From an uncultured Saprospiraceae bacterium (GTDB lineage: Bacteria > Bacteroidota > Bacteroidia > Chitinophagales > Saprospiraceae), in contig CALHAM010000068.1 in assembly GCA_937934275.1 (NCBI GenBank), positions 1 through 53,829 of the forward strand: a DNA stretch of 53,829 nucleotides. The letters are read 5' to 3'. Both the position numbers and the translations under genes were made by a program. The notes beneath the pieces are model-generated. The model ran no database searches. It had not been told where the DNA came from and was given only the letters and a program-made list of their open reading frames with translations. Each line of letters begins with the position of its first letter. Within the stretch, counting starts at the first letter, position 1. Shown piece by piece: positions 1-53,829 of the stretch.

Positions 1-1
1 A

Positions 2-2728
2 ATAGTGGACAAATGCGAACACTTGAGGCTAAAGCAAGACATTCTGCTGCCCAACTTCGTCGTTCCTCAAGAATTTGCCTCGCAAGATGATTACCTGCGC
101 CACCTGACGTTTGAAGGAGCGCGCAAGCGCTACGGAGAGATTACTCCCGAGATCGAGGAACGCCTCAACTTCGAACTACACACCATTAAAACCATGGGCT
201 TTGCCGGCTACTTTCTCATCGTAGCCGACTTCATTCAGGCCGGTCGCGACTTGGGCGTATTTGTCGGCCCTGGCCGCGGCTCAGCGGCAGGCTCAGCAGT
301 AGCCTACTGCATCGGTATTACCAACATTGACCCCATCAAGTACGGCTTGCTATTTGAGCGCTTTCTCAATCCTGAGCGCAAGAGCATGCCCGATATCGAT
401 ACCGATTTCGATGACGAAGGGCGCGATAAGGTGATTGATTACGTGGTTAAGAAGTACGGCCATCAGCAGGTAGCGCACATCGTAACGTACAGCTCCATGG
501 CAGCCAAGATGTCTATCAAAGACGTAGCGCGGGTGCTCGACTTGCCCCTCGAACAGTCCAACGCATTGGCGAAACTGGTGCCCGAAAAACCCGGCATCTC
601 TCTAAAGCGCATCCTGACAGCGCCTTTGGAGGGCGAAGGTTCCTTAGCGGAAAAAGAGGGCTTACTGGCCGACGATATCGAAAACTGCAAGCGCCTGCGC
701 GAATACCTCAACCGAGAAAATACGCTAGAGGCCAAAGTTTTGCGCGAAGCTATGGTCCTCGAAGGCTCGGTGCGCGGAACAGGCATTCACGCTGCAGGCA
801 TCATCATTGCGCCCAAAGACTTGACGGAAATCCTGCCGGTATGCACCTCCAAAGAAACCAACCTGCTCATTACCCAATACGAAGGCAGTACCATCGAAGA
901 GGCAGGAGTGATTAAAATGGATTTCTTGGGGCTGCGCAACCTGACCATTATCCGCGATGCTTTGCGCCTCATTGAGCGCAACCATGGCGTGCGCATCGAC
1001 ATAGACCGCATTCCGCTCGACGACGTTAAAACCTACGAACTCTATCAACGGGCAGAAACCATCGGCACCTTCCAATTTGAAAGCCCAGGAATGCAGAAGT
1101 ATTTGCGCGAACTAAAACCCGACAAATTCGAAGACCTCATCGCTATGAATGCCCTGTATCGCCCAGGGCCTTTAGACTACATTCCCGAATTTATTGCCCG
1201 TAAACACGGCCGCAAACCCGTCACTTACGACCTGCCTGAGATGGAGGAGTATCTCAAAGAAACTTTCGGCATCAGTGTCTATCAGGAGCAAATCATGTTA
1301 CTGTCGCAAAAACTGGCTGGTTTCTCCAAAGGCGATGCTGACGTGTTGCGCAAGGCCATGGGCAAAAAGCAAAAGGCAGTACTCGACAAAATGCGCAGCC
1401 AATTCCTAGAAGGCGCTATGGCGCGCGGCTACCCCAAGGAAAAACTCGAAAAAATTTGGAGCGATTGGGAGGCCTTTGCCTCTTATGCCTTCAACAAAAG
1501 CCATTCTACCTGCTATGCCTTCGTGGCTTATCAAACCGCCTATTTGAAAGCCAATTACCCGGCGGAGTACATGGCTGCTGTCCTGAGCAATCACCAAGGG
1601 AACATTGAAAAAATCACCCTCTTCCTCGAAGAGTGTCGCCGCATGGGCCTGACGGTAAAAGGTCCCGACATCAATGAATCCGACATCAATTTCTCCGTCA
1701 ACAAAAAAGGCATTATTCGCTATGGCTTGGGTGCCATCAAAGGCACCGGTGAGGCAGCTGTGCAGAGCCTCATCGAGGAGCGCCAAAAGAACGGCCCCTT
1801 CCAAGATCTATATGATTTCATTCGCCGAACTAATCTGCGCGCTATTAATAAGCGAGTGATAGAAAGCCTAGCTTGCGCTGGAGCGTTCGATGAACTGGCT
1901 CCTTTGGCTGGGATGGGCAAAGAGTATCGCAGCCTTCTGTTTGCTCCGAGCGACAAGCATGAGTCTTTTCTCGAGCACTTGCTCCGCTATGCACACGCCT
2001 ATCACGAAGACAGGATTTTGTCGGCTAATTCGCTGTTTGGCGACCTGTCGGACTCTGTAAGCATCCCTTTGCCAACGCTACCCAAAGCAGAGCCTTGGAG
2101 CTTGTTGTCTTTGCTCCAACGCGAACGCGACGTGATAGGTGTCTACCTGAGCGGCCACCCTTTAGACAATTATCGCTTCGCCTGGGATGCTTTTGCTACT
2201 CCCATCAACCGCTTAGAAAACTTTAAAAACCTTAAAATAGCCGTGGCTGGCTTTGTCGTAAAGGCCGAACACCGAACTACTCAAAAAGGCACAGGGTGGG
2301 GCCGCATAATTCTTCAAGACTACACCGGCGATTTGGAGATCACCCTGTTTTCCGAGACCTATGTAAAATTCCGCAATTTCTTACAGGAAGGCGAATGTCT
2401 GTACGTAGAAGGAGAGTACAAACCTCGGTTCGGCACAGAGGCGTACGAACTACGCGTCAGCAACATCCGCCTGTTGGAAGGGATAGAAGAGGAAAAGATG
2501 AAGAGCATTACCCTGCGCATTCCCGTAGAGGCTGTTACGTCGGAGTTCATCGCCGAAATCGAGCGCGTGTGTTTCGCTTACCAAGGCAAACACGCGCTGC
2601 AGGTAGAACTTTTAGACCTCAAGCAGAAAGAGCGCCTGAAGTTCCTATCAGCCAGCCGAAAAGTGCAAGTCAGCAGCCAATTGCTCTCAGCTCTCCAAGC
2701 GCTCGGCGTCGAGTGGAGCGTCAACTAA
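2..2728 (+). CDS. dnaE: DNA polymerase III alpha subunit, 3' part (5' end outside window)
   Basis: Replicative polymerase subunit of the C family. The reading frame is open to the window edge, so the GTG at 5 is only an internal codon; by comparison with the family about 270 residues (the N-terminal PHP domain) lie upstream. Counting from base 5, the GPGRGSAAGS motif is near residue 88, the catalytic PDIDTDF near 129-135 (Asp130 and Asp132), and the third catalytic Asp in KMDFLGLRN at 306. The HhH region follows around 560-620, and an OB-fold near 740-820 includes GWGRIILQDYTGDLEITLF. The C-terminus is complete and ends at TAA. It is the single-polypeptide DnaE type, not PolC: no exonuclease insertion is seen. 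It has no operon partner downstream; the next gene has its own promoter. Confidence 0.97.
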   Translation: MVDKCEHLRLKQDILLPNFVVPQEFASQDDYLRHLTFEGARKRYGEITPEIEERLNFELHTIKTMGFAGYFLIVADFIQAGRDLGVFVGPGRGSAAGSAVAYCIGITNIDPIKYGLLFERFLNPERKSMPDIDTDFDDEGRDKVIDYVVKKYGHQQVAHIVTYSSMAAKMSIKDVARVLDLPLEQSNALAKLVPEKPGISLKRILTAPLEGEGSLAEKEGLLADDIENCKRLREYLNRENTLEAKVLREAMVLEGSVRGTGIHAAGIIIAPKDLTEILPVCTSKETNLLITQYEGSTIEEAGVIKMDFLGLRNLTIIRDALRLIERNHGVRIDIDRIPLDDVKTYELYQRAETIGTFQFESPGMQKYLRELKPDKFEDLIAMNALYRPGPLDYIPEFIARKHGRKPVTYDLPEMEEYLKETFGISVYQEQIMLLSQKLAGFSKGDADVLRKAMGKKQKAVLDKMRSQFLEGAMARGYPKEKLEKIWSDWEAFASYAFNKSHSTCYAFVAYQTAYLKANYPAEYMAAVLSNHQGNIEKITLFLEECRRMGLTVKGPDINESDINFSVNKKGIIRYGLGAIKGTGEAAVQSLIEERQKNGPFQDLYDFIRRTNLRAINKRVIESLACAGAFDELAPLAGMGKEYRSLLFAPSDKHESFLEHLLRYAHAYHEDRILSANSLFGDLSDSVSIPLPTLPKAEPWSLLSLLQRERDVIGVYLSGHPLDNYRFAWDAFATPINRLENFKNLKIAVAGFVVKAEHRTTQKGTGWGRIILQDYTGDLEITLFSETYVKFRNFLQEGECLYVEGEYKPRFGTEAYELRVSNIRLLEGIEEEKMKSITLRIPVEAVTSEFIAEIERVCFAYQGKHALQVELLDLKQKERLKFLSASRKVQVSSQLLSALQALGVEWSVN

Positions 2729-3052
2729 CCGTTTACTCGCTAGGTATCCAAAGGCGAACAAGCAAGCGGATTGCCGCTCCATCTTCCCTTAAAAAGCGCA
2801 TTACCTGCCTTTTAGGTATAAGCAAGGCGCACAATTTTTTTTGACCGTAGACTGACTGCACTTCATTGAAAGTACCCTACCTTTGACGTGCGTTTCCCTG
2901 AGTCTTCGTGAAGAAACCGGCTTCCGCTTAGGGCGGAACAGTTTTTGCCGGAGATGACGCATCCCCCGGTTAATCGTCTTACTTCCCCGCCACTTCCAAT
3001 CAGCGTCGATTGGAGGGCCTTCTTTATTTTCTTACCCAACAACAACGAAGTT
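2729..3052 (+). other. Intergenic region with promoter and structured leader
   Basis: This stretch holds no convincing gene. It contains a -7 box TACCTTTG at 2878-2885. The predicted leader after it holds a nested hairpin: CCGGC 2917-2921 with GCCGG 2947-2951, enclosing TTCCGC 2922-2927 with GCGGAA 2933-2938, with five T at 2942-2946. A second perfect hairpin TCCAATC 2995-3001 / GATTGGA 3008-3014 follows. The first hairpin plus T tract resembles an intrinsic terminator, so it could end dnaE transcripts or act as an attenuator in the leader of the next gene. Confidence 0.5.
2878..2885 (+). promoter_or_regulatory. Bacteroidota-type -7 box TACCTTTG
   Basis: Matches the TAnnTTTG element known from Bacteroides promoters. 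It lies 168 bases before the ATG at 3053; no good TTG is found at the -33 distance (CTG at 2852-2858 instead). Confidence 0.5.
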
Positions 3053-3787
3053 ATGACGATGCAGAAAACCGTTACCTTATTCCTCGGCCTATGGCTGTGC
3101 TGGCAAGTCAACGCCCAGAAAAACGAAAATCTCTTCGTGCGCCTCGGCGTCAATGCCGGTGGCTCTATGCTTTTTCACAATACGCACTTTTACGCCACGA
3201 ACTTGCAGGAAGTGTACAAGTTCGTCTCTATCAGTCACAAGGATAAAGGCGGCTACTCTTGGGAAGAATTTGAGCAGGACTACGGTCTGCGCAGCCGTTA
3301 TGCCCAGCCGCGATACGGGTTGAACGCCTACTTCGCCCATCGGCTCTTTCCGGTTTTTGGGAATGTAGAGTTTATGTCCTCACCGTCGAGCTTCCAAAAA
3401 ATGTCGGTGGCGCTGACGATTGGCCTGGGCAAAGATCTTCGCCCCTTAGATAGCGATTACTTTTTTTCGGTGCATGGGGGTTTCAAGCGCGTGTTTCGCG
3501 ACTGGGGCTGGGGTGCCGAGACCATCACTTACAGCACGAATGCCGAAGCGCGTCAACACCTAAAGACGTTCTACAATCCGGAGTATCCCTTGGGGGTCCA
3601 GTCGGGCAACATGTTGGCCCTGCGCGTAGGTTGTGGGCGCGTTGTAGGACCCGCGGAGCGCGCAGCTGTAGGAGTGGAAGGATTCTTTGAGGTGGATTTG
3701 ACCAACGAAGTTGTGCGCCAAGCACGCATGACCAATGCCGGCGTAAACGTGTATTTCCGCTTCGACGTGGCACATACCTCTTTTTAA
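3053..3787 (+). CDS. Secreted, probable outer-membrane beta-barrel-like protein, unknown function
   Basis: I do not recognise the family. The product of about 244 residues begins with a clear signal peptide (MTMQKTVTLFLGLWLCWQ, cleavage probably after VNA-Q). The rest is rich in aromatic and glycine residues in alternating short strands and ends in FRFDVAHTSF, a terminal aromatic residue as in outer-membrane barrels. The open frame extends to 2945, but the ATG at 3053 (or 3059) puts the signal peptide at the N-terminus, so I start there. It has a separate promoter box at 2878 and shares a strong bidirectional terminator with porV. A porin-like or PorT-like barrel is possible; no function is claimed. 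Confidence 0.7.
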   Translation: MTMQKTVTLFLGLWLCWQVNAQKNENLFVRLGVNAGGSMLFHNTHFYATNLQEVYKFVSISHKDKGGYSWEEFEQDYGLRSRYAQPRYGLNAYFAHRLFPVFGNVEFMSSPSSFQKMSVALTIGLGKDLRPLDSDYFFSVHGGFKRVFRDWGWGAETITYSTNAEARQHLKTFYNPEYPLGVQSGNMLALRVGCGRVVGPAERAAVGVEGFFEVDLTNEVVRQARMTNAGVNVYFRFDVAHTSF

Positions 3788-3811
3788 GTGTCGAAAAAGT
3801 TTGCAGGCCAA

Positions 3812-3855
3812 ACGAAAAGCAGGAGGCTTCTCCACGACTGCCTCCTGCTTTTCGT
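3812..3855. terminator. Bidirectional intrinsic terminator between convergent genes
   Basis: A perfect 16-bp stem, 3812-3827 with 3840-3855, has a 12-base loop and A/T-rich arms (CGAAAAGC / GCTTTTCG), so each strand ends in a T stretch. It lies between the stop at 3787 and the porV stop at 3886 and can serve both. Confidence 0.9.
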
Positions 3856-3885
3856 ATTTCGAAGAGCAGCGGTGTTATTTTGACC

Positions 3886-5121
3886 TCACTGCCCTTCAAC
3901 AGCCGCCATATCTACGAGCAACGAGAAGCGCAAGGTGTTGTCCAGGGGGTTGCGTTGATTGGTAGTGGGCACTAAGTAGGAAAGGTTAATGCCAAAGACG
4001 TTGTACTTTACGCCAAGCCCTACGCTAAAATACTTGCGATTGCCTTTGGAGTAGTGCTCATAGAAGTATCCAGCGCGCAAGGCGAATTGATTGTCGTACC
4101 AGTATTCGGCACCCGTACCAATAGTAATCTCCTTGAGTTCTTCCCTAAGCCCCCCTGGAGCATCGGAGAAAGAAACAAAAATTCCGCGGATAGAGGAGTA
4201 CTGCTTATAATCAGGCACGCCATCGCCATCCTCGTCGATGTCGGGGCGTGGTGTGGGTACGAGGAGTTTATTTAGGTCGGTGGTGAGGGTTAGTGTATTG
4301 TGGTCGTCGAGGTTAAATTTCCAACCAAAGCCCAGGCCCAAATTGGTCGGAATATAGTCGCGATTGGCCGAGCGAGTATATGTGATTTTGGAGCCCAGGT
4401 TCGAAACGGCGGCCCCAAAGGTAAATTCACCGCCGGAGCGGGTAATCTTCATGGGGGTGCGATAGGTCATTGACAGGTCGGCGCCGCCCGCAACGCCCGG
4501 ACGGATTTCATTGCCTTCCACGATTTGACCAGTGGCCAAATTCGAATAGATGAATTTGGCGCCGACGGCCGCGGCCAATTTCTTCGAGAGTTTACGCGAA
4601 TATGCGAGGGCGACCTCGAATTCATTAGGGCGGCCCTGCCCCAGCGAGCTACCGTTATCGTCGGTAAATTCAATATCGCCTAGGGAGAAATAGCGCACAC
4701 TGGCGCCAATAGTTTGAAAGTTGTCGAGGCGCTTATAGGCCGATAGGTAGGCTAGGTAAACATCTTGCAACCCTAAATTGCGCATCCAAGGGGTGTAGGT
4801 GGCCGACACGGCAAAATCTTTATCAGCAAAGGCCAATTTAGACTGGTTGTAGTGCATACCATTAGGATCTGTGGAGGTGGCGATACCCACATCACCCATG
4901 GCACCCCCTCGGGCATCTGGAGCAATGCGCAAAAAGGGAACTGCACTGGTTACTGAGTTAGCGCATTTCTCACCCGTGGGTACTAGCGTACCCGTTACGG
5001 GATTGTACGAGTATCCCTGCCCATCTTTGCACCGAGGAAGCAACTGTGCAGAAAGGATATTTGCGAACAAAAAGACCGTGGACAAAACCGGCAGCCAGCG
5101 AAGCATAGCCTTAAAATTCAT
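3886..5121 (-). CDS. porV: Type IX secretion system outer-membrane protein PorV (LptO)
   Basis: PorV is an outer-membrane barrel that carries type IX cargo proteins from the translocon to the PorU attachment complex. The 411-residue product has a signal peptide ending near LSAQ (about residue 26). The family core PFLRIAPDARGGAMGDVG follows around 64-81, then NPxGMHYN-type and WMRNLGLQDVYLAYL segments and many short amphipathic strands to the C-terminus. Length agrees with the family. In many genomes porV follows porU; here no porU is adjacent, but a C25 protease with a type IX sorting domain lies 7 kb away. The promoter-like box TACTTTTG is at 5190-5197 on this strand. Confidence 0.93.
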   Translation of the reverse strand: MNFKAMLRWLPVLSTVFLFANILSAQLLPRCKDGQGYSYNPVTGTLVPTGEKCANSVTSAVPFLRIAPDARGGAMGDVGIATSTDPNGMHYNQSKLAFADKDFAVSATYTPWMRNLGLQDVYLAYLSAYKRLDNFQTIGASVRYFSLGDIEFTDDNGSSLGQGRPNEFEVALAYSRKLSKKLAAAVGAKFIYSNLATGQIVEGNEIRPGVAGGADLSMTYRTPMKITRSGGEFTFGAAVSNLGSKITYTRSANRDYIPTNLGLGFGWKFNLDDHNTLTLTTDLNKLLVPTPRPDIDEDGDGVPDYKQYSSIRGIFVSFSDAPGGLREELKEITIGTGAEYWYDNQFALRAGYFYEHYSKGNRKYFSVGLGVKYNVFGINLSYLVPTTNQRNPLDNTLRFSLLVDMAAVEGQ

Positions 5122-5165
5122 GGTAGTGGTAGGTGTAAATTAGTGGCAAAATGTTTTGTTTTCGT

Positions 5166-5179
5166 GCCTCTTTAGAGGC
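5166..5179. repeat. 14-bp palindrome in the porV leader
   Basis: GCCTCT-TT-AGAGGC is a perfect inverted repeat between the porV -7 box (5190-5197) and the start codon (5121). It could be an operator or a leader hairpin. Confidence 0.4.
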
Positions 5180-5189
5180 GAAAAGCGCA

Positions 5190-5197
5190 CAAAAGTA
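5190..5197 (-). promoter_or_regulatory. -7 box TACTTTTG of porV
   Basis: On the minus strand the sequence reads TACTTTTG, a full match to TAnnTTTG, about 70 bases before the porV ATG at 5121. It predicts a leader of roughly 60 bases. Confidence 0.55.
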
Positions 5198-5297
5198 AGC
5201 AATATTTCGACCCGTTTTTGCAGGCATGCAGCGTTGATGCGCAGGGAGAGGGTGTGGTTGCCTGAAGTGTGTTTCTTTGCGCTCAAAAGGAGCAACT

Positions 5298-6200
5298 ATG
5301 CACTTATGGGGCATTGACCTGGGCGGCACCAAAATAGAAGGGGTGGTGTTGGAAAGTCGTGCACACCCTCGCGTATTGGCGCGCCATCGTATACCTACCG
5401 AGGCCCAAGAAGGCTACGAGCACATCCTCGATCGAATAGCGCTGCTGGTCGAGGAGCTCTCTCGATTAACCGGCCTTAAGCCCAAACGCTTAGGCTTAGG
5501 GCACCCCGGTACACTCGACCCACAAACAGGAGTAGTGAAGAACGCCAATACTACGGCCCTCATCGGCAAACCTTTTGACCGCGATTTACAACAGCGATTA
5601 GGCATTCCGGTTCGACTTTCCAATGACGCCAATTGTTTTGCTGTCGCGGAGGCTCTTATGGGCGCCGTACCTGAGGTATTGCCTCAGGCTGAGGTGGTCT
5701 TCGGCGTCATTATGGGCACTGGTGTTGGGGGCGGCATTGTTGTGCGCGGTCAGGTCATTCACGGTCAGCAGGGCATTGCCGGCGAATGGGGGCACAACTT
5801 CTTAGACGTCGAGGGAGGCCCGTGCTATTGCGGTAAGGTTGGCTGTGTCGAGACGCTTCTATCTGGTCCGGCTTTGGAGCGCTTCTATCGGCAGAGAACA
5901 GGCGAGCCTCTGCGCTTGCCTGACATCGTCGCTCGCGCTGAGGCTGGGGTGGACGCTGCTGCCACTCAAACCCTTGATCGGCTTGTTCACTACTTCGGCC
6001 GGGCTATTGCTGTAGTCATTAACATCCTCGACCCCAATGCCATCGTTTTGGGCGGAGGCGTAGGCAATATTGAACGCCTTTACTCCGACGGAGTAGTCGA
6101 AGCCGGCAAGCACCTCTTTAATCCGCGCATCGATACCGTTTTCTTAAGGCCCAAATTGGGCGATAGCGCAGGGGTTTTTGGAGCCGCTCTGCTGTTTTGA
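5298..6200 (+). CDS. ROK-family sugar kinase
   Basis: ATP-dependent sugar kinase of the ROK family (glucokinase, fructokinase or N-acetylhexosamine kinase; substrate not decidable by eye). The 300-residue product opens with the phosphate-binding GIDLGGTKIEG. NDANCFAVAEA follows in the middle, then GEWGHN with the Zn-ligand His166, and the ROK zinc motif CYCGKVGCVE starting at Cys176. The C-terminal IVLGGGVGN is the adenosine site. The ATG at 5298 is preferred over the earlier in-frame ATG at 5277 because AAGGAG lies just upstream and the family N-terminus begins at this point. It stands alone, divergent from porV. Confidence 0.9.
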   Translation: MHLWGIDLGGTKIEGVVLESRAHPRVLARHRIPTEAQEGYEHILDRIALLVEELSRLTGLKPKRLGLGHPGTLDPQTGVVKNANTTALIGKPFDRDLQQRLGIPVRLSNDANCFAVAEALMGAVPEVLPQAEVVFGVIMGTGVGGGIVVRGQVIHGQQGIAGEWGHNFLDVEGGPCYCGKVGCVETLLSGPALERFYRQRTGEPLRLPDIVARAEAGVDAAATQTLDRLVHYFGRAIAVVINILDPNAIVLGGGVGNIERLYSDGVVEAGKHLFNPRIDTVFLRPKLGDSAGVFGAALLF

Positions 6201-6303
6201 GCAATTCTTTGAACTTCTTTTTCGAAATAAAAGACTGCGGCCTTCAAAAGGTACGTTTTAATTCAACATATCATTCGTCATAGATTGTGCACTTCAGAAC
6301 ACT

Positions 6304-7008
6304 ATGAAGCATACGTTCGTCTTCTGCCTATTGGTTGGCCTTGCTGCCGTATTAAATGCTCAAGCCGAGATCAAACTCCCGTATAAGCCCGCGAATCTGG
6401 ATCCTGCGCCTGCACCTGTAATGTACAGTGTGCCCAGCGGCTCGGCGCCGGCATCCGTGCGCGGGGCTTCAGCGGCGCCTATGGTTAGTAGTACTGCGGA
6501 GCAAGATGCTGCTGCGCGTCGGGCAGCTGCTTTAGCCAAGGTACAGGGGAAACAAATATCTGCTCCAGCGGTCAACCCGATGGCTGTGGATGCGCGCTCG
6601 GTCGCGCCCGCTATGTATTCCACCTCTACCGTGGTGTTACCCGAACCCGAACCTGCTACTACCGTTACCGTCAATGGTCTAAACGTGCAGCGCACCGTGC
6701 GCCCGGGGCGCGGCCAAGTGGGCAATGAACTGTTCACTCCGGTGAGCGAATTGCACTTCGTACAATTCGCCGTCTATTGCAAAGACACACCCGTAGATAA
6801 GGCTCCGGCCATCGAAGGCTTGTATTTGCTCTGGCATCCCGGCAGCACTTGCCCCGGGGGGGCAAAGGGCGCTAGCTACATTGTAAAAGGCTACACCACT
6901 CCTGAGGAGGCCAAAGCTGCCGCAGCCGCTTTCAAAGCTTCTGGCATTGAATGCTGGTATAACCCAGCCCTTACGGGTGCAGAAGTAGAGATTATCGGTG
7001 TTCGGTGA
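6304..7008 (+). CDS. Secreted protein with possible C-terminal SPOR-like domain
   Basis: The 234-residue product has a signal peptide (MKHTFVFCLLVGLAAVLNAQ). A low-complexity Ala/Pro/Val-rich stretch covers about residues 20-130. A compact C-terminal part (about 145-234) begins HFVQFAVYCKD and continues with an alpha-helical TPEEAKAAAAAFKASGI and a final beta strand. That pattern (VQ strand, helix with alanines, G-I-x-C-W-Y) resembles SPOR peptidoglycan-binding domains, but two cysteines and an inserted HPGSTCPGG loop are atypical. A weak -7-like TACGTTTT is at 6252. A periplasmic or cell-wall protein is the best inference; no precise function is claimed. Confidence 0.65.
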   Translation: MKHTFVFCLLVGLAAVLNAQAEIKLPYKPANLDPAPAPVMYSVPSGSAPASVRGASAAPMVSSTAEQDAAARRAAALAKVQGKQISAPAVNPMAVDARSVAPAMYSTSTVVLPEPEPATTVTVNGLNVQRTVRPGRGQVGNELFTPVSELHFVQFAVYCKDTPVDKAPAIEGLYLLWHPGSTCPGGAKGASYIVKGYTTPEEAKAAAAAFKASGIECWYNPALTGAEVEIIGVR

Positions 7009-7011
7009 GGT

Positions 7012-7045
7012 TTGGCGAGGCTACTTCTCCTGAGGACGTCGCCAA
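7012..7045. repeat. Inverted repeat after the SPOR-like gene
   Basis: TTGGCGA (7012-7018) and TCGCCAA (7039-7045) form a 7-bp stem directly after the stop at 7008. There is no T run, so it is a hairpin of uncertain role, perhaps 3'-end protection. Confidence 0.35.
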
Positions 7046-7158
7046 TTGCCTCTGCCACTAAGCACGCGACAGCCCGTATTCTTGTGCGGGTGCGTTTGTC
7101 TTGGCTCGATTTAAAGCCGCCTGCTTTCAATCTCGTGGAGTAACCCAATTTTTGCTGC

Positions 7159-9690
7159 ATGAAAAATAAAAAGTCGGTTAAAGCACCGGAGTCGCTTAGC
7201 GTCGTCCCGTTAAGCGAGGCCGATATTCGCCTGCGGTATGCGGATGTTTACGAAGAGGTGCGGCCCGACGAAATAGTAGCGGTGCGTTGGCGGGAGGGTG
7301 CCTACGAATTTGCTTGTCGCAACGGTACTTGTGTGCGCGTGCAGGTGGTCGCTTCCGACATTATTCGGCTGCGTTACAGCCCTGACGGAATTTTCCAAAC
7401 CGATATTTCTTATGCCCTGAGTGCAGATGCGTTTGCCCAAAAAGTAACGGCTACCTTAAGCGAAACCGCCAACGAATACGTGTTGACTACCTCGTTGCTC
7501 CAGATGGTGCTGACCAAAGCAGGAGCACTCGCGCGTTTCTACAACGCAGATGACCAATTGCTCAACGAGGATGCCGTCGAGTTCACCTCGCGCCGCAGTG
7601 TGCTCAAAGGCTGGTATCTACTCAAAACTACCAAAAAATGCCAACGCAAAGAGGCCTTTTACGGGCTAGGTGACAAGGCCTGTGGCGCCAACTTGTATGG
7701 CCGAGCCTTTGAAAACTGGTGTACCGACGCCTTTGCTTTTGGGCAAGAAACGGATCCGCTCTATCGAGCTATCCCATTCTACTGTGGGATTCATCACGGT
7801 TTGTCGTATGGTATTTTCTTGGACAATACCTTTCGAACGCATTTCGACTTCGACAGCAAAGGGGAGGGCGTAGTTTCGTTTTGGGCGGAAGGCGGCGAGA
7901 TGAACTACTACTTCCTCTACGGCCAGACACCTGCCGACGTAACCCGGGCTTATGCGCGTCTGACGGGCAAACCCGAACTGCCGCCGCGGTGGGCATTGGG
8001 CTACCATCAATGCCGCTGGAGTTACTATCCTCAAAACCGCGTTTTGGAAATAGCTGATGCCTTCCGCACGTTGAACATTCCGTGCGATGTCCTTTATTTA
8101 GACATTGACTACATGGATGGTTTCCGGTGCTTCACTTGGAACCGCCAGCACTTTCCTGACCCTAAGGGCCTCGTAGAAGCCTTGCGCGAGCGCGGCTTCC
8201 AGACAGTAGTCATGATTGACCCAGGCATTAAGGAAGATGCCAACTACGAGGTCTATCGGCAGGGCTTAGAAAAAGGTGTATTTGTACGCTCGACTGATGG
8301 AGCGGTAGCTAAAGGCCCGGTATGGCCGGGTTTTTGCGCTTTTCCAGACTTCTCAGACCCTAAGGCGCGCGAATGGTGGGGCGAATTGCATCGAGAGCTG
8401 TACACCGAGCTGGGCATCAGTGGCTTTTGCAACGACATGAACGAGCCGGCGATATTTCATGTGCAGAACAAAACTTTAGCCGATGATGTGCTGCACCATT
8501 TTGAGGGCCAATGGGCTAGCCACCGACAGCTGCATAATGTGTATGGTTTGCTCATGACGCGCGCCTCGTGGGAAGGGCTACGCCGCTTGCGCCCTGAGAA
8601 ACGCCCTTTCTTGCTCACTCGCGCCACCTTCAGCGGAGGACAGCGCTATGCCGCCGTATGGACGGGCGACAACAGCTCAACCTGGGAGCACTTGGCTTTG
8701 GCCAATGTGCAATGCCAGCGGCTGAGCGTGTCGGGTTTCTCATTTTGCGGAGCCGACATCGGCGGCTTCGCCGGAACACCCGACGGGGAATTGTTCGTCC
8801 GCTGGCTGCAACTGGGCGCCTTCCATCCTCTCATGCGCGTACACAGTATGGGCCAGCACGCGACTGGTGATGCAGCACTTCCCGAAGGTAATGCGCAACT
8901 GACCAACCTCGCCCTGCACACTGCTGAGCAGGAGCCTTGGTCGTTTGGCGACCGCTGGACACCTCTGGCCCAAAAAGCCATCGAACTGCGATACGCCTTG
9001 TTGCCCTACCTGTATACGGCCCTATGGAAAAATGCCCGAGACGGCACCCCCGTACTCCAACACGCCGCTTTTGTCGACCCAAACGACCCTAAGTTACGAG
9101 ACACAGAGCGCGATTTTCTCTGTGGCGACCACTTATGGGTTAGCCCAGTAGTGCAGCCCAGAGTACAGCGCCAACTGGTTTACTTGCCCAAAGGACAATG
9201 GTACTATTTTTGGAATGGCCAACCTGCCTCAGGCGAACTCTTCGTCAACGTCATGCCAGAACAAATACCGTTTTTCGTCAGGGCAGGAGCCGTTTTGCCC
9301 ACTTACCCCGTTAAGCAGAACACAGGCGAAATTGCCCAAATAGAAGAGCTGACGCTTTATGTCTACTATCACAAGGCCAAAGAAGCTGTCGTTAGCCATC
9401 TTTACGAAGATGCTGGCGACGGCTACGGCTACCTGGAAGGCGAATTTTGCCTGCGTACCTGGATGACTACTGCAAACGAGCATTCTTTTTATCTTCGCCA
9501 ACAGACTCAGGGCAGTTGGCTCGTTCCTTATAAAAAAATAAAAATCTTCTTAGTCGGATTTCCCTCTTTCCTGCAAAAGTGCCTCGTAGACGGCGAGGAA
9601 ATGCCCTTGCGTGAAGTTCGCCTACATAATCGCACCCTCTATCAATTTACCCTCTCACCCGATTTTAAGCGTATCGAATGGCACGCATAG
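7159..9690 (+). CDS. GH31 family alpha-glucosidase
   Basis: Glycoside hydrolase family 31 enzyme that removes alpha-linked glucose from oligosaccharide ends. The 843-residue product has an N-terminal beta-sandwich (to about 270) and a (beta/alpha)8 barrel starting at LPPRWALGYHQCRWSYY. The nucleophile is Asp426 in GFCNDMNEPAIF and the acid/base Asp504 in VWTGDNSSTW; GADIGGF lies near 533. Beta-sandwich C-terminal domains follow. No signal peptide is visible, so the enzyme is probably cytoplasmic and works on imported maltodextrin or glycogen. The last 13 bases overlap the histidine kinase gene, which suggests coupled translation. A transglucosidase of the same family cannot be excluded. Confidence 0.93.
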   Translation: MKNKKSVKAPESLSVVPLSEADIRLRYADVYEEVRPDEIVAVRWREGAYEFACRNGTCVRVQVVASDIIRLRYSPDGIFQTDISYALSADAFAQKVTATLSETANEYVLTTSLLQMVLTKAGALARFYNADDQLLNEDAVEFTSRRSVLKGWYLLKTTKKCQRKEAFYGLGDKACGANLYGRAFENWCTDAFAFGQETDPLYRAIPFYCGIHHGLSYGIFLDNTFRTHFDFDSKGEGVVSFWAEGGEMNYYFLYGQTPADVTRAYARLTGKPELPPRWALGYHQCRWSYYPQNRVLEIADAFRTLNIPCDVLYLDIDYMDGFRCFTWNRQHFPDPKGLVEALRERGFQTVVMIDPGIKEDANYEVYRQGLEKGVFVRSTDGAVAKGPVWPGFCAFPDFSDPKAREWWGELHRELYTELGISGFCNDMNEPAIFHVQNKTLADDVLHHFEGQWASHRQLHNVYGLLMTRASWEGLRRLRPEKRPFLLTRATFSGGQRYAAVWTGDNSSTWEHLALANVQCQRLSVSGFSFCGADIGGFAGTPDGELFVRWLQLGAFHPLMRVHSMGQHATGDAALPEGNAQLTNLALHTAEQEPWSFGDRWTPLAQKAIELRYALLPYLYTALWKNARDGTPVLQHAAFVDPNDPKLRDTERDFLCGDHLWVSPVVQPRVQRQLVYLPKGQWYYFWNGQPASGELFVNVMPEQIPFFVRAGAVLPTYPVKQNTGEIAQIEELTLYVYYHKAKEAVVSHLYEDAGDGYGYLEGEFCLRTWMTTANEHSFYLRQQTQGSWLVPYKKIKIFLVGFPSFLQKCLVDGEEMPLREVRLHNRTLYQFTLSPDFKRIEWHA

Positions 9691-10712
9691 ACTGGCTCCG
9701 AATCGCCTATCACATCAGCTTTTGGGTCGTTTACCTCATCCTTAACACGTGGCTGGGTAGCTTCTACAACCGCATTGACCTCGAGACGGCCTTTATTAGC
9801 GAGGCCTCCGTCATACCCGTTAAACTCCTGCTGACCTATTTCGTCTTTTACCGCATTATTCCACTGTATCTGGATCGAGATAAGGTGTGGAAACTGGTAG
9901 GACTGACGGCCGCTGCCTTCATCGTGGCCATCCTGTTGTACCGGATGACCACAGAGTGGATTCTTTTCCCTTACACGCAGCCCGGGCGTAATGTACCCTT
10001 CTTTAGCTGGAAGGGAATGTACCTCATTGCCTTCGACTTGTTCATCACTGTGGCTGCGGCAACCACCATCAAAATGATACGGGTGCACTACAAAAGCCTA
10101 GAATTCGAACGAGAGCTGATGCAGCAAAAGCTCCAATCAGAGCTCAACTTTTTGCGCGCACAAATGAACCCGCACTTTTTGTTCAATACGCTGAACAACC
10201 TTTACGGATTAGCGCGCAAAAAGTCGGATCACACCGCTGATGCCATTTTAATGTTGTCTAAAATCATGCGCTTCATGCTCTACGATTGCCGCGCACCGCG
10301 TATTGCCGTAGCGGATGAAGCCAAAGTTATTCGAGACTACATCGAACTGGAGAAATTGCGCTACAACGAGCGTTTGAAAATCCACTACCAAGAACACATT
10401 GAACCGCCGGGCGGCTTCATCGCGCCTTTGTTGCTCCTGCCTTTTGTGGAAAACAGCTTTAAGCACGGCGCCGGCGGCACCACAGGAACTGTTGAAATCA
10501 TAGTAAACCTCAACCTTAAAGATAACATACTCGACTTTGAGGTTTGCAACACCGTGGATACCGAAGCACCTCCTCCTCGGAATGAAGGTATTGGGCTGAA
10601 AAACGTTCGCCGACAACTGGAGTTGCTTTACCCCGACCGCCACGAACTCTACGCCAAACGTGAAAACGGTATCTTCCGCGCCCACTTAAGGGTGCAATTG
10701 GAGGAGAAGTAA
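9678..10712 (+). CDS. LytS/YpdA-type sensor histidine kinase
   Basis: Membrane histidine kinase of the His_kinase (LytS) class. The 344-residue product has four predicted membrane helices in the first 130 residues, with no separate periplasmic sensor. A short coiled coil leads into LRAQMNPHFLFNTLNNL with the phospho-acceptor His166. The ATPase part has the N-box LLLPFVENSFKHGAGG and the G-box GIGLKNVRRQLELLYP. Such kinases normally have a LytTR response regulator immediately downstream; here none follows, the next genes being an ECF sigma factor and its partner. The ATG overlaps the end of the alpha-glucosidase gene by 13 bases, so the two are probably one transcript. Confidence 0.93.
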   Translation: MARIDWLRIAYHISFWVVYLILNTWLGSFYNRIDLETAFISEASVIPVKLLLTYFVFYRIIPLYLDRDKVWKLVGLTAAAFIVAILLYRMTTEWILFPYTQPGRNVPFFSWKGMYLIAFDLFITVAAATTIKMIRVHYKSLEFERELMQQKLQSELNFLRAQMNPHFLFNTLNNLYGLARKKSDHTADAILMLSKIMRFMLYDCRAPRIAVADEAKVIRDYIELEKLRYNERLKIHYQEHIEPPGGFIAPLLLLPFVENSFKHGAGGTTGTVEIIVNLNLKDNILDFEVCNTVDTEAPPPRNEGIGLKNVRRQLELLYPDRHELYAKRENGIFRAHLRVQLEEK

Positions 10713-11053
10713 ACCGGAAAGTGCGCTTCCACATAACAAGCGCGTAAAACATTTCTGGCCTCGTTCGTTATACTTTGTGCAACGCGGTTTTCAACGGCGA
10801 TCAGCCGTATAAACGGTGAGCATCTGCCGCTTTCTGGAAGATGTCTTTGCTCAAAAAGGCTGCCCAGAAGGCAGGTGTTGGCCTTGAGAACGCTTCCCTC
10901 TGTGCTCGCCGTAAAAAAATCCGTGGCCTGGCAGTTGCTCTGTTTTCCGTTTCAAATCTTTAGGCAAGAAATAGTTCAAAGCCTTTGTTTAAAAAAATAC
11001 TCTTACAGGCAACCTGGGTAACACCTTAGCCACCTATTCAGCATCCGTTCAAC
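10713..11053 (+). other. Intergenic region with a structured RNA candidate
   Basis: No protein gene is seen. A TATACTTTG box at 10770-10778 resembles the local promoter element. Just after it lies a set of hairpins (see the entry at 10783). The last 130 bases before the sigma-factor ATG at 11054 show nothing distinctive apart from an A/T-rich patch near 10990. Confidence 0.4.
10783..10912 (+). ncRNA. Candidate structured RNA or long leader of the ECF sigma operon
   Basis: Several pairings nest without conflict. ACGGC/GCCGT form a hairpin at 10794-10808. A closing stem ACGGTGAGCA (10813-10822) pairs with TGCTCGCCGT (10903-10912) with one G-U. Inside it GCTTTCTGG (10829-10837) pairs with CCAGAAGGC (10864-10872), topped by GTCTTT (10843-10848) with AAAGGC (10855-10860). 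A promoter-like TATACTTTG sits just upstream at 10770. No T tract follows, so it may be the leader of the gene at 11054 instead of a free RNA. It does not match tRNA, tmRNA, SRP or RNase P signatures that I know. Confidence 0.35.
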
Positions 11054-11599
11054 ATGCAACAACTGACCGACCAGGAATTAGTGCAAGGCGTATTAAACGG
11101 AAATCCTGCCCATCAGCAAGCACTTTACCAAAAATTTAGTGTTCCGATGTTTCGGGTAGTTCTTCGCTTTGCACGAGACCGGGCCGAGGCGGAAGACATG
11201 CTTCAGGACGGCTTCATCCGCGTATTCCGAGACATGGCACAATTTCGAGGCGAGGGCGCCTTAGGCGGTTGGATACGGCGCATCATGGTCAACACGGCAC
11301 TCAGCCATCTGCGCAAAAAGCGCGATATCTTTCGCGAGACGCCTGATTATGCTCCATTTGAAAATTTACTGCGCACTGAAGAGGACTTCGCTTCTCAACT
11401 CGATGCCGAAACCTTGCTTCAATATTTGCAACGCCTACCCCCCGGATACCGCGCAGTTTTTAATCTGTACGTCATTGAAGGGTTTAGCCACGAAGAAATT
11501 GCCGAACAACTCGGCATTTCTATTGGAACCAGCAAAAGCCAATTATTCAAAGCGCGCGAATACCTCAGGCGCATTGTGGATAAATCGTTCATCACCTAA
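11054..11599 (+). CDS. ECF-type RNA polymerase sigma factor
   Basis: Sigma-70 family factor of the extracytoplasmic-function class. The 181-residue product has region 2 with FRVVLRFARDRAEAEDMLQD and the following DGFIRVFRDM (about 32-62). It has region 4 with LPPGYRAVFNLYVIEGFSHEEIAEQL and the recognition helix GISIGTSKSQLFKAREYLRR (about 125-175). Regions 1.1 and 3 are absent, as usual for the class. The gene starts a two-gene unit with a membrane protein 40 bases downstream that is placed like an anti-sigma factor. The target promoters cannot be told from the window. Confidence 0.94.
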   Translation: MQQLTDQELVQGVLNGNPAHQQALYQKFSVPMFRVVLRFARDRAEAEDMLQDGFIRVFRDMAQFRGEGALGGWIRRIMVNTALSHLRKKRDIFRETPDYAPFENLLRTEEDFASQLDAETLLQYLQRLPPGYRAVFNLYVIEGFSHEEIAEQLGISIGTSKSQLFKAREYLRRIVDKSFIT

Positions 11600-11639
11600 A
11601 AATGCATGCCGTATTGGCTTACTCTGTTCATGCTGCACT

Positions 11640-12263
11640 ATGATGGAAGATAAAAAAGAGTTCATCAACCTCGATGCGCTTTTTCGCCAGACTTTCGAGG
11701 AACTGCCCGACACTCCTTCGCCCTCTGGCTGGGATACTCCATCGCCGCACGTGTGGGAAAGTATTCGCACGCACTTGCAGACGATGCCGCGGGCGCGGGC
11801 AGGCTCTTACCTGCGGCTCCTCTTGATAGGCATAGCTTCTACAGCTCTTCTCATAGGGTTATACTGGGTCTTCCTGAGGCCTACTCCGGTACGTGACGCT
11901 TCGGGTGCAGCAAGTGTTGTTGCTCAGGACATCTCGACCGAAAAAGAAAAAAGTGCGCCGTCTGCAGAGGTCATTCCCATCGAGCCGCCGGCTCACTTGG
12001 TCCTGAGCCAAAAGCCTAAAGCTAAGCTGCCCTCTCCTACTCCCTATCGCCGCGCTGAACCGTTAATGCCCAGTAGCGCTCCGCTGCCAGGGAGCGTACC
12101 CGCTCCCAATACCACCATCCGGCGCGAAGTGGATGCCCTCCGGTGCGCTCCTTGGGCACAGCCTTTGCAGCCACTCCCCACTCGCATGGGCGCCCGACGC
12201 CACAGCCCGCCTCCCGGCATTTACCAGTTGCTCTTTCCCGGCGATAACTCAAGACTTGAGTAG
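11640..12263 (+). CDS. Single-pass membrane protein, putative anti-sigma partner
   Basis: The 207-residue product starts at the tandem ATGs 11640/11643; the open frame runs further upstream inside the sigma gene, but that part is a shadow. The N-terminal cytoplasmic segment contains LDALFRQTFEELPDTPSPSGWD followed by VWESIRTHL. One membrane helix follows at about residues 62-80 (LRLLLIGIASTALLIGLYWV), then a long proline/alanine-rich periplasmic tail. The N-terminal layout (short acidic helix with PSGWD and VWESI, then one helix) is common in Bacteroidota proteins encoded after ECF sigma factors. No zinc-binding anti-sigma motif (HxxxCxxC) is present, so the anti-sigma role is inference from position. 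A strong terminator follows at 12319. Confidence 0.7.
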   Translation: MMEDKKEFINLDALFRQTFEELPDTPSPSGWDTPSPHVWESIRTHLQTMPRARAGSYLRLLLIGIASTALLIGLYWVFLRPTPVRDASGAASVVAQDISTEKEKSAPSAEVIPIEPPAHLVLSQKPKAKLPSPTPYRRAEPLMPSSAPLPGSVPAPNTTIRREVDALRCAPWAQPLQPLPTRMGARRHSPPPGIYQLLFPGDNSRLE

Positions 12264-12318
12264 GAGAGGTGCTTCCCCTCGCTGAGACTTTTTAGCAGTA
12301 AACGATCACCATATGGAC

Positions 12319-12348
12319 CCTGGCGGTGCAACACTGCCGGGTTTTTTT
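12319..12348 (+). terminator. Intrinsic terminator of the ECF sigma operon
   Basis: A 9-bp stem 12319-12327 / 12333-12341 (CCTGGCGGT with ACTGCCGGG, two G-U pairs), loop GCAAC, is followed by seven T. It is correctly placed 56 bases after the stop at 12263. Confidence 0.9.
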
Positions 12349-12379
12349 GATCTAGGGGAGCCGTCCGATTTTTAATGAC

Positions 12380-15300
12380 CTATTGCTTGACAAACCGAGC
12401 TGTCAGGTTACCGCTGATTGTCCGGATACGCACCACGTAAAGCCCGGGCGTCAGGTGTTGCAAGCTCAGCGACTGCGGGCGTCCGTCTGTATTCAGCCAG
12501 GGTTGTTCATAGGCCAGATGGCCCATAGCATCTATGATTTCGAGGTAGCCAGCCGGAGCGTCGGGCGCCTGAATCCACAAGACTCCTGGAGTGGGATTAG
12601 GCCATATTTTGGGTAATGTTGCGGCGGCATCAGTTGCTTGTACTGCTGATGCGGCGCCATGGAAGGCGGGTAAGATGATTTCGTCTAAGAAGACCGCATG
12701 GCCAACGTGGGGGCTTTCGCCCTTTTGGAACGTCCAAGTCAAAGTGTGCATGCCAGCAGATACCGGCAGGAGCACTTCTTTCCAAGTTTCGTAAGCGCCG
12801 CCAGCGCTCCACAGCCGCACTCCATCGATGGCAAAATGCAGGGAGTCATCGGCATTGATTGTAGAGAGGCGGTAGGCAAAGCTAACCCACCCATCGGTGT
12901 TAACATGGAGCGGGAGGCGGAGTGTGGACTGCTGATGCGCACCGTGGCTGCCGGCCCGAATGCAAAAACTGCCTTCATATGGTGTTTGAGTACTGATGTG
13001 CCATAGCCGATGCCCAGAACGTTCCCACGCAAATTGCTCGAAATTACCGCTTTCAAAACTTTCTACTACGGGGTTGACCACAAAAGGTCCTATGGGCACT
13101 GCTGCTGAAAAAGGTCCTGCCGATACTTCTATTTCTGGGAAGACCCACGTGGACAGCGGTGCATCGGCGTTGGCGTACACATCGAGCAGGGCCGTCCCGG
13201 CTCCTCCTTCAGGAAGGGATGGAAGGGTGGCCAGTGCCCATGCTTGCAGGTGCGGATGAGCGGTGTTCCAGCGCACAGTTCCTGCAGGAGAGGGGCTGCC
13301 ACCCAAATTGCGCACGTGTACGTATAAGCGGCCGACCTCACCGCCTTGCAATTTTCGCGCGTAGTAGCCTGCCGCAGCAGACATGTTCCAGCTGGTTACC
13401 TCCAGCTTCGGGGCGTGCAGCAAAGCGTGCGTCTGGCGGCTACTTGCGGGCTGCCCCGGACCGCTAACGGTGAGTTGCACCTCGGCCCGACTTCCGTGTG
13501 GTACATCGGCGCGCACCGAGAAGCGAAATTCTACGGTTGTAGAGTCGCCAGCAGGCAAGGCGGGTACAGAGACCTCGTTATTAGCCCATTGGAGGTAAGG
13601 GCTAGGCGTTTGGATACGCGCCGTTAGCGGCGCCGAGGGCGTCATGCCAACGTTGCGCAGAGTAGCCCGCAAGGCTCCTTCCTCGCCATATTCCATGCGA
13701 TCGTTGCCGTTGCCGCCAACAATGGCATCGGTAAGTATTAAGGAGGTGGCGGCTACAAAAGGACCTACAGGTTGTCGTACGTAAATTGCCTTTTGGTAGG
13801 GCAAATAATTGAATTGCGTCAGGGTGAGCATTAGTGGTTCCGTCAGTGCCAGCGGATCGAGCCTCAGATTTGCTGCGCCGTCGGATACGCGCGCTACGGC
13901 CAACAACTGCCCTTGGCTGTACAGAGCAGCTAAAGCACCTTCCACTGGACAATGAACATCAATAGAGGTTGTGCCGATGTCGAGCGAGTCGGGGTGTTGT
14001 ACGGCCATATTTTTGGGGAAACGCGTGCGCGGCACAGTGGTGGGGTCGGCGAATGGGTTCCAGAAGTTGGCCATTTCCTCGCCAGCCGGGCCGTAAGCTG
14101 CAATCATAGAGGCATATCCTGCGGCGGCCATAGCCCCTATCGTGGGGTGCAACAAGCGGCCGTCGGCGTCGACGAGATATTGGTTCATAGCATCTTGAGC
14201 TTCCATAGGTGGCGCCCAGCTCTGCAAGACGCTGGAAAAGAAACCAGCAATGCCGCCCCAGGGCTGGCCGGTAGCGTAATTGCCGGCGCGTTGCCACACC
14301 TCGCCTAGGCATTCGACGTTACCGGTAAAGTGGCCCGGGCTGCAGGCTACGGCGATGAGGATGGGGTATCGGCCTGGATTGTTGAGCGAGCGGACGAGGT
14401 GGGTGGTCAAGTTGCCTGAAGAAAGCCCAGCCTCCCAGCCGTGGCCGGTGTAGTTGAACAGCGACGCGCCGCGCTGGCGCATGGCTTGCGCCAGATGGTT
14501 GGGTAATGGGTTGCCGTCTTGATCGGCAGTAGGGTGTCCGGGTGTGGGCGAGTAATCGCCTTGCGAGCCGTCGTAAAACTCCCAGTACCACGTGTAGCCG
14601 TCGGCCAAGTGTTTGGCTTTCCATTCGTTGCCGTGTTGCCAGTCGGCTTGCCCATCGTCGCCGTAGCCGAGACCTTCTTCAGATGCCGCCGCCATGCCGG
14701 CCGACATCCAGTCGTTTTCGGGGTCGAGTAAAGGTGTCTTTTCGTATTCGAGAATGCGCTGCACCATGAGGCGCGCTTGTTCGGGCGTGGCAGCGTGTAG
14801 GCGGCCTACGAGTACTTCGGGAAAACGATCATCTCCACGAAGATATCCGAAGCAGTTGTCGCAGGCGTAAGAGCCTTTATCGAAGGGTAGTGTTATGGGA
14901 GCTATAGCTGCGTCATCGCCCACCAGGAGCAGATAGGTGATTCCTTGTTCCTCGTAGTACTTTCGAACGAGCGCATATACGGCATTGGCCTGGCTGGAGC
15001 CGATCTCATCGGTCGTAACTACTTCTACCACCAAACCGCGCTGGCGCTTCCAAGTCAGCAAAGGTTCGAGTTCGGGCAAGAAAGCTGCTGGCGCTATCAC
15101 GAGCATTTTCTCTTGGATCTCCACATCACCCCGTTCGGCAAGGCCAACAAGAGCAGAACCATTGATGAATAGGCGATTTTGCAGTTGCTCAAAAGTGCGA
15201 CTGGGCGCGCTGCCCGTCCCTGGAGCGGGGGCTAATTCGTTAATACCCGATGCCTCGGTACGCGTCAGGCGAATGGTCATGGAGCGATAAATGCGCAGCA

Positions 15301-15817
15301 TTCGGCGCAACGGATGGTACTGCACCGGATAAAGCCACAACGCTTGGCCGCGAGCATCGCGCAGCACAAAGGGCTGCTGTAACTCCGCCAGAATACGCGG
15401 GAAAAAAGCGTCCTCTGCATAGGCACTTCCATATTCGAATGGCACCACAGAAGGAAGCTCTGTGCGCAGAAGATTTCCTTTTGAAGGAGCTACATCCACA
15501 TTAGGAATATCTTCGTACTCACTGCTTACTACAGTCGCTCTCCATTCGCCTTGGGGCGAAACGCGCACGGCCGCTGCGTACTTAGGTACATCGGGCATGC
15601 CTTTTTGCAGCAACGGCTTGCCCCCTGCAAACTGAGGCAAAATAGCCTCCCCTTTGGGCGTAAGTACGCGTTGGAGCTGAAGATTGGGCATCTGCCACTG
15701 TAAGATCACCTCCGAAGCTGTACTAGAAAGGGTGCGCAAGGGCCTGTGGTCTTCCGATTGAGCAGAGAGCAGGGCAGTCGTCATTAAGACCAGTGTCAAG
15801 GCTGCCGTTAGTTTCAT
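12380..15817 (-). CDS. Gingipain-like C25 cysteine protease with type IX sorting domain
   Basis: Secreted peptidase of family C25. The 1145-residue product has a signal peptide (residues 1-19, ending LLSAQ), an N-terminal propeptide-like region, and a caspase-fold catalytic domain at about 245-620. His459 is in NYTGHGWEAG and Cys492 in IAVACSPGHF; the 33-residue spacing equals that of the His/Cys pair in gingipain RgpB. Ig-like and jelly-roll-like domains follow (about 650-1060). The C-terminal 75 residues form a Por-type sorting domain: LPKIWPNPTPGVLWI, then LTPGLYVVRI and RFVKQ. The protein should leave the cell by the type IX route, to which PorV (3886-5121) belongs. Cleavage specificity cannot be read by eye. 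It is not PorU, because a sorting tail and cargo layout are present. Confidence 0.92.
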   Translation of the reverse strand: MKLTAALTLVLMTTALLSAQSEDHRPLRTLSSTASEVILQWQMPNLQLQRVLTPKGEAILPQFAGGKPLLQKGMPDVPKYAAAVRVSPQGEWRATVVSSEYEDIPNVDVAPSKGNLLRTELPSVVPFEYGSAYAEDAFFPRILAELQQPFVLRDARGQALWLYPVQYHPLRRMLRIYRSMTIRLTRTEASGINELAPAPGTGSAPSRTFEQLQNRLFINGSALVGLAERGDVEIQEKMLVIAPAAFLPELEPLLTWKRQRGLVVEVVTTDEIGSSQANAVYALVRKYYEEQGITYLLLVGDDAAIAPITLPFDKGSYACDNCFGYLRGDDRFPEVLVGRLHAATPEQARLMVQRILEYEKTPLLDPENDWMSAGMAAASEEGLGYGDDGQADWQHGNEWKAKHLADGYTWYWEFYDGSQGDYSPTPGHPTADQDGNPLPNHLAQAMRQRGASLFNYTGHGWEAGLSSGNLTTHLVRSLNNPGRYPILIAVACSPGHFTGNVECLGEVWQRAGNYATGQPWGGIAGFFSSVLQSWAPPMEAQDAMNQYLVDADGRLLHPTIGAMAAAGYASMIAAYGPAGEEMANFWNPFADPTTVPRTRFPKNMAVQHPDSLDIGTTSIDVHCPVEGALAALYSQGQLLAVARVSDGAANLRLDPLALTEPLMLTLTQFNYLPYQKAIYVRQPVGPFVAATSLILTDAIVGGNGNDRMEYGEEGALRATLRNVGMTPSAPLTARIQTPSPYLQWANNEVSVPALPAGDSTTVEFRFSVRADVPHGSRAEVQLTVSGPGQPASSRQTHALLHAPKLEVTSWNMSAAAGYYARKLQGGEVGRLYVHVRNLGGSPSPAGTVRWNTAHPHLQAWALATLPSLPEGGAGTALLDVYANADAPLSTWVFPEIEVSAGPFSAAVPIGPFVVNPVVESFESGNFEQFAWERSGHRLWHISTQTPYEGSFCIRAGSHGAHQQSTLRLPLHVNTDGWVSFAYRLSTINADDSLHFAIDGVRLWSAGGAYETWKEVLLPVSAGMHTLTWTFQKGESPHVGHAVFLDEIILPAFHGAASAVQATDAAATLPKIWPNPTPGVLWIQAPDAPAGYLEIIDAMGHLAYEQPWLNTDGRPQSLSLQHLTPGLYVVRIRTISGNLTARFVKQ

Positions 15818-15884
15818 ATTTCAGAATTATTGTAGAGAGAAACGCTTGGTAAAGAAGCAAGACGAGAAAACAGCTTCCGAGCAC

Positions 15885-15892
15885 TAAAGGTA
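15885..15892 (-). promoter_or_regulatory. Imperfect -7 box TACCTTTA of the C25 protease gene
   Basis: The minus strand reads TACCTTTAG, one base away from the local consensus TACCTTTG, about 70 bases upstream of the ATG at 15817. Confidence 0.4.
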
Positions 15893-15978
15893 TTGGAATC
15901 GCGCGCTAAGTTGCTAACGTCGCGAACCTTTTAGCGATGGTCGGATTGCCGAATGTTGGCCTGCTTTGAAAGATGAGC

Positions 15979-15995
15979 CAATGCTTTGAGCATTG
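15979..15995. repeat. Perfect 7-bp hairpin downstream of the GWxTD gene
   Basis: CAATGCT-TTG-AGCATTG lies about 40 bases past the GWxTD stop codon on the minus strand. The T run after it is poor, so it is only a possible terminator. Confidence 0.4.
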
Positions 15996-16034
15996 CTTCG
16001 GCCGGGTGCATGTTTTAAGGTTTTCCCTCAGCCT

Positions 16035-17498
16035 TTAGAAATCTTCAAAGAAGCGCCGCGCATTACGGTTGAAGTTGCGCTGCATGTGCGTGGCATCGTG
16101 ATAGTTAGACCCTTCTATCTGATTAATGGCGTTGCGGCTGTAGAGTACGACCTCCCAGCGCGGGTTATTGATTTCGCCGCGAGCGTTGGAGTGTAACAGG
16201 ATGAAGTCTTCGCCGGCCAAAGATGGGTTGTAGAAGAGGAATTTGACGTTGCGCTGATGGGTTTTAGGAAAGTTGAAATAAACCCAAATTTCATAGGGTG
16301 GAGCGGCCGGGTCGTCGTCTACCCGAATGATGTCGTCGGGGCGCCCAAAGCGCAGAAAAGTGCGCCCGCGGTCGGTCTCAAAGCCGTATCGGAAGCCGCT
16401 ATGGAACTGCCGATCTACGGCCCCAGCTACGCGCATATATTCTAAGTAGGCCGCTTCAGGGTTATTAGGGTTTTTTTGGGCAAAGTGTCGAAGCAAGTAT
16501 AGCCTCATTCCGTACAGGTCGGAGCCAGCTAATAGATTCTTAAGGGCTTCAGCATCGTCAGCCCAAGTAAGCGCTGAAATGGCACGCAGGCTGTAGCGGA
16601 GGTTTTCTTCGCTGAGGTCGGCGACAAAGTACTTGTTCAGCTCTTCTTCATTGATTTCTGCTTTGCTCAAGTCGATGTCCAGCAGGGGGTTGCTGCGCTG
16701 GAAGGCTACTTTTTGCTGAGCGACAAGTTGGTTGTATTCCGTGCGCAGCTCTACAGTCAAGGTGTAGGAGCCGCTTTTCAGCTGACTGATATCGATAGCT
16801 GCGAGGATGGCGTCTATGCGAGAAGGTTTTTTTCTTTGCGCCGCGGTAGCCACTAAAGTCGTGTTGCCGTCGCCCATGTCTTGCTCGATGTAGTAGCGCA
16901 CAGCGTAGCCGTTTGGCCCGAGCTGCTCTCCGTGATAGACTTCGGCAAAAAAAGCCAGGCGCGTAGCGCGTTGCTCATAAACGGCGAACGGCAAAGGCTC
17001 TAAAAAGATACCGTGTTTGACAAAAGGATTATCGGTACTGTCGCGCCGGTAGCTGCGCAACAAGAGCGGTGTCGTCAGATAGGGTTCTTTAATTGGTGTC
17101 ACCGATAAAGGATAGCTCAAGGTGCGCTTGTTATTCGGGTCATAAGCATCTTGTAGGTCAATTTCAAGTGTGTATTCTCCCGGCGCCACAAAAAAGCGCT
17201 TGACGTCTAAAAGATCACTCGGAGCGGTTACTAGAGGGCTGCTGAGCAAATACTTTTCGTAGTTAGTTACCGCCTCGCCTGAGCGCACGAGGATGAGCAC
17301 CTCCACAGCCGCTTGTAGATGAACACTGTCTGCCGTCCTGAAAGTGATGGAGTTCGCGGCTATTTCTAAGTTAACCTCTAAATAAGGGCGGTCGGGAGTA
17401 GCATAAACAACATAGGCTACTCCTACGTCCAATGCAATAGCTCCATTCAAATTGCCCAGCAGAAAAAGGAGGATGTATAAAAAGCGATTGTTGTTCAT
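16035..17498 (-). CDS. GWxTD domain-containing secreted protein
   Basis: The 487-residue product has an N-terminal signal sequence (MNNNRFLYILLFLLGNLNGA). A beta-rich middle portion follows. The C-terminal GWxTD-type domain runs from about 390, with the core YGFETDRGRTFLRFGRPDDI and EIWVYFNF. The usual GWxTD core reads here as RYGFETD, so the name-giving Trp is Phe. The family is widespread in Bacteroidota and Acidobacteriota and of unknown biochemical role; it occurs near secreted proteases. Here it precedes the gingipain-like gene on the same strand, 217 bases apart and with separate promoter boxes. A TATTTTTG box at 17515-17522 predicts a leader of about 10 bases. Confidence 0.85.
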   Translation of the reverse strand: MNNNRFLYILLFLLGNLNGAIALDVGVAYVVYATPDRPYLEVNLEIAANSITFRTADSVHLQAAVEVLILVRSGEAVTNYEKYLLSSPLVTAPSDLLDVKRFFVAPGEYTLEIDLQDAYDPNNKRTLSYPLSVTPIKEPYLTTPLLLRSYRRDSTDNPFVKHGIFLEPLPFAVYEQRATRLAFFAEVYHGEQLGPNGYAVRYYIEQDMGDGNTTLVATAAQRKKPSRIDAILAAIDISQLKSGSYTLTVELRTEYNQLVAQQKVAFQRSNPLLDIDLSKAEINEEELNKYFVADLSEENLRYSLRAISALTWADDAEALKNLLAGSDLYGMRLYLLRHFAQKNPNNPEAAYLEYMRVAGAVDRQFHSGFRYGFETDRGRTFLRFGRPDDIIRVDDDPAAPPYEIWVYFNFPKTHQRNVKFLFYNPSLAGEDFILLHSNARGEINNPRWEVVLYSRNAINQIEGSNYHDATHMQRNFNRNARRFFEDF

Positions 17499-17514
17499 GC
17501 CTGTGAATTTTGAA

Positions 17515-17522
17515 CAAAAATA
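17515..17522 (-). promoter_or_regulatory. -7 box TATTTTTG of the GWxTD gene
   Basis: A full match to TAnnTTTG on the minus strand, ending 17 bases before the start codon at 17498. Confidence 0.5.
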
Positions 17523-17727
17523 ATCAAATCGAAACCAACTCTTGCCGGATTTTTCAAAAGACTTCTTAGGTCAAGCCTGTGGTCGAGCGCATGGATGCTG
17601 AGTAAACTCGTTCGGAAAAAAGGCCCGAACCTGAGAAGTTAAGTCCATCCGAGAGGAAGAATGCTTTTTTCTACCCCTCCCTCTGGCAGTGGATGTGCCT
17701 CGTTCTGAGCGTCGGGGTGCAGGCAGC

Positions 17728-17735
17728 TATCTTTG
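17728..17735 (+). promoter_or_regulatory. lpxH: -7 box TATCTTTG of lpxH
   Basis: A full match to TAnnTTTG. It overlaps a TTG codon at 17733 that would otherwise extend lpxH, which argues that the real start is the downstream GTG at 17757. Confidence 0.55.
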
Positions 17736-17756
17736 CCGAAGAAAAGCCGTTTTCCT

Positions 17757-18536
17757 GTGCAAAAAATATTCTTCGCCTCCGATTTTCATCTCGGTATTGA
17801 TGGGCATTTGCCCGCTCGCGACCGCGAGCGCCAGGTCGTTCGCTGGTTAGATGCGATAGCTCCGCAGGCACAAGCTATTTATTTGGTAGGCGACTTGTTC
17901 GAGTTTTGGTTTGAGTACCGCACGGTCATCCCAAAAGGCTTTTCCCGTTTCTTAGGTAAACTGGCCGAGCTGCGCGATGGCGGTATACCCATTCACGTAT
18001 TCATCGGCAACCACGACTTGTGGATGTTCGGCTATTTTGAGCAGGAACTGGGCATACCAGTGTATCGGCAGCCCTTACAAATCACTTTGGGCAGCAAGCG
18101 CTTTTTTATTGCTCACGGCGACGGTCTAGGCCCCAACGATCGCGGTTACAAGCTTATGAAAAAAGTGTTTCACCATCCGTGGAGCCAGTGGCTCTTTCGC
18201 TGGTTACACCCCGATATAGGCATCCGACTGGCTGCCTACTCTTCGGAGCGAAGCCGGCGAGCCATGCCGTCGGAAGAGCGCCATTGGCTTGGCGAACAAC
18301 GCGAATGGCTACTTCAATATGCCCATCGCAAAATTGAGCAGGGTGTTGAGCCGGACTTCTTCGTCTTCGGACACCGACACTTGCCCATTGATTGGCAGCT
18401 CAAAAACGGAAAAAGCCGCTACATCAACCTCGGAGAGTGGATCTACGCTTGTTCCTTCGCCGAATTTGACGGCGAGCAGATGAGGCTAAAGTTCTTCGAG
18501 TGTGAGGGGCAAATCATTCGAAACAAGCCTGAATGA
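17757..18536 (+). CDS. lpxH: UDP-2,3-diacylglucosamine diphosphatase LpxH
   Basis: Calcineurin-like phosphoesterase that cleaves UDP-2,3-diacylglucosamine to lipid X in lipid A synthesis at the inner membrane. Metal-binding motifs in order: FASDFHLG, LVGDLFEFWFEY, FIGNHDLWMFGY, then AHGDGLGP and the C-terminal FGHRHLP. The GNHD and GDxFE signatures are of the LpxH type. The start is chosen at GTG 17757 (MQKIFFASDFHLG), because an upstream TTG at 17733 falls inside the TATCTTTG promoter box and would not be transcribed. It is a single gene, followed by folE 106 bases later. Confidence 0.9.
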   Translation: MQKIFFASDFHLGIDGHLPARDRERQVVRWLDAIAPQAQAIYLVGDLFEFWFEYRTVIPKGFSRFLGKLAELRDGGIPIHVFIGNHDLWMFGYFEQELGIPVYRQPLQITLGSKRFFIAHGDGLGPNDRGYKLMKKVFHHPWSQWLFRWLHPDIGIRLAAYSSERSRRAMPSEERHWLGEQREWLLQYAHRKIEQGVEPDFFVFGHRHLPIDWQLKNGKSRYINLGEWIYACSFAEFDGEQMRLKFFECEGQIIRNKPE

Positions 18537-18642
18537 AACTTAAAGGTTAAGTTTTTTCTAGATAAAAGCCCAAAAAAGATAAACAAAATAAGGGGTAGGG
18601 CGTTGTTGAGGTATTCGTTCACGCCAACCACACCAGCTGTTT

Positions 18643-19329
18643 ATGTCTGACTTTGTGCCTGACTACTCTGCCACCTCCTTTGATGATTTAGGTGATTTAC
18701 ACCTTTCCGATGCTTCCGAAACCCCGATGCGTGCCGGTGCTTTTGATTTGAGTGAAGAGGAGAAAATGGAACGCATTTCGGCTCATTTTTCTGAAATTAT
18801 GCAAATTCTCGGCCTCGACCTGGCCGATGACAGCCTGCGCGGTACTCCTCGACGCGTGGCTAAAATGTATGTGAAAGAAATATTCCGAGGGCTTGACCCA
18901 GCGAATAAGCCTAAGATCACCACATTTGAGAACAAGTATCGCTATCGGCGCATGCTCGTTGAGCGGAATATTCCCGTGCAGAGTACTTGTGAGCACCATT
19001 TTCAGCCCATTTTTGGCGTGGCGCACGTAGCTTACATTCCAAACGGTCGGGTTATTGGTTTGTCAAAGCTCAACCGCATTGTAGACTATTTTGCTCGTCG
19101 CCCTCAGGTACAGGAGCGCCTGACGGTGCAAATTGCAGAAGAGTTGCGCCGCATATTGCATACCGAAGACGTGGCTGTTTACCTCGATGCTCGGCACATG
19201 TGCGTGCAAGCGCGCGGCGTAGAACATCATGGTGCCAGTACCGTAACTGCCGAGTATTCAGGCAAATTTCTAAACGAGGAAACAAAACGCGAGTTCTTGA
19301 TGGCCATACACTCGCGTCAGCCCGAATAA
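18643..19329 (+). CDS. folE: GTP cyclohydrolase I
   Basis: Converts GTP to 7,8-dihydroneopterin triphosphate, the first step of folate and pterin synthesis. The 228-residue product has an acidic N-terminal extension of about 45 residues before the conserved domain (EKMERISAHFSEIMQILGL). Catalytic and zinc motifs are seen: GLDLADDSLRGTPRRVAKMY, the zinc Cys and His in STCEHHFQPIFG, and the second zinc Cys in ARHMCVQARGVEHHGASTVT. The length fits the family plus the extension. The gene converges with sua5, only 3 bases between stops. Confidence 0.97.
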   Translation: MSDFVPDYSATSFDDLGDLHLSDASETPMRAGAFDLSEEEKMERISAHFSEIMQILGLDLADDSLRGTPRRVAKMYVKEIFRGLDPANKPKITTFENKYRYRRMLVERNIPVQSTCEHHFQPIFGVAHVAYIPNGRVIGLSKLNRIVDYFARRPQVQERLTVQIAEELRRILHTEDVAVYLDARHMCVQARGVEHHGASTVTAEYSGKFLNEETKREFLMAIHSRQPE

Positions 19330-19332
19330 TTG

Positions 19333-20313
19333 CTATTCAGCGGCAGTTGCGGCGCGCCGCAAGCGATCGTTGATGGCGCGGCCCAAACCGATTTCAGGGC
19401 ACTGCTCTGCCCAGATGGTTTCAACATCTTCGGCACTGTCTAAGGCGCGCAAGGCGGAGAAAAGGTTTTGCGCCGCTTCGGCGAGGTCGCCGCTCTGCGA
19501 CAATACGAAGCAGCGGGTGTGTGGGGGAAGCCGCTCTCGGCAGCGGAAGAGCAATAGCCCTAGTTTAGGGGGCGCCGCTTGGATAGGCCAATAGTCGGAG
19601 GAGGGCCAGAGCAAAAGTCGCTTGCGAGGAGCGTAGTGCGTTGTTAGTAAGCCCGGAGCAATGGGGTTGCTAACAGAATGCCGACGTACAACAACCCTTT
19701 TTTGAGCAGCATCCTCAATAGCCTCTACGGTTAGGCCGCCTAAGCGATAGACAACTAATGCGCCGTCTTCCATGCCAACAATAGCGCTCTCTACACCTAT
19801 TGTACAGGGGCCGCCGTCCAGGATGTAAGGAATTTTGTCCTTTAGCTGGTCATATACATGCTGTGCGGTAGTAGGGCTGATGTAACCGAAAGGATTGGCG
19901 CTAGGTGCCGCCAAAGGAAAAGGTAGGCGGGCCAACAGCTGGCGCGTCAGGAGGTGTGCCGGAGCACGCAACGCTACTCGAGGCAAACCAGCCGTTATCA
20001 GGTCAGGGATGAGGGCTTTTTTAGGTACCAGCACGGTTAGCGGCCCAGGCCAAAAGCGCTCTGCCAATCGGCGCAAGAGGGGAGGCAGTTCCTCGGCATA
20101 GGCTGTTGCCTCATCTAAATCAAGCACATGCACAATGAGGGGATCGAAGGCAGGGCGGTTCTTAACTGCAAAAATGACTGCTGCTGCAGCGGGGTCTAAT
20201 GCATTGGCCGCTAAGCCATATACCGTCTCGGTGGGTATGGCCACGCATTGGCCTGCCGTCAGCCATCGAATGGCCTCTTCTAGATCAGTGCCTATTTGAG
20301 TTTTGAAAGACAT
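19333..20313 (-). CDS. sua5: L-threonylcarbamoyladenylate synthase (Sua5/TsaC)
   Basis: Makes threonylcarbamoyl-AMP for the t6A modification of tRNAs reading ANN codons. The 326-residue product has the YrdC domain at about 1-205. The N-terminal segment is VAIPTETVYGLAANAL, the lysine is in VIFAVKNRPAFDPL, and SAPSANPFGYISPT and CTIGVESAIVG follow. A C-terminal Sua5 domain begins near APGLLTTHYAPRKRLLLW, so this is the long Sua5 form, not the short TsaC. It is transcribed away from dcd, and 528 bases of non-coding DNA lie upstream. Confidence 0.94.
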   Translation of the reverse strand: MSFKTQIGTDLEEAIRWLTAGQCVAIPTETVYGLAANALDPAAAAVIFAVKNRPAFDPLIVHVLDLDEATAYAEELPPLLRRLAERFWPGPLTVLVPKKALIPDLITAGLPRVALRAPAHLLTRQLLARLPFPLAAPSANPFGYISPTTAQHVYDQLKDKIPYILDGGPCTIGVESAIVGMEDGALVVYRLGGLTVEAIEDAAQKRVVVRRHSVSNPIAPGLLTTHYAPRKRLLLWPSSDYWPIQAAPPKLGLLLFRCRERLPPHTRCFVLSQSGDLAEAAQNLFSALRALDSAEDVETIWAEQCPEIGLGRAINDRLRRAATAAE

Positions 20314-20532
20314 AGGCGACGCAACTCTAAAGACAGAATAAGGCGTTTTACCTCAAAAAAAGCTACACTAAACAGCGTCCTTTCTAAGAAAATATACTTT
20401 GATAGGCCCATTTCTCTCGCTCTTAAGTATCTGCAGGAAGCCATCAGACGCACTAATGCTCAGGCAAGTTTTTTATAAAATTTGCACAATTAACCGAATT
20501 TCCGACTTTAGCGCCCGAATAGGGGAGTAAAG

Positions 20533-20655
20533 ATGCCGATTTCTTGCCCTATGTGCCGTCTCGACATTCATCCTTTCTATTGTATGAACGATGCCGGTTG
20601 TCGCTTCGACAATCGGCAATTTTTTTCAGAATGCTACAGGAAAGTGTGCATTTAA
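20533..20655 (+). CDS. Possible cysteine-rich micropeptide (40 residues), doubtful
   Basis: A short frame from ATG 20533 to TAA 20655 with an unusually good Shine-Dalgarno-like AGGGGAG (20521-20527) just before it. The peptide starts MPISCPMCRLDIHPFYC and contains six cysteines in all, with a CPMC pair like a zinc knuckle. Against it: a terminator-like hairpin lies inside the frame (20593-20626), no homologue is known to me, and frames of this length arise by chance. It is listed because the ribosome site and cysteine content stand out. Confidence 0.2.
   Translation: MPISCPMCRLDIHPFYCMNDAGCRFDNRQFFSECYRKVCI
20593..20626 (+). terminator. Terminator-like hairpin without an upstream plus-strand gene
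   Basis: GCCGGTTGTCG (20593-20603) pairs with CGACAATCGGC (20606-20616), 11 bp with one G-U, loop of two to three bases, followed by AA and seven T. It looks like a true intrinsic terminator, but the only gene upstream (sua5) runs the other way. Confidence 0.6.
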
Positions 20656-20801
20656 AACCTTTTTCCTTCTTCGAAAAGGATGTCTGCCTTGATTGCTGGA
20701 GCCTTTTTTCGGTGTGGAGGAGCTGCGAAGCGAAGTCGGTCGGACCGCTAAAATCGATCTATTGGCTGTGCTATCCCAGATCAGGTCTTTGTCGGAGCGG
20801 G

Positions 20802-20809
20802 TACCTTTG
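20802..20809 (+). promoter_or_regulatory. dcd: -7 box TACCTTTG of dcd
   Basis: The consensus box lies 33 bases before the GTG start at 20842 and supports that start. Confidence 0.6.
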
Positions 20810-20841
20810 CATCCGATTTTTTCACAAAAAAAGCACCTGGT

Positions 20842-21378
20842 GTGATTCTGACAGACAAAAAAATCCTTGAAGCTATTGCTGCCGGTGAGATTGTTATTGA
20901 CCCCTTTCGGCGCGAGTGCTTGGGGACTAATTCGTACGACGTGCATTTGGGCAAGTATTTGGCCGTTTATCGAGACCGCGTGCTGGATGCCCGTCGCCAC
21001 AACCCCGTAGAATTGCTGGAGATACCTGAAGAGGGCTTTGTGCTGCAACCTGGTACGCTTTATTTGGGTGTCACGGAGGAGTACACCGAAACACACGGTA
21101 CGGTGCCTTTCTTGGAGGGCAAAAGCAGTATTGGGCGCTTGGGTATTGATATTCACGCTACGGCGGGCAAGGGTGACGTTGGCTTTTCAAACCACTGGAC
21201 GTTAGAGATTTCGTGTACGCAGCCTGTTCGCGTATATGCAGGCATGCCTATTGGGCAGCTGATTTACTTCCGCATAGATGGCGAGATTGAGAACTATTAC
21301 CATCGAAAACCCGATGCTAAGTACAATCATCGCAGTGACAAGCCGATGGAAAGCATGATGTGGAAGAACTTTAGATAG
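20842..21378 (+). CDS. dcd: dCTP deaminase
   Basis: Deaminates dCTP to dUTP, feeding dTMP synthesis. The 178-residue product starts MILTDKKILEAIAAGEIVI, like its relatives, from a GTG codon. SYDVHLG, the arginine motif KSSIGRLGIDIHATAG, and the active-site GFSNHWTLEIS (catalytic Glu in TLE) are all present, with PVRVYAGMPIGQLIYF near the end. Length fits the family. A promoter box TACCTTTG at 20802 lies 33 bases upstream. The stop codon overlaps the GTG of the next gene by one base (TAGTG). Confidence 0.95.
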   Translation: MILTDKKILEAIAAGEIVIDPFRRECLGTNSYDVHLGKYLAVYRDRVLDARRHNPVELLEIPEEGFVLQPGTLYLGVTEEYTETHGTVPFLEGKSSIGRLGIDIHATAGKGDVGFSNHWTLEISCTQPVRVYAGMPIGQLIYFRIDGEIENYYHRKPDAKYNHRSDKPMESMMWKNFR

Positions 21379-22256
21379 TGCTTCGGTCTTTTCCTTTGGA
21401 GATTTTTTTATACTTTTTTAATGAATGCATGCTTGGCTTTTGCCTTGGCTTCGCTGCCTGTCTATTGGCCTTAGTGGGTTTTGAAGTTGCTTTGCGCGCC
21501 CTACTGCCGGGCGTGCATGTGCGCAGCCGATACCTTTACGCGGGTCTTACCTTTGCTTGCTCACCAGCTTTTTGGGCGTTGGCGAAGCAAGCATCGGTTT
21601 CGTTAGGTGCTTTAGGGGCGATGTTGTTGGCCATTGCTTTTTTTGCTCGCGCTATGGATAGTGGGTATTGGCGCTGGGTATTGGCTTTTTGGGTGGTAGG
21701 TGTAGGGGCTGTAAGTTTGTGGTGGGTATTAGCCTTTGTTTTGGCGCCTCTGGGCTTAGTGCTTTTATTTGAGTATCCGCAAAGGCATTGGGTCTTTGCG
21801 GCGCTAACGGCTTCTGTAGTGATAGGCAGTGTGTTGTGTAGTGCCAGCATCACAGCTTGTGACCGAGCGGCGACGTTGGATTGGTCAGTACATTATTTTT
21901 GGATTAAGCCCGAAGGAATGCCAAATGCAGCTCTGCTTTGGCGCCCTTTTGGGCATCCCTTCTTCTGTTTGCCTTTACCCGCCTTGGTTTTGCTGTTTAA
22001 AAAAACAGATGTGGGCCTCTACCACCGTCGGGCACTCGTCTTTTGCTTAACGGCTTTGATGCTTTATTTCAGCGGTTTACACCGCCTTAGTTCTGCACAA
22101 CTGTTGCCGGCTTACGCCTTAGTGTTGCTTTTGCTTTTTCCAGCGTGGGATAGGTTCTTTGCTTACGGCAACTATTTTTTCCCGCGTCTGACAGTGTTGC
22201 TCATGGGTGTAGCCACGCTCTGTCAAGTAGCTGCCTGCCTTTTTTTCCACGGGTAA
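21378..22256 (+). CDS. Polytopic membrane protein, unknown function
   Basis: I do not recognise the family. The 292-residue product has about eight hydrophobic helices, with a larger loop around residues 165-200 (LDWSVHYFWIKPEGMPNAAL). There is no signal peptide other than the first helix. The loop and spacing bring to mind integral glycosyltransferases of the PMT/ArnT superfamily, but the usual Asp-rich first loop is not seen, so this stays a weak suggestion. The GTG at 21378 overlaps the dcd stop by one base and may be translationally coupled; the in-frame ATG at 21429 is an alternative start. lgt follows 49 bases downstream. Confidence 0.7.
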   Translation: MLRSFPLEIFLYFFNECMLGFCLGFAACLLALVGFEVALRALLPGVHVRSRYLYAGLTFACSPAFWALAKQASVSLGALGAMLLAIAFFARAMDSGYWRWVLAFWVVGVGAVSLWWVLAFVLAPLGLVLLFEYPQRHWVFAALTASVVIGSVLCSASITACDRAATLDWSVHYFWIKPEGMPNAALLWRPFGHPFFCLPLPALVLLFKKTDVGLYHRRALVFCLTALMLYFSGLHRLSSAQLLPAYALVLLLLFPAWDRFFAYGNYFFPRLTVLLMGVATLCQVAACLFFHG

Positions 22257-22292
22257 CTTTCGTCCGCCAGTTTACATTTGAAGCCAGAAAGC

Positions 22293-22300
22293 TACCTTTG
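22293..22300 (+). promoter_or_regulatory. lgt: -7 box TACCTTTG of lgt, only 5 bases before the ATG
   Basis: A full consensus box. With a normal start-site distance, transcription would begin at or next to the ATG at 22306, implying a leaderless or nearly leaderless mRNA. Confidence 0.5.
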
Positions 22301-22305
22301 CCTAC

Positions 22306-23511
22306 ATGTATCCGGACCTGTCCTACCTTGCCCATGCTTTATGGGGTACGGAGCCAGACAATTGGCTTGCCATTTTCAAGACATTTGGCTTCTTTCTGGC
22401 CATTTCGTTTTTGGTGAGCGCGACGATCTACTATTTGGAGCTCAAACGCAAGGCGCGGGAGGGCCTATTCAAGCCTGTGCGAATGACGGTAGTGGAGGGT
22501 AAGCCTCCCTCAGCATCCGAGATAGCCGGCAATGCTCTTTTGGGTTTGATCTTAGGAGGTAAAGTCTTCTACGCTGCGCGGCATTTGGAGGATTTTCAAA
22601 TCGACCCGGCGACAGTCATTTTTTCAAGCAAGATGCATTGGCCAGCAGCACTTATCGGTGCGCTTGCGCTTGGCGGCCTCACTTGGTGGGAAGGTTGGCG
22701 TCGTCGCCGCCAAAAAGCGGTTGCAGTGGAAAAAGACATCTGGCCACACGACCGCATCAGCGAAATTACTGTATGGGCAGCCGTTGGGGGCATTGTGGGA
22801 GCCAAGGTTTTTGATCTTTTTGACAACTGGAACGCTTTCCTTAACGACCCTATGGGCGCACTGCTCTCAGGAGGAGGGTTAGCGTTTTACGGAGGCTTGA
22901 TCGTGGGTTTTGTCGCTGTTGTCGCCTATTTGTGGCGACACCAAATACCCTTTTTACATGCTGCCGATGCTGTGGCGCCTGCTTTGGCGGCCGGCTATGG
23001 CGTAGGGCGCATCGGTTGTCAATTGAGCGGTGATGGCGATTGGGGCATCGTCAACCAAATGCCTAAGCCCAGCTGGCTAAGTTGGTTACCCGATAGCTGG
23101 TGGGCTAGCACTTACCCCCACCACGTGCTCAACACGCCGTATACCGATCCGGTATCTAGCGTACCCATCGAGGGCTGTACTTGGCGCTATTGCATGGAAC
23201 TGGCCATGCCTGTATTCCCAACGCCCTTGTACGAGACACTCATGATGGCCGTTGTATTTGCTATCCTTTGGAGCATGCGTAAACGCTTGCGCGTGCCGGG
23301 CCTGTTGTTTTTTCTCTATTTAGCCCTTGCCGCTGTAGAGCGCTTCTGGATTGAGAAAATTCGCGTCAACGTGCACCACGAGGTGCTGGGCATGCGGATG
23401 AGTCAAGCCGAGATCATTTCCTCCCTTTTGTTTGTGGTTAGCATGGTAGGTATGGCGGTAGTGTGGCTGCTCTATCGGCGCCAAAAGCGCCGGGTAAAAG
23501 CACGGACTTAG
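22306..23511 (+). CDS. lgt: Prolipoprotein diacylglyceryl transferase
   Basis: Transfers diacylglycerol from phosphatidylglycerol to the lipobox cysteine of prelipoproteins in the inner membrane. The 401-residue product has seven or more membrane helices. Family motifs seen are GGLAFYGGLIVG, the Lgt signature GYGVGRIGCQLSGDGDWG with its invariant Arg, and PTPLYETLMM near the C-terminus. It is longer than the approximately 290-residue proteobacterial enzyme, as is common in Bacteroidota, with an insertion after the signature. The next step of the pathway, LspA, lies at 30.2 kb, not adjacent. The stop codon overlaps that of yhhN on the other strand (TTAG). Confidence 0.95.
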   Translation: MYPDLSYLAHALWGTEPDNWLAIFKTFGFFLAISFLVSATIYYLELKRKAREGLFKPVRMTVVEGKPPSASEIAGNALLGLILGGKVFYAARHLEDFQIDPATVIFSSKMHWPAALIGALALGGLTWWEGWRRRRQKAVAVEKDIWPHDRISEITVWAAVGGIVGAKVFDLFDNWNAFLNDPMGALLSGGGLAFYGGLIVGFVAVVAYLWRHQIPFLHAADAVAPALAAGYGVGRIGCQLSGDGDWGIVNQMPKPSWLSWLPDSWWASTYPHHVLNTPYTDPVSSVPIEGCTWRYCMELAMPVFPTPLYETLMMAVVFAILWSMRKRLRVPGLLFFLYLALAAVERFWIEKIRVNVHHEVLGMRMSQAEIISSLLFVVSMVGMAVVWLLYRRQKRRVKART

Positions 23512-24215
23512 GCGCGCTTCTTTCTTTTCTCTTGCAAATATTTTGCGGCTCCGTGCACTAGCAGCCATTGCCCCAACAGGTAGGTCGCCATGATTACGGC
23601 CCTGCTGTGCAAAAACGTATGCCCGAAGCGCGCTGCAGCCAGTAAGCAATCCGAAAGCAAAAAAAGCAAAGCTCCCGACATCGCCTGCGAAAAAGCCATT
23701 TCGCCTAACTGAAAGCGCGCATGTAATACCGACAACGACACGCCCATCAAGGCAACGCCATAGAGCACTATGGGCAGCCGTAAGCCTTCAGATACGCCTG
23801 GCCATAGCCAATACAGAAAACCCACTCCAAAGACCACCAATGCCACACCCGACAGTGGAGATCGATGTAAAAAGCCCTTCGAATGCCTTGCTTCCGCAAA
23901 AAAACCGCCACTGTAGGATAGCTGGGCAAAGAGAAAGACCAGTAGACCCAGCAAAAAGAACAGCTCGCCTTGCTTACCTTGGCTAAACAGCAGCAACACA
24001 TCGCCTAACGTAGAAAATGCCAATGCCGCCAGCACAGAGCTGCGCAAAAATCGGCCCTTAGCCGGTGTAGCACGCCAAAACCAGGTGCCCAATAGCGGCA
24101 TCAGCCAGGGCTTCGTCCATGCAGCCAGGGTGTATACTCCGATCGCTTCGGCAGCAACGTGGGCAACGCCCAGGGCGACATAAAGCCATAAAAAGGGGGA
24201 GTGCAGTGTTTTCAT
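23508..24215 (-). CDS. YhhN/TMEM86-family membrane protein (possible lysoplasmalogenase)
   Basis: The 235-residue product is an integral membrane protein with about eight helices. The family signature is visible: FSTLGDVLLLF (conserved Gly-Asp) followed by FFLLGLLVFLFAQLSY. Eukaryotic TMEM86 and some bacterial homologues hydrolyse lysoplasmalogen, but the function of most bacterial YhhN proteins is not established, so the activity is a family-level inference. The gene converges with lgt and overlaps it by four bases. Confidence 0.85.
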   Translation of the reverse strand: MKTLHSPFLWLYVALGVAHVAAEAIGVYTLAAWTKPWLMPLLGTWFWRATPAKGRFLRSSVLAALAFSTLGDVLLLFSQGKQGELFFLLGLLVFLFAQLSYSGGFFAEARHSKGFLHRSPLSGVALVVFGVGFLYWLWPGVSEGLRLPIVLYGVALMGVSLSVLHARFQLGEMAFSQAMSGALLFLLSDCLLAAARFGHTFLHSRAVIMATYLLGQWLLVHGAAKYLQEKRKKRA

Positions 24216-24310
24216 GAGACAAGGTTACAAAAACTTTCTCGCCTGACGGCATGCGAAAAAACTGCTCCTTGGGTGTTGAACGGCAACAAACTTCTTTATT
24301 TGAGTTTAAC

Positions 24311-24325
24311 GCGCGACATTCGCGC
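24311..24325. repeat. Palindrome in the hpf leader
   Basis: GCGCGA-CAT-TCGCGC, a perfect inverted repeat ending 20 bases before the hpf ATG at 24346. As RNA it would form a stable hairpin near the ribosome-binding region; as DNA it could be an operator. Confidence 0.4.
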
Positions 24326-24345
24326 CTCAAAAAAAGTAACCCACT

Positions 24346-24627
24346 ATGGTAATCAACATCCAGAGCATTCGCTTCAAAGCAGATGACCAGTTACAAGCGT
24401 ACATCCAGGAGAAGGTTGGCAAACTGTTCAGCGTTAATGATAGGATTTTGCGCGCCGACGTAACCTTATCAGAGGAGAATGGCGTCAATCGCTACCAGTG
24501 CGAGATAAGGTTAGTAGTGCCGGGTAATGACTTGATTGCAAAACGGAGTGCGAATACCTCCAAAAAAGCCGTGTATAGTGCTGTAAGTACCTTGTCGCGC
24601 CGGTTACGCGACCAAAAAAGGCGATGA
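24346..24627 (+). CDS. hpf: Ribosome hibernation promotion factor (short HPF/RaiA type)
   Basis: A small protein of 93 residues that binds the 30S decoding region and helps store inactive ribosomes. The HPF fold is recognisable: the N-terminal strand MVINIQSIRFKADDQLQAYI, the helix with EKVGKLFSVND, the strand ILRADVTLSEEN, and the C-terminal helix with the basic end SRRLRDQKRR. It lacks the long-form C-terminal dimerisation domain. The leader contains a perfect GCGCGA/TCGCGC hairpin at 24311-24325. Confidence 0.9.
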   Translation: MVINIQSIRFKADDQLQAYIQEKVGKLFSVNDRILRADVTLSEENGVNRYQCEIRLVVPGNDLIAKRSANTSKKAVYSAVSTLSRRLRDQKRR

Positions 24628-24640
24628 GGCCCTGCCTAGT

Positions 24641-24699
24641 GGCCGCTTTCGAGTACTAATCGAGTAAAAATGTGCTTATGTCGAGCACAAACAGCGGCT
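24641..24699 (+). repeat. Nested inverted repeats after hpf
   Basis: GGCCGCT (24641-24647) can pair with AGCGGCT (24693-24699), enclosing TGTGC (24671-24675) with GCACA (24685-24689). It could be the 3' end of the hpf transcript or a leader element of gltA; there is no T tract. Confidence 0.3.
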
Positions 24700-24786
24700 C
24701 TTGGGTTAGATAGGCTAACTTTATGCGCGCTGAATTGTTGCCTATTTTAAATACGCCTTTATTATCTCATTTACATAGCATCATCC

Positions 24787-26124
24787 ATGGATCCTCTAAA
24801 GCAATTATTTCTCGAGAAATCTCAAGAGTTGAAAAAGGAGATCAAAGATATCCTCCAGCAGCACGGCCAGGTCAAGGTGGACGATGTATCCATTGACCAG
24901 ATATATGGTGGCATGCGCGACATTATTTGCATGTTGTGGGAGCCGTCACTTTTAGATGCTCAAGAAGGCATTCGTTTTCGAGGTTTTTCGATACCGGAGT
25001 TGCGCGAAAAGTTGCCGAGAGCACCTAAGGGCAAAGAGCCGCTGCCAGAAGGGCTTTTCTGGCTATTGTTGGTGGGCGAAATTCCTACACGCGATGAGGT
25101 GAAGTGGCTCACCGAAAATTGGGTGCGTCGAGCCAATGTGCCGGAGTATGTTTTTCGCACTATAGAGGCATTGCCCGTCGAGGCCCACCCTATGACGCAG
25201 CTGTCGGTAGGCATTATGGCGATGCAAAATACTAGCGTTTTTGCTCAGCGCTACAACAGTGGAATGAATAAGTCGGAGTATTGGGACGCTACCTACGAGG
25301 ACGCCATGAATTTGGCAGCTCGCCTACCGCGTATTGCTGCTTACATCTATCGCCGCATTTACTTCAACGGCGACATTATCCTACCCGATATTTCGCTGGA
25401 CTGGGCCGGCAATTACGCCCACATGTTGGGCTTTGAGGATCCGAGCTTCAAAGAATACATGCGCTTATTTTTGACCATCCACGCCGACCACGAAGGCGGT
25501 AACGCTTCTGCGCATACCATGCACTTGGTCGGCTCGACGTTGAGCGACCCGTACCTGTCGCTGAGCGCAGCGTTCAACGCACTAGCTGGTCCGTTGCACG
25601 GCTTGGCCAACCAAGAGGTCATTCGCTGGATCTTGAAAATGGTCGAGACGCTTGGCACTTCGCGCCCTACTCGCGAACAAATAGCCGACTACGTAAAAAG
25701 CACGCTGGCCAGCGGCCGAGTTATTCCGGGTTATGGCCATGCAGTACTGCGTCAACCCGACCCGCGCTTTATGGCGCAGCGCCAGTTTGCCGAGGACAAC
25801 GTCCAAGACAGCGACTTGGTCAAAATCGTGTGGAAGATTTTCGACGTTGTCCCTCCTATTCTGGGCGGTTTAGGCAAGGTGCGCAACCCTTGGCCTAACG
25901 TAGACGCTCACTCCGGTGCGCTGCTGATGCACTACGGCATGAAGGAGCACAATTACTACACCGTGCTCTTTGCCGTTAGCCGGGCATTAGGGGTACTGGC
26001 TGCGCAGTGTTGGGCGCGTGCGCTAGGCTTGCCTTTGGAGCGGCCCAAGTCAGTAACGACGCAGTGGATCAAAGAATTTTTGGAAAAAAAAGTGCAGCAA
26101 GGGGATGCTGTTTCAGCCAATTAA
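24787..26124 (+). CDS. gltA: Citrate synthase, eukaryotic-like type
   Basis: Condenses acetyl-CoA and oxaloacetate at the entry of the citric acid cycle. The 445-residue product carries the three active-site motifs: HADHEGGNASAHT, GPLHGLANQE and VDAHSGALLMHYG, all with the expected His, His and Asp. The motif wording (IPGYGHAVLRQPDPR, GNASAHTMHLVGS, NVDAHSGALL) resembles the mitochondrial dimeric enzyme more than hexameric bacterial GltA. An N-terminal helix resembling the mature mitochondrial form (LKQLFLEKSQELKKEIKDIL) is present, without the GltA zinc-like domain. purE follows after 9 bases, so the two are probably co-transcribed. Confidence 0.95.
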   Translation: MDPLKQLFLEKSQELKKEIKDILQQHGQVKVDDVSIDQIYGGMRDIICMLWEPSLLDAQEGIRFRGFSIPELREKLPRAPKGKEPLPEGLFWLLLVGEIPTRDEVKWLTENWVRRANVPEYVFRTIEALPVEAHPMTQLSVGIMAMQNTSVFAQRYNSGMNKSEYWDATYEDAMNLAARLPRIAAYIYRRIYFNGDIILPDISLDWAGNYAHMLGFEDPSFKEYMRLFLTIHADHEGGNASAHTMHLVGSTLSDPYLSLSAAFNALAGPLHGLANQEVIRWILKMVETLGTSRPTREQIADYVKSTLASGRVIPGYGHAVLRQPDPRFMAQRQFAEDNVQDSDLVKIVWKIFDVVPPILGGLGKVRNPWPNVDAHSGALLMHYGMKEHNYYTVLFAVSRALGVLAAQCWARALGLPLERPKSVTTQWIKEFLEKKVQQGDAVSAN

Positions 26125-26133
26125 GTGCTGCGC

Positions 26134-26637
26134 ATGGTAGCTATTATTATGGGTTCGGAGTCCGACCTGCCCATCATGCAGAAAGCGGCAGATGCGCTCA
26201 GCGAGCTGGATGTTTCCTTTGAAATGACGATTGTATCGGCCCACCGGACGCCCGAGCGTATGTTTCAATTTGCCCGTACAGCGCATGAGCGGGGCGTTCG
26301 CGTTATCGTGGCTGGCGCAGGGGGCGCTGCGCATCTTCCGGGAATGGTGGCAGCCCTTTCGCCACTACCTGTAGTGGGAGTGCCCATCAAGTCGTCCAAC
26401 TCTATAGATGGGTGGGACAGTATTCTGTCTATCCTGCAGATGCCTGAAGGCGTACCCGTGGCCACAGTAGCCCTCAATGCGGCGCGCAATGCGGGTATTT
26501 TGGCTGCGCAGATGTTGGCTACCAGTGACGCAGCATTGCTCGAGCGCATACAGGCCTATAAAAAGCGGCTTGAAGCTCATGTATTAGAAAAAGCGGCCCG
26601 CCTGGAAGGCGGTAGCCCGCCGAACAACAACGGCTGA
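26134..26637 (+). CDS. purE: N5-carboxyaminoimidazole ribonucleotide mutase PurE
   Basis: Rearranges N5-CAIR to CAIR in purine synthesis. The 167-residue product starts MVAIIMGSESDLPIM and has the second motif VSAHRTPERMFQF plus VIVAGAGGAAHLPGMVA and the family GVPIKSSNSIDGWDSILSI. The length is of class I PurE. The ATG at 26134 is chosen over GTG 26125 because relatives begin at this point. It lies 9 bases behind the citrate synthase gene; purK is not in the window. Confidence 0.95.
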   Translation: MVAIIMGSESDLPIMQKAADALSELDVSFEMTIVSAHRTPERMFQFARTAHERGVRVIVAGAGGAAHLPGMVAALSPLPVVGVPIKSSNSIDGWDSILSILQMPEGVPVATVALNAARNAGILAAQMLATSDAALLERIQAYKKRLEAHVLEKAARLEGGSPPNNNG

Positions 26638-26782
26638 GTTTCTCATCATTCGGCAATTTTTGAGCCGGAGGCTTCTAAGAGCACTTGAATTTTTCGCAGG
26701 CAACCCGCAGCGACCTCGAACACTTCCCTGAAGAAGAGAGTGTGCCTCAGGTGTCTGTTTCCAGCACTTCAATATCCGCAGT

Positions 26783-28048
26783 ATGATAGCCCAATTTTAT
26801 CGCCATTGGCGCAATGCTTTTTCTGGAATTCCCACAGCCATTTGGCTGCTTTCGTTGGTTAGTTTAGTTAACCGCTGCGGCTCTATGGCCGTCGTGTTTT
26901 TATCCCTTTATTTGACGAGCCGACTGGGTTACGGCGTCGAACAGGCCGGCTATGTGCTGGGCTGTTACGGTTTGGGTGCGCTGTTGGGCACGTGGTTGGG
27001 CGGGCGCCTGACCGACCGGTTTGGCTACTTTAGCGTTATGGTTTGGTCGTTGGTGCTGAGCGGGCTAGTGCTTATTGGACTGGTGTGGCTGACAGATTTT
27101 GTGGTGGTTTGCCTTGCTGTCTTCATGTTGAGTTTGGTTTCAGACGGCTTTCGGCCGGCGAACTCGGTAGCCATCGTGCGCCACAGCCGCCCTGAGGTGC
27201 GCACGCGTTCTGTGTCGTTGTATCGGATGTCTATCAACTTAGGTTGGGCAGTAGCGCCTGCTTTAGGAGGCTTATTGGTTTCGTTCGGTTGGGCTTGGTT
27301 GTTTTGGGTAGATGGGCTGACGTGTTTTTTGGCTGCAGGTTTGCTTGTTTGGCTGTTTTCACCAAAGGCGGCAAGGGGATTTGCCGAAGTAGACGAAGCC
27401 ACTGCCGACCCTCAGTACACGAAGGCGCCAAAAGCCGCAGCATCGCCTTATCACGATAAACCCTATTTAGCCTTTACCTTGTTTACGCTGCTCAATGCGC
27501 TGGTGTTCATGCAGTTTGTCTGGACGGTGCCGCTTTTTTTCAAAATGGCCTATCATTGGGACGAGCGTACGATTGGCCTAATAACGGCCCTCAACGGTCT
27601 ATTTGTTTTTGCGGTGGAAATGCCAATGATTTATTCCATTGAAGGGCGGTTGTCGAGGCTGCAGTTTGTGCGGCGCGGACTGTTGCTGTATGCAGCGGCG
27701 TTTGCAACCTTGCTGTTGCCGTTAAACCCTCTTTGGATAGCGGTCTTTTTTATCCTTGCCCTTTCTTTTGGTGAAATGCTGGTAATGCCGTTTAGCACCA
27801 ACTTTGCCTTTGCCTATGCGGCCAAGGGCAATGCTGGCAGCTACATGGCGCTGTACAGCATCTCGTATTCGATAGCCAATATCGTAGCACCGCTCTTTGG
27901 CACTCAGGTGATCGCCCGTTGGGGCTATTTTTCGCTGTGGACGCTGGTATGTGCCTTGGCTCTGTTGAGCTTAGCCGGCTTCTGGTTGTTAGAAAAGAAA
28001 GCGGAGCCGCGGCCACCCGCTGCGGTAGACGTGAGTGCTGCGGCTTGA
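26783..28048 (+). CDS. Major facilitator superfamily transporter
   Basis: The 421-residue protein has 12 predicted membrane helices. The MFS loop 2-3 motif is visible as GTWLGGRLTDRFGYFSVMV, and the loop 8-9 half is less conserved. A basic, alanine-rich cytoplasmic loop of about 40 residues separates the two halves (about 195-230). The closest general resemblance is to the drug-efflux or MdtH-like group; substrate unknown. No clear promoter box is found, and 145 bases separate it from purE. The stop codon is one base from that of the convergent TMTC-like gene. Confidence 0.9.
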   Translation: MIAQFYRHWRNAFSGIPTAIWLLSLVSLVNRCGSMAVVFLSLYLTSRLGYGVEQAGYVLGCYGLGALLGTWLGGRLTDRFGYFSVMVWSLVLSGLVLIGLVWLTDFVVVCLAVFMLSLVSDGFRPANSVAIVRHSRPEVRTRSVSLYRMSINLGWAVAPALGGLLVSFGWAWLFWVDGLTCFLAAGLLVWLFSPKAARGFAEVDEATADPQYTKAPKAAASPYHDKPYLAFTLFTLLNALVFMQFVWTVPLFFKMAYHWDERTIGLITALNGLFVFAVEMPMIYSIEGRLSRLQFVRRGLLLYAAAFATLLLPLNPLWIAVFFILALSFGEMLVMPFSTNFAFAYAAKGNAGSYMALYSISYSIANIVAPLFGTQVIARWGYFSLWTLVCALALLSLAGFWLLEKKAEPRPPAAVDVSAAA

Positions 28049-28049
28049 A

Positions 28050-30041
28050 CTACTGCTTTGCTGGTGCGCTTGCGCGGGCAGCTGCTCGGCTTTGCATTTC
28101 GGCAGCTTTCTGCGCATTCCCGGCAGCAGTGTAGACTTCGGTTAAGGCGCGCAGGAGGCGCTCGTCTTCAGCTCGAGTGTCTAGGAGAAGCTCTAAGATA
28201 GCTGCAGCGTTGGCCAGGTCTTTTTTATTTCGGAAAAAGGAGTCGTACCCAAGGCGATAGACGAAATCACTGACGTCTTGCGGTTTCCCACTAGTATTAG
28301 CCAAGTACTTAATGTATTGGTCGAAGAAGGGGCGAAAGTTGGCGTTGTTGGGGATGCGGTCCATGAGCATGCCAAAGATCTGCAGAAGGGTGTCGAGTTG
28401 GCGATTCTGTTCGTATCGAGCAGCGGCGACAGCGCCTTTCATCACTAAAGCAGAGCCGTAGTTAGGGTTGATTTCTAGCGATCGATTGATGTGATACTCC
28501 ATCGTGTCTACCCAACGGGCCTTTTCAGAAGGGTTTTGGGCTTTTTGATAGAGGTGCTCGTAAATGGCTGTTACGTAAAAGCAATGTGAACGAGCGCTGT
28601 TAACCGATACATTGACAGCAGCCGTATTGAGCGATAAGACATCTTTCCATACGGGTACGCGCCGGAGGGTAAAGAAGCTCAGCATACCAATGAAAATCAC
28701 TGCAAGTCCTGTCCCTAAGAGATACGGGCGCTGCGGTTGCTCGCGCAGCCATTCGGGCAGTTTGACGGCCAAAAACCAGCCAGCCAAGAGGGCAAAAGCT
28801 ACGGAGGGCATGTAAGCAAAGCGCTCATTCATGAATGTGCCTACCGATACGAATAGGTTGGAGACAATGCTCAACGTTAGCAACCAGTAGGCGATGGCGT
28901 ATGCAGGAACTTGCCGGTGTTTAAGCCGCAATACTGCCCATATGCCCATGCCTACGTAGAGCACCAGTGAAAGCAGCACGCGCCAGTCATCCCAATTGAC
29001 TTTGGGAACGTGATAAGGGTAGTAGTCGTGCGTCAGCGGATGAGGCCAGAAAAGCAGCTTCACATACCAGCCCAGCGTCAGGAAGATAGTTGCGTACTTT
29101 TCACTGAGAGTCATCTCGATAAAGGGGTTGTTCATCAAGTCTTTGATGGCCCGACCGTGATCTAACATAAACCCTAAGGCCCAGTATCGGACCGCAATGA
29201 AGATAGCCGCAGCCAATACCAAGGGCAGGGCGAGGCGTCCCACCTGTGCAATGGGCGCACGCGCAAAAAACCACACCGTTAGCGGAATGACGGCCACAAA
29301 AGTCAGGGCATTTTCCTTGGCGAACATGCCCAACAATAGCAAGAGGCCAGACATCCAGTACCACACTTTGCTCTGCTCGTCTAAGGACTTGAGGCTGGCG
29401 TAAAGCGCACCTAAACTGCACAGCAGTGCCAAAATTTCGTCTCGCCCTTTGATGTTGGCCACGGCTTCGGAATGAAGCGGATGCGCCACAAAAATTAACG
29501 CACCTAAGAAGGCTGCGCTGAAATACCACACGCCACTGTTTTTTAAGGGAAAGAATACCAACAACAGCCGATAGAGCAATACGCCACTGAGACCGTATAA
29601 TAAAACATTGATGATATGGCTGATGCTAGGGCGGTTTTCGCCAAAAAGCGATACTTCTACGGCAAAGGTGGCCAGCGAAAGAGGCCGATAACGCCCTCCT
29701 TCCAACAGCAACAAGTTTTCCTTTTTTTGAAAATAACCCATAAAGCTATCGTGGGCAAAAATGTCGCGTATGCCCTTGATGCCCGCTTTGACGTAGGCAT
29801 TTTTCTGAATGACCATTTCGTCATCCAAGATGTATCCGTAGGAGATACTGGCGCCATAGAGAACGAAAGCGGCGAGCAAGAGTAAAAGAGCGGGCACCCA
29901 GTGCTGTTTCCAGAACCCCGGTTCGAATAGGCGAACATCAAAAGAAGACGTACTGCTGGTTGAGCGGGTTGCTGCTGCCTTTTGAGTGGTTACCACCTTT
30001 TTGGGCGCAGTGGGTTGCGTTTTTCCCTTTTTTTTCGCCAT
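28050..30041 (-). CDS. TMTC-like multi-pass membrane protein with C-terminal repeat region
   Basis: The 663-residue product starts with a lysine/threonine-rich cytoplasmic tail. About ten or more membrane helices follow, then a soluble C-terminal region (about 530-663) with helical repeat character (NRSLEINPNYGSALVMKG and other TPR-like segments). The first loop after helix 1 contains YILDDEMVIQKNAYVKAG, the DDE pattern typical of GT-C glycosyltransferases of the TMTC/PMT group that use lipid-linked sugars. It is thus likely an O-glycosyltransferase or related protein; donor and target are unknown. The ATG at 30041 is chosen because the frame further upstream encodes no membrane or family features. 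Confidence 0.82.
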   Translation of the reverse strand: MAKKKGKTQPTAPKKVVTTQKAAATRSTSSTSSFDVRLFEPGFWKQHWVPALLLLLAAFVLYGASISYGYILDDEMVIQKNAYVKAGIKGIRDIFAHDSFMGYFQKKENLLLLEGGRYRPLSLATFAVEVSLFGENRPSISHIINVLLYGLSGVLLYRLLLVFFPLKNSGVWYFSAAFLGALIFVAHPLHSEAVANIKGRDEILALLCSLGALYASLKSLDEQSKVWYWMSGLLLLLGMFAKENALTFVAVIPLTVWFFARAPIAQVGRLALPLVLAAAIFIAVRYWALGFMLDHGRAIKDLMNNPFIEMTLSEKYATIFLTLGWYVKLLFWPHPLTHDYYPYHVPKVNWDDWRVLLSLVLYVGMGIWAVLRLKHRQVPAYAIAYWLLTLSIVSNLFVSVGTFMNERFAYMPSVAFALLAGWFLAVKLPEWLREQPQRPYLLGTGLAVIFIGMLSFFTLRRVPVWKDVLSLNTAAVNVSVNSARSHCFYVTAIYEHLYQKAQNPSEKARWVDTMEYHINRSLEINPNYGSALVMKGAVAAARYEQNRQLDTLLQIFGMLMDRIPNNANFRPFFDQYIKYLANTSGKPQDVSDFVYRLGYDSFFRNKKDLANAAAILELLLDTRAEDERLLRALTEVYTAAGNAQKAAEMQSRAAARASAPAKQ

Positions 30042-30158
30042 AGCGTATGTGTTTGCAAAATCCGGCGGGCAAATATCGAAATAATCGGTGCTTTTGCGCG
30101 AAACGCGCTGCACGTCGCATCTTTGCGGCGTTTTCTGACCAAGATAAAACACACGCTT

Positions 30159-30884
30159 TTGAAACGCTCTAGTCGAGTTTTACTGCTGATCTTCTTAGTG
30201 CTTGTGCTTGATCAGGCGCTGAAGGTGTACATCAAGACGACTTTTTGCTACAACCAGGATGTGCCTATTTTGGGCTTGAGTTGGGCGCGGCTTCACTTTG
30301 TGGAGAACGAGGGTATGGCCTTTGGCATTACGTTTGGCTGGGAATACGGCAAGCTGCTGCTCAGCGTATTTCGCATTCTAATGGTGGGTGCGCTTATCTG
30401 GTATTTGCGCATGCTTCTTGCCGCGCGAGCCCCCATGTGCTTTTTGTACAGTGTAGGTCTCATTACGGCCGGAGCAATTGGCAACATTCTCGACAGCGCT
30501 TTTTACGGCTTGATTTTTACGGAGTCGCCCTATCACGATTGTGTGCCGGCGCGCTTTGTCTGGCCTGGTCAGGGCTACGGAGCATTTCTGCACGGCAAAG
30601 TGGTAGATATGTTCTATTTCCCGATCGTCTGGATGCGCATGCCGGAGTGGCTGCCCTACATCGGAGGAGAGGAATGGCTGTTTTTTAGCCCAATTTTTAA
30701 TGTGGCAGACGCATCGATTACGATAGGGGTATTGTCTATTTTACTGTTTCAGCGCCGCTTTTTTCGGGAGGAGCTGTCGGCTCATCCTACTTCCGATGTG
30801 TCGGCAGTGGTATCGGAGGAGGGGGTAGAAGATACCCCAAAAGACGATTTGGCTCCTCGAGGCGCTAAAGAAGAGGGGGGATAA
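30159..30884 (+). CDS. lspA: Lipoprotein signal peptidase LspA
   Basis: Aspartyl peptidase that removes the signal peptide from diacylated prolipoproteins. The 241-residue product has four membrane helices, with the family elements LVLDQALKVYI, HFVENEGMAFGI, and the catalytic aspartates in GAIGNILDSAFY and FNVADASITIG. Bacteroidota-type insertion between helices 3 and 4 (FTESPYHDCVPARFVWPG) is present. No ATG or GTG is found at the correct place; TTG at 30159 gives MKRSSRVLLLIFLVLVLDQ, the expected length. TTG 30123 is an alternative. It diverges from the TMTC-like gene; a CATCTTTG box lies at 30118-30125. Confidence 0.92.
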   Translation: MKRSSRVLLLIFLVLVLDQALKVYIKTTFCYNQDVPILGLSWARLHFVENEGMAFGITFGWEYGKLLLSVFRILMVGALIWYLRMLLAARAPMCFLYSVGLITAGAIGNILDSAFYGLIFTESPYHDCVPARFVWPGQGYGAFLHGKVVDMFYFPIVWMRMPEWLPYIGGEEWLFFSPIFNVADASITIGVLSILLFQRRFFREELSAHPTSDVSAVVSEEGVEDTPKDDLAPRGAKEEGG

Positions 30885-30920
30885 AGAAAAAGGCCTCCTC
30901 GATGACTGACACCGGGAGGC
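30885..30920 (-). terminator. Intrinsic terminator of the S24 repressor gene
   Basis: On the minus strand GCCTCC (30920-30915) pairs with GGAGGC (30898-30893), followed by CCTTTTTCTTT. It is placed 30 bases past the stop at 30950 and just outside the convergent lspA. Confidence 0.75.
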
Positions 30921-30949
30921 TGCGAAAACAATAAACAGCAGGAAATTCT

Positions 30950-31690
30950 TTAGACAGCGCAAATTCTGCGGATAACTTTGTACAGGCCGGTAGTTTCGTT
31001 GACGTCTATTTCGAAAGGGTCGTGATCAAAGTAATTGGCCGAGATGAGTTTTAGGCGAATTACCCGACCATTGCTGTCGTATTGTTTTTGTACGTATTTG
31101 ACCCACAGCTGGCCATCGCTGCGAACGGTGTAGATTTCGTTGTCGCGAATGTCGCTGATTTGCTCTATTTCGCGGCAGACCACAATGTCGCCATTTTGAA
31201 TAACGGGTTCCATTGAATTACCCTCAATCTGGAAGGCTACTAGACGCCCGCCCGACTTGCTGATGCCGGGTATAGAGAAGTAACTCCCATCTTCGGGCCA
31301 CTCGGTACCTACCGTGGCTCCAGCAAAGGCTCGTGCTGTTGTGTACCAAATGTTGCCACTTTTGGCCGAGTATTTACTGTCGCGTGGCGGCGCACTCAGC
31401 GAATCGTCAAAGCCAAAGGGATGTCCAATGCCATAAAGCATCCACAACTCGTTGATGCCATAAGCGCGACAAAACGCCTGGGCTTGGCTGTAATCCACCA
31501 CGCGTTTACTGTTGGGCGATAGAAATGCCCGGATAATGTGGCCATAAGCGCGCTTGCCCAGTACTTTTTCCGCTACATCGCCCATGCCTTTGCCATTGCG
31601 ATCATTCTTGACAATGTCGCCGCGTTCCTCTAAAAGGCGAAAGGCTTCGACAAAGCGCTTATTTAATTCGATGCGATCATCTTTAATCAT
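30950..31690 (-). CDS. S24 peptidase-like transcriptional regulator (phage-repressor/LexA type)
   Basis: A 246-residue DNA-binding protein. The N-terminal 90 residues are helical with a helix-turn-helix-like stretch (DVAEKVLGKRAYGHIIRAFL and VVDYSQAQAFCRAYGINELW). A linker follows, then an S24 domain at about 150-245. The domain has the serine in GNSMEPVIQNGDIVVCRE and the lysine in QLWVKYVQKQ, so the self-cleavage or signal-dependent mode may be intact. It is a chromosomal regulator common in Bacteroidota; no phage genes are near it. A GCTGC-GTCA-GCAGC repeat sits 32 bases upstream of the start and could be its own operator. Confidence 0.85.
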   Translation of the reverse strand: MIKDDRIELNKRFVEAFRLLEERGDIVKNDRNGKGMGDVAEKVLGKRAYGHIIRAFLSPNSKRVVDYSQAQAFCRAYGINELWMLYGIGHPFGFDDSLSAPPRDSKYSAKSGNIWYTTARAFAGATVGTEWPEDGSYFSIPGISKSGGRLVAFQIEGNSMEPVIQNGDIVVCREIEQISDIRDNEIYTVRSDGQLWVKYVQKQYDSNGRVIRLKLISANYFDHDPFEIDVNETTGLYKVIRRICAV

Positions 31691-31721
31691 AAAACAGCAC
31701 GTTTTAAAGGTTAAGGCTGCG

Positions 31722-31735
31722 TCAGCAGCTTGTTT
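31722..31735. repeat. Inverted repeat upstream of the S24 regulator
   Basis: GCTGC-GTCA-GCAGC, about 32 bases before the start codon at 31690 on the minus strand, is a possible operator for autoregulation. It is followed upstream (31764-31825) by an A/T-rich tract with imperfect dyad AAACTTT/AAAGTTT. Confidence 0.35.
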
Positions 31736-31896
31736 GCGGCAGCGCTTAATGCCTTTGGTGCTGCAAATTTGAAACTTTTTGGTTTTTCAAACAAAAAATT
31801 TTAAAGTTTTTTTTAGAAAAAAAGCGGACCCACGTGCTGTTGCCTGAAAAACAGCGCGTTGCATATATTACGAGCCGCGCTTGGGGGTGCTTAGGG

Positions 31897-34131
31897 TTAT
31901 TCCACTCGCCAGACGGAGGCGATGAATTTAAGTTGTTTTAAATCTTTTATGACTTGTTGTAACTGGTGCTCGTTGGCTACAATAAGGGCAACACGCCCTT
32001 GGAAGTAGCCGTCTTCACTAGAGATGGAGAACGAGCGTATGTTGATGCCCTTGCCAGAGATATGGTCGGAAATGCGCTGGATGATTCCGGGGCCGTCGTC
32101 GATGCCCGTGATGGCAATAGTGGCTACGAAGTTGGATTTGGCGGTATTGCCCCAATGAGCAGGCAGAATTCGATACGAGTAATTAGCAAAAAGGTATGGG
32201 GCATTAGCACAAGTAACTCGATGAATTTTGACACCTTCCTTAGAGGTGATGTAGGCAAAAATATCGTCGCTGGGTATAGGGTTACAGCAAGTGGCGAGTG
32301 TGTAGGCGTAGTAGTTTCCCGGCTCGTTGTTGATGATGACGTCGCTGGGTTTATTAGAGCGCTCGATCGGGCGCTCGTCGAGTGCGTAAGTACTGTCGAT
32401 TTTCGGGCTAGGCTCTGCTGGTTTTAGCAGCCCGTCTTCTAAGCGGAATTCTTTGAGCCGGGCGAGGTTTACTTGGTCGAGGGCTATGGCTACGAGGAAT
32501 TCCAACCGCTCTTCGAAGCCGTACCATTTGGCGAGGGCATCGGCGTGTTCTTCGGCAGAGCAGTCGAACAGACGCCTCATTTTTCGCTCCAAAATCTCTA
32601 AACCTTCGGCGGCCGTTTTGAAGCGTTCCTTCTTAAGGAAAGCTCGAATGCGATTTTTAGCCTTAGAGGTTTTGACAAAGCGGAGCCAGTCGGCGGAGGG
32701 TCGGCAGCTCTTATCGGTTTCAACGGAAACTTGGTCGCCGTTTTTGAGCACGTAGCTAAACGGCACAATGCTGCCGTTCACGCGGATGGCGCGGCAGGAG
32801 CAGCCGATGTCGGAGTGAATGTCGAAAGCGAAGTCAAGGGCTGTGGCGCCTTCCTTTAAAAAGCGAATTTCTCCTTTTGGAGTCAGCACGTATACTTCCT
32901 CTTCGGGCATCATGTCCTCGAAGTCCGCCATAATTTGGTTGGCGTTCGCCGCTTCGCTGTTTTCCAGCACCTCCCGAATCTTGTTGAACCATCTGTCGAA
33001 GACGTTTTCATTCCGATGGAGCAACTTTAGCCCTTTATACTTCCAGTGGGCGGCATACCCGCGCTCAGCGATCTCGTTCATTCGCTCGGTGCGAATTTGC
33101 ACCTCCACATATTTGCCGCCAGGGCCAATGACGGAAGTGTGGAGCGACTCATATCCGTTGGCTTTGGGTGTCGTTATCCAGTCTTTTTGGCGCGAGGGGA
33201 TATTTTGATAGATGCTGGTGACGATGGCGTATACCAGCCAGCAAGATAGGCCTTCCTCTTCAAAGGGCACATCCAAAATGATGCGGATGGCGAAAAGATC
33301 GTAGATGTCCTCAAAGGCGACTTCTTTTTTGCGCATCTTGCTCCAAATGGAGTAGATGCTCTTGGGTCGGCCTAGGATGCGATATTTGAGGCCCTTTGTA
33401 TTCTTTTGCAGCGCTTCATCTATAGGGCGGATGAAATCGCGGATGTACTGTTCGCGCGAGCGCTTCGTCTGCGCGAGTTTGTCGGCGATTTCGCGGTACT
33501 CGTCGGGCCGAACGATTTTGAGGAAGGTATCCTGAAATTCTGTTTTAATGTTGTAAAGGCCGAGGCGGTGCGCCAACGGCGTGTAGATAGCTTCCGTTTC
33601 GGCGGCGATGCGGATTTGCGCGTCGTGCGACATGCCCTTGATGGTGCGCATGTTGTGCAGCCGATCAGCCATCTTAATCAGGACGACACGCACATCCACC
33701 AACATGGCGCGCATGACGCGAGCGAGGTTTTCAGCCTGCCTGAAGCTGGGGTTGAGCATGCTCTTGTCCAGTTTCGTAAGGCCATCTACAATCATAGCAA
33801 CTCGCTCTCCAAAGCGCTCGCGAATAACGTCTAAGGTAACCGCGGTGTCTTCTACGACATCATGCAAAAGAGCACATACGACGGCTGTAGGGCCAAGCCC
33901 AATTTCTTCTACGCAAATTTGTGCTACGGCTATCGGGTGCAGGATGTAAGGCTCACCGGTCTTTCGCGTCTGTCCTCGATGCGCTTCGGCGGCAAGGTCT
34001 AAAGCGTTGCGAATCGCCCGACAGTCTTCTTCGCTCATGGGCTTAGGAAGACTCCGGAGGAGCCTGCGGTAGCTCTGCTTGATGATGCGGGCGTATTCAT
34101 CCGACGACGAAAGTGGCGGCAATTCAGACAT
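31897..34131 (-). CDS. rel: Bifunctional (p)ppGpp synthetase/hydrolase Rel
   Basis: Makes and degrades the stringent-response alarmone. The 744-residue product has an HD hydrolase domain (HRGQTRKTGEPYILHP, ALLHDVVEDTAV, about 50-200). The synthetase domain (about 230-390) includes GRPKSIYSIWSKM, DLFAIRIIL and TPKANGYESLHTSV. The TGS domain begins at VYVLTPKGEIRFLKEGATALD near 410, and a C-terminal ACT domain (about 660-744) starts at ATIAITGIDDGPGI. All catalytic signatures of both activities look intact, as in single-copy Rel of most Bacteroidota. Its promoter region carries a TATTTTTG box and a palindrome at 34158-34175. Confidence 0.97.
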   Translation of the reverse strand: MSELPPLSSSDEYARIIKQSYRRLLRSLPKPMSEEDCRAIRNALDLAAEAHRGQTRKTGEPYILHPIAVAQICVEEIGLGPTAVVCALLHDVVEDTAVTLDVIRERFGERVAMIVDGLTKLDKSMLNPSFRQAENLARVMRAMLVDVRVVLIKMADRLHNMRTIKGMSHDAQIRIAAETEAIYTPLAHRLGLYNIKTEFQDTFLKIVRPDEYREIADKLAQTKRSREQYIRDFIRPIDEALQKNTKGLKYRILGRPKSIYSIWSKMRKKEVAFEDIYDLFAIRIILDVPFEEEGLSCWLVYAIVTSIYQNIPSRQKDWITTPKANGYESLHTSVIGPGGKYVEVQIRTERMNEIAERGYAAHWKYKGLKLLHRNENVFDRWFNKIREVLENSEAANANQIMADFEDMMPEEEVYVLTPKGEIRFLKEGATALDFAFDIHSDIGCSCRAIRVNGSIVPFSYVLKNGDQVSVETDKSCRPSADWLRFVKTSKAKNRIRAFLKKERFKTAAEGLEILERKMRRLFDCSAEEHADALAKWYGFEERLEFLVAIALDQVNLARLKEFRLEDGLLKPAEPSPKIDSTYALDERPIERSNKPSDVIINNEPGNYYAYTLATCCNPIPSDDIFAYITSKEGVKIHRVTCANAPYLFANYSYRILPAHWGNTAKSNFVATIAITGIDDGPGIIQRISDHISGKGINIRSFSISSEDGYFQGRVALIVANEHQLQQVIKDLKQLKFIASVWRVE

Positions 34132-34154
34132 ATGCGTATTTCTTAATACTAGGC

Positions 34155-34162
34155 CAAAAATA
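34155..34162 (-). promoter_or_regulatory. rel: -7 box TATTTTTG of rel
   Basis: A full match to TAnnTTTG on the minus strand, 23 bases before the ATG at 34131; it predicts a very short leader. Confidence 0.5.
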
Positions 34163-34175
34163 AGAAATCTTATTT
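34158..34175. promoter_or_regulatory. Palindrome overlapping the rel promoter
   Basis: AAATAAGA-AA-TCTTATTT is a perfect 8-bp dyad covering part of the rel -7 box, in the interval between divergent rel and the tRNA-Leu/tig unit. It is a good candidate operator. Confidence 0.45.
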
Positions 34176-34247
34176 GGTCTGGTCAGAAGTGTTTTAACTT
34201 CGTTAACGAATTAGCAAATATCAAGGGTTTTATTCTAGCAATCTGCT

Positions 34248-34255
34248 TACCTTTG
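34248..34255 (+). promoter_or_regulatory. -7 box TACCTTTG of the tRNA-Leu/tig unit
   Basis: Full consensus, 30 bases before the mature tRNA 5' end at 34286. Confidence 0.6.
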
Positions 34256-34285
34256 CAGCCCTCTTTGAGAGGTATTGTATTACCT

Positions 34286-34367
34286 ACGGGCGTGGCGGAA
34301 TTGGTAGACGTACCAGACTTAGGATCTGGCGCCGAAAGGCTTGAGGGTTCGAGTCCCTCCGCCCGTA
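34286..34367 (+). tRNA. tRNA-Leu (anticodon UAG)
   Basis: An 82-base class II tRNA. Acceptor arm ACGGGCG (34286-34292) pairs with CGCCCGT (34360-34366), discriminator A at 34367. The D loop contains AATTGGTAGA. The anticodon stem is CCAGA/TCTGG with loop CTTAGGA, so the anticodon TAG is at 34320-34322. The variable arm contains GCCGAAAGGC, and the T arm is GAGGG-TTCGAGT-CCCTC. No CCA is encoded. It lies in the putative leader of the tig operon, 41 bases before its ATG, with no terminator between. Confidence 0.97.
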
Positions 34368-34408
34368 CAAAAAATTACCTTCAGATAAAAAACTTCTCCT
34401 CTAATTTT

Positions 34409-35878
34409 ATGCCCACTATAGAGCAGCGCCTTCTCAAGGAGGAGCACATCGTACAATTTGATATTGTTATTACCCAAGAGGAGCTCCTCTCTAAGGTGCA
34501 AGGAGAGGTCAAAAAGATTGCCAAAGAGGGTAAGATAAAAGGGTTTAGGCCAGGGCATGCACCGCTTCATTGGGTGCGCAACATGTACGGCGATAGCCTT
34601 TTGCGTTCGGCATTTCAGCATTTGTTGGAAAGCGAGCTGAATACTTTTATAAGTACATCCACTTTGCCTCTTATAGATGCCCCGGTATTGGCGGAGCGGA
34701 GCGGTGCCTTGCCAACGCTTACGCTTAAAAACTTGCAAGGCGAGTATCGAGTCTCTTTTGAGGTAGGACTTTACCCAGAGACCATTAAAGGTTTAGGGCC
34801 TGATGACGAATACGAGAAGATTGTGGTGGAGGTGCCCGATGAGGTAGCTACTCAAGAACTGGCTAAGATTGCCTTGAGGTATGGTCAGGAGAAAGAGGTT
34901 TCAGATAGCGTTGTTCTGGGAGACTCGGTAGAGGTCGATCTGGTTGAACTGTTGGGGGATGCACCCAAAGAGGGCGGTGTGCGTCGGCAAACGCGCTTTG
35001 TCCTTTCGGAGAAAATGCCTGATGAGATAAAAGAGGCCTTTATAGGGCGGAAAAGCCGGGATGTGGTACGCGTACGTTTATCCGCTGTGAGAGAGGCTTT
35101 TTCTGAAGCGGCGTATCGGCGTTTGTTGGGCTTGTCGGATGACCATACTCAGGAAATTGGCGATTGGTTTGAGGTAACGTTACAGCGCATTTACCGAGTT
35201 GAACCCGCCGAAATGACAGAGGCCTTTTTTCAAGAACACTTTGGCGAAGATGTGCGCACAGAGCAAGAGGCTTTGGCCAGGATTAAGCGCGCTGTGCAAG
35301 ATTCTTATGCGGACTTCATCGCCGAGAGGTTGGTGCAAGACGTCGTAGACCGCCTCCGCGAACTCAATGACTTCCCCTGGCCAGAAAGGTACATGAAGGC
35401 CCTTTTTGCTAAAAATGCTGAGATATCGCAGCAGGAAGACGCAGCCTCGTATGAGGTCTTTCTCGACTCTTACAAAGGGTTTTTTCTCATCAAACACTTG
35501 CGCAAAGTGACAGGAGCTGATCCCTCGAACGATGACGTCCTCAACGAGCTAATACGACGCGCACACCGTCAACTGTCGGGCACTGGCCTTGAGCACTTGC
35601 TGGAATCCTTTATTTCGCGAATGGTCCAAGACCGACAAACAGTGGAGGATGCTCGCAACACTCTCATCGTCCGCAAGGTAGCGGCTCAGCTTCCCTCCTT
35701 GGTATCTATTAGAGAGCGCCGTATGACACTTGAGGAAATAGAGGCTCTAAGATCAAACCTATATACTGTCAAGATGAAACGCTACTTGGAACAAAAACGA
35801 GTTCAAGCAGCAGAAACACCCGAAACTCCAGCAGAAGAAAACGCTTCAAGTACGACTGAGCTGGTGGAGAAGCCTTGA
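34409..35878 (+). CDS. tig: Trigger factor
   Basis: Ribosome-associated chaperone for nascent chains. The 489-residue product has an N-terminal ribosome-binding domain with the signature GKIKGFRPGHAPLHWV. The middle corresponds to the peptidyl-prolyl isomerase region and is poorly conserved. A helical C-terminal domain is followed by an acidic tail (ETPETPAEENASSTTELVEKP). The start is ATG 34409; the open frame upstream crosses the tRNA and is spurious. clpP and clpX follow on the same strand, the widely conserved tig-clpP-clpX order. Confidence 0.93.
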   Translation: MPTIEQRLLKEEHIVQFDIVITQEELLSKVQGEVKKIAKEGKIKGFRPGHAPLHWVRNMYGDSLLRSAFQHLLESELNTFISTSTLPLIDAPVLAERSGALPTLTLKNLQGEYRVSFEVGLYPETIKGLGPDDEYEKIVVEVPDEVATQELAKIALRYGQEKEVSDSVVLGDSVEVDLVELLGDAPKEGGVRRQTRFVLSEKMPDEIKEAFIGRKSRDVVRVRLSAVREAFSEAAYRRLLGLSDDHTQEIGDWFEVTLQRIYRVEPAEMTEAFFQEHFGEDVRTEQEALARIKRAVQDSYADFIAERLVQDVVDRLRELNDFPWPERYMKALFAKNAEISQQEDAASYEVFLDSYKGFFLIKHLRKVTGADPSNDDVLNELIRRAHRQLSGTGLEHLLESFISRMVQDRQTVEDARNTLIVRKVAAQLPSLVSIRERRMTLEEIEALRSNLYTVKMKRYLEQKRVQAAETPETPAEENASSTTELVEKP

Positions 35879-35938
35879 CACTCCTCGGTGGAACTTCTCT
35901 GCAACCTAATTGTTTTAGCGTTTCAAAACGTGCAAACT

Positions 35939-36649
35939 ATGTTCGATAAGAAAGAATTTCAGCGGTATGCTACTCGGCATTTGGGCATGAACAGCATGCA
36001 TTTAGAAAAATACGCCGAAACTACAGTAGCAGCAGCCATCCCTATTATTCGAGCCTTTACTCCTGCCGTCATTGAGGAGCGCCAAATGAACGTAGTGGCT
36101 ATGGATGTGTTTAGCCGCCTAATGATGGATCGCATCATTTTTATGGGCGTTCCCGTCAACGATTATGTGGCCAACGTTATCCAAGCCCAGCTATTGTTTT
36201 TGGAGTCTGCTGACCCCAAGCGCGACATCCAGCTGTTCATTAACAGCCCGGGTGGTTCCGTCATTGACGGATTGGGCATCTACGACACCATGCAATATGT
36301 AGCGCCCGATGTCGCCACCATCTGTACGGGTTTAGCCGCCTCTATGGGGGCTGTTTTGTTGGCCGCAGGAGCTAAGGGCAAGCGCAGCTGTCTCTATCAC
36401 AGTCACGTCATGATCCACCAACCTATGGGCGGTGCACAAGGGCAAGTTTCGGATATCGAAATCACCTATCGGCTCATTAAGAAGATGCAAAAGAGCCTTT
36501 ACGAGGTATTGGCCGCACACACGGGTCAGACTTACGAAAAAATCATGGAAGACTGCGACCGTGACAATTGGATGAGTGCTGAAGAAGCGAAGGCATACGG
36601 CATTGTGGACGAAGTGCTCGACCGGCAAAGCCCTCGTAAAGCGAAGTAA
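35939..36649 (+). CDS. clpP: ATP-dependent Clp protease proteolytic subunit
   Basis: Serine protease subunit of ClpXP. The 236-residue product has the catalytic triad Ser135 (AASMGAVLL), His160 (VMIHQPMGG) and Asp209 (CDRDNWMSA); the spacings of 25 and 49 residues equal those of E. coli ClpP. An N-terminal extension of about 25 residues precedes the core and could be a propeptide. The start is ATG 35939, 60 bases after the tig stop; the frame is open a little further upstream without an obvious start. clpX follows 4 bases downstream. Confidence 0.96.
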
Positions 36650-36653
36650 GCTT

Positions 36654-37931
36654 ATGTCGAAAGAAAAAAAGCGCGTAGAATACTGTTCTTTTTGTGGCAG
36701 AAGTGCCGAGGAAGTCATGATACTCATCTCGGGCCCGGAAGCGCAAATCTGCGATGATTGCATCGAAAAAGCCCATCAGATCGTAGAGGAGCAAACTGAG
36801 CGCACTGGCACTACTAAAAAGAGCGCGCGCTACGCGCAGCCGCTGCGCCTTATTCCACCGCGCGAGATTAAGGCCTTTCTCGACCAATACGTCATTGGCC
36901 AAGACGAGGCTAAAAAAGTCCTTGCTGTGGCCGTCTACAACCATTATAAGCGCGTACGGCAGCTAGAAGCAACCAAAGGCAAGCCCGCTGACCCTGAGGC
37001 TGTAGAAATTGAAAAGTCTAACATCCTGCTCGTGGGCCATACGGGAACCGGCAAGACCCTACTGGCCAAAACCATTGCTCGCCTGCTCAATGTGCCCTTC
37101 ACTATTGTGGATGCCACGGTCTTCACCGAAGCGGGCTATGTAGGCGAAGACGTGGAGAGCATCCTCTCGCGCTTACTCCAAGTATGCGATTACGACGTTG
37201 TTGCCGCCGAGCGCGGCATCGTTTACATCGATGAAATAGATAAGATTGCTCGCAAGCAAGACAACCCGTCCATCACCCGCGACGTTTCGGGAGAAGGCGT
37301 TCAGCAGGCTTTGCTCAAAATGCTCGAAGGGACTGACGTGCTCGTGCCTCCTCAAGGCGGGCGCAAACACCCCGAGCAGAAGATGATTAAAGTCAACACA
37401 GAAAATATTCTCTTCATCTGTGGTGGTGCTTTTGACGGCATCGAGAAAATCATCGCTCGCCGCATCAATACCCAAGTCATCGGCTACAGCAAGTCCCGTA
37501 TCGAGTACGTCGATCGCGATAACTTGCTGCGCTACCTTTCGGCTCAAGACGTCAAACAGTACGGCCTTATTCCCGAATTAGTGGGGCGGTTGCCCGTTAT
37601 CGTTCACCTCGATCCGCTCGATGCCGACACCTTAAAGAAGATACTGACGCAGCCGCGCAATGCCTTGCTGCGCCAATACAAACACTTGTTTGCCTTAGAA
37701 GGCATCGAGCTTGAGATTACGCCCGATGCTATCGATTACATCGCGGAAAAAGCGCTTGAGTACAAACTCGGAGCGCGCGGCCTGCGGTCGCTGTGCGAAG
37801 CCATCCTGACCGATGCCATGTTTGACCCCGAAAAAGAACTCAAGGACGCACGCCATAAATTGGTGGTAGACCGCCAGTACGCTGCGGAAAAAGTCAAGCG
37901 CATTGGTCTGGACAACCTCAAAGCGGCCTAA
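36654..37931 (+). CDS. clpX: ATP-dependent Clp protease ATP-binding subunit ClpX
   Basis: AAA+ unfoldase partner of ClpP. The 425-residue product begins [17 protein letters not shown] and has the N-terminal zinc-binding domain (Cys pairs CSFC and CDDC). Walker A is [13 protein letters not shown], Walker B is [13 protein letters not shown], the IGF-type loop region is present ([11 protein letters not shown] for pore-loop and [11 protein letters not shown] for sensor areas), and the C-terminal sensor-2 GARGLRS is seen. The gene lies 4 bases after clpP. Two hairpins follow, at 37959 and 38076, the latter a good terminator of the operon. Confidence 0.97.
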
Positions 37932-37958
37932 AGCACGGTAGAGCAGAAAAATGCAAAA

Positions 37959-37978
37959 GCCGCCTCGTTTGGCGGCTC
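37959..37978 (+). terminator. Hairpin after clpX
   Basis: AGCCGCC (37959-37965) with GGCGGCT (37972-37978), loop TCGTTT, is followed only by CTTAG. It is probably the first 3' hairpin of the operon and not the main terminator. Confidence 0.5.
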
Positions 37979-38075
37979 TTAGCAAAAGCGGTATGAAGCA
38001 AATACTCTAAGTCAAAAAAGAGCTACCGGAGCGCCAATAGCTGTTTATTTATCCTGTCCACTCCGGCATCTCTAC

Positions 38076-38107
38076 AGCCGTCGCCTCCCGACGGCTTTTT
38101 CTTTTTT
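38076..38107 (+). terminator. Intrinsic terminator of the tig-clpP-clpX operon
   Basis: AGCCGTCG (38076-38083) pairs with CGACGGCT (38089-38096), loop CCTCC, followed by TTTT-C-TTTTTT. The T tract runs into the stop codon of the convergent phosphoesterase gene. Confidence 0.88.
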
Positions 38108-38966
38108 AAAACGACTCAAAAGCAGCCAGGCCATTGCTTTTGGGCAACACTTCTTCGCGTCGCAAGGTGTATACTTCTGGTTCATTTTCGGGTACGCGCA
38201 AACGCGGACTGACCATATCGTAGAGTGCAGCATCGTATTGGTGAATGCTCCATTGCCCATTGGCAAATTCTAGCGCCGTCAGATGCTCTACCCAATCGCC
38301 GCTGTTCATGTACGTTACCACATGCCCATTTCCCGCTGTAATTTGGCGAATTTGAGGGCGGTGAATATGCCCACAAATCACGTAGTCGTAGCCCTTCTCC
38401 GCCGCCAACTGAATGGCCGTATCTTCGAAATCGCTGATGTACTTAACGGCACCTTTAACAGACTTCTTCACCCGGGCAGCAAAAGATACCGGCGGCAACC
38501 CAAATAATTCCCGTGTGCGGTTGATTAGGCGATTTATCCGAATCAGCATATCGTAACCTTCTCCTCCCAAACGCGCTAACCAGCGCGCTCGCTGAATGCT
38601 GGCGTCGAATACGTCGCCGTGAAAAACCCAATGCGTCTTGCCATCTATTTGAAAAACGAGCTTGTTGCGCAAGTGCACCAACCCAAACGACATCTCCCCG
38701 AACTTGCGAAGTAAATCGTCGTGATTGCCGGTCAGATAATATACTTTCGTGCCGTCCACCGCCATCTTCAAAATGCGCCGAACAATTTCCAAATGCTCCT
38801 TCGGAAAATAGCTTTTCTTAAAATACCAAATGTCGAAAACATCGCCATTGAGTACGAGAACTTTTGGTCGAATGCTCTTTAAATAGTTTAACAATTCGCG
38901 TGCATGGCAACCGTATGTCCCTAAATGGATGTCCGAGAGCACCACAATATCAAGCGTTCTTTTCAT
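38106..38966 (-). CDS. LpxH-like metallophosphoesterase
   Basis: Calcineurin-like phosphoesterase of 286 residues. Motifs are VLSDIHLGTYGCH, LNGDVFDIWYFKKSYFP, LTGNHDDLLRKF, VFHGDVFDAS and ICGHIHRPQIR. This resembles the group annotated as UDP-2,3-diacylglucosamine hydrolase in Bacteroidota, but it differs from the bona fide LpxH at 17757-18536 of this window in the region after GNHD and in its tail. It may act on another lipid-linked or sugar pyrophosphate; the activity is not assured. It is a monocistronic gene with no clear -7 box. Confidence 0.85.
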   Translation of the reverse strand: MKRTLDIVVLSDIHLGTYGCHARELLNYLKSIRPKVLVLNGDVFDIWYFKKSYFPKEHLEIVRRILKMAVDGTKVYYLTGNHDDLLRKFGEMSFGLVHLRNKLVFQIDGKTHWVFHGDVFDASIQRARWLARLGGEGYDMLIRINRLINRTRELFGLPPVSFAARVKKSVKGAVKYISDFEDTAIQLAAEKGYDYVICGHIHRPQIRQITAGNGHVVTYMNSGDWVEHLTALEFANGQWSIHQYDAALYDMVSPRLRVPENEPEVYTLRREEVLPKSNGLAAFESF

Positions 38967-39130
38967 TTTTTGTGAACTTGTAAGGGCGATTATGTGCTGA
39001 ATATTATCGGGTTCAAAGGCCCGCGCCGATACACCATCCGAGAGTATCTGGAGCGAAAGTTGAGCGAGTGCCCCGGCATCCAGAGCGAGCGACCAAAAGG
39101 AGAGAACAAAGTGTGCGGGTGTGGCGCGGG

Positions 39131-39200
39131 AGTACTTTAGACAAGAAATATAAGGTTGTTAAAGTTGTCAAAAATGTTGTTAAGAGCAAAAGTACTTTAG
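39131..39200. repeat. Two direct copies of AGTACTTTAG
   Basis: Identical 10-bp copies at 39131-39140 and 39191-39200, 60 bp start to start, separated by three GTTGTY units (39155-39180). Each contains TACTTTAG, one base from the local -7 consensus. Confidence 0.4.
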
Positions 39201-39316
39201 TTGTAAGTTCTTGATCGTTAAGGGAGTATGAAGTTGGTATTATCTTTTTGTGCCGAAAGAGGCTCAAGTGCTGGCGAGAGTTAAATTCGCCTTTAATATT
39301 TCTGAAGCTGTCCAGA

Positions 39317-39346
39317 GCCGCAGGTGTGCGCTGTGCGGCAATTTTT
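39317..39346 (+). terminator. Terminator or attenuator upstream of the haem-binding gene
   Basis: GCCGCA (39317-39322) pairs with TGCGGC (39334-39339), followed by AA and five T. It ends 22 bases before the ATG at 39369; no plus-strand gene lies upstream. Confidence 0.5.
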
Positions 39347-39368
39347 AGTGGTTAACAATAGAATTCTT

Positions 39369-39856
39369 ATGCGAATGAAACGCACTTTATTGGGGGGCTT
39401 TTGGTCGTTTTCGCCCTCATCCAATTCATCCGCCCGGATAGATCGGTGCCCGCTGTGGGCGGTGGCCAGGACCTCCGTGCGGTTCTGAATCCTCCGGCTG
39501 AAGTTAGTACTATTCTTGACGCAGCCTGTTACGACTGCCATTCGTATCGAACGCGATACCCCTGGTATAGCGAGGTGGCGCCGGTATCTTGGTGGTTGTC
39601 TCGGCACATTAACGAAGCTCGCGAACACCTCAACTTTAGCACTTTTGGCGCCCTGCCGCCCAGCGAACGCTCGGAAATACTGGCAGAGTGCTCCGAGGTG
39701 GTTCTGGATGGTGAAATGCCTTTGAGCAGCTATACCTGGGCGCATCCCGAAGCTCGCCTGAGTTCGGAGCAGCGTAGCTTGTTAGCCGGTTGGTTCAGCG
39801 CGTACACTAGCGCCGATGAGCATGGCGAAGACGAGGTGGACGACGACGAACATTAG
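39369..39856 (+). pseudogene. Haem-binding domain protein, frameshifted at a G6 tract
   Basis: A small membrane-anchored protein with a c-type haem motif CYDCHS, in the Haem_bd family common in Bacteroidota. The family core SYRTRYPWYSEVAPVSWW and HLNFS is intact. The initiation region MRMKRTLLGG (ATG 39369) is in one frame. The membrane helix LLVVFALIQFIRPD and the rest are in another frame, entered just after a run of six G (39392-39397). One more G would join them into the normal N-terminus MKRTLLGGLLVVFALIQFIRP. It is thus a genuine slip, a sequencing error, or phase variation. Without the join, only a weak TTG at 39401 could start the second frame. Confidence 0.75.
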
Positions 39857-40356
39857 CGCAAATAGACCGCGGACTCTCGTCCGTCGCCCCCCAAATCTAC
39901 CTCAATGTCGTCGCGCATGGTGGTGTACAACGACAACCCAACGTAATCGGGTTGAATGGGAAAAAACTTGTGTTTTCTGTCTACCAAAACGGCCACTTCT
40001 ACTTGTCGGGGTAGCGCATTGAGCAGCGGCCGCATAGCGAAAAACAAGGTGCGGCCGGTATTGGCTACGTCGTCGGCTACGATGATGATTCTGTCGCGTA
40101 TCGCCTCGATGGGCATCTCCATATAGGGCTCGTATGCTAAGGGATCGGCTGGATTTAGTCGGATGCGCGTCAGTGAGAAAACAGTGTCCTCGGGTGCAAG
40201 CGCACGCAATTCTGCCAACAAGCGCTCTGCGAAAGCCAAGCCATTGTTATTTAGCCCCGCCAGCACAATTTCGCGCTCTCCATAGTGGCGCTCCAAAATC
40301 TGAATAGCTAAACGCTTGACTTTCTGTTGAATTTGAGAATGGTCTAAAATTTTCAT
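39853..40356 (-). CDS. PRPP-dependent phosphoribosyltransferase (PyrR-like)
   Basis: The 167-residue product has the type I phosphoribosyltransferase PRPP loop IIIVADDVANTGRTLFFAM at about 95-113. An N-terminal region resembles PyrR (IQQKVKRLAIQILER, then GLNNNGLAFAERL), and the C-terminal half VDRKHKFFPIQPDYVGLSL is typical of PyrR-like proteins in Bacteroidota. It could be a uracil phosphoribosyltransferase or a regulatory relative. The gene is convergent with the haem-binding gene, with stops overlapping in TTAG. Confidence 0.88.
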   Translation of the reverse strand: MKILDHSQIQQKVKRLAIQILERHYGEREIVLAGLNNNGLAFAERLLAELRALAPEDTVFSLTRIRLNPADPLAYEPYMEMPIEAIRDRIIIVADDVANTGRTLFFAMRPLLNALPRQVEVAVLVDRKHKFFPIQPDYVGLSLYTTMRDDIEVDLGGDGRESAVYLR

Positions 40357-40500
40357 GAGTGCATCGCGTTAAGGCCGGCATGTCATGGGCAGCGTCGTGT
40401 CCTGCGTTGTTGGGGTGTCAGCCAGGTGTATAAGAGTTGCTCAAACGAACGCAAAAGTCTGTCGTTATTGCCGTACTTTTCGCCGCTAAATACGACAGAC

Positions 40501-41811
40501 ATGCTTTCAATCGCCTTTTTCGCCGCTGTGCTGGTCTTGACGGGCTGGTTTGCTTACCGAGGTTATGCGCGCGTGTGGCAAAACATTCATCTGGGCAAGG
40601 CTGAGCCTGTTGAAGGAGTTCGTGCTGTCCGCTGGCGCAACGTCTTGTTGGTTGCTTTTGGCCAGCAGAAGATGTTTAAAAACTGGCTTCCGGCAGTGCT
40701 ACACCTCTTTATATATGTGGCCTTCCTCGTCACCCAGATAGAGCTCCTCGAAATTTTCGTAGATGGCCTGACGGGAGCACATCGCTTTTTTGCTCCTTAT
40801 TTAAAAGACTTCTATGCGTTTGTCATCAGTTTTATCGAGGTCCTGTCAGTACTCGCATTGGTGGCTACCGTCGCCTTTCTGGCGCGACGCAACTTGCTCA
40901 AAGTACCGCGCTTTTGGAAGCCCGAAATGAAAGGCTGGCCTTTCCGCGATGCCAACTATATCCTCATCGGCGAAATCATTTTGATCGCAGGAATCTTCAC
41001 CATGAACGGTGCGGATAGCGTGTTGCAAGCGCGAGGTGCCGAACACTACCCACCGGCAGGCCCTTTTGCTGTGAGCCAGTGGCTTGGCCCAGCGCTGTTT
41101 GGCTCACTGAGCACGCCCGCACTCATTGCTGTTGAGCGCTTTGGGTGGTGGCTTCACATCCTCACGGTCTTTGGCTTTTTGTGCTATTTGCCCTATTCGA
41201 AGCACCTACACATTCTGCTGGCCTTCCCCAACACCTGGTACGCTCGGCAAAAGCCTAAGGGTGAAATGTCGAACATGCCCGAAGTACAGAAGGAAGTGCG
41301 CATCATGATGGGCCTCGAACCGGCCGATACCAGCCCTTCGGGCGACCTGCCTCTCTTTGGGGCCAACGACGTGTTTAGTCTGAGTTGGAAAAACATCCTT
41401 GAAGCCTACTCCTGTACCGAGTGCGGCCGCTGCACAGCAGTCTGTCCGGCTAATCTCACGGGCAAAAAACTTAGTCCGCGTAAAGTCGTTATGGCCGTGC
41501 GCGACCGCGCTGAAGAGGTAGGGGCTGCCATCGCTGCTGGAAGGCAAAACCGCTCCGATTATAACGACGGCAAAAGCCTCTTCGACTACATTAGCCCTGA
41601 GGAATTGCACGCCTGCACCACCTGCAACGCCTGCGTGGAGGCTTGCCCGGTGCTCATCAACCCCTTAGATGTCATCTTGCAAATGCGCCGCTACGAAATC
41701 CTCACTCAAGGTGCTGGGCCAAGTGACTGGCTACCGCTCTTCAACGCTATAGAAAACAACGGCGCTGCTTGGGCTATGAACGAACCTCGCGATGCCTGGA
41801 GAAATCAATAA
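40501..41811 (+). CDS. Membrane-anchored iron-sulfur electron transfer protein (HdrD-like)
   Basis: The 436-residue product starts MLSIAFFAAVLVLTGWFAYRG. It has about five membrane helices in the first 260 residues, resembling a cytochrome b-like or NarI-like anchor. Two four-cysteine [4Fe-4S] clusters follow, CTECGRCTAVCPANLTG and CTTCNACVEACPVLINP. It resembles membrane subunits of the heterodisulfide-reductase-like group that pass electrons between quinones and soluble partners. The next gene encodes the matching cysteine-rich (CCG) subunit. The frame extends further upstream, but ATG 40501 is placed just before the first helix, with TACTTTTC at 40474 as weak promoter. Confidence 0.9.
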   Translation: MLSIAFFAAVLVLTGWFAYRGYARVWQNIHLGKAEPVEGVRAVRWRNVLLVAFGQQKMFKNWLPAVLHLFIYVAFLVTQIELLEIFVDGLTGAHRFFAPYLKDFYAFVISFIEVLSVLALVATVAFLARRNLLKVPRFWKPEMKGWPFRDANYILIGEIILIAGIFTMNGADSVLQARGAEHYPPAGPFAVSQWLGPALFGSLSTPALIAVERFGWWLHILTVFGFLCYLPYSKHLHILLAFPNTWYARQKPKGEMSNMPEVQKEVRIMMGLEPADTSPSGDLPLFGANDVFSLSWKNILEAYSCTECGRCTAVCPANLTGKKLSPRKVVMAVRDRAEEVGAAIAAGRQNRSDYNDGKSLFDYISPEELHACTTCNACVEACPVLINPLDVILQMRRYEILTQGAGPSDWLPLFNAIENNGAAWAMNEPRDAWRNQ

Positions 41812-41862
41812 AGCGCCTCTGTTCCTTTTACACTACACGCTAATCAACATCGCTCTGCCGAT

Positions 41863-42639
41863 ATGCTTGCCAGAACAATGGCCGAAATGCAGGCCGAAGG
41901 CCAAACGCCCGAAATTCTTTTTTGGGTCGGCTGCGCCGGCTCCTACGATGCTCGCGCTCAAAAGGTTACCCGTGCCTTATGTGAAATTCTACATCACGCC
42001 GGCATTTCCTTCGCTATTTTGGGCCAGGAGGAGCGCTGCACTGGCGACCCTGCCCGGCGCGCTGGCAACGAGTTCCTCTTCCAGATGATGGCTACTATGA
42101 ACATCGAAACCCTCAACCTTTACGGTGTTCGGAAAATCGTTACGGCGTGCCCGCATTGTTTCAACACGCTCAAAAACGAATACCCAGCCCTAGGAGGTCA
42201 TTACGAAGTGGTGCACCACACCCAGCTGTTGCAAGAGCTCCTTCAATCCGGTAAAATCAAACTCAAAGAGGGCGGCGCTTTTCAGGGCAAACGCATTACT
42301 TACCACGACTCCTGCTACTTAGGCCGGGCCAACGATATCTATGAGGCCCCGCGTGCCCTACTTGAAGCGCTCGACGCCGATTTAGTCGAGATGAAGCGCT
42401 CGCGCAAGAACGGCCTTTGTTGTGGAGCCGGCGGCGCCCAAATGTGGAAAGAAGACGAGCCGGGCAACAAGCGTATCAATATTGAGCGTATCGAAGAAGC
42501 CTTGCAAACGCAGCCACAAGCCGTGGTCGCTAACTGCCCCTTCTGCATCACGATGTTGCAGGACGGCTTGAAAGCCAAGGAAAAAAACGAACACGTCATG
42601 GTTTACGACCTGTCGGAAATGATCCTCCAATCCCTGTAG
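41863..42639 (+). CDS. Iron-sulfur binding protein with CCG domains (HdrB-like)
   Basis: The 258-residue soluble protein has two CCG-like cysteine-rich domains. The first has ILFWVGCAGSYDARAQ and later VTACPHCFNTLKNEY. The second has YHDSCYLGRANDIYEAPR, then LCCGAGGAQMW and VANCPFCITMLQDG. This arrangement is that of HdrB/GlpC/LutA relatives that bind a noncubane or [4Fe-4S] cluster and act in quinone- or disulfide-linked electron transfer. It follows the membrane iron-sulfur gene after 51 bases; the two products probably form one complex. The electron donor is unknown. Confidence 0.9.
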   Translation: MLARTMAEMQAEGQTPEILFWVGCAGSYDARAQKVTRALCEILHHAGISFAILGQEERCTGDPARRAGNEFLFQMMATMNIETLNLYGVRKIVTACPHCFNTLKNEYPALGGHYEVVHHTQLLQELLQSGKIKLKEGGAFQGKRITYHDSCYLGRANDIYEAPRALLEALDADLVEMKRSRKNGLCCGAGGAQMWKEDEPGNKRINIERIEEALQTQPQAVVANCPFCITMLQDGLKAKEKNEHVMVYDLSEMILQSL

Positions 42640-42643
42640 AGAT

Positions 42644-43138
42644 ATGCTCACGCCCCGACTTGCTTATTTGCCTAATTTCGACGACACCTCGCGCGTGTGG
42701 GTGTATGTGTGTGCTCGTCCACTCACCGAGACCCAAGCGGAAACGCTACAGGACGCGCTAAACGACTTTACCCGACGTTGGACGGCGCACAACCAAGCCC
42801 TCAAGGCTGTTGGCGAGGTATTCGACCGTCAATTCGTCTTGATCATGGTAGACGAAACTCAGGCCGATGCCAGCGGCTGCTCTATAGACCAATCCGTCCA
42901 TTTCCTAGAGGCTATGAGCCATCAACTCGGCGTTGATCTGCTGGAGCGCCTCCGCTTCGGTTGGATAGAAGATGGCCGCCTTCGCATGGGCAATCGCGAG
43001 GAGCTTGCCGAGCAAATTCGCCATCAGCGCATCGGACCCGATACATTGATGGTTAACACGTTGGTACAAACGAAGCGCGACCTGCGCGAACGCTGGCTCT
43101 TGCCTTTTGCCCAGAGCTGGCACCAGCGCATTGTGTAA
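42644..43138 (+). CDS. Conserved Bacteroidota protein of unknown function
   Basis: The 164-residue product begins MLTPRLAYLPNFDDTSRVWVYVCARPLTETQ and contains FDRQFVLIMVDETQADASGC. I believe such proteins are sometimes labelled ABC transporter ATPase in databases, but there is no Walker motif here, so that label would be wrong. It is soluble with no signal peptide. It starts 4 bases after the CCG protein and is surely in the same operon, so a role beside that electron-transfer pair is likely, but the activity is unknown. A large hairpin (43201) follows. Confidence 0.75.
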   Translation: MLTPRLAYLPNFDDTSRVWVYVCARPLTETQAETLQDALNDFTRRWTAHNQALKAVGEVFDRQFVLIMVDETQADASGCSIDQSVHFLEAMSHQLGVDLLERLRFGWIEDGRLRMGNREELAEQIRHQRIGPDTLMVNTLVQTKRDLRERWLLPFAQSWHQRIV

Positions 43139-43200
43139 CTCCAGTTGCAAAAAGTACGGCCCGCTTGGAGCGGCGCTCGATAACTCTTCTGCCGTCAGAG

Positions 43201-43237
43201 GCGAGGCGAGCCCCCTGCCTTCGGGCTTACGCCTCGC
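43201..43237 (+). repeat. Nested hairpin after the iron-sulfur operon
   Basis: GCGAGGC (43201-43207) pairs with GCCTCGC (43231-43237) and encloses AGCCC (43209-43213) with GGGCT (43223-43227). There is no T tract; it may mark the 3' end of the iron-sulfur operon. Confidence 0.45.
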
Positions 43238-43341
43238 AGTAAGGCCTTTGGCTCTCTATACCCTGGCAATTGGTATAGGTGAGTTAAAAAAATCGCTAAG
43301 TACAAACGCCTCACCCTTCCACGACTTCCGAGGGAACGTCC

Positions 43342-43349
43342 TACTTTTG
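43342..43349 (+). promoter_or_regulatory. ychF: -7 box TACTTTTG of ychF
   Basis: A full TAnnTTTG match, 72 bases before the ATG at 43422. Confidence 0.5.
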
Positions 43350-43421
43350 CGCGCGCTTTTTAACCACACAGAAAGCAAAGGAAATAGGCCTTTTTCTCAA
43401 CACGCAACGCTTACCCCACTC

Positions 43422-44528
43422 ATGGCTTTACAGTGCGGCATCGTCGGCCTGCCCAATGTCGGTAAATCTACGCTATTCAACGCTCTGACTAGCGGCAAGG
43501 CCTTAGCAGCCAACTACCCCTTTGCCACTAAAGACCCCAATGTGGGCGTTATCACCGTTCCCGACGAGCGTTTAGATTGCTTGGCCGAGCTAGTTCGCCC
43601 CCAGCGCGTAGTGCCTACAACGGTAGAAATCGTAGATATCGCCGGCCTCATTAAAGGCGCCAGCAAGGGCGAAGGTTTGGGCAACCAGTTCCTGGCCAAC
43701 ATCCGCGAGGTGGATGCCATTGTGCATGTAGTGCGCTGCTTTGAAGACGATAACATTGTACACGTAGACGGCAGCGTCAGCCCCGTGCGCGACAAAGAAG
43801 TCATTGACCTCGAGTTGGGTTTGAAAGACTTAGAAACGGTGGAAAAGCGCCTGGAACGCGTCAGCCGCGCTGCCAAGGCCGGCAATAAAGAGGAACTGCG
43901 CAACCAGGAAATCCTCAACGCCGTCAAAGCCCACCTGGAAGCCGGCCGCCCCGCCCGGGCTTTGTTGCCTCAAATGGACGACGACGCCCGGCGCCTGATA
44001 GCCAAAGAGCTATCGCTCCTGACGGCCAAGCCGGTGCTCTACGCCTGCAACGTCGACGAAGCCTCCGTCCTGACCGGCAACGCGCACACAGAAGCTCTGC
44101 GTGCTGCCGTAGCCAACGAAGATGCTCAGGTACTCATCATCTGCGCCAGTATCGAAGCTCAGATCGCCGAAATGGAGTCGCCCGAAGAGCAAGCCGAATT
44201 TTTGGCCATGATGGGCCTTAAAGAGCCGGGCCGAAATGCCCTCATTCGCCAATGTTATGCTTTACTCGACTTGATTACTTACTTCACTGCTGGAGAAAAG
44301 GAAGTGCGTGCCTGGACAGTGCGCCGCGGTGCTAAAGCCCCCGAGGCTGCCGGTGTCATCCATTCTGACTTTGAAAAAGGCTTTATCCGGGCCGAAGTCA
44401 TCAAATACGAGGACTTTATTCGCTATGGCTCGGAGGCCAAAGTTAAAGAGGCTGGCAAGATGGCTGTCGAGGGCAAAGAGTATATCGTGCAAGATGGTGA
44501 CATCATGCACTTCCGCTTCAATGTGTAG
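43422..44528 (+). CDS. ychF: Obg-family ATPase YchF
   Basis: Universal P-loop NTPase that prefers ATP and is linked to translation and redox stress. The 368-residue product starts MALQCGIVGLPNVGKST with the Walker A motif. It has the switch DIAGLIKGASKGEGLGNQFL, the NVDE motif (ACNVDEASVL, replacing the NKxD of true GTPases), and a C-terminal TGS domain (LITYFTAGEKEVRAWTVR to YIVQDGDIMHFRFNV). The open frame upstream of 43422 is a non-coding extension. The stop is 9 bases from that of convergent lysA. Confidence 0.97.
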   Translation: MALQCGIVGLPNVGKSTLFNALTSGKALAANYPFATKDPNVGVITVPDERLDCLAELVRPQRVVPTTVEIVDIAGLIKGASKGEGLGNQFLANIREVDAIVHVVRCFEDDNIVHVDGSVSPVRDKEVIDLELGLKDLETVEKRLERVSRAAKAGNKEELRNQEILNAVKAHLEAGRPARALLPQMDDDARRLIAKELSLLTAKPVLYACNVDEASVLTGNAHTEALRAAVANEDAQVLIICASIEAQIAEMESPEEQAEFLAMMGLKEPGRNALIRQCYALLDLITYFTAGEKEVRAWTVRRGAKAPEAAGVIHSDFEKGFIRAEVIKYEDFIRYGSEAKVKEAGKMAVEGKEYIVQDGDIMHFRFNV

Positions 44529-44537
44529 GCGGAATGA

Positions 44538-45773
44538 CTACCACTTCTCGAACGGTATTTGGGTGGCCAGCAAGTCGTCCAGTGTTTCGCGGCGTCGGAT
44601 GAGGTGGGCTTCACCCTTGTAGAGCAACACTTCGGCTGGGCGCGGGCGCGAATTGTAGTTGGAAGCCATCATCCATCCATAGGCTCCAGCGTTAAAAAAA
44701 CACAAGATGTCGCCTTCCACGACTTCTGGGATGCGGCGGTCGGCGGCAAAAGTGTCGGTCTCGCAGATATTGCCCACCACGGTGTAGATGCGCGGCTTGA
44801 AATTCGGCTCCGTAACATTGACGATGCGGTGGTACGAGCCGTAGAACATAGGCCGAATGAGGTGATTGAAGCCAGTATCCAACCCGACAAACACCGTCGA
44901 GGTCGTCTGTTTCACTAGGGTACATCGCGCAAAGAGATAGCCCGCTTCGCTGACCAAAAATTTGCCTGGCTCGAACATCAGCGTCAACTCGCGCCCGTAC
45001 TCTTGGCAGAATTCTGTAAAACGCCGGCTGAGTTTTTCCCCCAACTCCTCCACATCGGTTTCGATGTCGTCGGGCTTGTAGGGTACTTTGAAGCCGCTGC
45101 CCAAGTCAATGAATTTGAGGTCAGGAAACTTGCGCGCCGCTTCAAAGAGGATTTCCGCTCCGCGCAAAAACACATCCACATCCAGAATATCAGAGCCGGT
45201 ATGCATGTGCAGGCCTTCGACGCGCAGGCCTTGGCTTTCCACCACGCGCAGCACGTGCGGCAATTGGTGAATGCTGATGCCGAATTTAGAGTCCACATGC
45301 CCTACGCTGATGTTTTCATGCCCACCGGCCATAATGTGCGGGTTGATGCGGATGCATATGGGCACGTCAGGATAGAGCAATCCCCAGTTTTCTAGCATAG
45401 GAATGGCGTCAATATTGATGCGGACGCCCAGTCGTACAGCCTCCCCGTATTCATCTGCAGCAGCAAAGTTGGGCGTGTATAAAATATCGTTGGGCGCAAA
45501 ACCTGCCTTTAGCCCTAAGGCTACTTCCTGAATAGAGACACAGTCCAACCCCGCGCCGAGGCGCTGAAAAAACCGCATCACAGAAATGTTGGTCAACGCT
45601 TTACAGGCGTAGTGAATGCGCACCTGCGGGTACGCAAAGGCCGATATTAGCCGGCGATACTGACGCTCCATAGTGTTAGCATCGTATACGTATAGCGGCG
45701 TGCCGTGTTGGCGACACAATTCAAGGGGGTCTATTCCGCCGGCGAGGCGATACTTCCCGTCAATGAGTTCCAT
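44538..45773 (-). CDS. lysA: Diaminopimelate decarboxylase
   Basis: PLP enzyme that makes lysine from meso-diaminopimelate. The 411-residue product has the fold III alanine-racemase-like barrel with the PLP lysine in RIHYACKALTN, then the barrel strands EGLHMHTGSDI and KFIDLGSGFKVPY. The active-site Cys is in VVGNICETDTFA, and FNAGAYGWMMASNYNSR is near the end. It starts at ATG 45773, just after TACCTTTG at 45823-45830. The other lysine genes are not in the window. Confidence 0.96.
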   Translation of the reverse strand: MELIDGKYRLAGGIDPLELCRQHGTPLYVYDANTMERQYRRLISAFAYPQVRIHYACKALTNISVMRFFQRLGAGLDCVSIQEVALGLKAGFAPNDILYTPNFAAADEYGEAVRLGVRINIDAIPMLENWGLLYPDVPICIRINPHIMAGGHENISVGHVDSKFGISIHQLPHVLRVVESQGLRVEGLHMHTGSDILDVDVFLRGAEILFEAARKFPDLKFIDLGSGFKVPYKPDDIETDVEELGEKLSRRFTEFCQEYGRELTLMFEPGKFLVSEAGYLFARCTLVKQTTSTVFVGLDTGFNHLIRPMFYGSYHRIVNVTEPNFKPRIYTVVGNICETDTFAADRRIPEVVEGDILCFFNAGAYGWMMASNYNSRPRPAEVLLYKGEAHLIRRRETLDDLLATQIPFEKW

Positions 45774-45822
45774 GCGTTGTTTAAGCTTATTGCTACCAGG
45801 AGATGACCAAAAAAAACGGCGA

Positions 45823-45830
45823 CAAAGGTA
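45823..45830 (-). promoter_or_regulatory. lysA: -7 box TACCTTTG of lysA
   Basis: Full consensus on the minus strand, 50 bases upstream of the ATG at 45773. It leaves only about 45 bases of leader, too short for a lysine riboswitch. Confidence 0.6.
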
Positions 45831-45958
45831 GCGCCTAACGCAGGCCGAAGCTGAAATGCATTTGTGGGAAATGCTGCAAGAGGAGGCGCCATAGCCGTCA
45901 AAGTTGCGATGTATTTGGGAGGGGGCGAGGGCAAAAGGAGGTGCTTTCGGTGGCTAAG

Positions 45959-46013
45959 CATTCTGCCGCGCCGGTCTTTTGTCGAAAAGACTACTACGGC
46001 TCTTAGCAGAATG
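45959..46013. repeat. Compound hairpin between acetoacetate-CoA ligase gene and lysA
   Basis: CATTCTGC (45959-45966) pairs with GCAGAATG (46006-46013), CCG (45971-45973) with CGG, and GTCTTTT (45974-45980) with AAAAGAC (45985-45991), loop GTCG. An alternative GCTAAG (45953-45958) / CTTAGC (46002-46007) pairing excludes the outer stem. It lies 40 bases past the ligase stop (minus) and upstream of the lysA promoter. Confidence 0.45.
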
Positions 46014-46052
46014 GGTGTGCTTGCAGCGCTTGCTTTTGGGCAACACCTCGGT

Positions 46053-48029
46053 CTAAGAAAGAGTCTGTGCGAAGTCGATAAAAAACTGCATAGCTTCCGG
46101 GTTGCGCATGGAGTCGGGGTTATAAGCTTTTTCCAGCGGCTTTTTTTGAAGGATTTTTTTAACCGGCGTTTCCATTTTTTTGCCGGAGATGGTGTACGGG
46201 ATATCGGGTGCGGCGAAGATGGCGTCGGGTACATGGCGCGGGCTGCATGTGGTGCGCAGCGTTTGGCGGATGCGTTGCTGGAGGTTCTCATCGAGGATAA
46301 CGCCCGGCTCTAGGAGGACGAACAGCGGCATCCAATCGGAGCCGTCGGAGCGTTCGATGTTCAGGATGAGGGCATCGCGGATTTCTGGTATTTGATCCAA
46401 AGCCCGGTAAATTTCTGCAGTGCCGATGCGCACACCCTGGCGGTTGAGGGTGGCATCGGAGCGCCCTAAGATAATAAGCGTTTGGCGCGGCGTGATGCAC
46501 AACCAATCGCCGTGGCGCCACACGCCGGGGTAGTGTTCAAAATAGCTAGAGCGGTACTTCGAGCCGTCAGGGTCGTTCCAGAAAAAGACCGGCATAGAGG
46601 GCATCGGGCGGGTAACGACCATCTCGCCCACTTCGCCCAAGGGTACGGGGCGACCATCTTCGTCCCAGCTTTCCATGGCACAGCCCAAGCATCGACACTG
46701 GATTTCGCCCTCGTACACCGGCAATAACGGGTTGCCACCCACCCAGGCCGTACACACATCGGTGCCGCCTGCCATGGAAGACAGCCACACATCGGGCTTG
46801 ATGTGCTCGTAAACCCATCGGAAGCCCTCGGGCGGCAGCGGCGAGCCAGTAGAGCCGATACCGCGCAGAGCAGAAAGGTCAGAAGTTTCTCGAGGCGATA
46901 GGTCGGCTTTTCGACAGCTCATAATGAAAGGTGCGCTGGTGCCGAAGTGCGTGATGCGCGTCTGCTCAGCCAGTTTCCACAACGCATCCAACGAAGGATA
47001 GGCTGGGCTGCCGTCGTAAAGCACAGCAGTCGCTCCGGTCAGCAGCGAGCCGATGGTAAAGTTCCACATCATCCATCCCGTCGTAGAGTACCAGAAAAAG
47101 CGCTCACCCGGGTGGATGTCGTTGTGAAAGTGTAGGTACTTGAGGTGTTCCAGCAGGTTGCCGCCGTGGCTGTGGACGATGGCTTTGGGCACGCCTGTAG
47201 TACCCGACGAGTAAAGTACCCACAGCGGATGTTCAAAGGGCAGCGGCTCAAAGCTCAGTGGGCCAGCAGGGGTCTGTATAGCTTCGTCCCAGAGCGTGGT
47301 TTTGGGCAGCCCTTCTGGGCGAGCGCGCTCGTTTAAGTAGGGGATGAACACCACGTGCTGGAGCGAAGGCAGCTGGCGACAAATGTCGCGCACAACGCTG
47401 CGTTTGTCGAAGGGCTTACCGTTGTAAGTGTAGCCGTCAACGGTCAACAGGATTTTAGGCTCAATTTGAGCAAAGCGGTCTATTACGCTGTTGGCGCCAA
47501 AATCAGGCGAGCAACTCGACCACACGGCGCCTATGCTCATGGCTGCCAAGACGGCAATGGCTGCATGTGGGGTGTTGGGCAAATAGGCCACTACGCGGTC
47601 GCCGCGCTGCACGCCGTTTTGGCGAAAAAATTGGGCAAGGGCAGCTACTTGGCGCTCCAATTCTGCCCAGCTGAGTTGCCCGCCCTGTCCTTGCTCATTT
47701 TGAAAAATAAGTGCGGGCCATTTCTCAGTCTTGCAACGAAATATGTGCTCGGCGTAGTTGAGCGCGGCGCCCTCGAACCAACGCGCGCCCGGCATCTCGT
47801 AGCCCGACAGTACGCGCTCATAAGGCGCGTAGCTGATGACTTGAAAGTACTCCCAAACCGTCTCCCAGAAGGCCGCCGGATATTCGACCGACCAGGCCCA
47901 CAGCGCTGGGTAGTGGTCGAGCGACCGGCGTTTTTGCTCCTTCAGCCAGCACATGTAGCGCGTCAGGTGGGCGTTTTCGCGCGTTTTGTCGTCGGGAGCC
48001 CAAAGGATAGGAGGTTCGCGTTCGAGCAT
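46053..48029 (-). CDS. Acetoacetate-CoA ligase
   Basis: AMP-forming ligase that activates acetoacetate to acetoacetyl-CoA in ketone-body, polyhydroxybutyrate or leucine metabolism. The 658-residue product has the N-terminal domain of the ACS-like subfamily (YMCWLKEQ, YPAAFWETVWEYFQV, ARWFEGAALNYAEHI). The AMP motif is LYSSGTTGVPKAIVHSHGG, and FWYSTTGWMMWNF is also seen. The adenylate Asp is in WRHGDWLCITPR, and the C-terminal lysine in YTISGKKMETPVKK. This matches acetoacetate-CoA ligase in length and wording more than acetate or propionate ligases, though substrate is inferred from sequence alone. Confidence 0.9.
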   Translation of the reverse strand: MLEREPPILWAPDDKTRENAHLTRYMCWLKEQKRRSLDHYPALWAWSVEYPAAFWETVWEYFQVISYAPYERVLSGYEMPGARWFEGAALNYAEHIFRCKTEKWPALIFQNEQGQGGQLSWAELERQVAALAQFFRQNGVQRGDRVVAYLPNTPHAAIAVLAAMSIGAVWSSCSPDFGANSVIDRFAQIEPKILLTVDGYTYNGKPFDKRSVVRDICRQLPSLQHVVFIPYLNERARPEGLPKTTLWDEAIQTPAGPLSFEPLPFEHPLWVLYSSGTTGVPKAIVHSHGGNLLEHLKYLHFHNDIHPGERFFWYSTTGWMMWNFTIGSLLTGATAVLYDGSPAYPSLDALWKLAEQTRITHFGTSAPFIMSCRKADLSPRETSDLSALRGIGSTGSPLPPEGFRWVYEHIKPDVWLSSMAGGTDVCTAWVGGNPLLPVYEGEIQCRCLGCAMESWDEDGRPVPLGEVGEMVVTRPMPSMPVFFWNDPDGSKYRSSYFEHYPGVWRHGDWLCITPRQTLIILGRSDATLNRQGVRIGTAEIYRALDQIPEIRDALILNIERSDGSDWMPLFVLLEPGVILDENLQQRIRQTLRTTCSPRHVPDAIFAAPDIPYTISGKKMETPVKKILQKKPLEKAYNPDSMRNPEAMQFFIDFAQTLS

Positions 48030-48109
48030 GTTCGTTAGTGTTTGTCGTCGTTGTAGAGCAGGGCTTCCGCCTACTTTAAGTTCTGCGACAGAGGAACTGC
48101 GGAGGTGGA

Positions 48110-49384
48110 TCAGGAGGGCAGCACCTTCGATTGTGAATAAACCGCTGTGCGCGGCTGGTAGATGAGTACAGCGGCATTTTCGGGTCGGAAGAGTGCCTGG
48201 GCGACGCGCTGCATGTCTTGAGCACTCACCTCTCGGTAGGCATCCACTTCCTGGTTGAGAAGTTCGGCGCGGTCAAGCAGTTCGTAAAAGCCCAGATATT
48301 GGGCTTTATTGAGCACACTAGTCTCCGAGTAGATAACTGTGCTTTCGAAGCGATGGCGGATTTTAGCCAGTTCGCGCTCTCCGATGGGCGCTTTGGCCAG
48401 CTCGCCGAGGATGGCCCAAATGGCTTCAACCACTCGGGAAGGCGCGATACCTTCATTCAATTTGGCTTCGATGAGCAGCATGCCGGGGTCGAAGCTGGCC
48501 GTGACAGAGGCGTCTACTGAAGACAATAGCGGTTGCTCTTTCACCAAAGCGCGATACAATCGAGAGGATTGCCCTAAGGCGAGTACGTCGGACAGCAAGT
48601 CCGTCGCATAGAAGTCCGGGTGTAGCCGAGGCGGTGTTCGAAAGGCCATGAAGACAGCAGGCACGGGTACATCGGCTTCTACCGTTCGCTCTACCAGCGC
48701 CAATTGTGGTGGTTCTTCGGGCATTACGTGAGCGCCTGGTTCGGGGCCGGGAGGGATGGCACTAAACCACTTTTCGGCCAAGGTGAAGGCCTCACTGGGC
48801 CGAATAGGCCCGCAGATGCTTAATACCGCATTGTTGGGCACGTACCAGCGCTCGTAAAAGGCGCGCACTTCTTCAAGAGTAGCGTTGGCGACGTGCTCAG
48901 GGCTAAGCCCAATGACTGGCCACCGGTAGGGATGCACGCGGTAGAGCATGTTCGATAAATGGTGGAGCATATCGCCGTATGGCTCGCTCAAGCAGGTCTC
49001 CTTGAACTCCTCAATCACTACGCGCCGTTGCGTTTCGAAGGCCCTTCGCGTGATGCGTAGGTCTAACATCCGGTCGCTTTCCAAAAAGAGTGCAGTCTCT
49101 AAGTTTTGAGCCGGCAGTATTTCGTAAAAGGTAGTGTAGTCATTGGTGGTGTAAGCATTGTTTTCGCCGCCAGCACTTTGCAGTAGGTTATCGAAGTTAG
49201 GCGCATTGCGGCTGCCCGAAAACATCAGATGCTCAAAAAGATGCGCAAAGCCTGTGCGGTCGGGCTGTTCATCGCGCGAACCGACATAGTAGGCCACATT
49301 CACCGCTGCTAACGGAGTGTAGGGGTCTTCATGTACCAGCACGCGCAGACCGTTCGGCAAAACATTACGCTCAAAAGAGACCAT
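48110..49384 (-). CDS. M16 family metallopeptidase
   Basis: Zinc peptidase of the pitrilysin/processing-peptidase family. The 424-residue product carries the inverted zinc motif HLFEH (His48, Glu51, His52) and the distal Glu in RRVVIEEFKE. Two M16 domains are present, the second with SVDASVTASFDPGMLLIEAKL. Without a signal peptide, it is probably cytoplasmic or periplasmic without a cleaved leader. The catalytic residues appear intact. The longer frame from 49552 encodes a spurious 56-residue prefix; MVSFERNVLPNGLRVLV is the family start. A TTTCTTTG box (minus) at 49408-49415 is one base off consensus. Confidence 0.93.
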   Translation of the reverse strand: MVSFERNVLPNGLRVLVHEDPYTPLAAVNVAYYVGSRDEQPDRTGFAHLFEHLMFSGSRNAPNFDNLLQSAGGENNAYTTNDYTTFYEILPAQNLETALFLESDRMLDLRITRRAFETQRRVVIEEFKETCLSEPYGDMLHHLSNMLYRVHPYRWPVIGLSPEHVANATLEEVRAFYERWYVPNNAVLSICGPIRPSEAFTLAEKWFSAIPPGPEPGAHVMPEEPPQLALVERTVEADVPVPAVFMAFRTPPRLHPDFYATDLLSDVLALGQSSRLYRALVKEQPLLSSVDASVTASFDPGMLLIEAKLNEGIAPSRVVEAIWAILGELAKAPIGERELAKIRHRFESTVIYSETSVLNKAQYLGFYELLDRAELLNQEVDAYREVSAQDMQRVAQALFRPENAAVLIYQPRTAVYSQSKVLPS

Positions 49385-49540
49385 ATGCCTCGTGTGTTTT
49401 TGAACTGCAAAGAAAAGGCAGGGGCCGTGGTTAGAGAAACCTAAGCAAGCGCTAGAAATATTAGTAGCAGATCTCGAATAGAGGCCTAAACTGGCCAAGA
49501 ATATATCGCTGGCTCGCTCGCTTATTGGTGTGCCTATTAA

Positions 49541-49789
49541 GGTGGATACCATAATTCAAATGCCTGTTTGGCAAAGACTTATACCCTTGCTAGTAATGGG
49601 TTTGACAACCACGCCTACATCAACTTAAGCCCCGACACGCGCGAAGAGACGCGCCGACTATTCCATGCCCTTTCAGAAGGCGGCCAGGTAGAGCAGGAGC
49701 TACAAGATATGTTCTGGGGCGATTACTACGGCAGATGTGTAGATAAGTTTGGCGTGCGCTGGATGTTCAATTGTGCACGAAAGGCGTAG
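49541..49789 (+). pseudogene. Remnant of a PhnB-like VOC family protein (C-terminal part)
   Basis: The frame, open from 49541 after a stop, with a TTG at 49568, encodes GFDNHAYINLSPDTREETRR and ends DYYGRCVDKFGVRWMFNC. This is the C-terminal half of PhnB-like vicinal-oxygen-chelate proteins, whose usual end reads as DSREEADRLF...WGDYFG...DKFGVQWM. Full-length members are about 135-150 residues, so the N-terminal half is missing. None of the three plus-strand frames back to the M16 gene at 49384 encodes it. A TTG start could make a 73-residue product, but without the N-terminal module it should be non-functional. Confidence 0.75.
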
Positions 49790-49926
49790 AGCGACGAACG
49801 AGCCTTCTGACCGGCGCATCGGGTTTCGCTTGAAGAAGCCCTTTCGTTGTCTAAAGGTGGTAGTGCACCCGGTAGCGCAAGAGAGGTGTATCGGTTAAAT
49901 TCTCTGTTTTCCGCCAGTGCAGTGCC

Positions 49927-49934
49927 TACCTTTG
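49927..49934 (+). promoter_or_regulatory. -7 box TACCTTTG of the TPR gene
   Basis: Full consensus 31 bases before the ATG at 49966. Confidence 0.6.
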
Positions 49935-49965
49935 CCGCAGCGGTTTTGGTTCGCCATTGAGTTAA

Positions 49966-50910
49966 ATGTTTGATCGCGAGTCTTTTTACTACTTAGCCCG
50001 CCGGGCGTTTCGAGAGCCGAGCAATGCCGGGGTATTCAGCGCGCTGTTGCTGCGTATGGAGTGGATAGGCAATTACGCCGAGAGCCGCCAACTGTACGAG
50101 GCGCTGACCCTCCGACATCCGTACTGCGGCCATGCCTGGTACAATTTGGGTTGGGCGCTTATCGGCCTACACGAGGTCGAAGCTGCTTTAGAGGCTTTTG
50201 AATTCGCCTATTTGGCCGAGCCTACCCTGAAAATTGCCTATGAGACCTGCGCGACTTGGGCTTTGCTCAGTGGCCATCCCCGCCGCGCCTGGTTGTGCTA
50301 CGACGAAATGATACAACATCTGGAGGTAGATAGTCAAGATTTATGCCGCCTCTCGATAAGCCAGCGACAAGCTGGTGCCGTAGAAGCGGCAAAAGCTACT
50401 GCTCGCCAAGCGCTCAAGCTAGACCCCTACCATGCCGAGGCATGTTATCAATTGGCCGCCAGTTTTGCTGAAGAGCGCAACTACCACCGCGCCCTGTACT
50501 GGCTGCGTCAGGCCTTGCGCAACGACGAAGCGCACTTGGAAACTCATCGGTTACTTGCCGCTTTGTACAACCAAACGGGTCAGCCTCATTTGGCCCATCG
50601 CCATGCTTGGCGCGTCATTGAACAAGCACCTGACTCCGCCGAGGCATGGACTTGTCTTTTAGAAAGCCTGCTTATGCAGCAAAACTACGAGGACGCTGCT
50701 CAGACTGCTTTTGTCGCCTTGCAACACGTCGGTACCGCTGAACTTCTTTACTGCGCAGCCGCCTGTTGCTTTATGGCTGAGCAACGCGAACAAGCGTTCG
50801 GCCTACTGAAACAGGCCTTTCAGCGCGCTCCTGAATACAGCGCCTTGCTCTTCCGGTGGGCGCCGCATTTGCTCGAGGACGATGCCGTACAAAAGGTCTT
50901 GCAGCGATAA
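49966..50910 (+). CDS. Tetratricopeptide repeat protein
   Basis: The 314-residue product is made almost entirely of TPR-like helical pairs, recognisable in segments such as HAWYNLGWALIGLHEVEAAL, DPYHAEACYQLAASFAEERN and HRLLAALYNQTGQPHLAHRH, about seven repeats. No signal peptide or membrane helix is seen, so it is probably a cytoplasmic protein-interaction scaffold. A TACCTTTG box 31 bases before the ATG marks its own promoter. The adjacent rplU has a separate promoter, so no operon link. Partner unknown. Confidence 0.88.
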   Translation: MFDRESFYYLARRAFREPSNAGVFSALLLRMEWIGNYAESRQLYEALTLRHPYCGHAWYNLGWALIGLHEVEAALEAFEFAYLAEPTLKIAYETCATWALLSGHPRRAWLCYDEMIQHLEVDSQDLCRLSISQRQAGAVEAAKATARQALKLDPYHAEACYQLAASFAEERNYHRALYWLRQALRNDEAHLETHRLLAALYNQTGQPHLAHRHAWRVIEQAPDSAEAWTCLLESLLMQQNYEDAAQTAFVALQHVGTAELLYCAAACCFMAEQREQAFGLLKQAFQRAPEYSALLFRWAPHLLEDDAVQKVLQR

Positions 50911-50916
50911 AAAACT

Positions 50917-50947
50917 TTGTTTCGCTAAAGTAATCTTCGTACCTTTG
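50917..50947 (+). promoter_or_regulatory. rplU-rpmA promoter: TTG-N20-TACCTTTG
   Basis: TTG at 50917-50919 lies 20 bases before TACCTTTG at 50940-50947, the best full -33/-7 match in the window. It begins 6 bases after the TPR gene stop and predicts a leader of about 50 bases before rplU at 51003. Confidence 0.7.
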
Positions 50948-51002
50948 CCCGCCCTTTTTAAGACGTAGTTCTTTTTCAGCAATAAAAACCGCATTTTCTC
51001 AC

Positions 51003-51314
51003 ATGTTCGCGATTGTTTCCATCGCCGGTCAACAGTTCAAAGTTGAGGAAGGTCAAAAGATCTTCGTCCACCGGCTGGCAGCTCAGGAAGGAGAGGCTGT
51101 CTCCTTCGACACCGTGCACCTCATCGACCGAGGCGCGGAAGTGTCCATCGGTACCCCATACGTAACGGGCGCAGAGGTGAAAGCCACCGTATTGGGGCAC
51201 TTGAAAGGCGATAAAGTAATTGTATTTCACAAAAAACGCCGCAAAGGCTATCGCAAGAAAAAAGGCCATCGGCAGTTGTTCACCCAATTGAAAATTGAAG
51301 CCATTGCCGGCTAA
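51003..51314 (+). CDS. rplU: 50S ribosomal protein L21
   Basis: The 103-residue product has the L21 fold throughout: [39 protein letters not shown], and the basic [20 protein letters not shown] near the end. It ends shortly after the core at IEAIAG, with no C-terminal extension. It is followed after 38 bases by rpmA in the standard rplU-rpmA order. Confidence 0.97.
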
Positions 51315-51352
51315 CGGCTATCCATTCACGCTTAAAAAAAAGACTCCTCGTC

Positions 51353-52111
51353 ATGGCACATAAAAAAGGCGTAGGTTCTACCGATAACGGCCGCGATAGT
51401 AAAAGCAAGCGCTTAGGTGTCAAGCTCTTTGGCGGCCAGAAGGCTCGCGCAGGCAACATCATTGTGCGTCAGCGCGGCACGAAGTTTCACCCCGGCGAAA
51501 ACGTTTATATGGGCCGCGACCACACCCTCCACGCCGCTGTGGATGGCTTTGTATCCTTCAAGCGCACCTACAAAGACCGCCGTATTGTAAGTGTAATTCC
51601 TTTCTCTCAAATAGAGGTGGCCGAAGTGGTGGCACCGGAAGCGGTTGTTAGAACGGCTTCCAGCCTGCGCCCATCCCAACCTGAGGTGTCGGCACCAGGG
51701 GCAGAGGTAGCAACGCCTGAGGCCCCAGCAGAAATGGCTACTCCTGAGGTGCAACCCCAAGCACCTGCCTTAGAAACGGAAGCGGCGGTGGAAAATCTCG
51801 TCGAAGAGACAGCCACTGCGCCTAAAAAGACCTCCAAAAAAGCGCCCAAACTCAATGACTTGAAGATTATAGAGGGCATTGGCCCCAAAATCGAACAACT
51901 GCTGCACGAGGCGGGTATCGATACTTGGGAGGCCCTCGCCAATACGCCGGTGGAGCGCTTGCGCGAAATTTTGGAAGCTGCTGGCTCGCGCTATCAGATG
52001 CACGACCCAAGCACTTGGCCCGCCCAGGCGCGCTTTGCAGCCAACGGCGATTGGGAAGATCTGAAGGATTATCAAGACATGCTTATCGGAGGGCGCAAGC
52101 CCGTAGAATAA
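51353..52111 (+). CDS. rpmA: 50S ribosomal protein L27 with C-terminal helix-hairpin-helix extension
   Basis: L27 contacts the peptidyl-transferase centre. Residues 1-86 are normal L27 ([45 protein letters not shown]). The protein is 252 residues, against about 85 usual. A linker at about 93-155 is rich in Ala, Pro and Glu with repeated TPE/APE units. A lysine patch (KKTSKKAPK) and a folded C-terminal domain follow, at about 167-252. That domain opens [20 protein letters not shown] (a typical HhH GIGPK hairpin) and continues [18 protein letters not shown] and [20 protein letters not shown]. No stop, frameshift or internal start separates the parts. HhH domains bind nucleic acid or partners; its function here is unknown. 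Confidence 0.95.
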
Positions 52112-52161
52112 GGAGAAGCGCGACCCGATTGCGAAAGGCTGTCTTTTACTAACAAAAAGCT

Positions 52162-52201
52162 AAGAGCGGTGGTCGTTTGCTGAAGAACGCCACCGCTCTT
52201 T
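52162..52201 (+). terminator. Terminator of the rplU-rpmA operon
   Basis: AAGAGCGGTGG (52162-52172) with CCACCGCTCTT (52190-52200), prolonged by CGTT/AACG inside. The T stretch is short (TTT), but the 11-bp perfect stem and its position support termination. Confidence 0.75.
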
Positions 52202-52216
52202 CACATTGTCTGACGA

Positions 52217-52582
52217 ATGATCAAGCCTTTCATTCTGATTTTTGTAGGCGGCGGGGTTGGCAGTGCTGTTCGCTACAGCCTCTGGCTCTTGCTGCGCTCG
52301 TGGCAGGCGCATTTTCCTTGGGCAACATTTGCAGCCAATGCTTTAGCCTGCTTTTTGTTCGGCCTCTTCCTCGGTTGGCAAGGGCACGGTTGGCTATCGG
52401 ACGATCGCCGTCTGCTGCTGATAACGGGCTTCTGCGGCGGTTTCAGCACTTACTCTACTTTTACTTCGGAGAGCTGGGGGCTTTGGCAAAGCGGCCACTA
52501 CGGCGTCTGGCTTGCCTACGTTGTGGGCCAGTTCCTCGCGTGCACAGCCTTTCTGTTGCTTGGGCTGTACTTAGGCAAATGA
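52217..52582 (+). CDS. crcB: Fluoride ion channel CrcB/Fluc
   Basis: A small dimeric membrane channel that exports fluoride. The 121-residue product has four membrane helices, the N-terminal GGGVGSAVRYSLWL with its conserved Gly-Arg, the AANALACFLFG asparagine, and the third-helix GFCGGFSTYSTFTSE motif with the Phe-box. Length is that of the family. No fluoride riboswitch is seen in the 100 bases upstream, which are occupied by the rpmA terminator. It converges with the thioredoxin-like gene. Confidence 0.95.
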   Translation: MIKPFILIFVGGGVGSAVRYSLWLLLRSWQAHFPWATFAANALACFLFGLFLGWQGHGWLSDDRRLLLITGFCGGFSTYSTFTSESWGLWQSGHYGVWLAYVVGQFLACTAFLLLGLYLGK

Positions 52583-52595
52583 CCTTCTCGGCTCT

Positions 52596-53207
52596 TTATT
52601 TCGATGCAGCCCGCCACTTGATGGTGCAGCCAATGGCTTTGGTTTCGGTGCGCGGCACTTCTTTGCCGGCGAGCAAGGCCTCAATGGCATTCTCCAAAAA
52701 CCGCTCTTTCACTTCGTCGGGGTTTTCGTGGTTGTCGTCAATAGCCCCGATGTAGCGCACGCGCCGATTTTTGTCTAAAAGATACACATGCGGTGTGCGT
52801 GTGGCTCCATAAGTGCGAGCAATCTCTTGGGTTTCGTCGTACAAGTAAACAAACGGAAACCCCTTTTCGCGGGCGCGCTTTTGCATGTTCTCATAGCTGT
52901 CGGCAGGCTGAATGTCTTTGTCGTTGGGGTTGATGGCTATCACCGGAAAGCCTCTTTTCGCATACTTATTGTGCAGCGCGATGATGCGGTCCTCGTAGGC
53001 TACGGAAAACGGACAATGGTTGCACGTGAAGATGACAACGTAACCTTTGGCCTTCTTCATTTTGCTTAAAGACACCATTTTACCGTCCACGTTTTTAAGG
53101 TTAAAATCGCGTGCGACATCACCTATGCGATAGCCACCGCTTTGGGCCCAAAGAGAAGTCGATGAAAGCAGAAAAAACAGGAGCAATAGTTGGAATACTT
53201 GTTTCAT
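52596..53207 (-). CDS. Secreted thioredoxin-fold (AhpC/TSA-like) protein
   Basis: The 203-residue product has a signal peptide MKQVFQLLLLFFLLSSTSLWAQ and a peroxiredoxin/thioredoxin-like fold with the CxxC in FTCNHCPFSVAYEDR. The middle AINPNDKDIQPADSYENM and the later TRTPHVYLLDK are typical of the redoxin family commonly named thioredoxin family protein in Bacteroidota. The alternative ATG at 53246 overlaps the upstream gene stop as ATGA and would add 13 residues to the signal. The role, periplasmic disulfide reduction or thiol redox, is inferred. Confidence 0.9.
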   Translation of the reverse strand: MKQVFQLLLLFFLLSSTSLWAQSGGYRIGDVARDFNLKNVDGKMVSLSKMKKAKGYVVIFTCNHCPFSVAYEDRIIALHNKYAKRGFPVIAINPNDKDIQPADSYENMQKRAREKGFPFVYLYDETQEIARTYGATRTPHVYLLDKNRRVRYIGAIDDNHENPDEVKERFLENAIEALLAGKEVPRTETKAIGCTIKWRAASK

Positions 53208-53242
53208 GTACAGCAAAAAATTGGTTTGAAAAAAGAATCTGT

Positions 53243-53731
53243 TCATTGGGCCAAGGCTTCTCGTACGATTTCTTCGAGGTCCTCATAGCGCAGAGAGCGT
53301 TCGAAAAAGCGCTCAAATTTCGTTTTAGGGCGCACAATCAGCGTGGCAGGAATGGCGCCTGACCATTCAGGCGATATTAAGTCAATCCAATCGTTGGGCG
53401 TTTTTTCATCTAAGAAAACCACCTGGCTCTTCAGGTTTTGGCGCTCAATGAACGGCCTGAGGCGACGTTCTACATCGCGCCGGAAATCGGTGCTAATGAG
53501 CACTACGCGCACCGGTTGTTGGGCGTAATCGGCATTTAATTTCTCAAAATGCGGCAATTCGGCTAAGCAAGGCGCACACCAAGTGGCCCAAAAGTTGAGC
53601 ACATAAACGGTGTCCGAGTCCCCCGAGCGCCAGGCGCTGAGCTGAGCCGATCGGATAAACGGTATGGTGTCTTGACCACTCAGAGAAAAGGATAGGGTCA
53701 TGGTCAGCCCGAGCAATAGGGTTTTTCTCAT
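53243..53731 (-). CDS. Secreted TlpA-like thiol:disulfide oxidoreductase
   Basis: The 162-residue product has a signal peptide (MRKTLLLGLTMTLSFSLSGQ) and a thioredoxin fold with NFWATWCAPCLAELPHF. The catalytic CxxC is WCAPC and the cis-Pro region IPATLIV is at about 127-133. This is the TlpA/ResA type, used for periplasmic disulfide reduction, for example in cytochrome c maturation. The stop TGA overlaps the possible ATG of the following thioredoxin-like gene, so the two are probably an operon. Confidence 0.92.
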   Translation of the reverse strand: MRKTLLLGLTMTLSFSLSGQDTIPFIRSAQLSAWRSGDSDTVYVLNFWATWCAPCLAELPHFEKLNADYAQQPVRVVLISTDFRRDVERRLRPFIERQNLKSQVVFLDEKTPNDWIDLISPEWSGAIPATLIVRPKTKFERFFERSLRYEDLEEIVREALAQ

Positions 53732-53829
53732 AGCAATCAGAGAACGTATGCGCCACACGAATTGTTAGTAAAAATAGACCGAAAACCATGCATCTGCTGC
53801 TTTTAGCAAAAAAGGAACTACAAAGCGTT

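Follow-up and report, generated by a model that had tools for sequence, protein, structure and literature searches.

The window, by which we mean the whole 53,829 nucleotide stretch of DNA from an uncultured Saprospiraceae bacterium that was analyzed here, carries neighbouring genes for ribosomal proteins bL21 and bL27 on its forward strand. The upstream gene, rplU (51003..51314), encodes a 103 aa bL21 that matches Pfam Ribosomal_L21p (129.1 bits, residues 1–101) and TIGR00061 (110.5 bits) and has no helix-hairpin-helix (HhH) tail. The rpmA gene (51353..52111) lies 38 bases beyond the end of rplU and is a single unbroken ATG-to-TAA frame of 252 aa plus stop, in which bL27 is joined through a linker to a C-terminal HhH module. 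Its first 86 residues (51353..51610) are the bL27 core; residues 2–81 match Pfam Ribosomal_L27 (PF01016) with 125.4 bits against a cut-off of 20.5, and the protein scores 117.2 bits with TIGR00062, whose cut-off is 90.35. There follow a linker rich in Ala, Pro, Glu and Val (residues 87–157, 51611..51823) that pLDDT and pN/pS values mark as flexible (below), a lysine patch that reads KKTSKKAPK in the translation (residues 158–166, 51824..51850), and the module itself (residues 167–252, 51851..52108), which is delineated by HHH_5, AlphaFold and conserved columns. Residues 169–206 score 28.7 bits with Pfam HHH_5 (PF14520), above its cut-off of 27, and the isolated module reaches 31.5 bits; the fusion protein has both this score above the Pfam cut-off and the GhG hairpin, which is GIGPK in the translation (residues 175–179, 51875-51889). 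Behind the HhH are two C-terminal helices with the conserved motif W..QA...AA.GKW..LK..Q (in its shorter form W..QA...AA.G.W..L). Most of the 23 sequences in the module alignment have a Lys-rich stretch ahead of the module, and the closest module among the matches listed from named records, that of MAG SKYG121, is 89% identical to the one in the window.

The source genome (3.43 Mb in 157 contigs, 99.93% complete) contains a single L27 match, and 51353-52111 is confirmed as a real L27-linker-HhH fusion. The architecture is found, in the same frame, in all 32 complete L27 genes of the genus (37 genomes including the source genome, of which 33 have an L27 match and four do not; one of the 33 genes runs off its contig), and the fusion frame is also present in G308, a 7.5 Mb genome in a single contig, so it is not peculiar to one MAG. 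The original prediction of an uninterrupted frame from L27 through linker and lysine patch into an HhH domain is thus borne out by the ORF, by Pfam and by the genus, as is its description of the neighbouring L21 as tail-free; it had named a frameshift or stop in independent reads between the L27 core and the HhH part as the observation that would speak against a fusion, and the frame is unbroken in each of these same-genus genes and in G308. Elsewhere in the order (23 genomes, with 21 complete L27 genes, one gene that is cut and one genome with no match), four of the complete genes have an HhH tail, seven have tails of 45–166 aa with no HhH pattern, and ten are plain. The L27 tails of L009, L032, L041 and L058, from other families of the order, are Lys-rich, 86–166 aa long and have no HhH pattern.

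When 70 Saprospiraceae genomes from 69 genera were drawn evenly, every one had an L27, and this L27 carries the module in 46 of them (at least 40 of these by identity of contig and equality of frame length among the matches listed, with six long frames confirmed by sequence); the L27 frames of the remaining 24 are shorter than 150 aa. In one case, L182:2332-3834, a 501 aa L27 has three tandem modules, and Pfam recognizes L27 and three HHH_5 stretches in it; its frame length and module positions make it the same gene as L223 from G260. Pooled pN/pS ratios (Nei-Gojobori proportions over 13 pairs, some of which share a genome and some of which are saturated at synonymous sites) are 0.068 in the L27 core and 0.064 in the module (1117 codons each), and 0.342 in the linker (923 codons). 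These ratios show the module to be under purifying selection equal to that on the core. Many of the genomes compared are MAGs, and the seven HhH-less tails in the order show that L27 can be extended in other ways, both of which speak for an assembly error, a frameshift, or a neutral tail that is removed from the protein once it is made; nevertheless, the constancy of the frame within the genus and in G308 and a module pN/pS as low as that of the core make such an origin very improbable, and we reject it on the grounds of selection and family-wide conservation.

The AlphaFold model of the module, made with 44 aligned modules, is a confident helical one, with a pLDDT of 93.8, a pTM of 0.85 and five helices. 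This predicted domain of about 85 aa is larger than a bare HhH and has the size of the compact GIGPK-containing domain of about 85 residues that had been proposed. In the model of the full fusion protein residues 92–125 and 127–161 have pLDDT values below 50, blocks within 171–240 have values of 93–97, and the overall pTM is 0.38, all of which points to a flexible tether that leaves the folded domain free to take different positions relative to L27; the tether of the original prediction therefore stands. Linker length in the L27 fusions varies from 43 to 121 aa (37 rows, one gene being represented twice). At E 0.01 HHH_5 is matched by 42 of the 44 modules and DUF4332 (PF14229) by 26. The module model had no Foldseek match in the PDB at E 0.001 or better; its top neighbours there are RadA/Rad51-type domains (E 0.28) and polymerase-type HhH domains, with NusA AR2 further down (E 0.91).

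L27 is only one of the proteins that carry this module. At E 1e-10 the module is present in 61 of the 70 Saprospiraceae genomes (and absent at that threshold in nine), and in 58 of the 61 it is on a ribosomal protein whose identity varies. Among the 15 module-bearing genomes without an L27 carrier, it is on S1 in 11 (G257, G264, G276, G291, G292, G295, G298, G301, G310, G314 and G321) and on S16 in one (G306), all twelve confirmed by Pfam, that of G257 from a frame that is cut by the contig start and includes one S1 domain; the other three (G236, G275 and G288) have only non-ribosomal carriers. Thus, within the Saprospiraceae the genomes show that a ribosomal carrier is, as predicted from its gene, nearly always present, and that which protein it is varies.

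The phylum at large was sampled by an even draw of 198 genomes, 52 of which have a module match of any kind at E 0.001 (four weak matches were inspected; L089 and L091 are DNA polymerase IV-like and L088 is ferredoxin-protein-like by eye). Strong modules, defined by a domain E of 1e-7 or better and with the copy on contig C5 of the source genome left out, were found in 53 ORFs from 26 genomes: 18 are ribosomal proteins (seven bL21, four bL27, three uS2, two bL17 and two bS1), six are NrfD-family proteins, and 29 are others, most of which have an N-terminal TM segment and a coiled coil. Carriers were labelled by sequence motif, with at least one representative of each kind confirmed by Pfam (L17, S2, S1, NrfD and L21, the last in one of its seven phylum-sample carriers). 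The ribosomal association is looser here, with a ribosomal carrier in 15 of the 26 strong-module genomes and none in the other 11, seven of which (G071, G083, G115, G146, G204, G228 and G232) have a non-ribosomal protein as their sole match. Among named records, the best 80 of 583 matches were classified by pattern as 16 bL27, nine bS1, two NrfD-family, 44 TM-type and nine other, and Pfam identified three of the last nine as S1 (L140), L13 (L174) and S16 (L184). L174 is the single uL13 case; the record from which it comes is titled as a Gammaproteobacteria MAG and may be mis-binned. L123 is a truncated L27-like tail. In all, the module was seen as the C-terminal part of bS1, uS2, bS16, uL13, bL17, bL21, NrfD-family membrane proteins and membrane-anchored coiled coils. 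HhH tails thus do occur on L21 of other Bacteroidota, which supports what the original prediction had said of some Flavobacteriia, and a tabulation of the phylum sample does place the module on both L21 and L27; it does not stay with these two, being also on uS2, bL17, bS1, NrfD and others.

The non-ribosomal carriers are diverse. C-terminal modules are present on eight NrfD-family membrane proteins (L085, L094, L096, L112, L113, L114, L158 and L167; Pfam for L094 and L113), which are probably ActC of alternative complex III. Eight AMPK1_CBM-like glycogen-binding proteins also carry it (L076 by Pfam, L260 below the cut-off, and L224, L244, L245, L246, L250 and L263 by eye), as does a GT4/glycogen-synthase-like glycosyltransferase (L277), which with them makes a set of storage-polymer proteins. 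Pfam and NCBIfam found no such domain in carriers that look HU-like by eye (L178, L203, L219 and L237), SnoaL-like (L221 and L243) or phasin-like (L273), and these were left out of any such classes. The source genome itself has a second carrier, with a TM segment, a coiled coil and the module, at G000:C5:12429-13052 (L034:4430-5053) and again at the end of G000:C71 (L035); the two contig ends share about 140 identical bases, so this is probably one gene that was split by the assembly. An OmpA-family gene lies directly upstream of the coiled-coil carrier in five loci, L034 (3522-4397; by Pfam) and L137, L138, L164 and L176 (by similar N-termini), and the two genes are a conserved pair. A third, diverged module in the source genome (G000:C24:34113-34301, L111) is in a 319 aa frame that also encodes a hydrophobic stretch at the N-terminus and a long coiled coil.

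A tree of 162 modules, a weak one built from 82 columns, has two deep groups separated by a 99% branch, with bL27, bL21 and NrfD-family carriers in both. The bL27 label changes 15 times on this tree, compared with a mean of 38.3 when labels are shuffled, and the starred branches alone force two changes. Topology tests used 102 of the rows, after removal of near-copies and of roughly half of those of TM type. In these tests a single clade of all bL27 modules (25 rows) was rejected with an AU p of 0.0153, and a single clade of the clade-A bL27 modules (23 rows, a set picked after inspection of the tree) with an AU p of 0.0208. These comparisons show acquisition of the module more than once by L27, and its acquisition by several other ribosomal proteins too. 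The L27 modules of the window's kind adjoin modules of membrane-anchored coiled coils and not those of L21 (SH-aLRT 84, weak), and the adjoining coiled-coil subgroup differs from the relatives of the source genome's own C5 protein. The class of TM coiled-coil and other proteins is a remainder whose counts are approximate, since a fragment of L27 (L123) at the least and two proteins resembling S1 (L152 and L168) fell into it. It had been suggested that the module moved from one operon neighbour to the other, L21 and L27 being adjacent. With at least seven ribosomal carriers as well as non-ribosomal ones, and with membrane coiled coils as tree neighbours (weakly, as above), this idea is too narrow, and we reject a transfer specific to these two neighbours.

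What might the module do? Since L27 is located near the tRNA path and is among the carriers in well over half of the Saprospiraceae genomes sampled, the domain might reach from L27 to tRNA, to the peptidyl-transferase centre or to a hibernation factor, as the original prediction had it in part. Such roles peculiar to L27 fit poorly and seem improbable, in that relatives have the module on S1, S2, S16, L13, L17 or L21, which are located far apart and on both subunits, and in that linkers of such different lengths do not suit a fixed geometry; such linkers suit a mobile tether better than a connection of set length to the peptidyl-transferase centre. Our best explanation, which we put forward tentatively and at somewhat less than even chances, is that this tail of L27 serves as a portable docking domain of HhH fold in the cytosol, devoted to protein-protein interaction and carried on the tether; binding of another factor, which was among the roles first proposed, falls under this reading. 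The fusion protein would sit uncleaved in ribosomes, and the long disordered tether at the L27 C-terminus would let each 50S subunit display one mobile binding site. The module would bind protein (a second copy of itself, some other tagged assembly, or a single shared partner) and not nucleic acid, and ribosomes might in this way be positioned or clustered while the peptidyl-transferase centre is unchanged. The purifying selection on the module, its confident fold at the end of a disordered linker, the change of carrier among genomes and the rejection of a single bL27 clade all count in favour of this explanation.

The charge of the modules is one reason for favouring protein contacts. Mean net charges are -5.3 on bL27, -4.9 on bS1, -3.3 on bL21 and -9.0 on bL17 (n=2), and -2.4 in the remainder class, so that the modules are acidic, most strongly on ribosomal carriers, which argues against non-specific nucleic-acid binding. 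This acidity, together with carriers that have no known nucleic-acid role (NrfD-family proteins, membrane coiled coils and the glycogen-binding CBM protein, to which the NCBIfam relatives NuoE and phasin may be added), makes protein the favoured ligand. It is rather unlikely that the module is a clamp whose hairpin binds rRNA, mRNA, tRNA or chromosomal DNA non-specifically and so anchors ribosomes to the nucleoid or helps subunit assembly. HhH domains that hold on to the backbone of nucleic acids typically have a GhGPK hairpin, and the retention of this hairpin in 146 of the 162 modules keeps that reading alive and counts against docking; the RadA model PRK04301 is matched by 20 of the 44 aligned modules, in line with the distant RadA/Rad51 and polymerase-type neighbours found by Foldseek, and the lysine patch ahead of the window's module counts in the same direction. 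The docking explanation also has to contend with the module-bearing genomes that have no ribosomal carrier, 11 of 26 in the phylum sample and 3 of 61 in the Saprospiraceae, and with the nine of 70 Saprospiraceae genomes in which no module reaches E 1e-10.

Another alternative is a membrane tether, with module-bearing membrane coiled coils gathering tagged ribosomes and respiratory complexes through HhH-HhH contacts. Of the 15 phylum-sample genomes in which a ribosomal protein is tagged, 11 also hold a non-ribosomal, non-NrfD carrier, mostly of the TM plus coiled coil type by eye, although this co-occurrence is confounded by kinship; the source genome has such coiled-coil proteins, and in the tree they are the kind beside which the L27 modules of the window fall, if in another subgroup than the C5 relatives. 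On the other hand, a ribosomal protein is the only module carrier seen in G061 (L17), G103 (L21), G161 (L21), G276 (S1) and G306 (S16), and no module-bearing membrane partner was seen in these five genomes; G286 probably also has the module on a ribosomal protein only. An obligatory module-bearing membrane partner is thus rejected, and a membrane tether of this sort is unlikely overall. For the docking explanation, the same five genomes speak for either self-contact between ribosomes or a partner that lacks the module. In its widest form, which we regard as a speculative extension with perhaps one chance in several of being true, Saprospiraceae and, more sparsely, other Bacteroidota would use a single interchangeable HhH module for docking throughout the cell, as a common code for sorting or clustering large assemblies. 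The objects so marked would be ribosomes (through any of seven ribosomal proteins), NrfD-family proteins, glycogen-binding proteins and membrane-anchored coiled coils.

As a rule the core proteins of the ribosome are compact, and the ribosomes of the Saprospiraceae seem, from their genes, to wear a conserved add-on domain. That the ribosome bears the domain nearly throughout the family while the bearer is free to change implies a selected function at the ribosome surface, although we found no name for it. It also suggests that reference ribosomes lack functional parts that are present in little-studied bacteria, and it turns the role of the obscure tails of L21, S2, NuoE and protein-O into a testable question.

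Several known protein families have a related part. HHH_5 and DUF4332 cover only residues 6–43 and 6–50, respectively, of the 89 in the window's module, and the conserved C-terminal helix pair lies outside both. The haloarchaeal L32e with an HhH extension (PRK12766) is another ribosomal protein whose model is matched, by 12 of the 44 modules, but it is archaeal; that extension is N-terminal and is disordered in crystals. A close parallel on a bacterial ribosomal protein is NCBIfam PRK12278 (NF008915/NF008916), an L21 with a long C-terminal part that includes a homologous module, matched by 37 and 33 of the 44 modules; the window's module matches NF008915 with E 3.7e-4 (threshold E 0.01). Its host is L21 and not L27, the full-length protein of the window scores only 24.9 bits (cut-off 281) and 21.0 bits (cut-off 193), and the models presumably stem from Pseudomonadota. 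Homologous C-terminal parts are similarly present in PRK12311 (long S2), PRK12373 (NuoE) and NF045508 (phasin PhaH), which 29, 43 and 26 of the 44 modules match. These hosts again differ from that in the window, whose protein is far below their whole-protein cut-offs because its tail alone matches.

Our literature search, which covered open-access journal papers, found no paper on an L27-HhH fusion among those listed, and a search of PDB chains with the tail at E up to 10 gave no ribosomal chain, so that we have seen no solved ribosome with the module. The Flavobacterium johnsoniae ribosome (PDB 7jil; organism from PMC9976891), a Bacteroidota ribosome, has an L27 chain of 86 aa and an L21 chain of 147 aa. 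A domain similar in sequence to the window's tail (phmmer 6.2e-5) does form the C-terminus of the RC-LH1 protein-O of Dinoroseobacter shibae (PDB 8yy9). According to its description, that domain sits on a long flexible loop, is also present on NuoE and other proteins, and has an obscure physiological function (PMC12079452). Unlike our L27, protein-O is membrane-anchored beside the photosynthetic reaction centre, and only its residues 8–59 were traced, so its C-terminal domain is unresolved in that structure (PMC12079452). Thus, as the NCBIfam tails of L21, S2, NuoE and phasin were already known, what is new here is the L27 host and the family-wide pattern of a known promiscuous domain.
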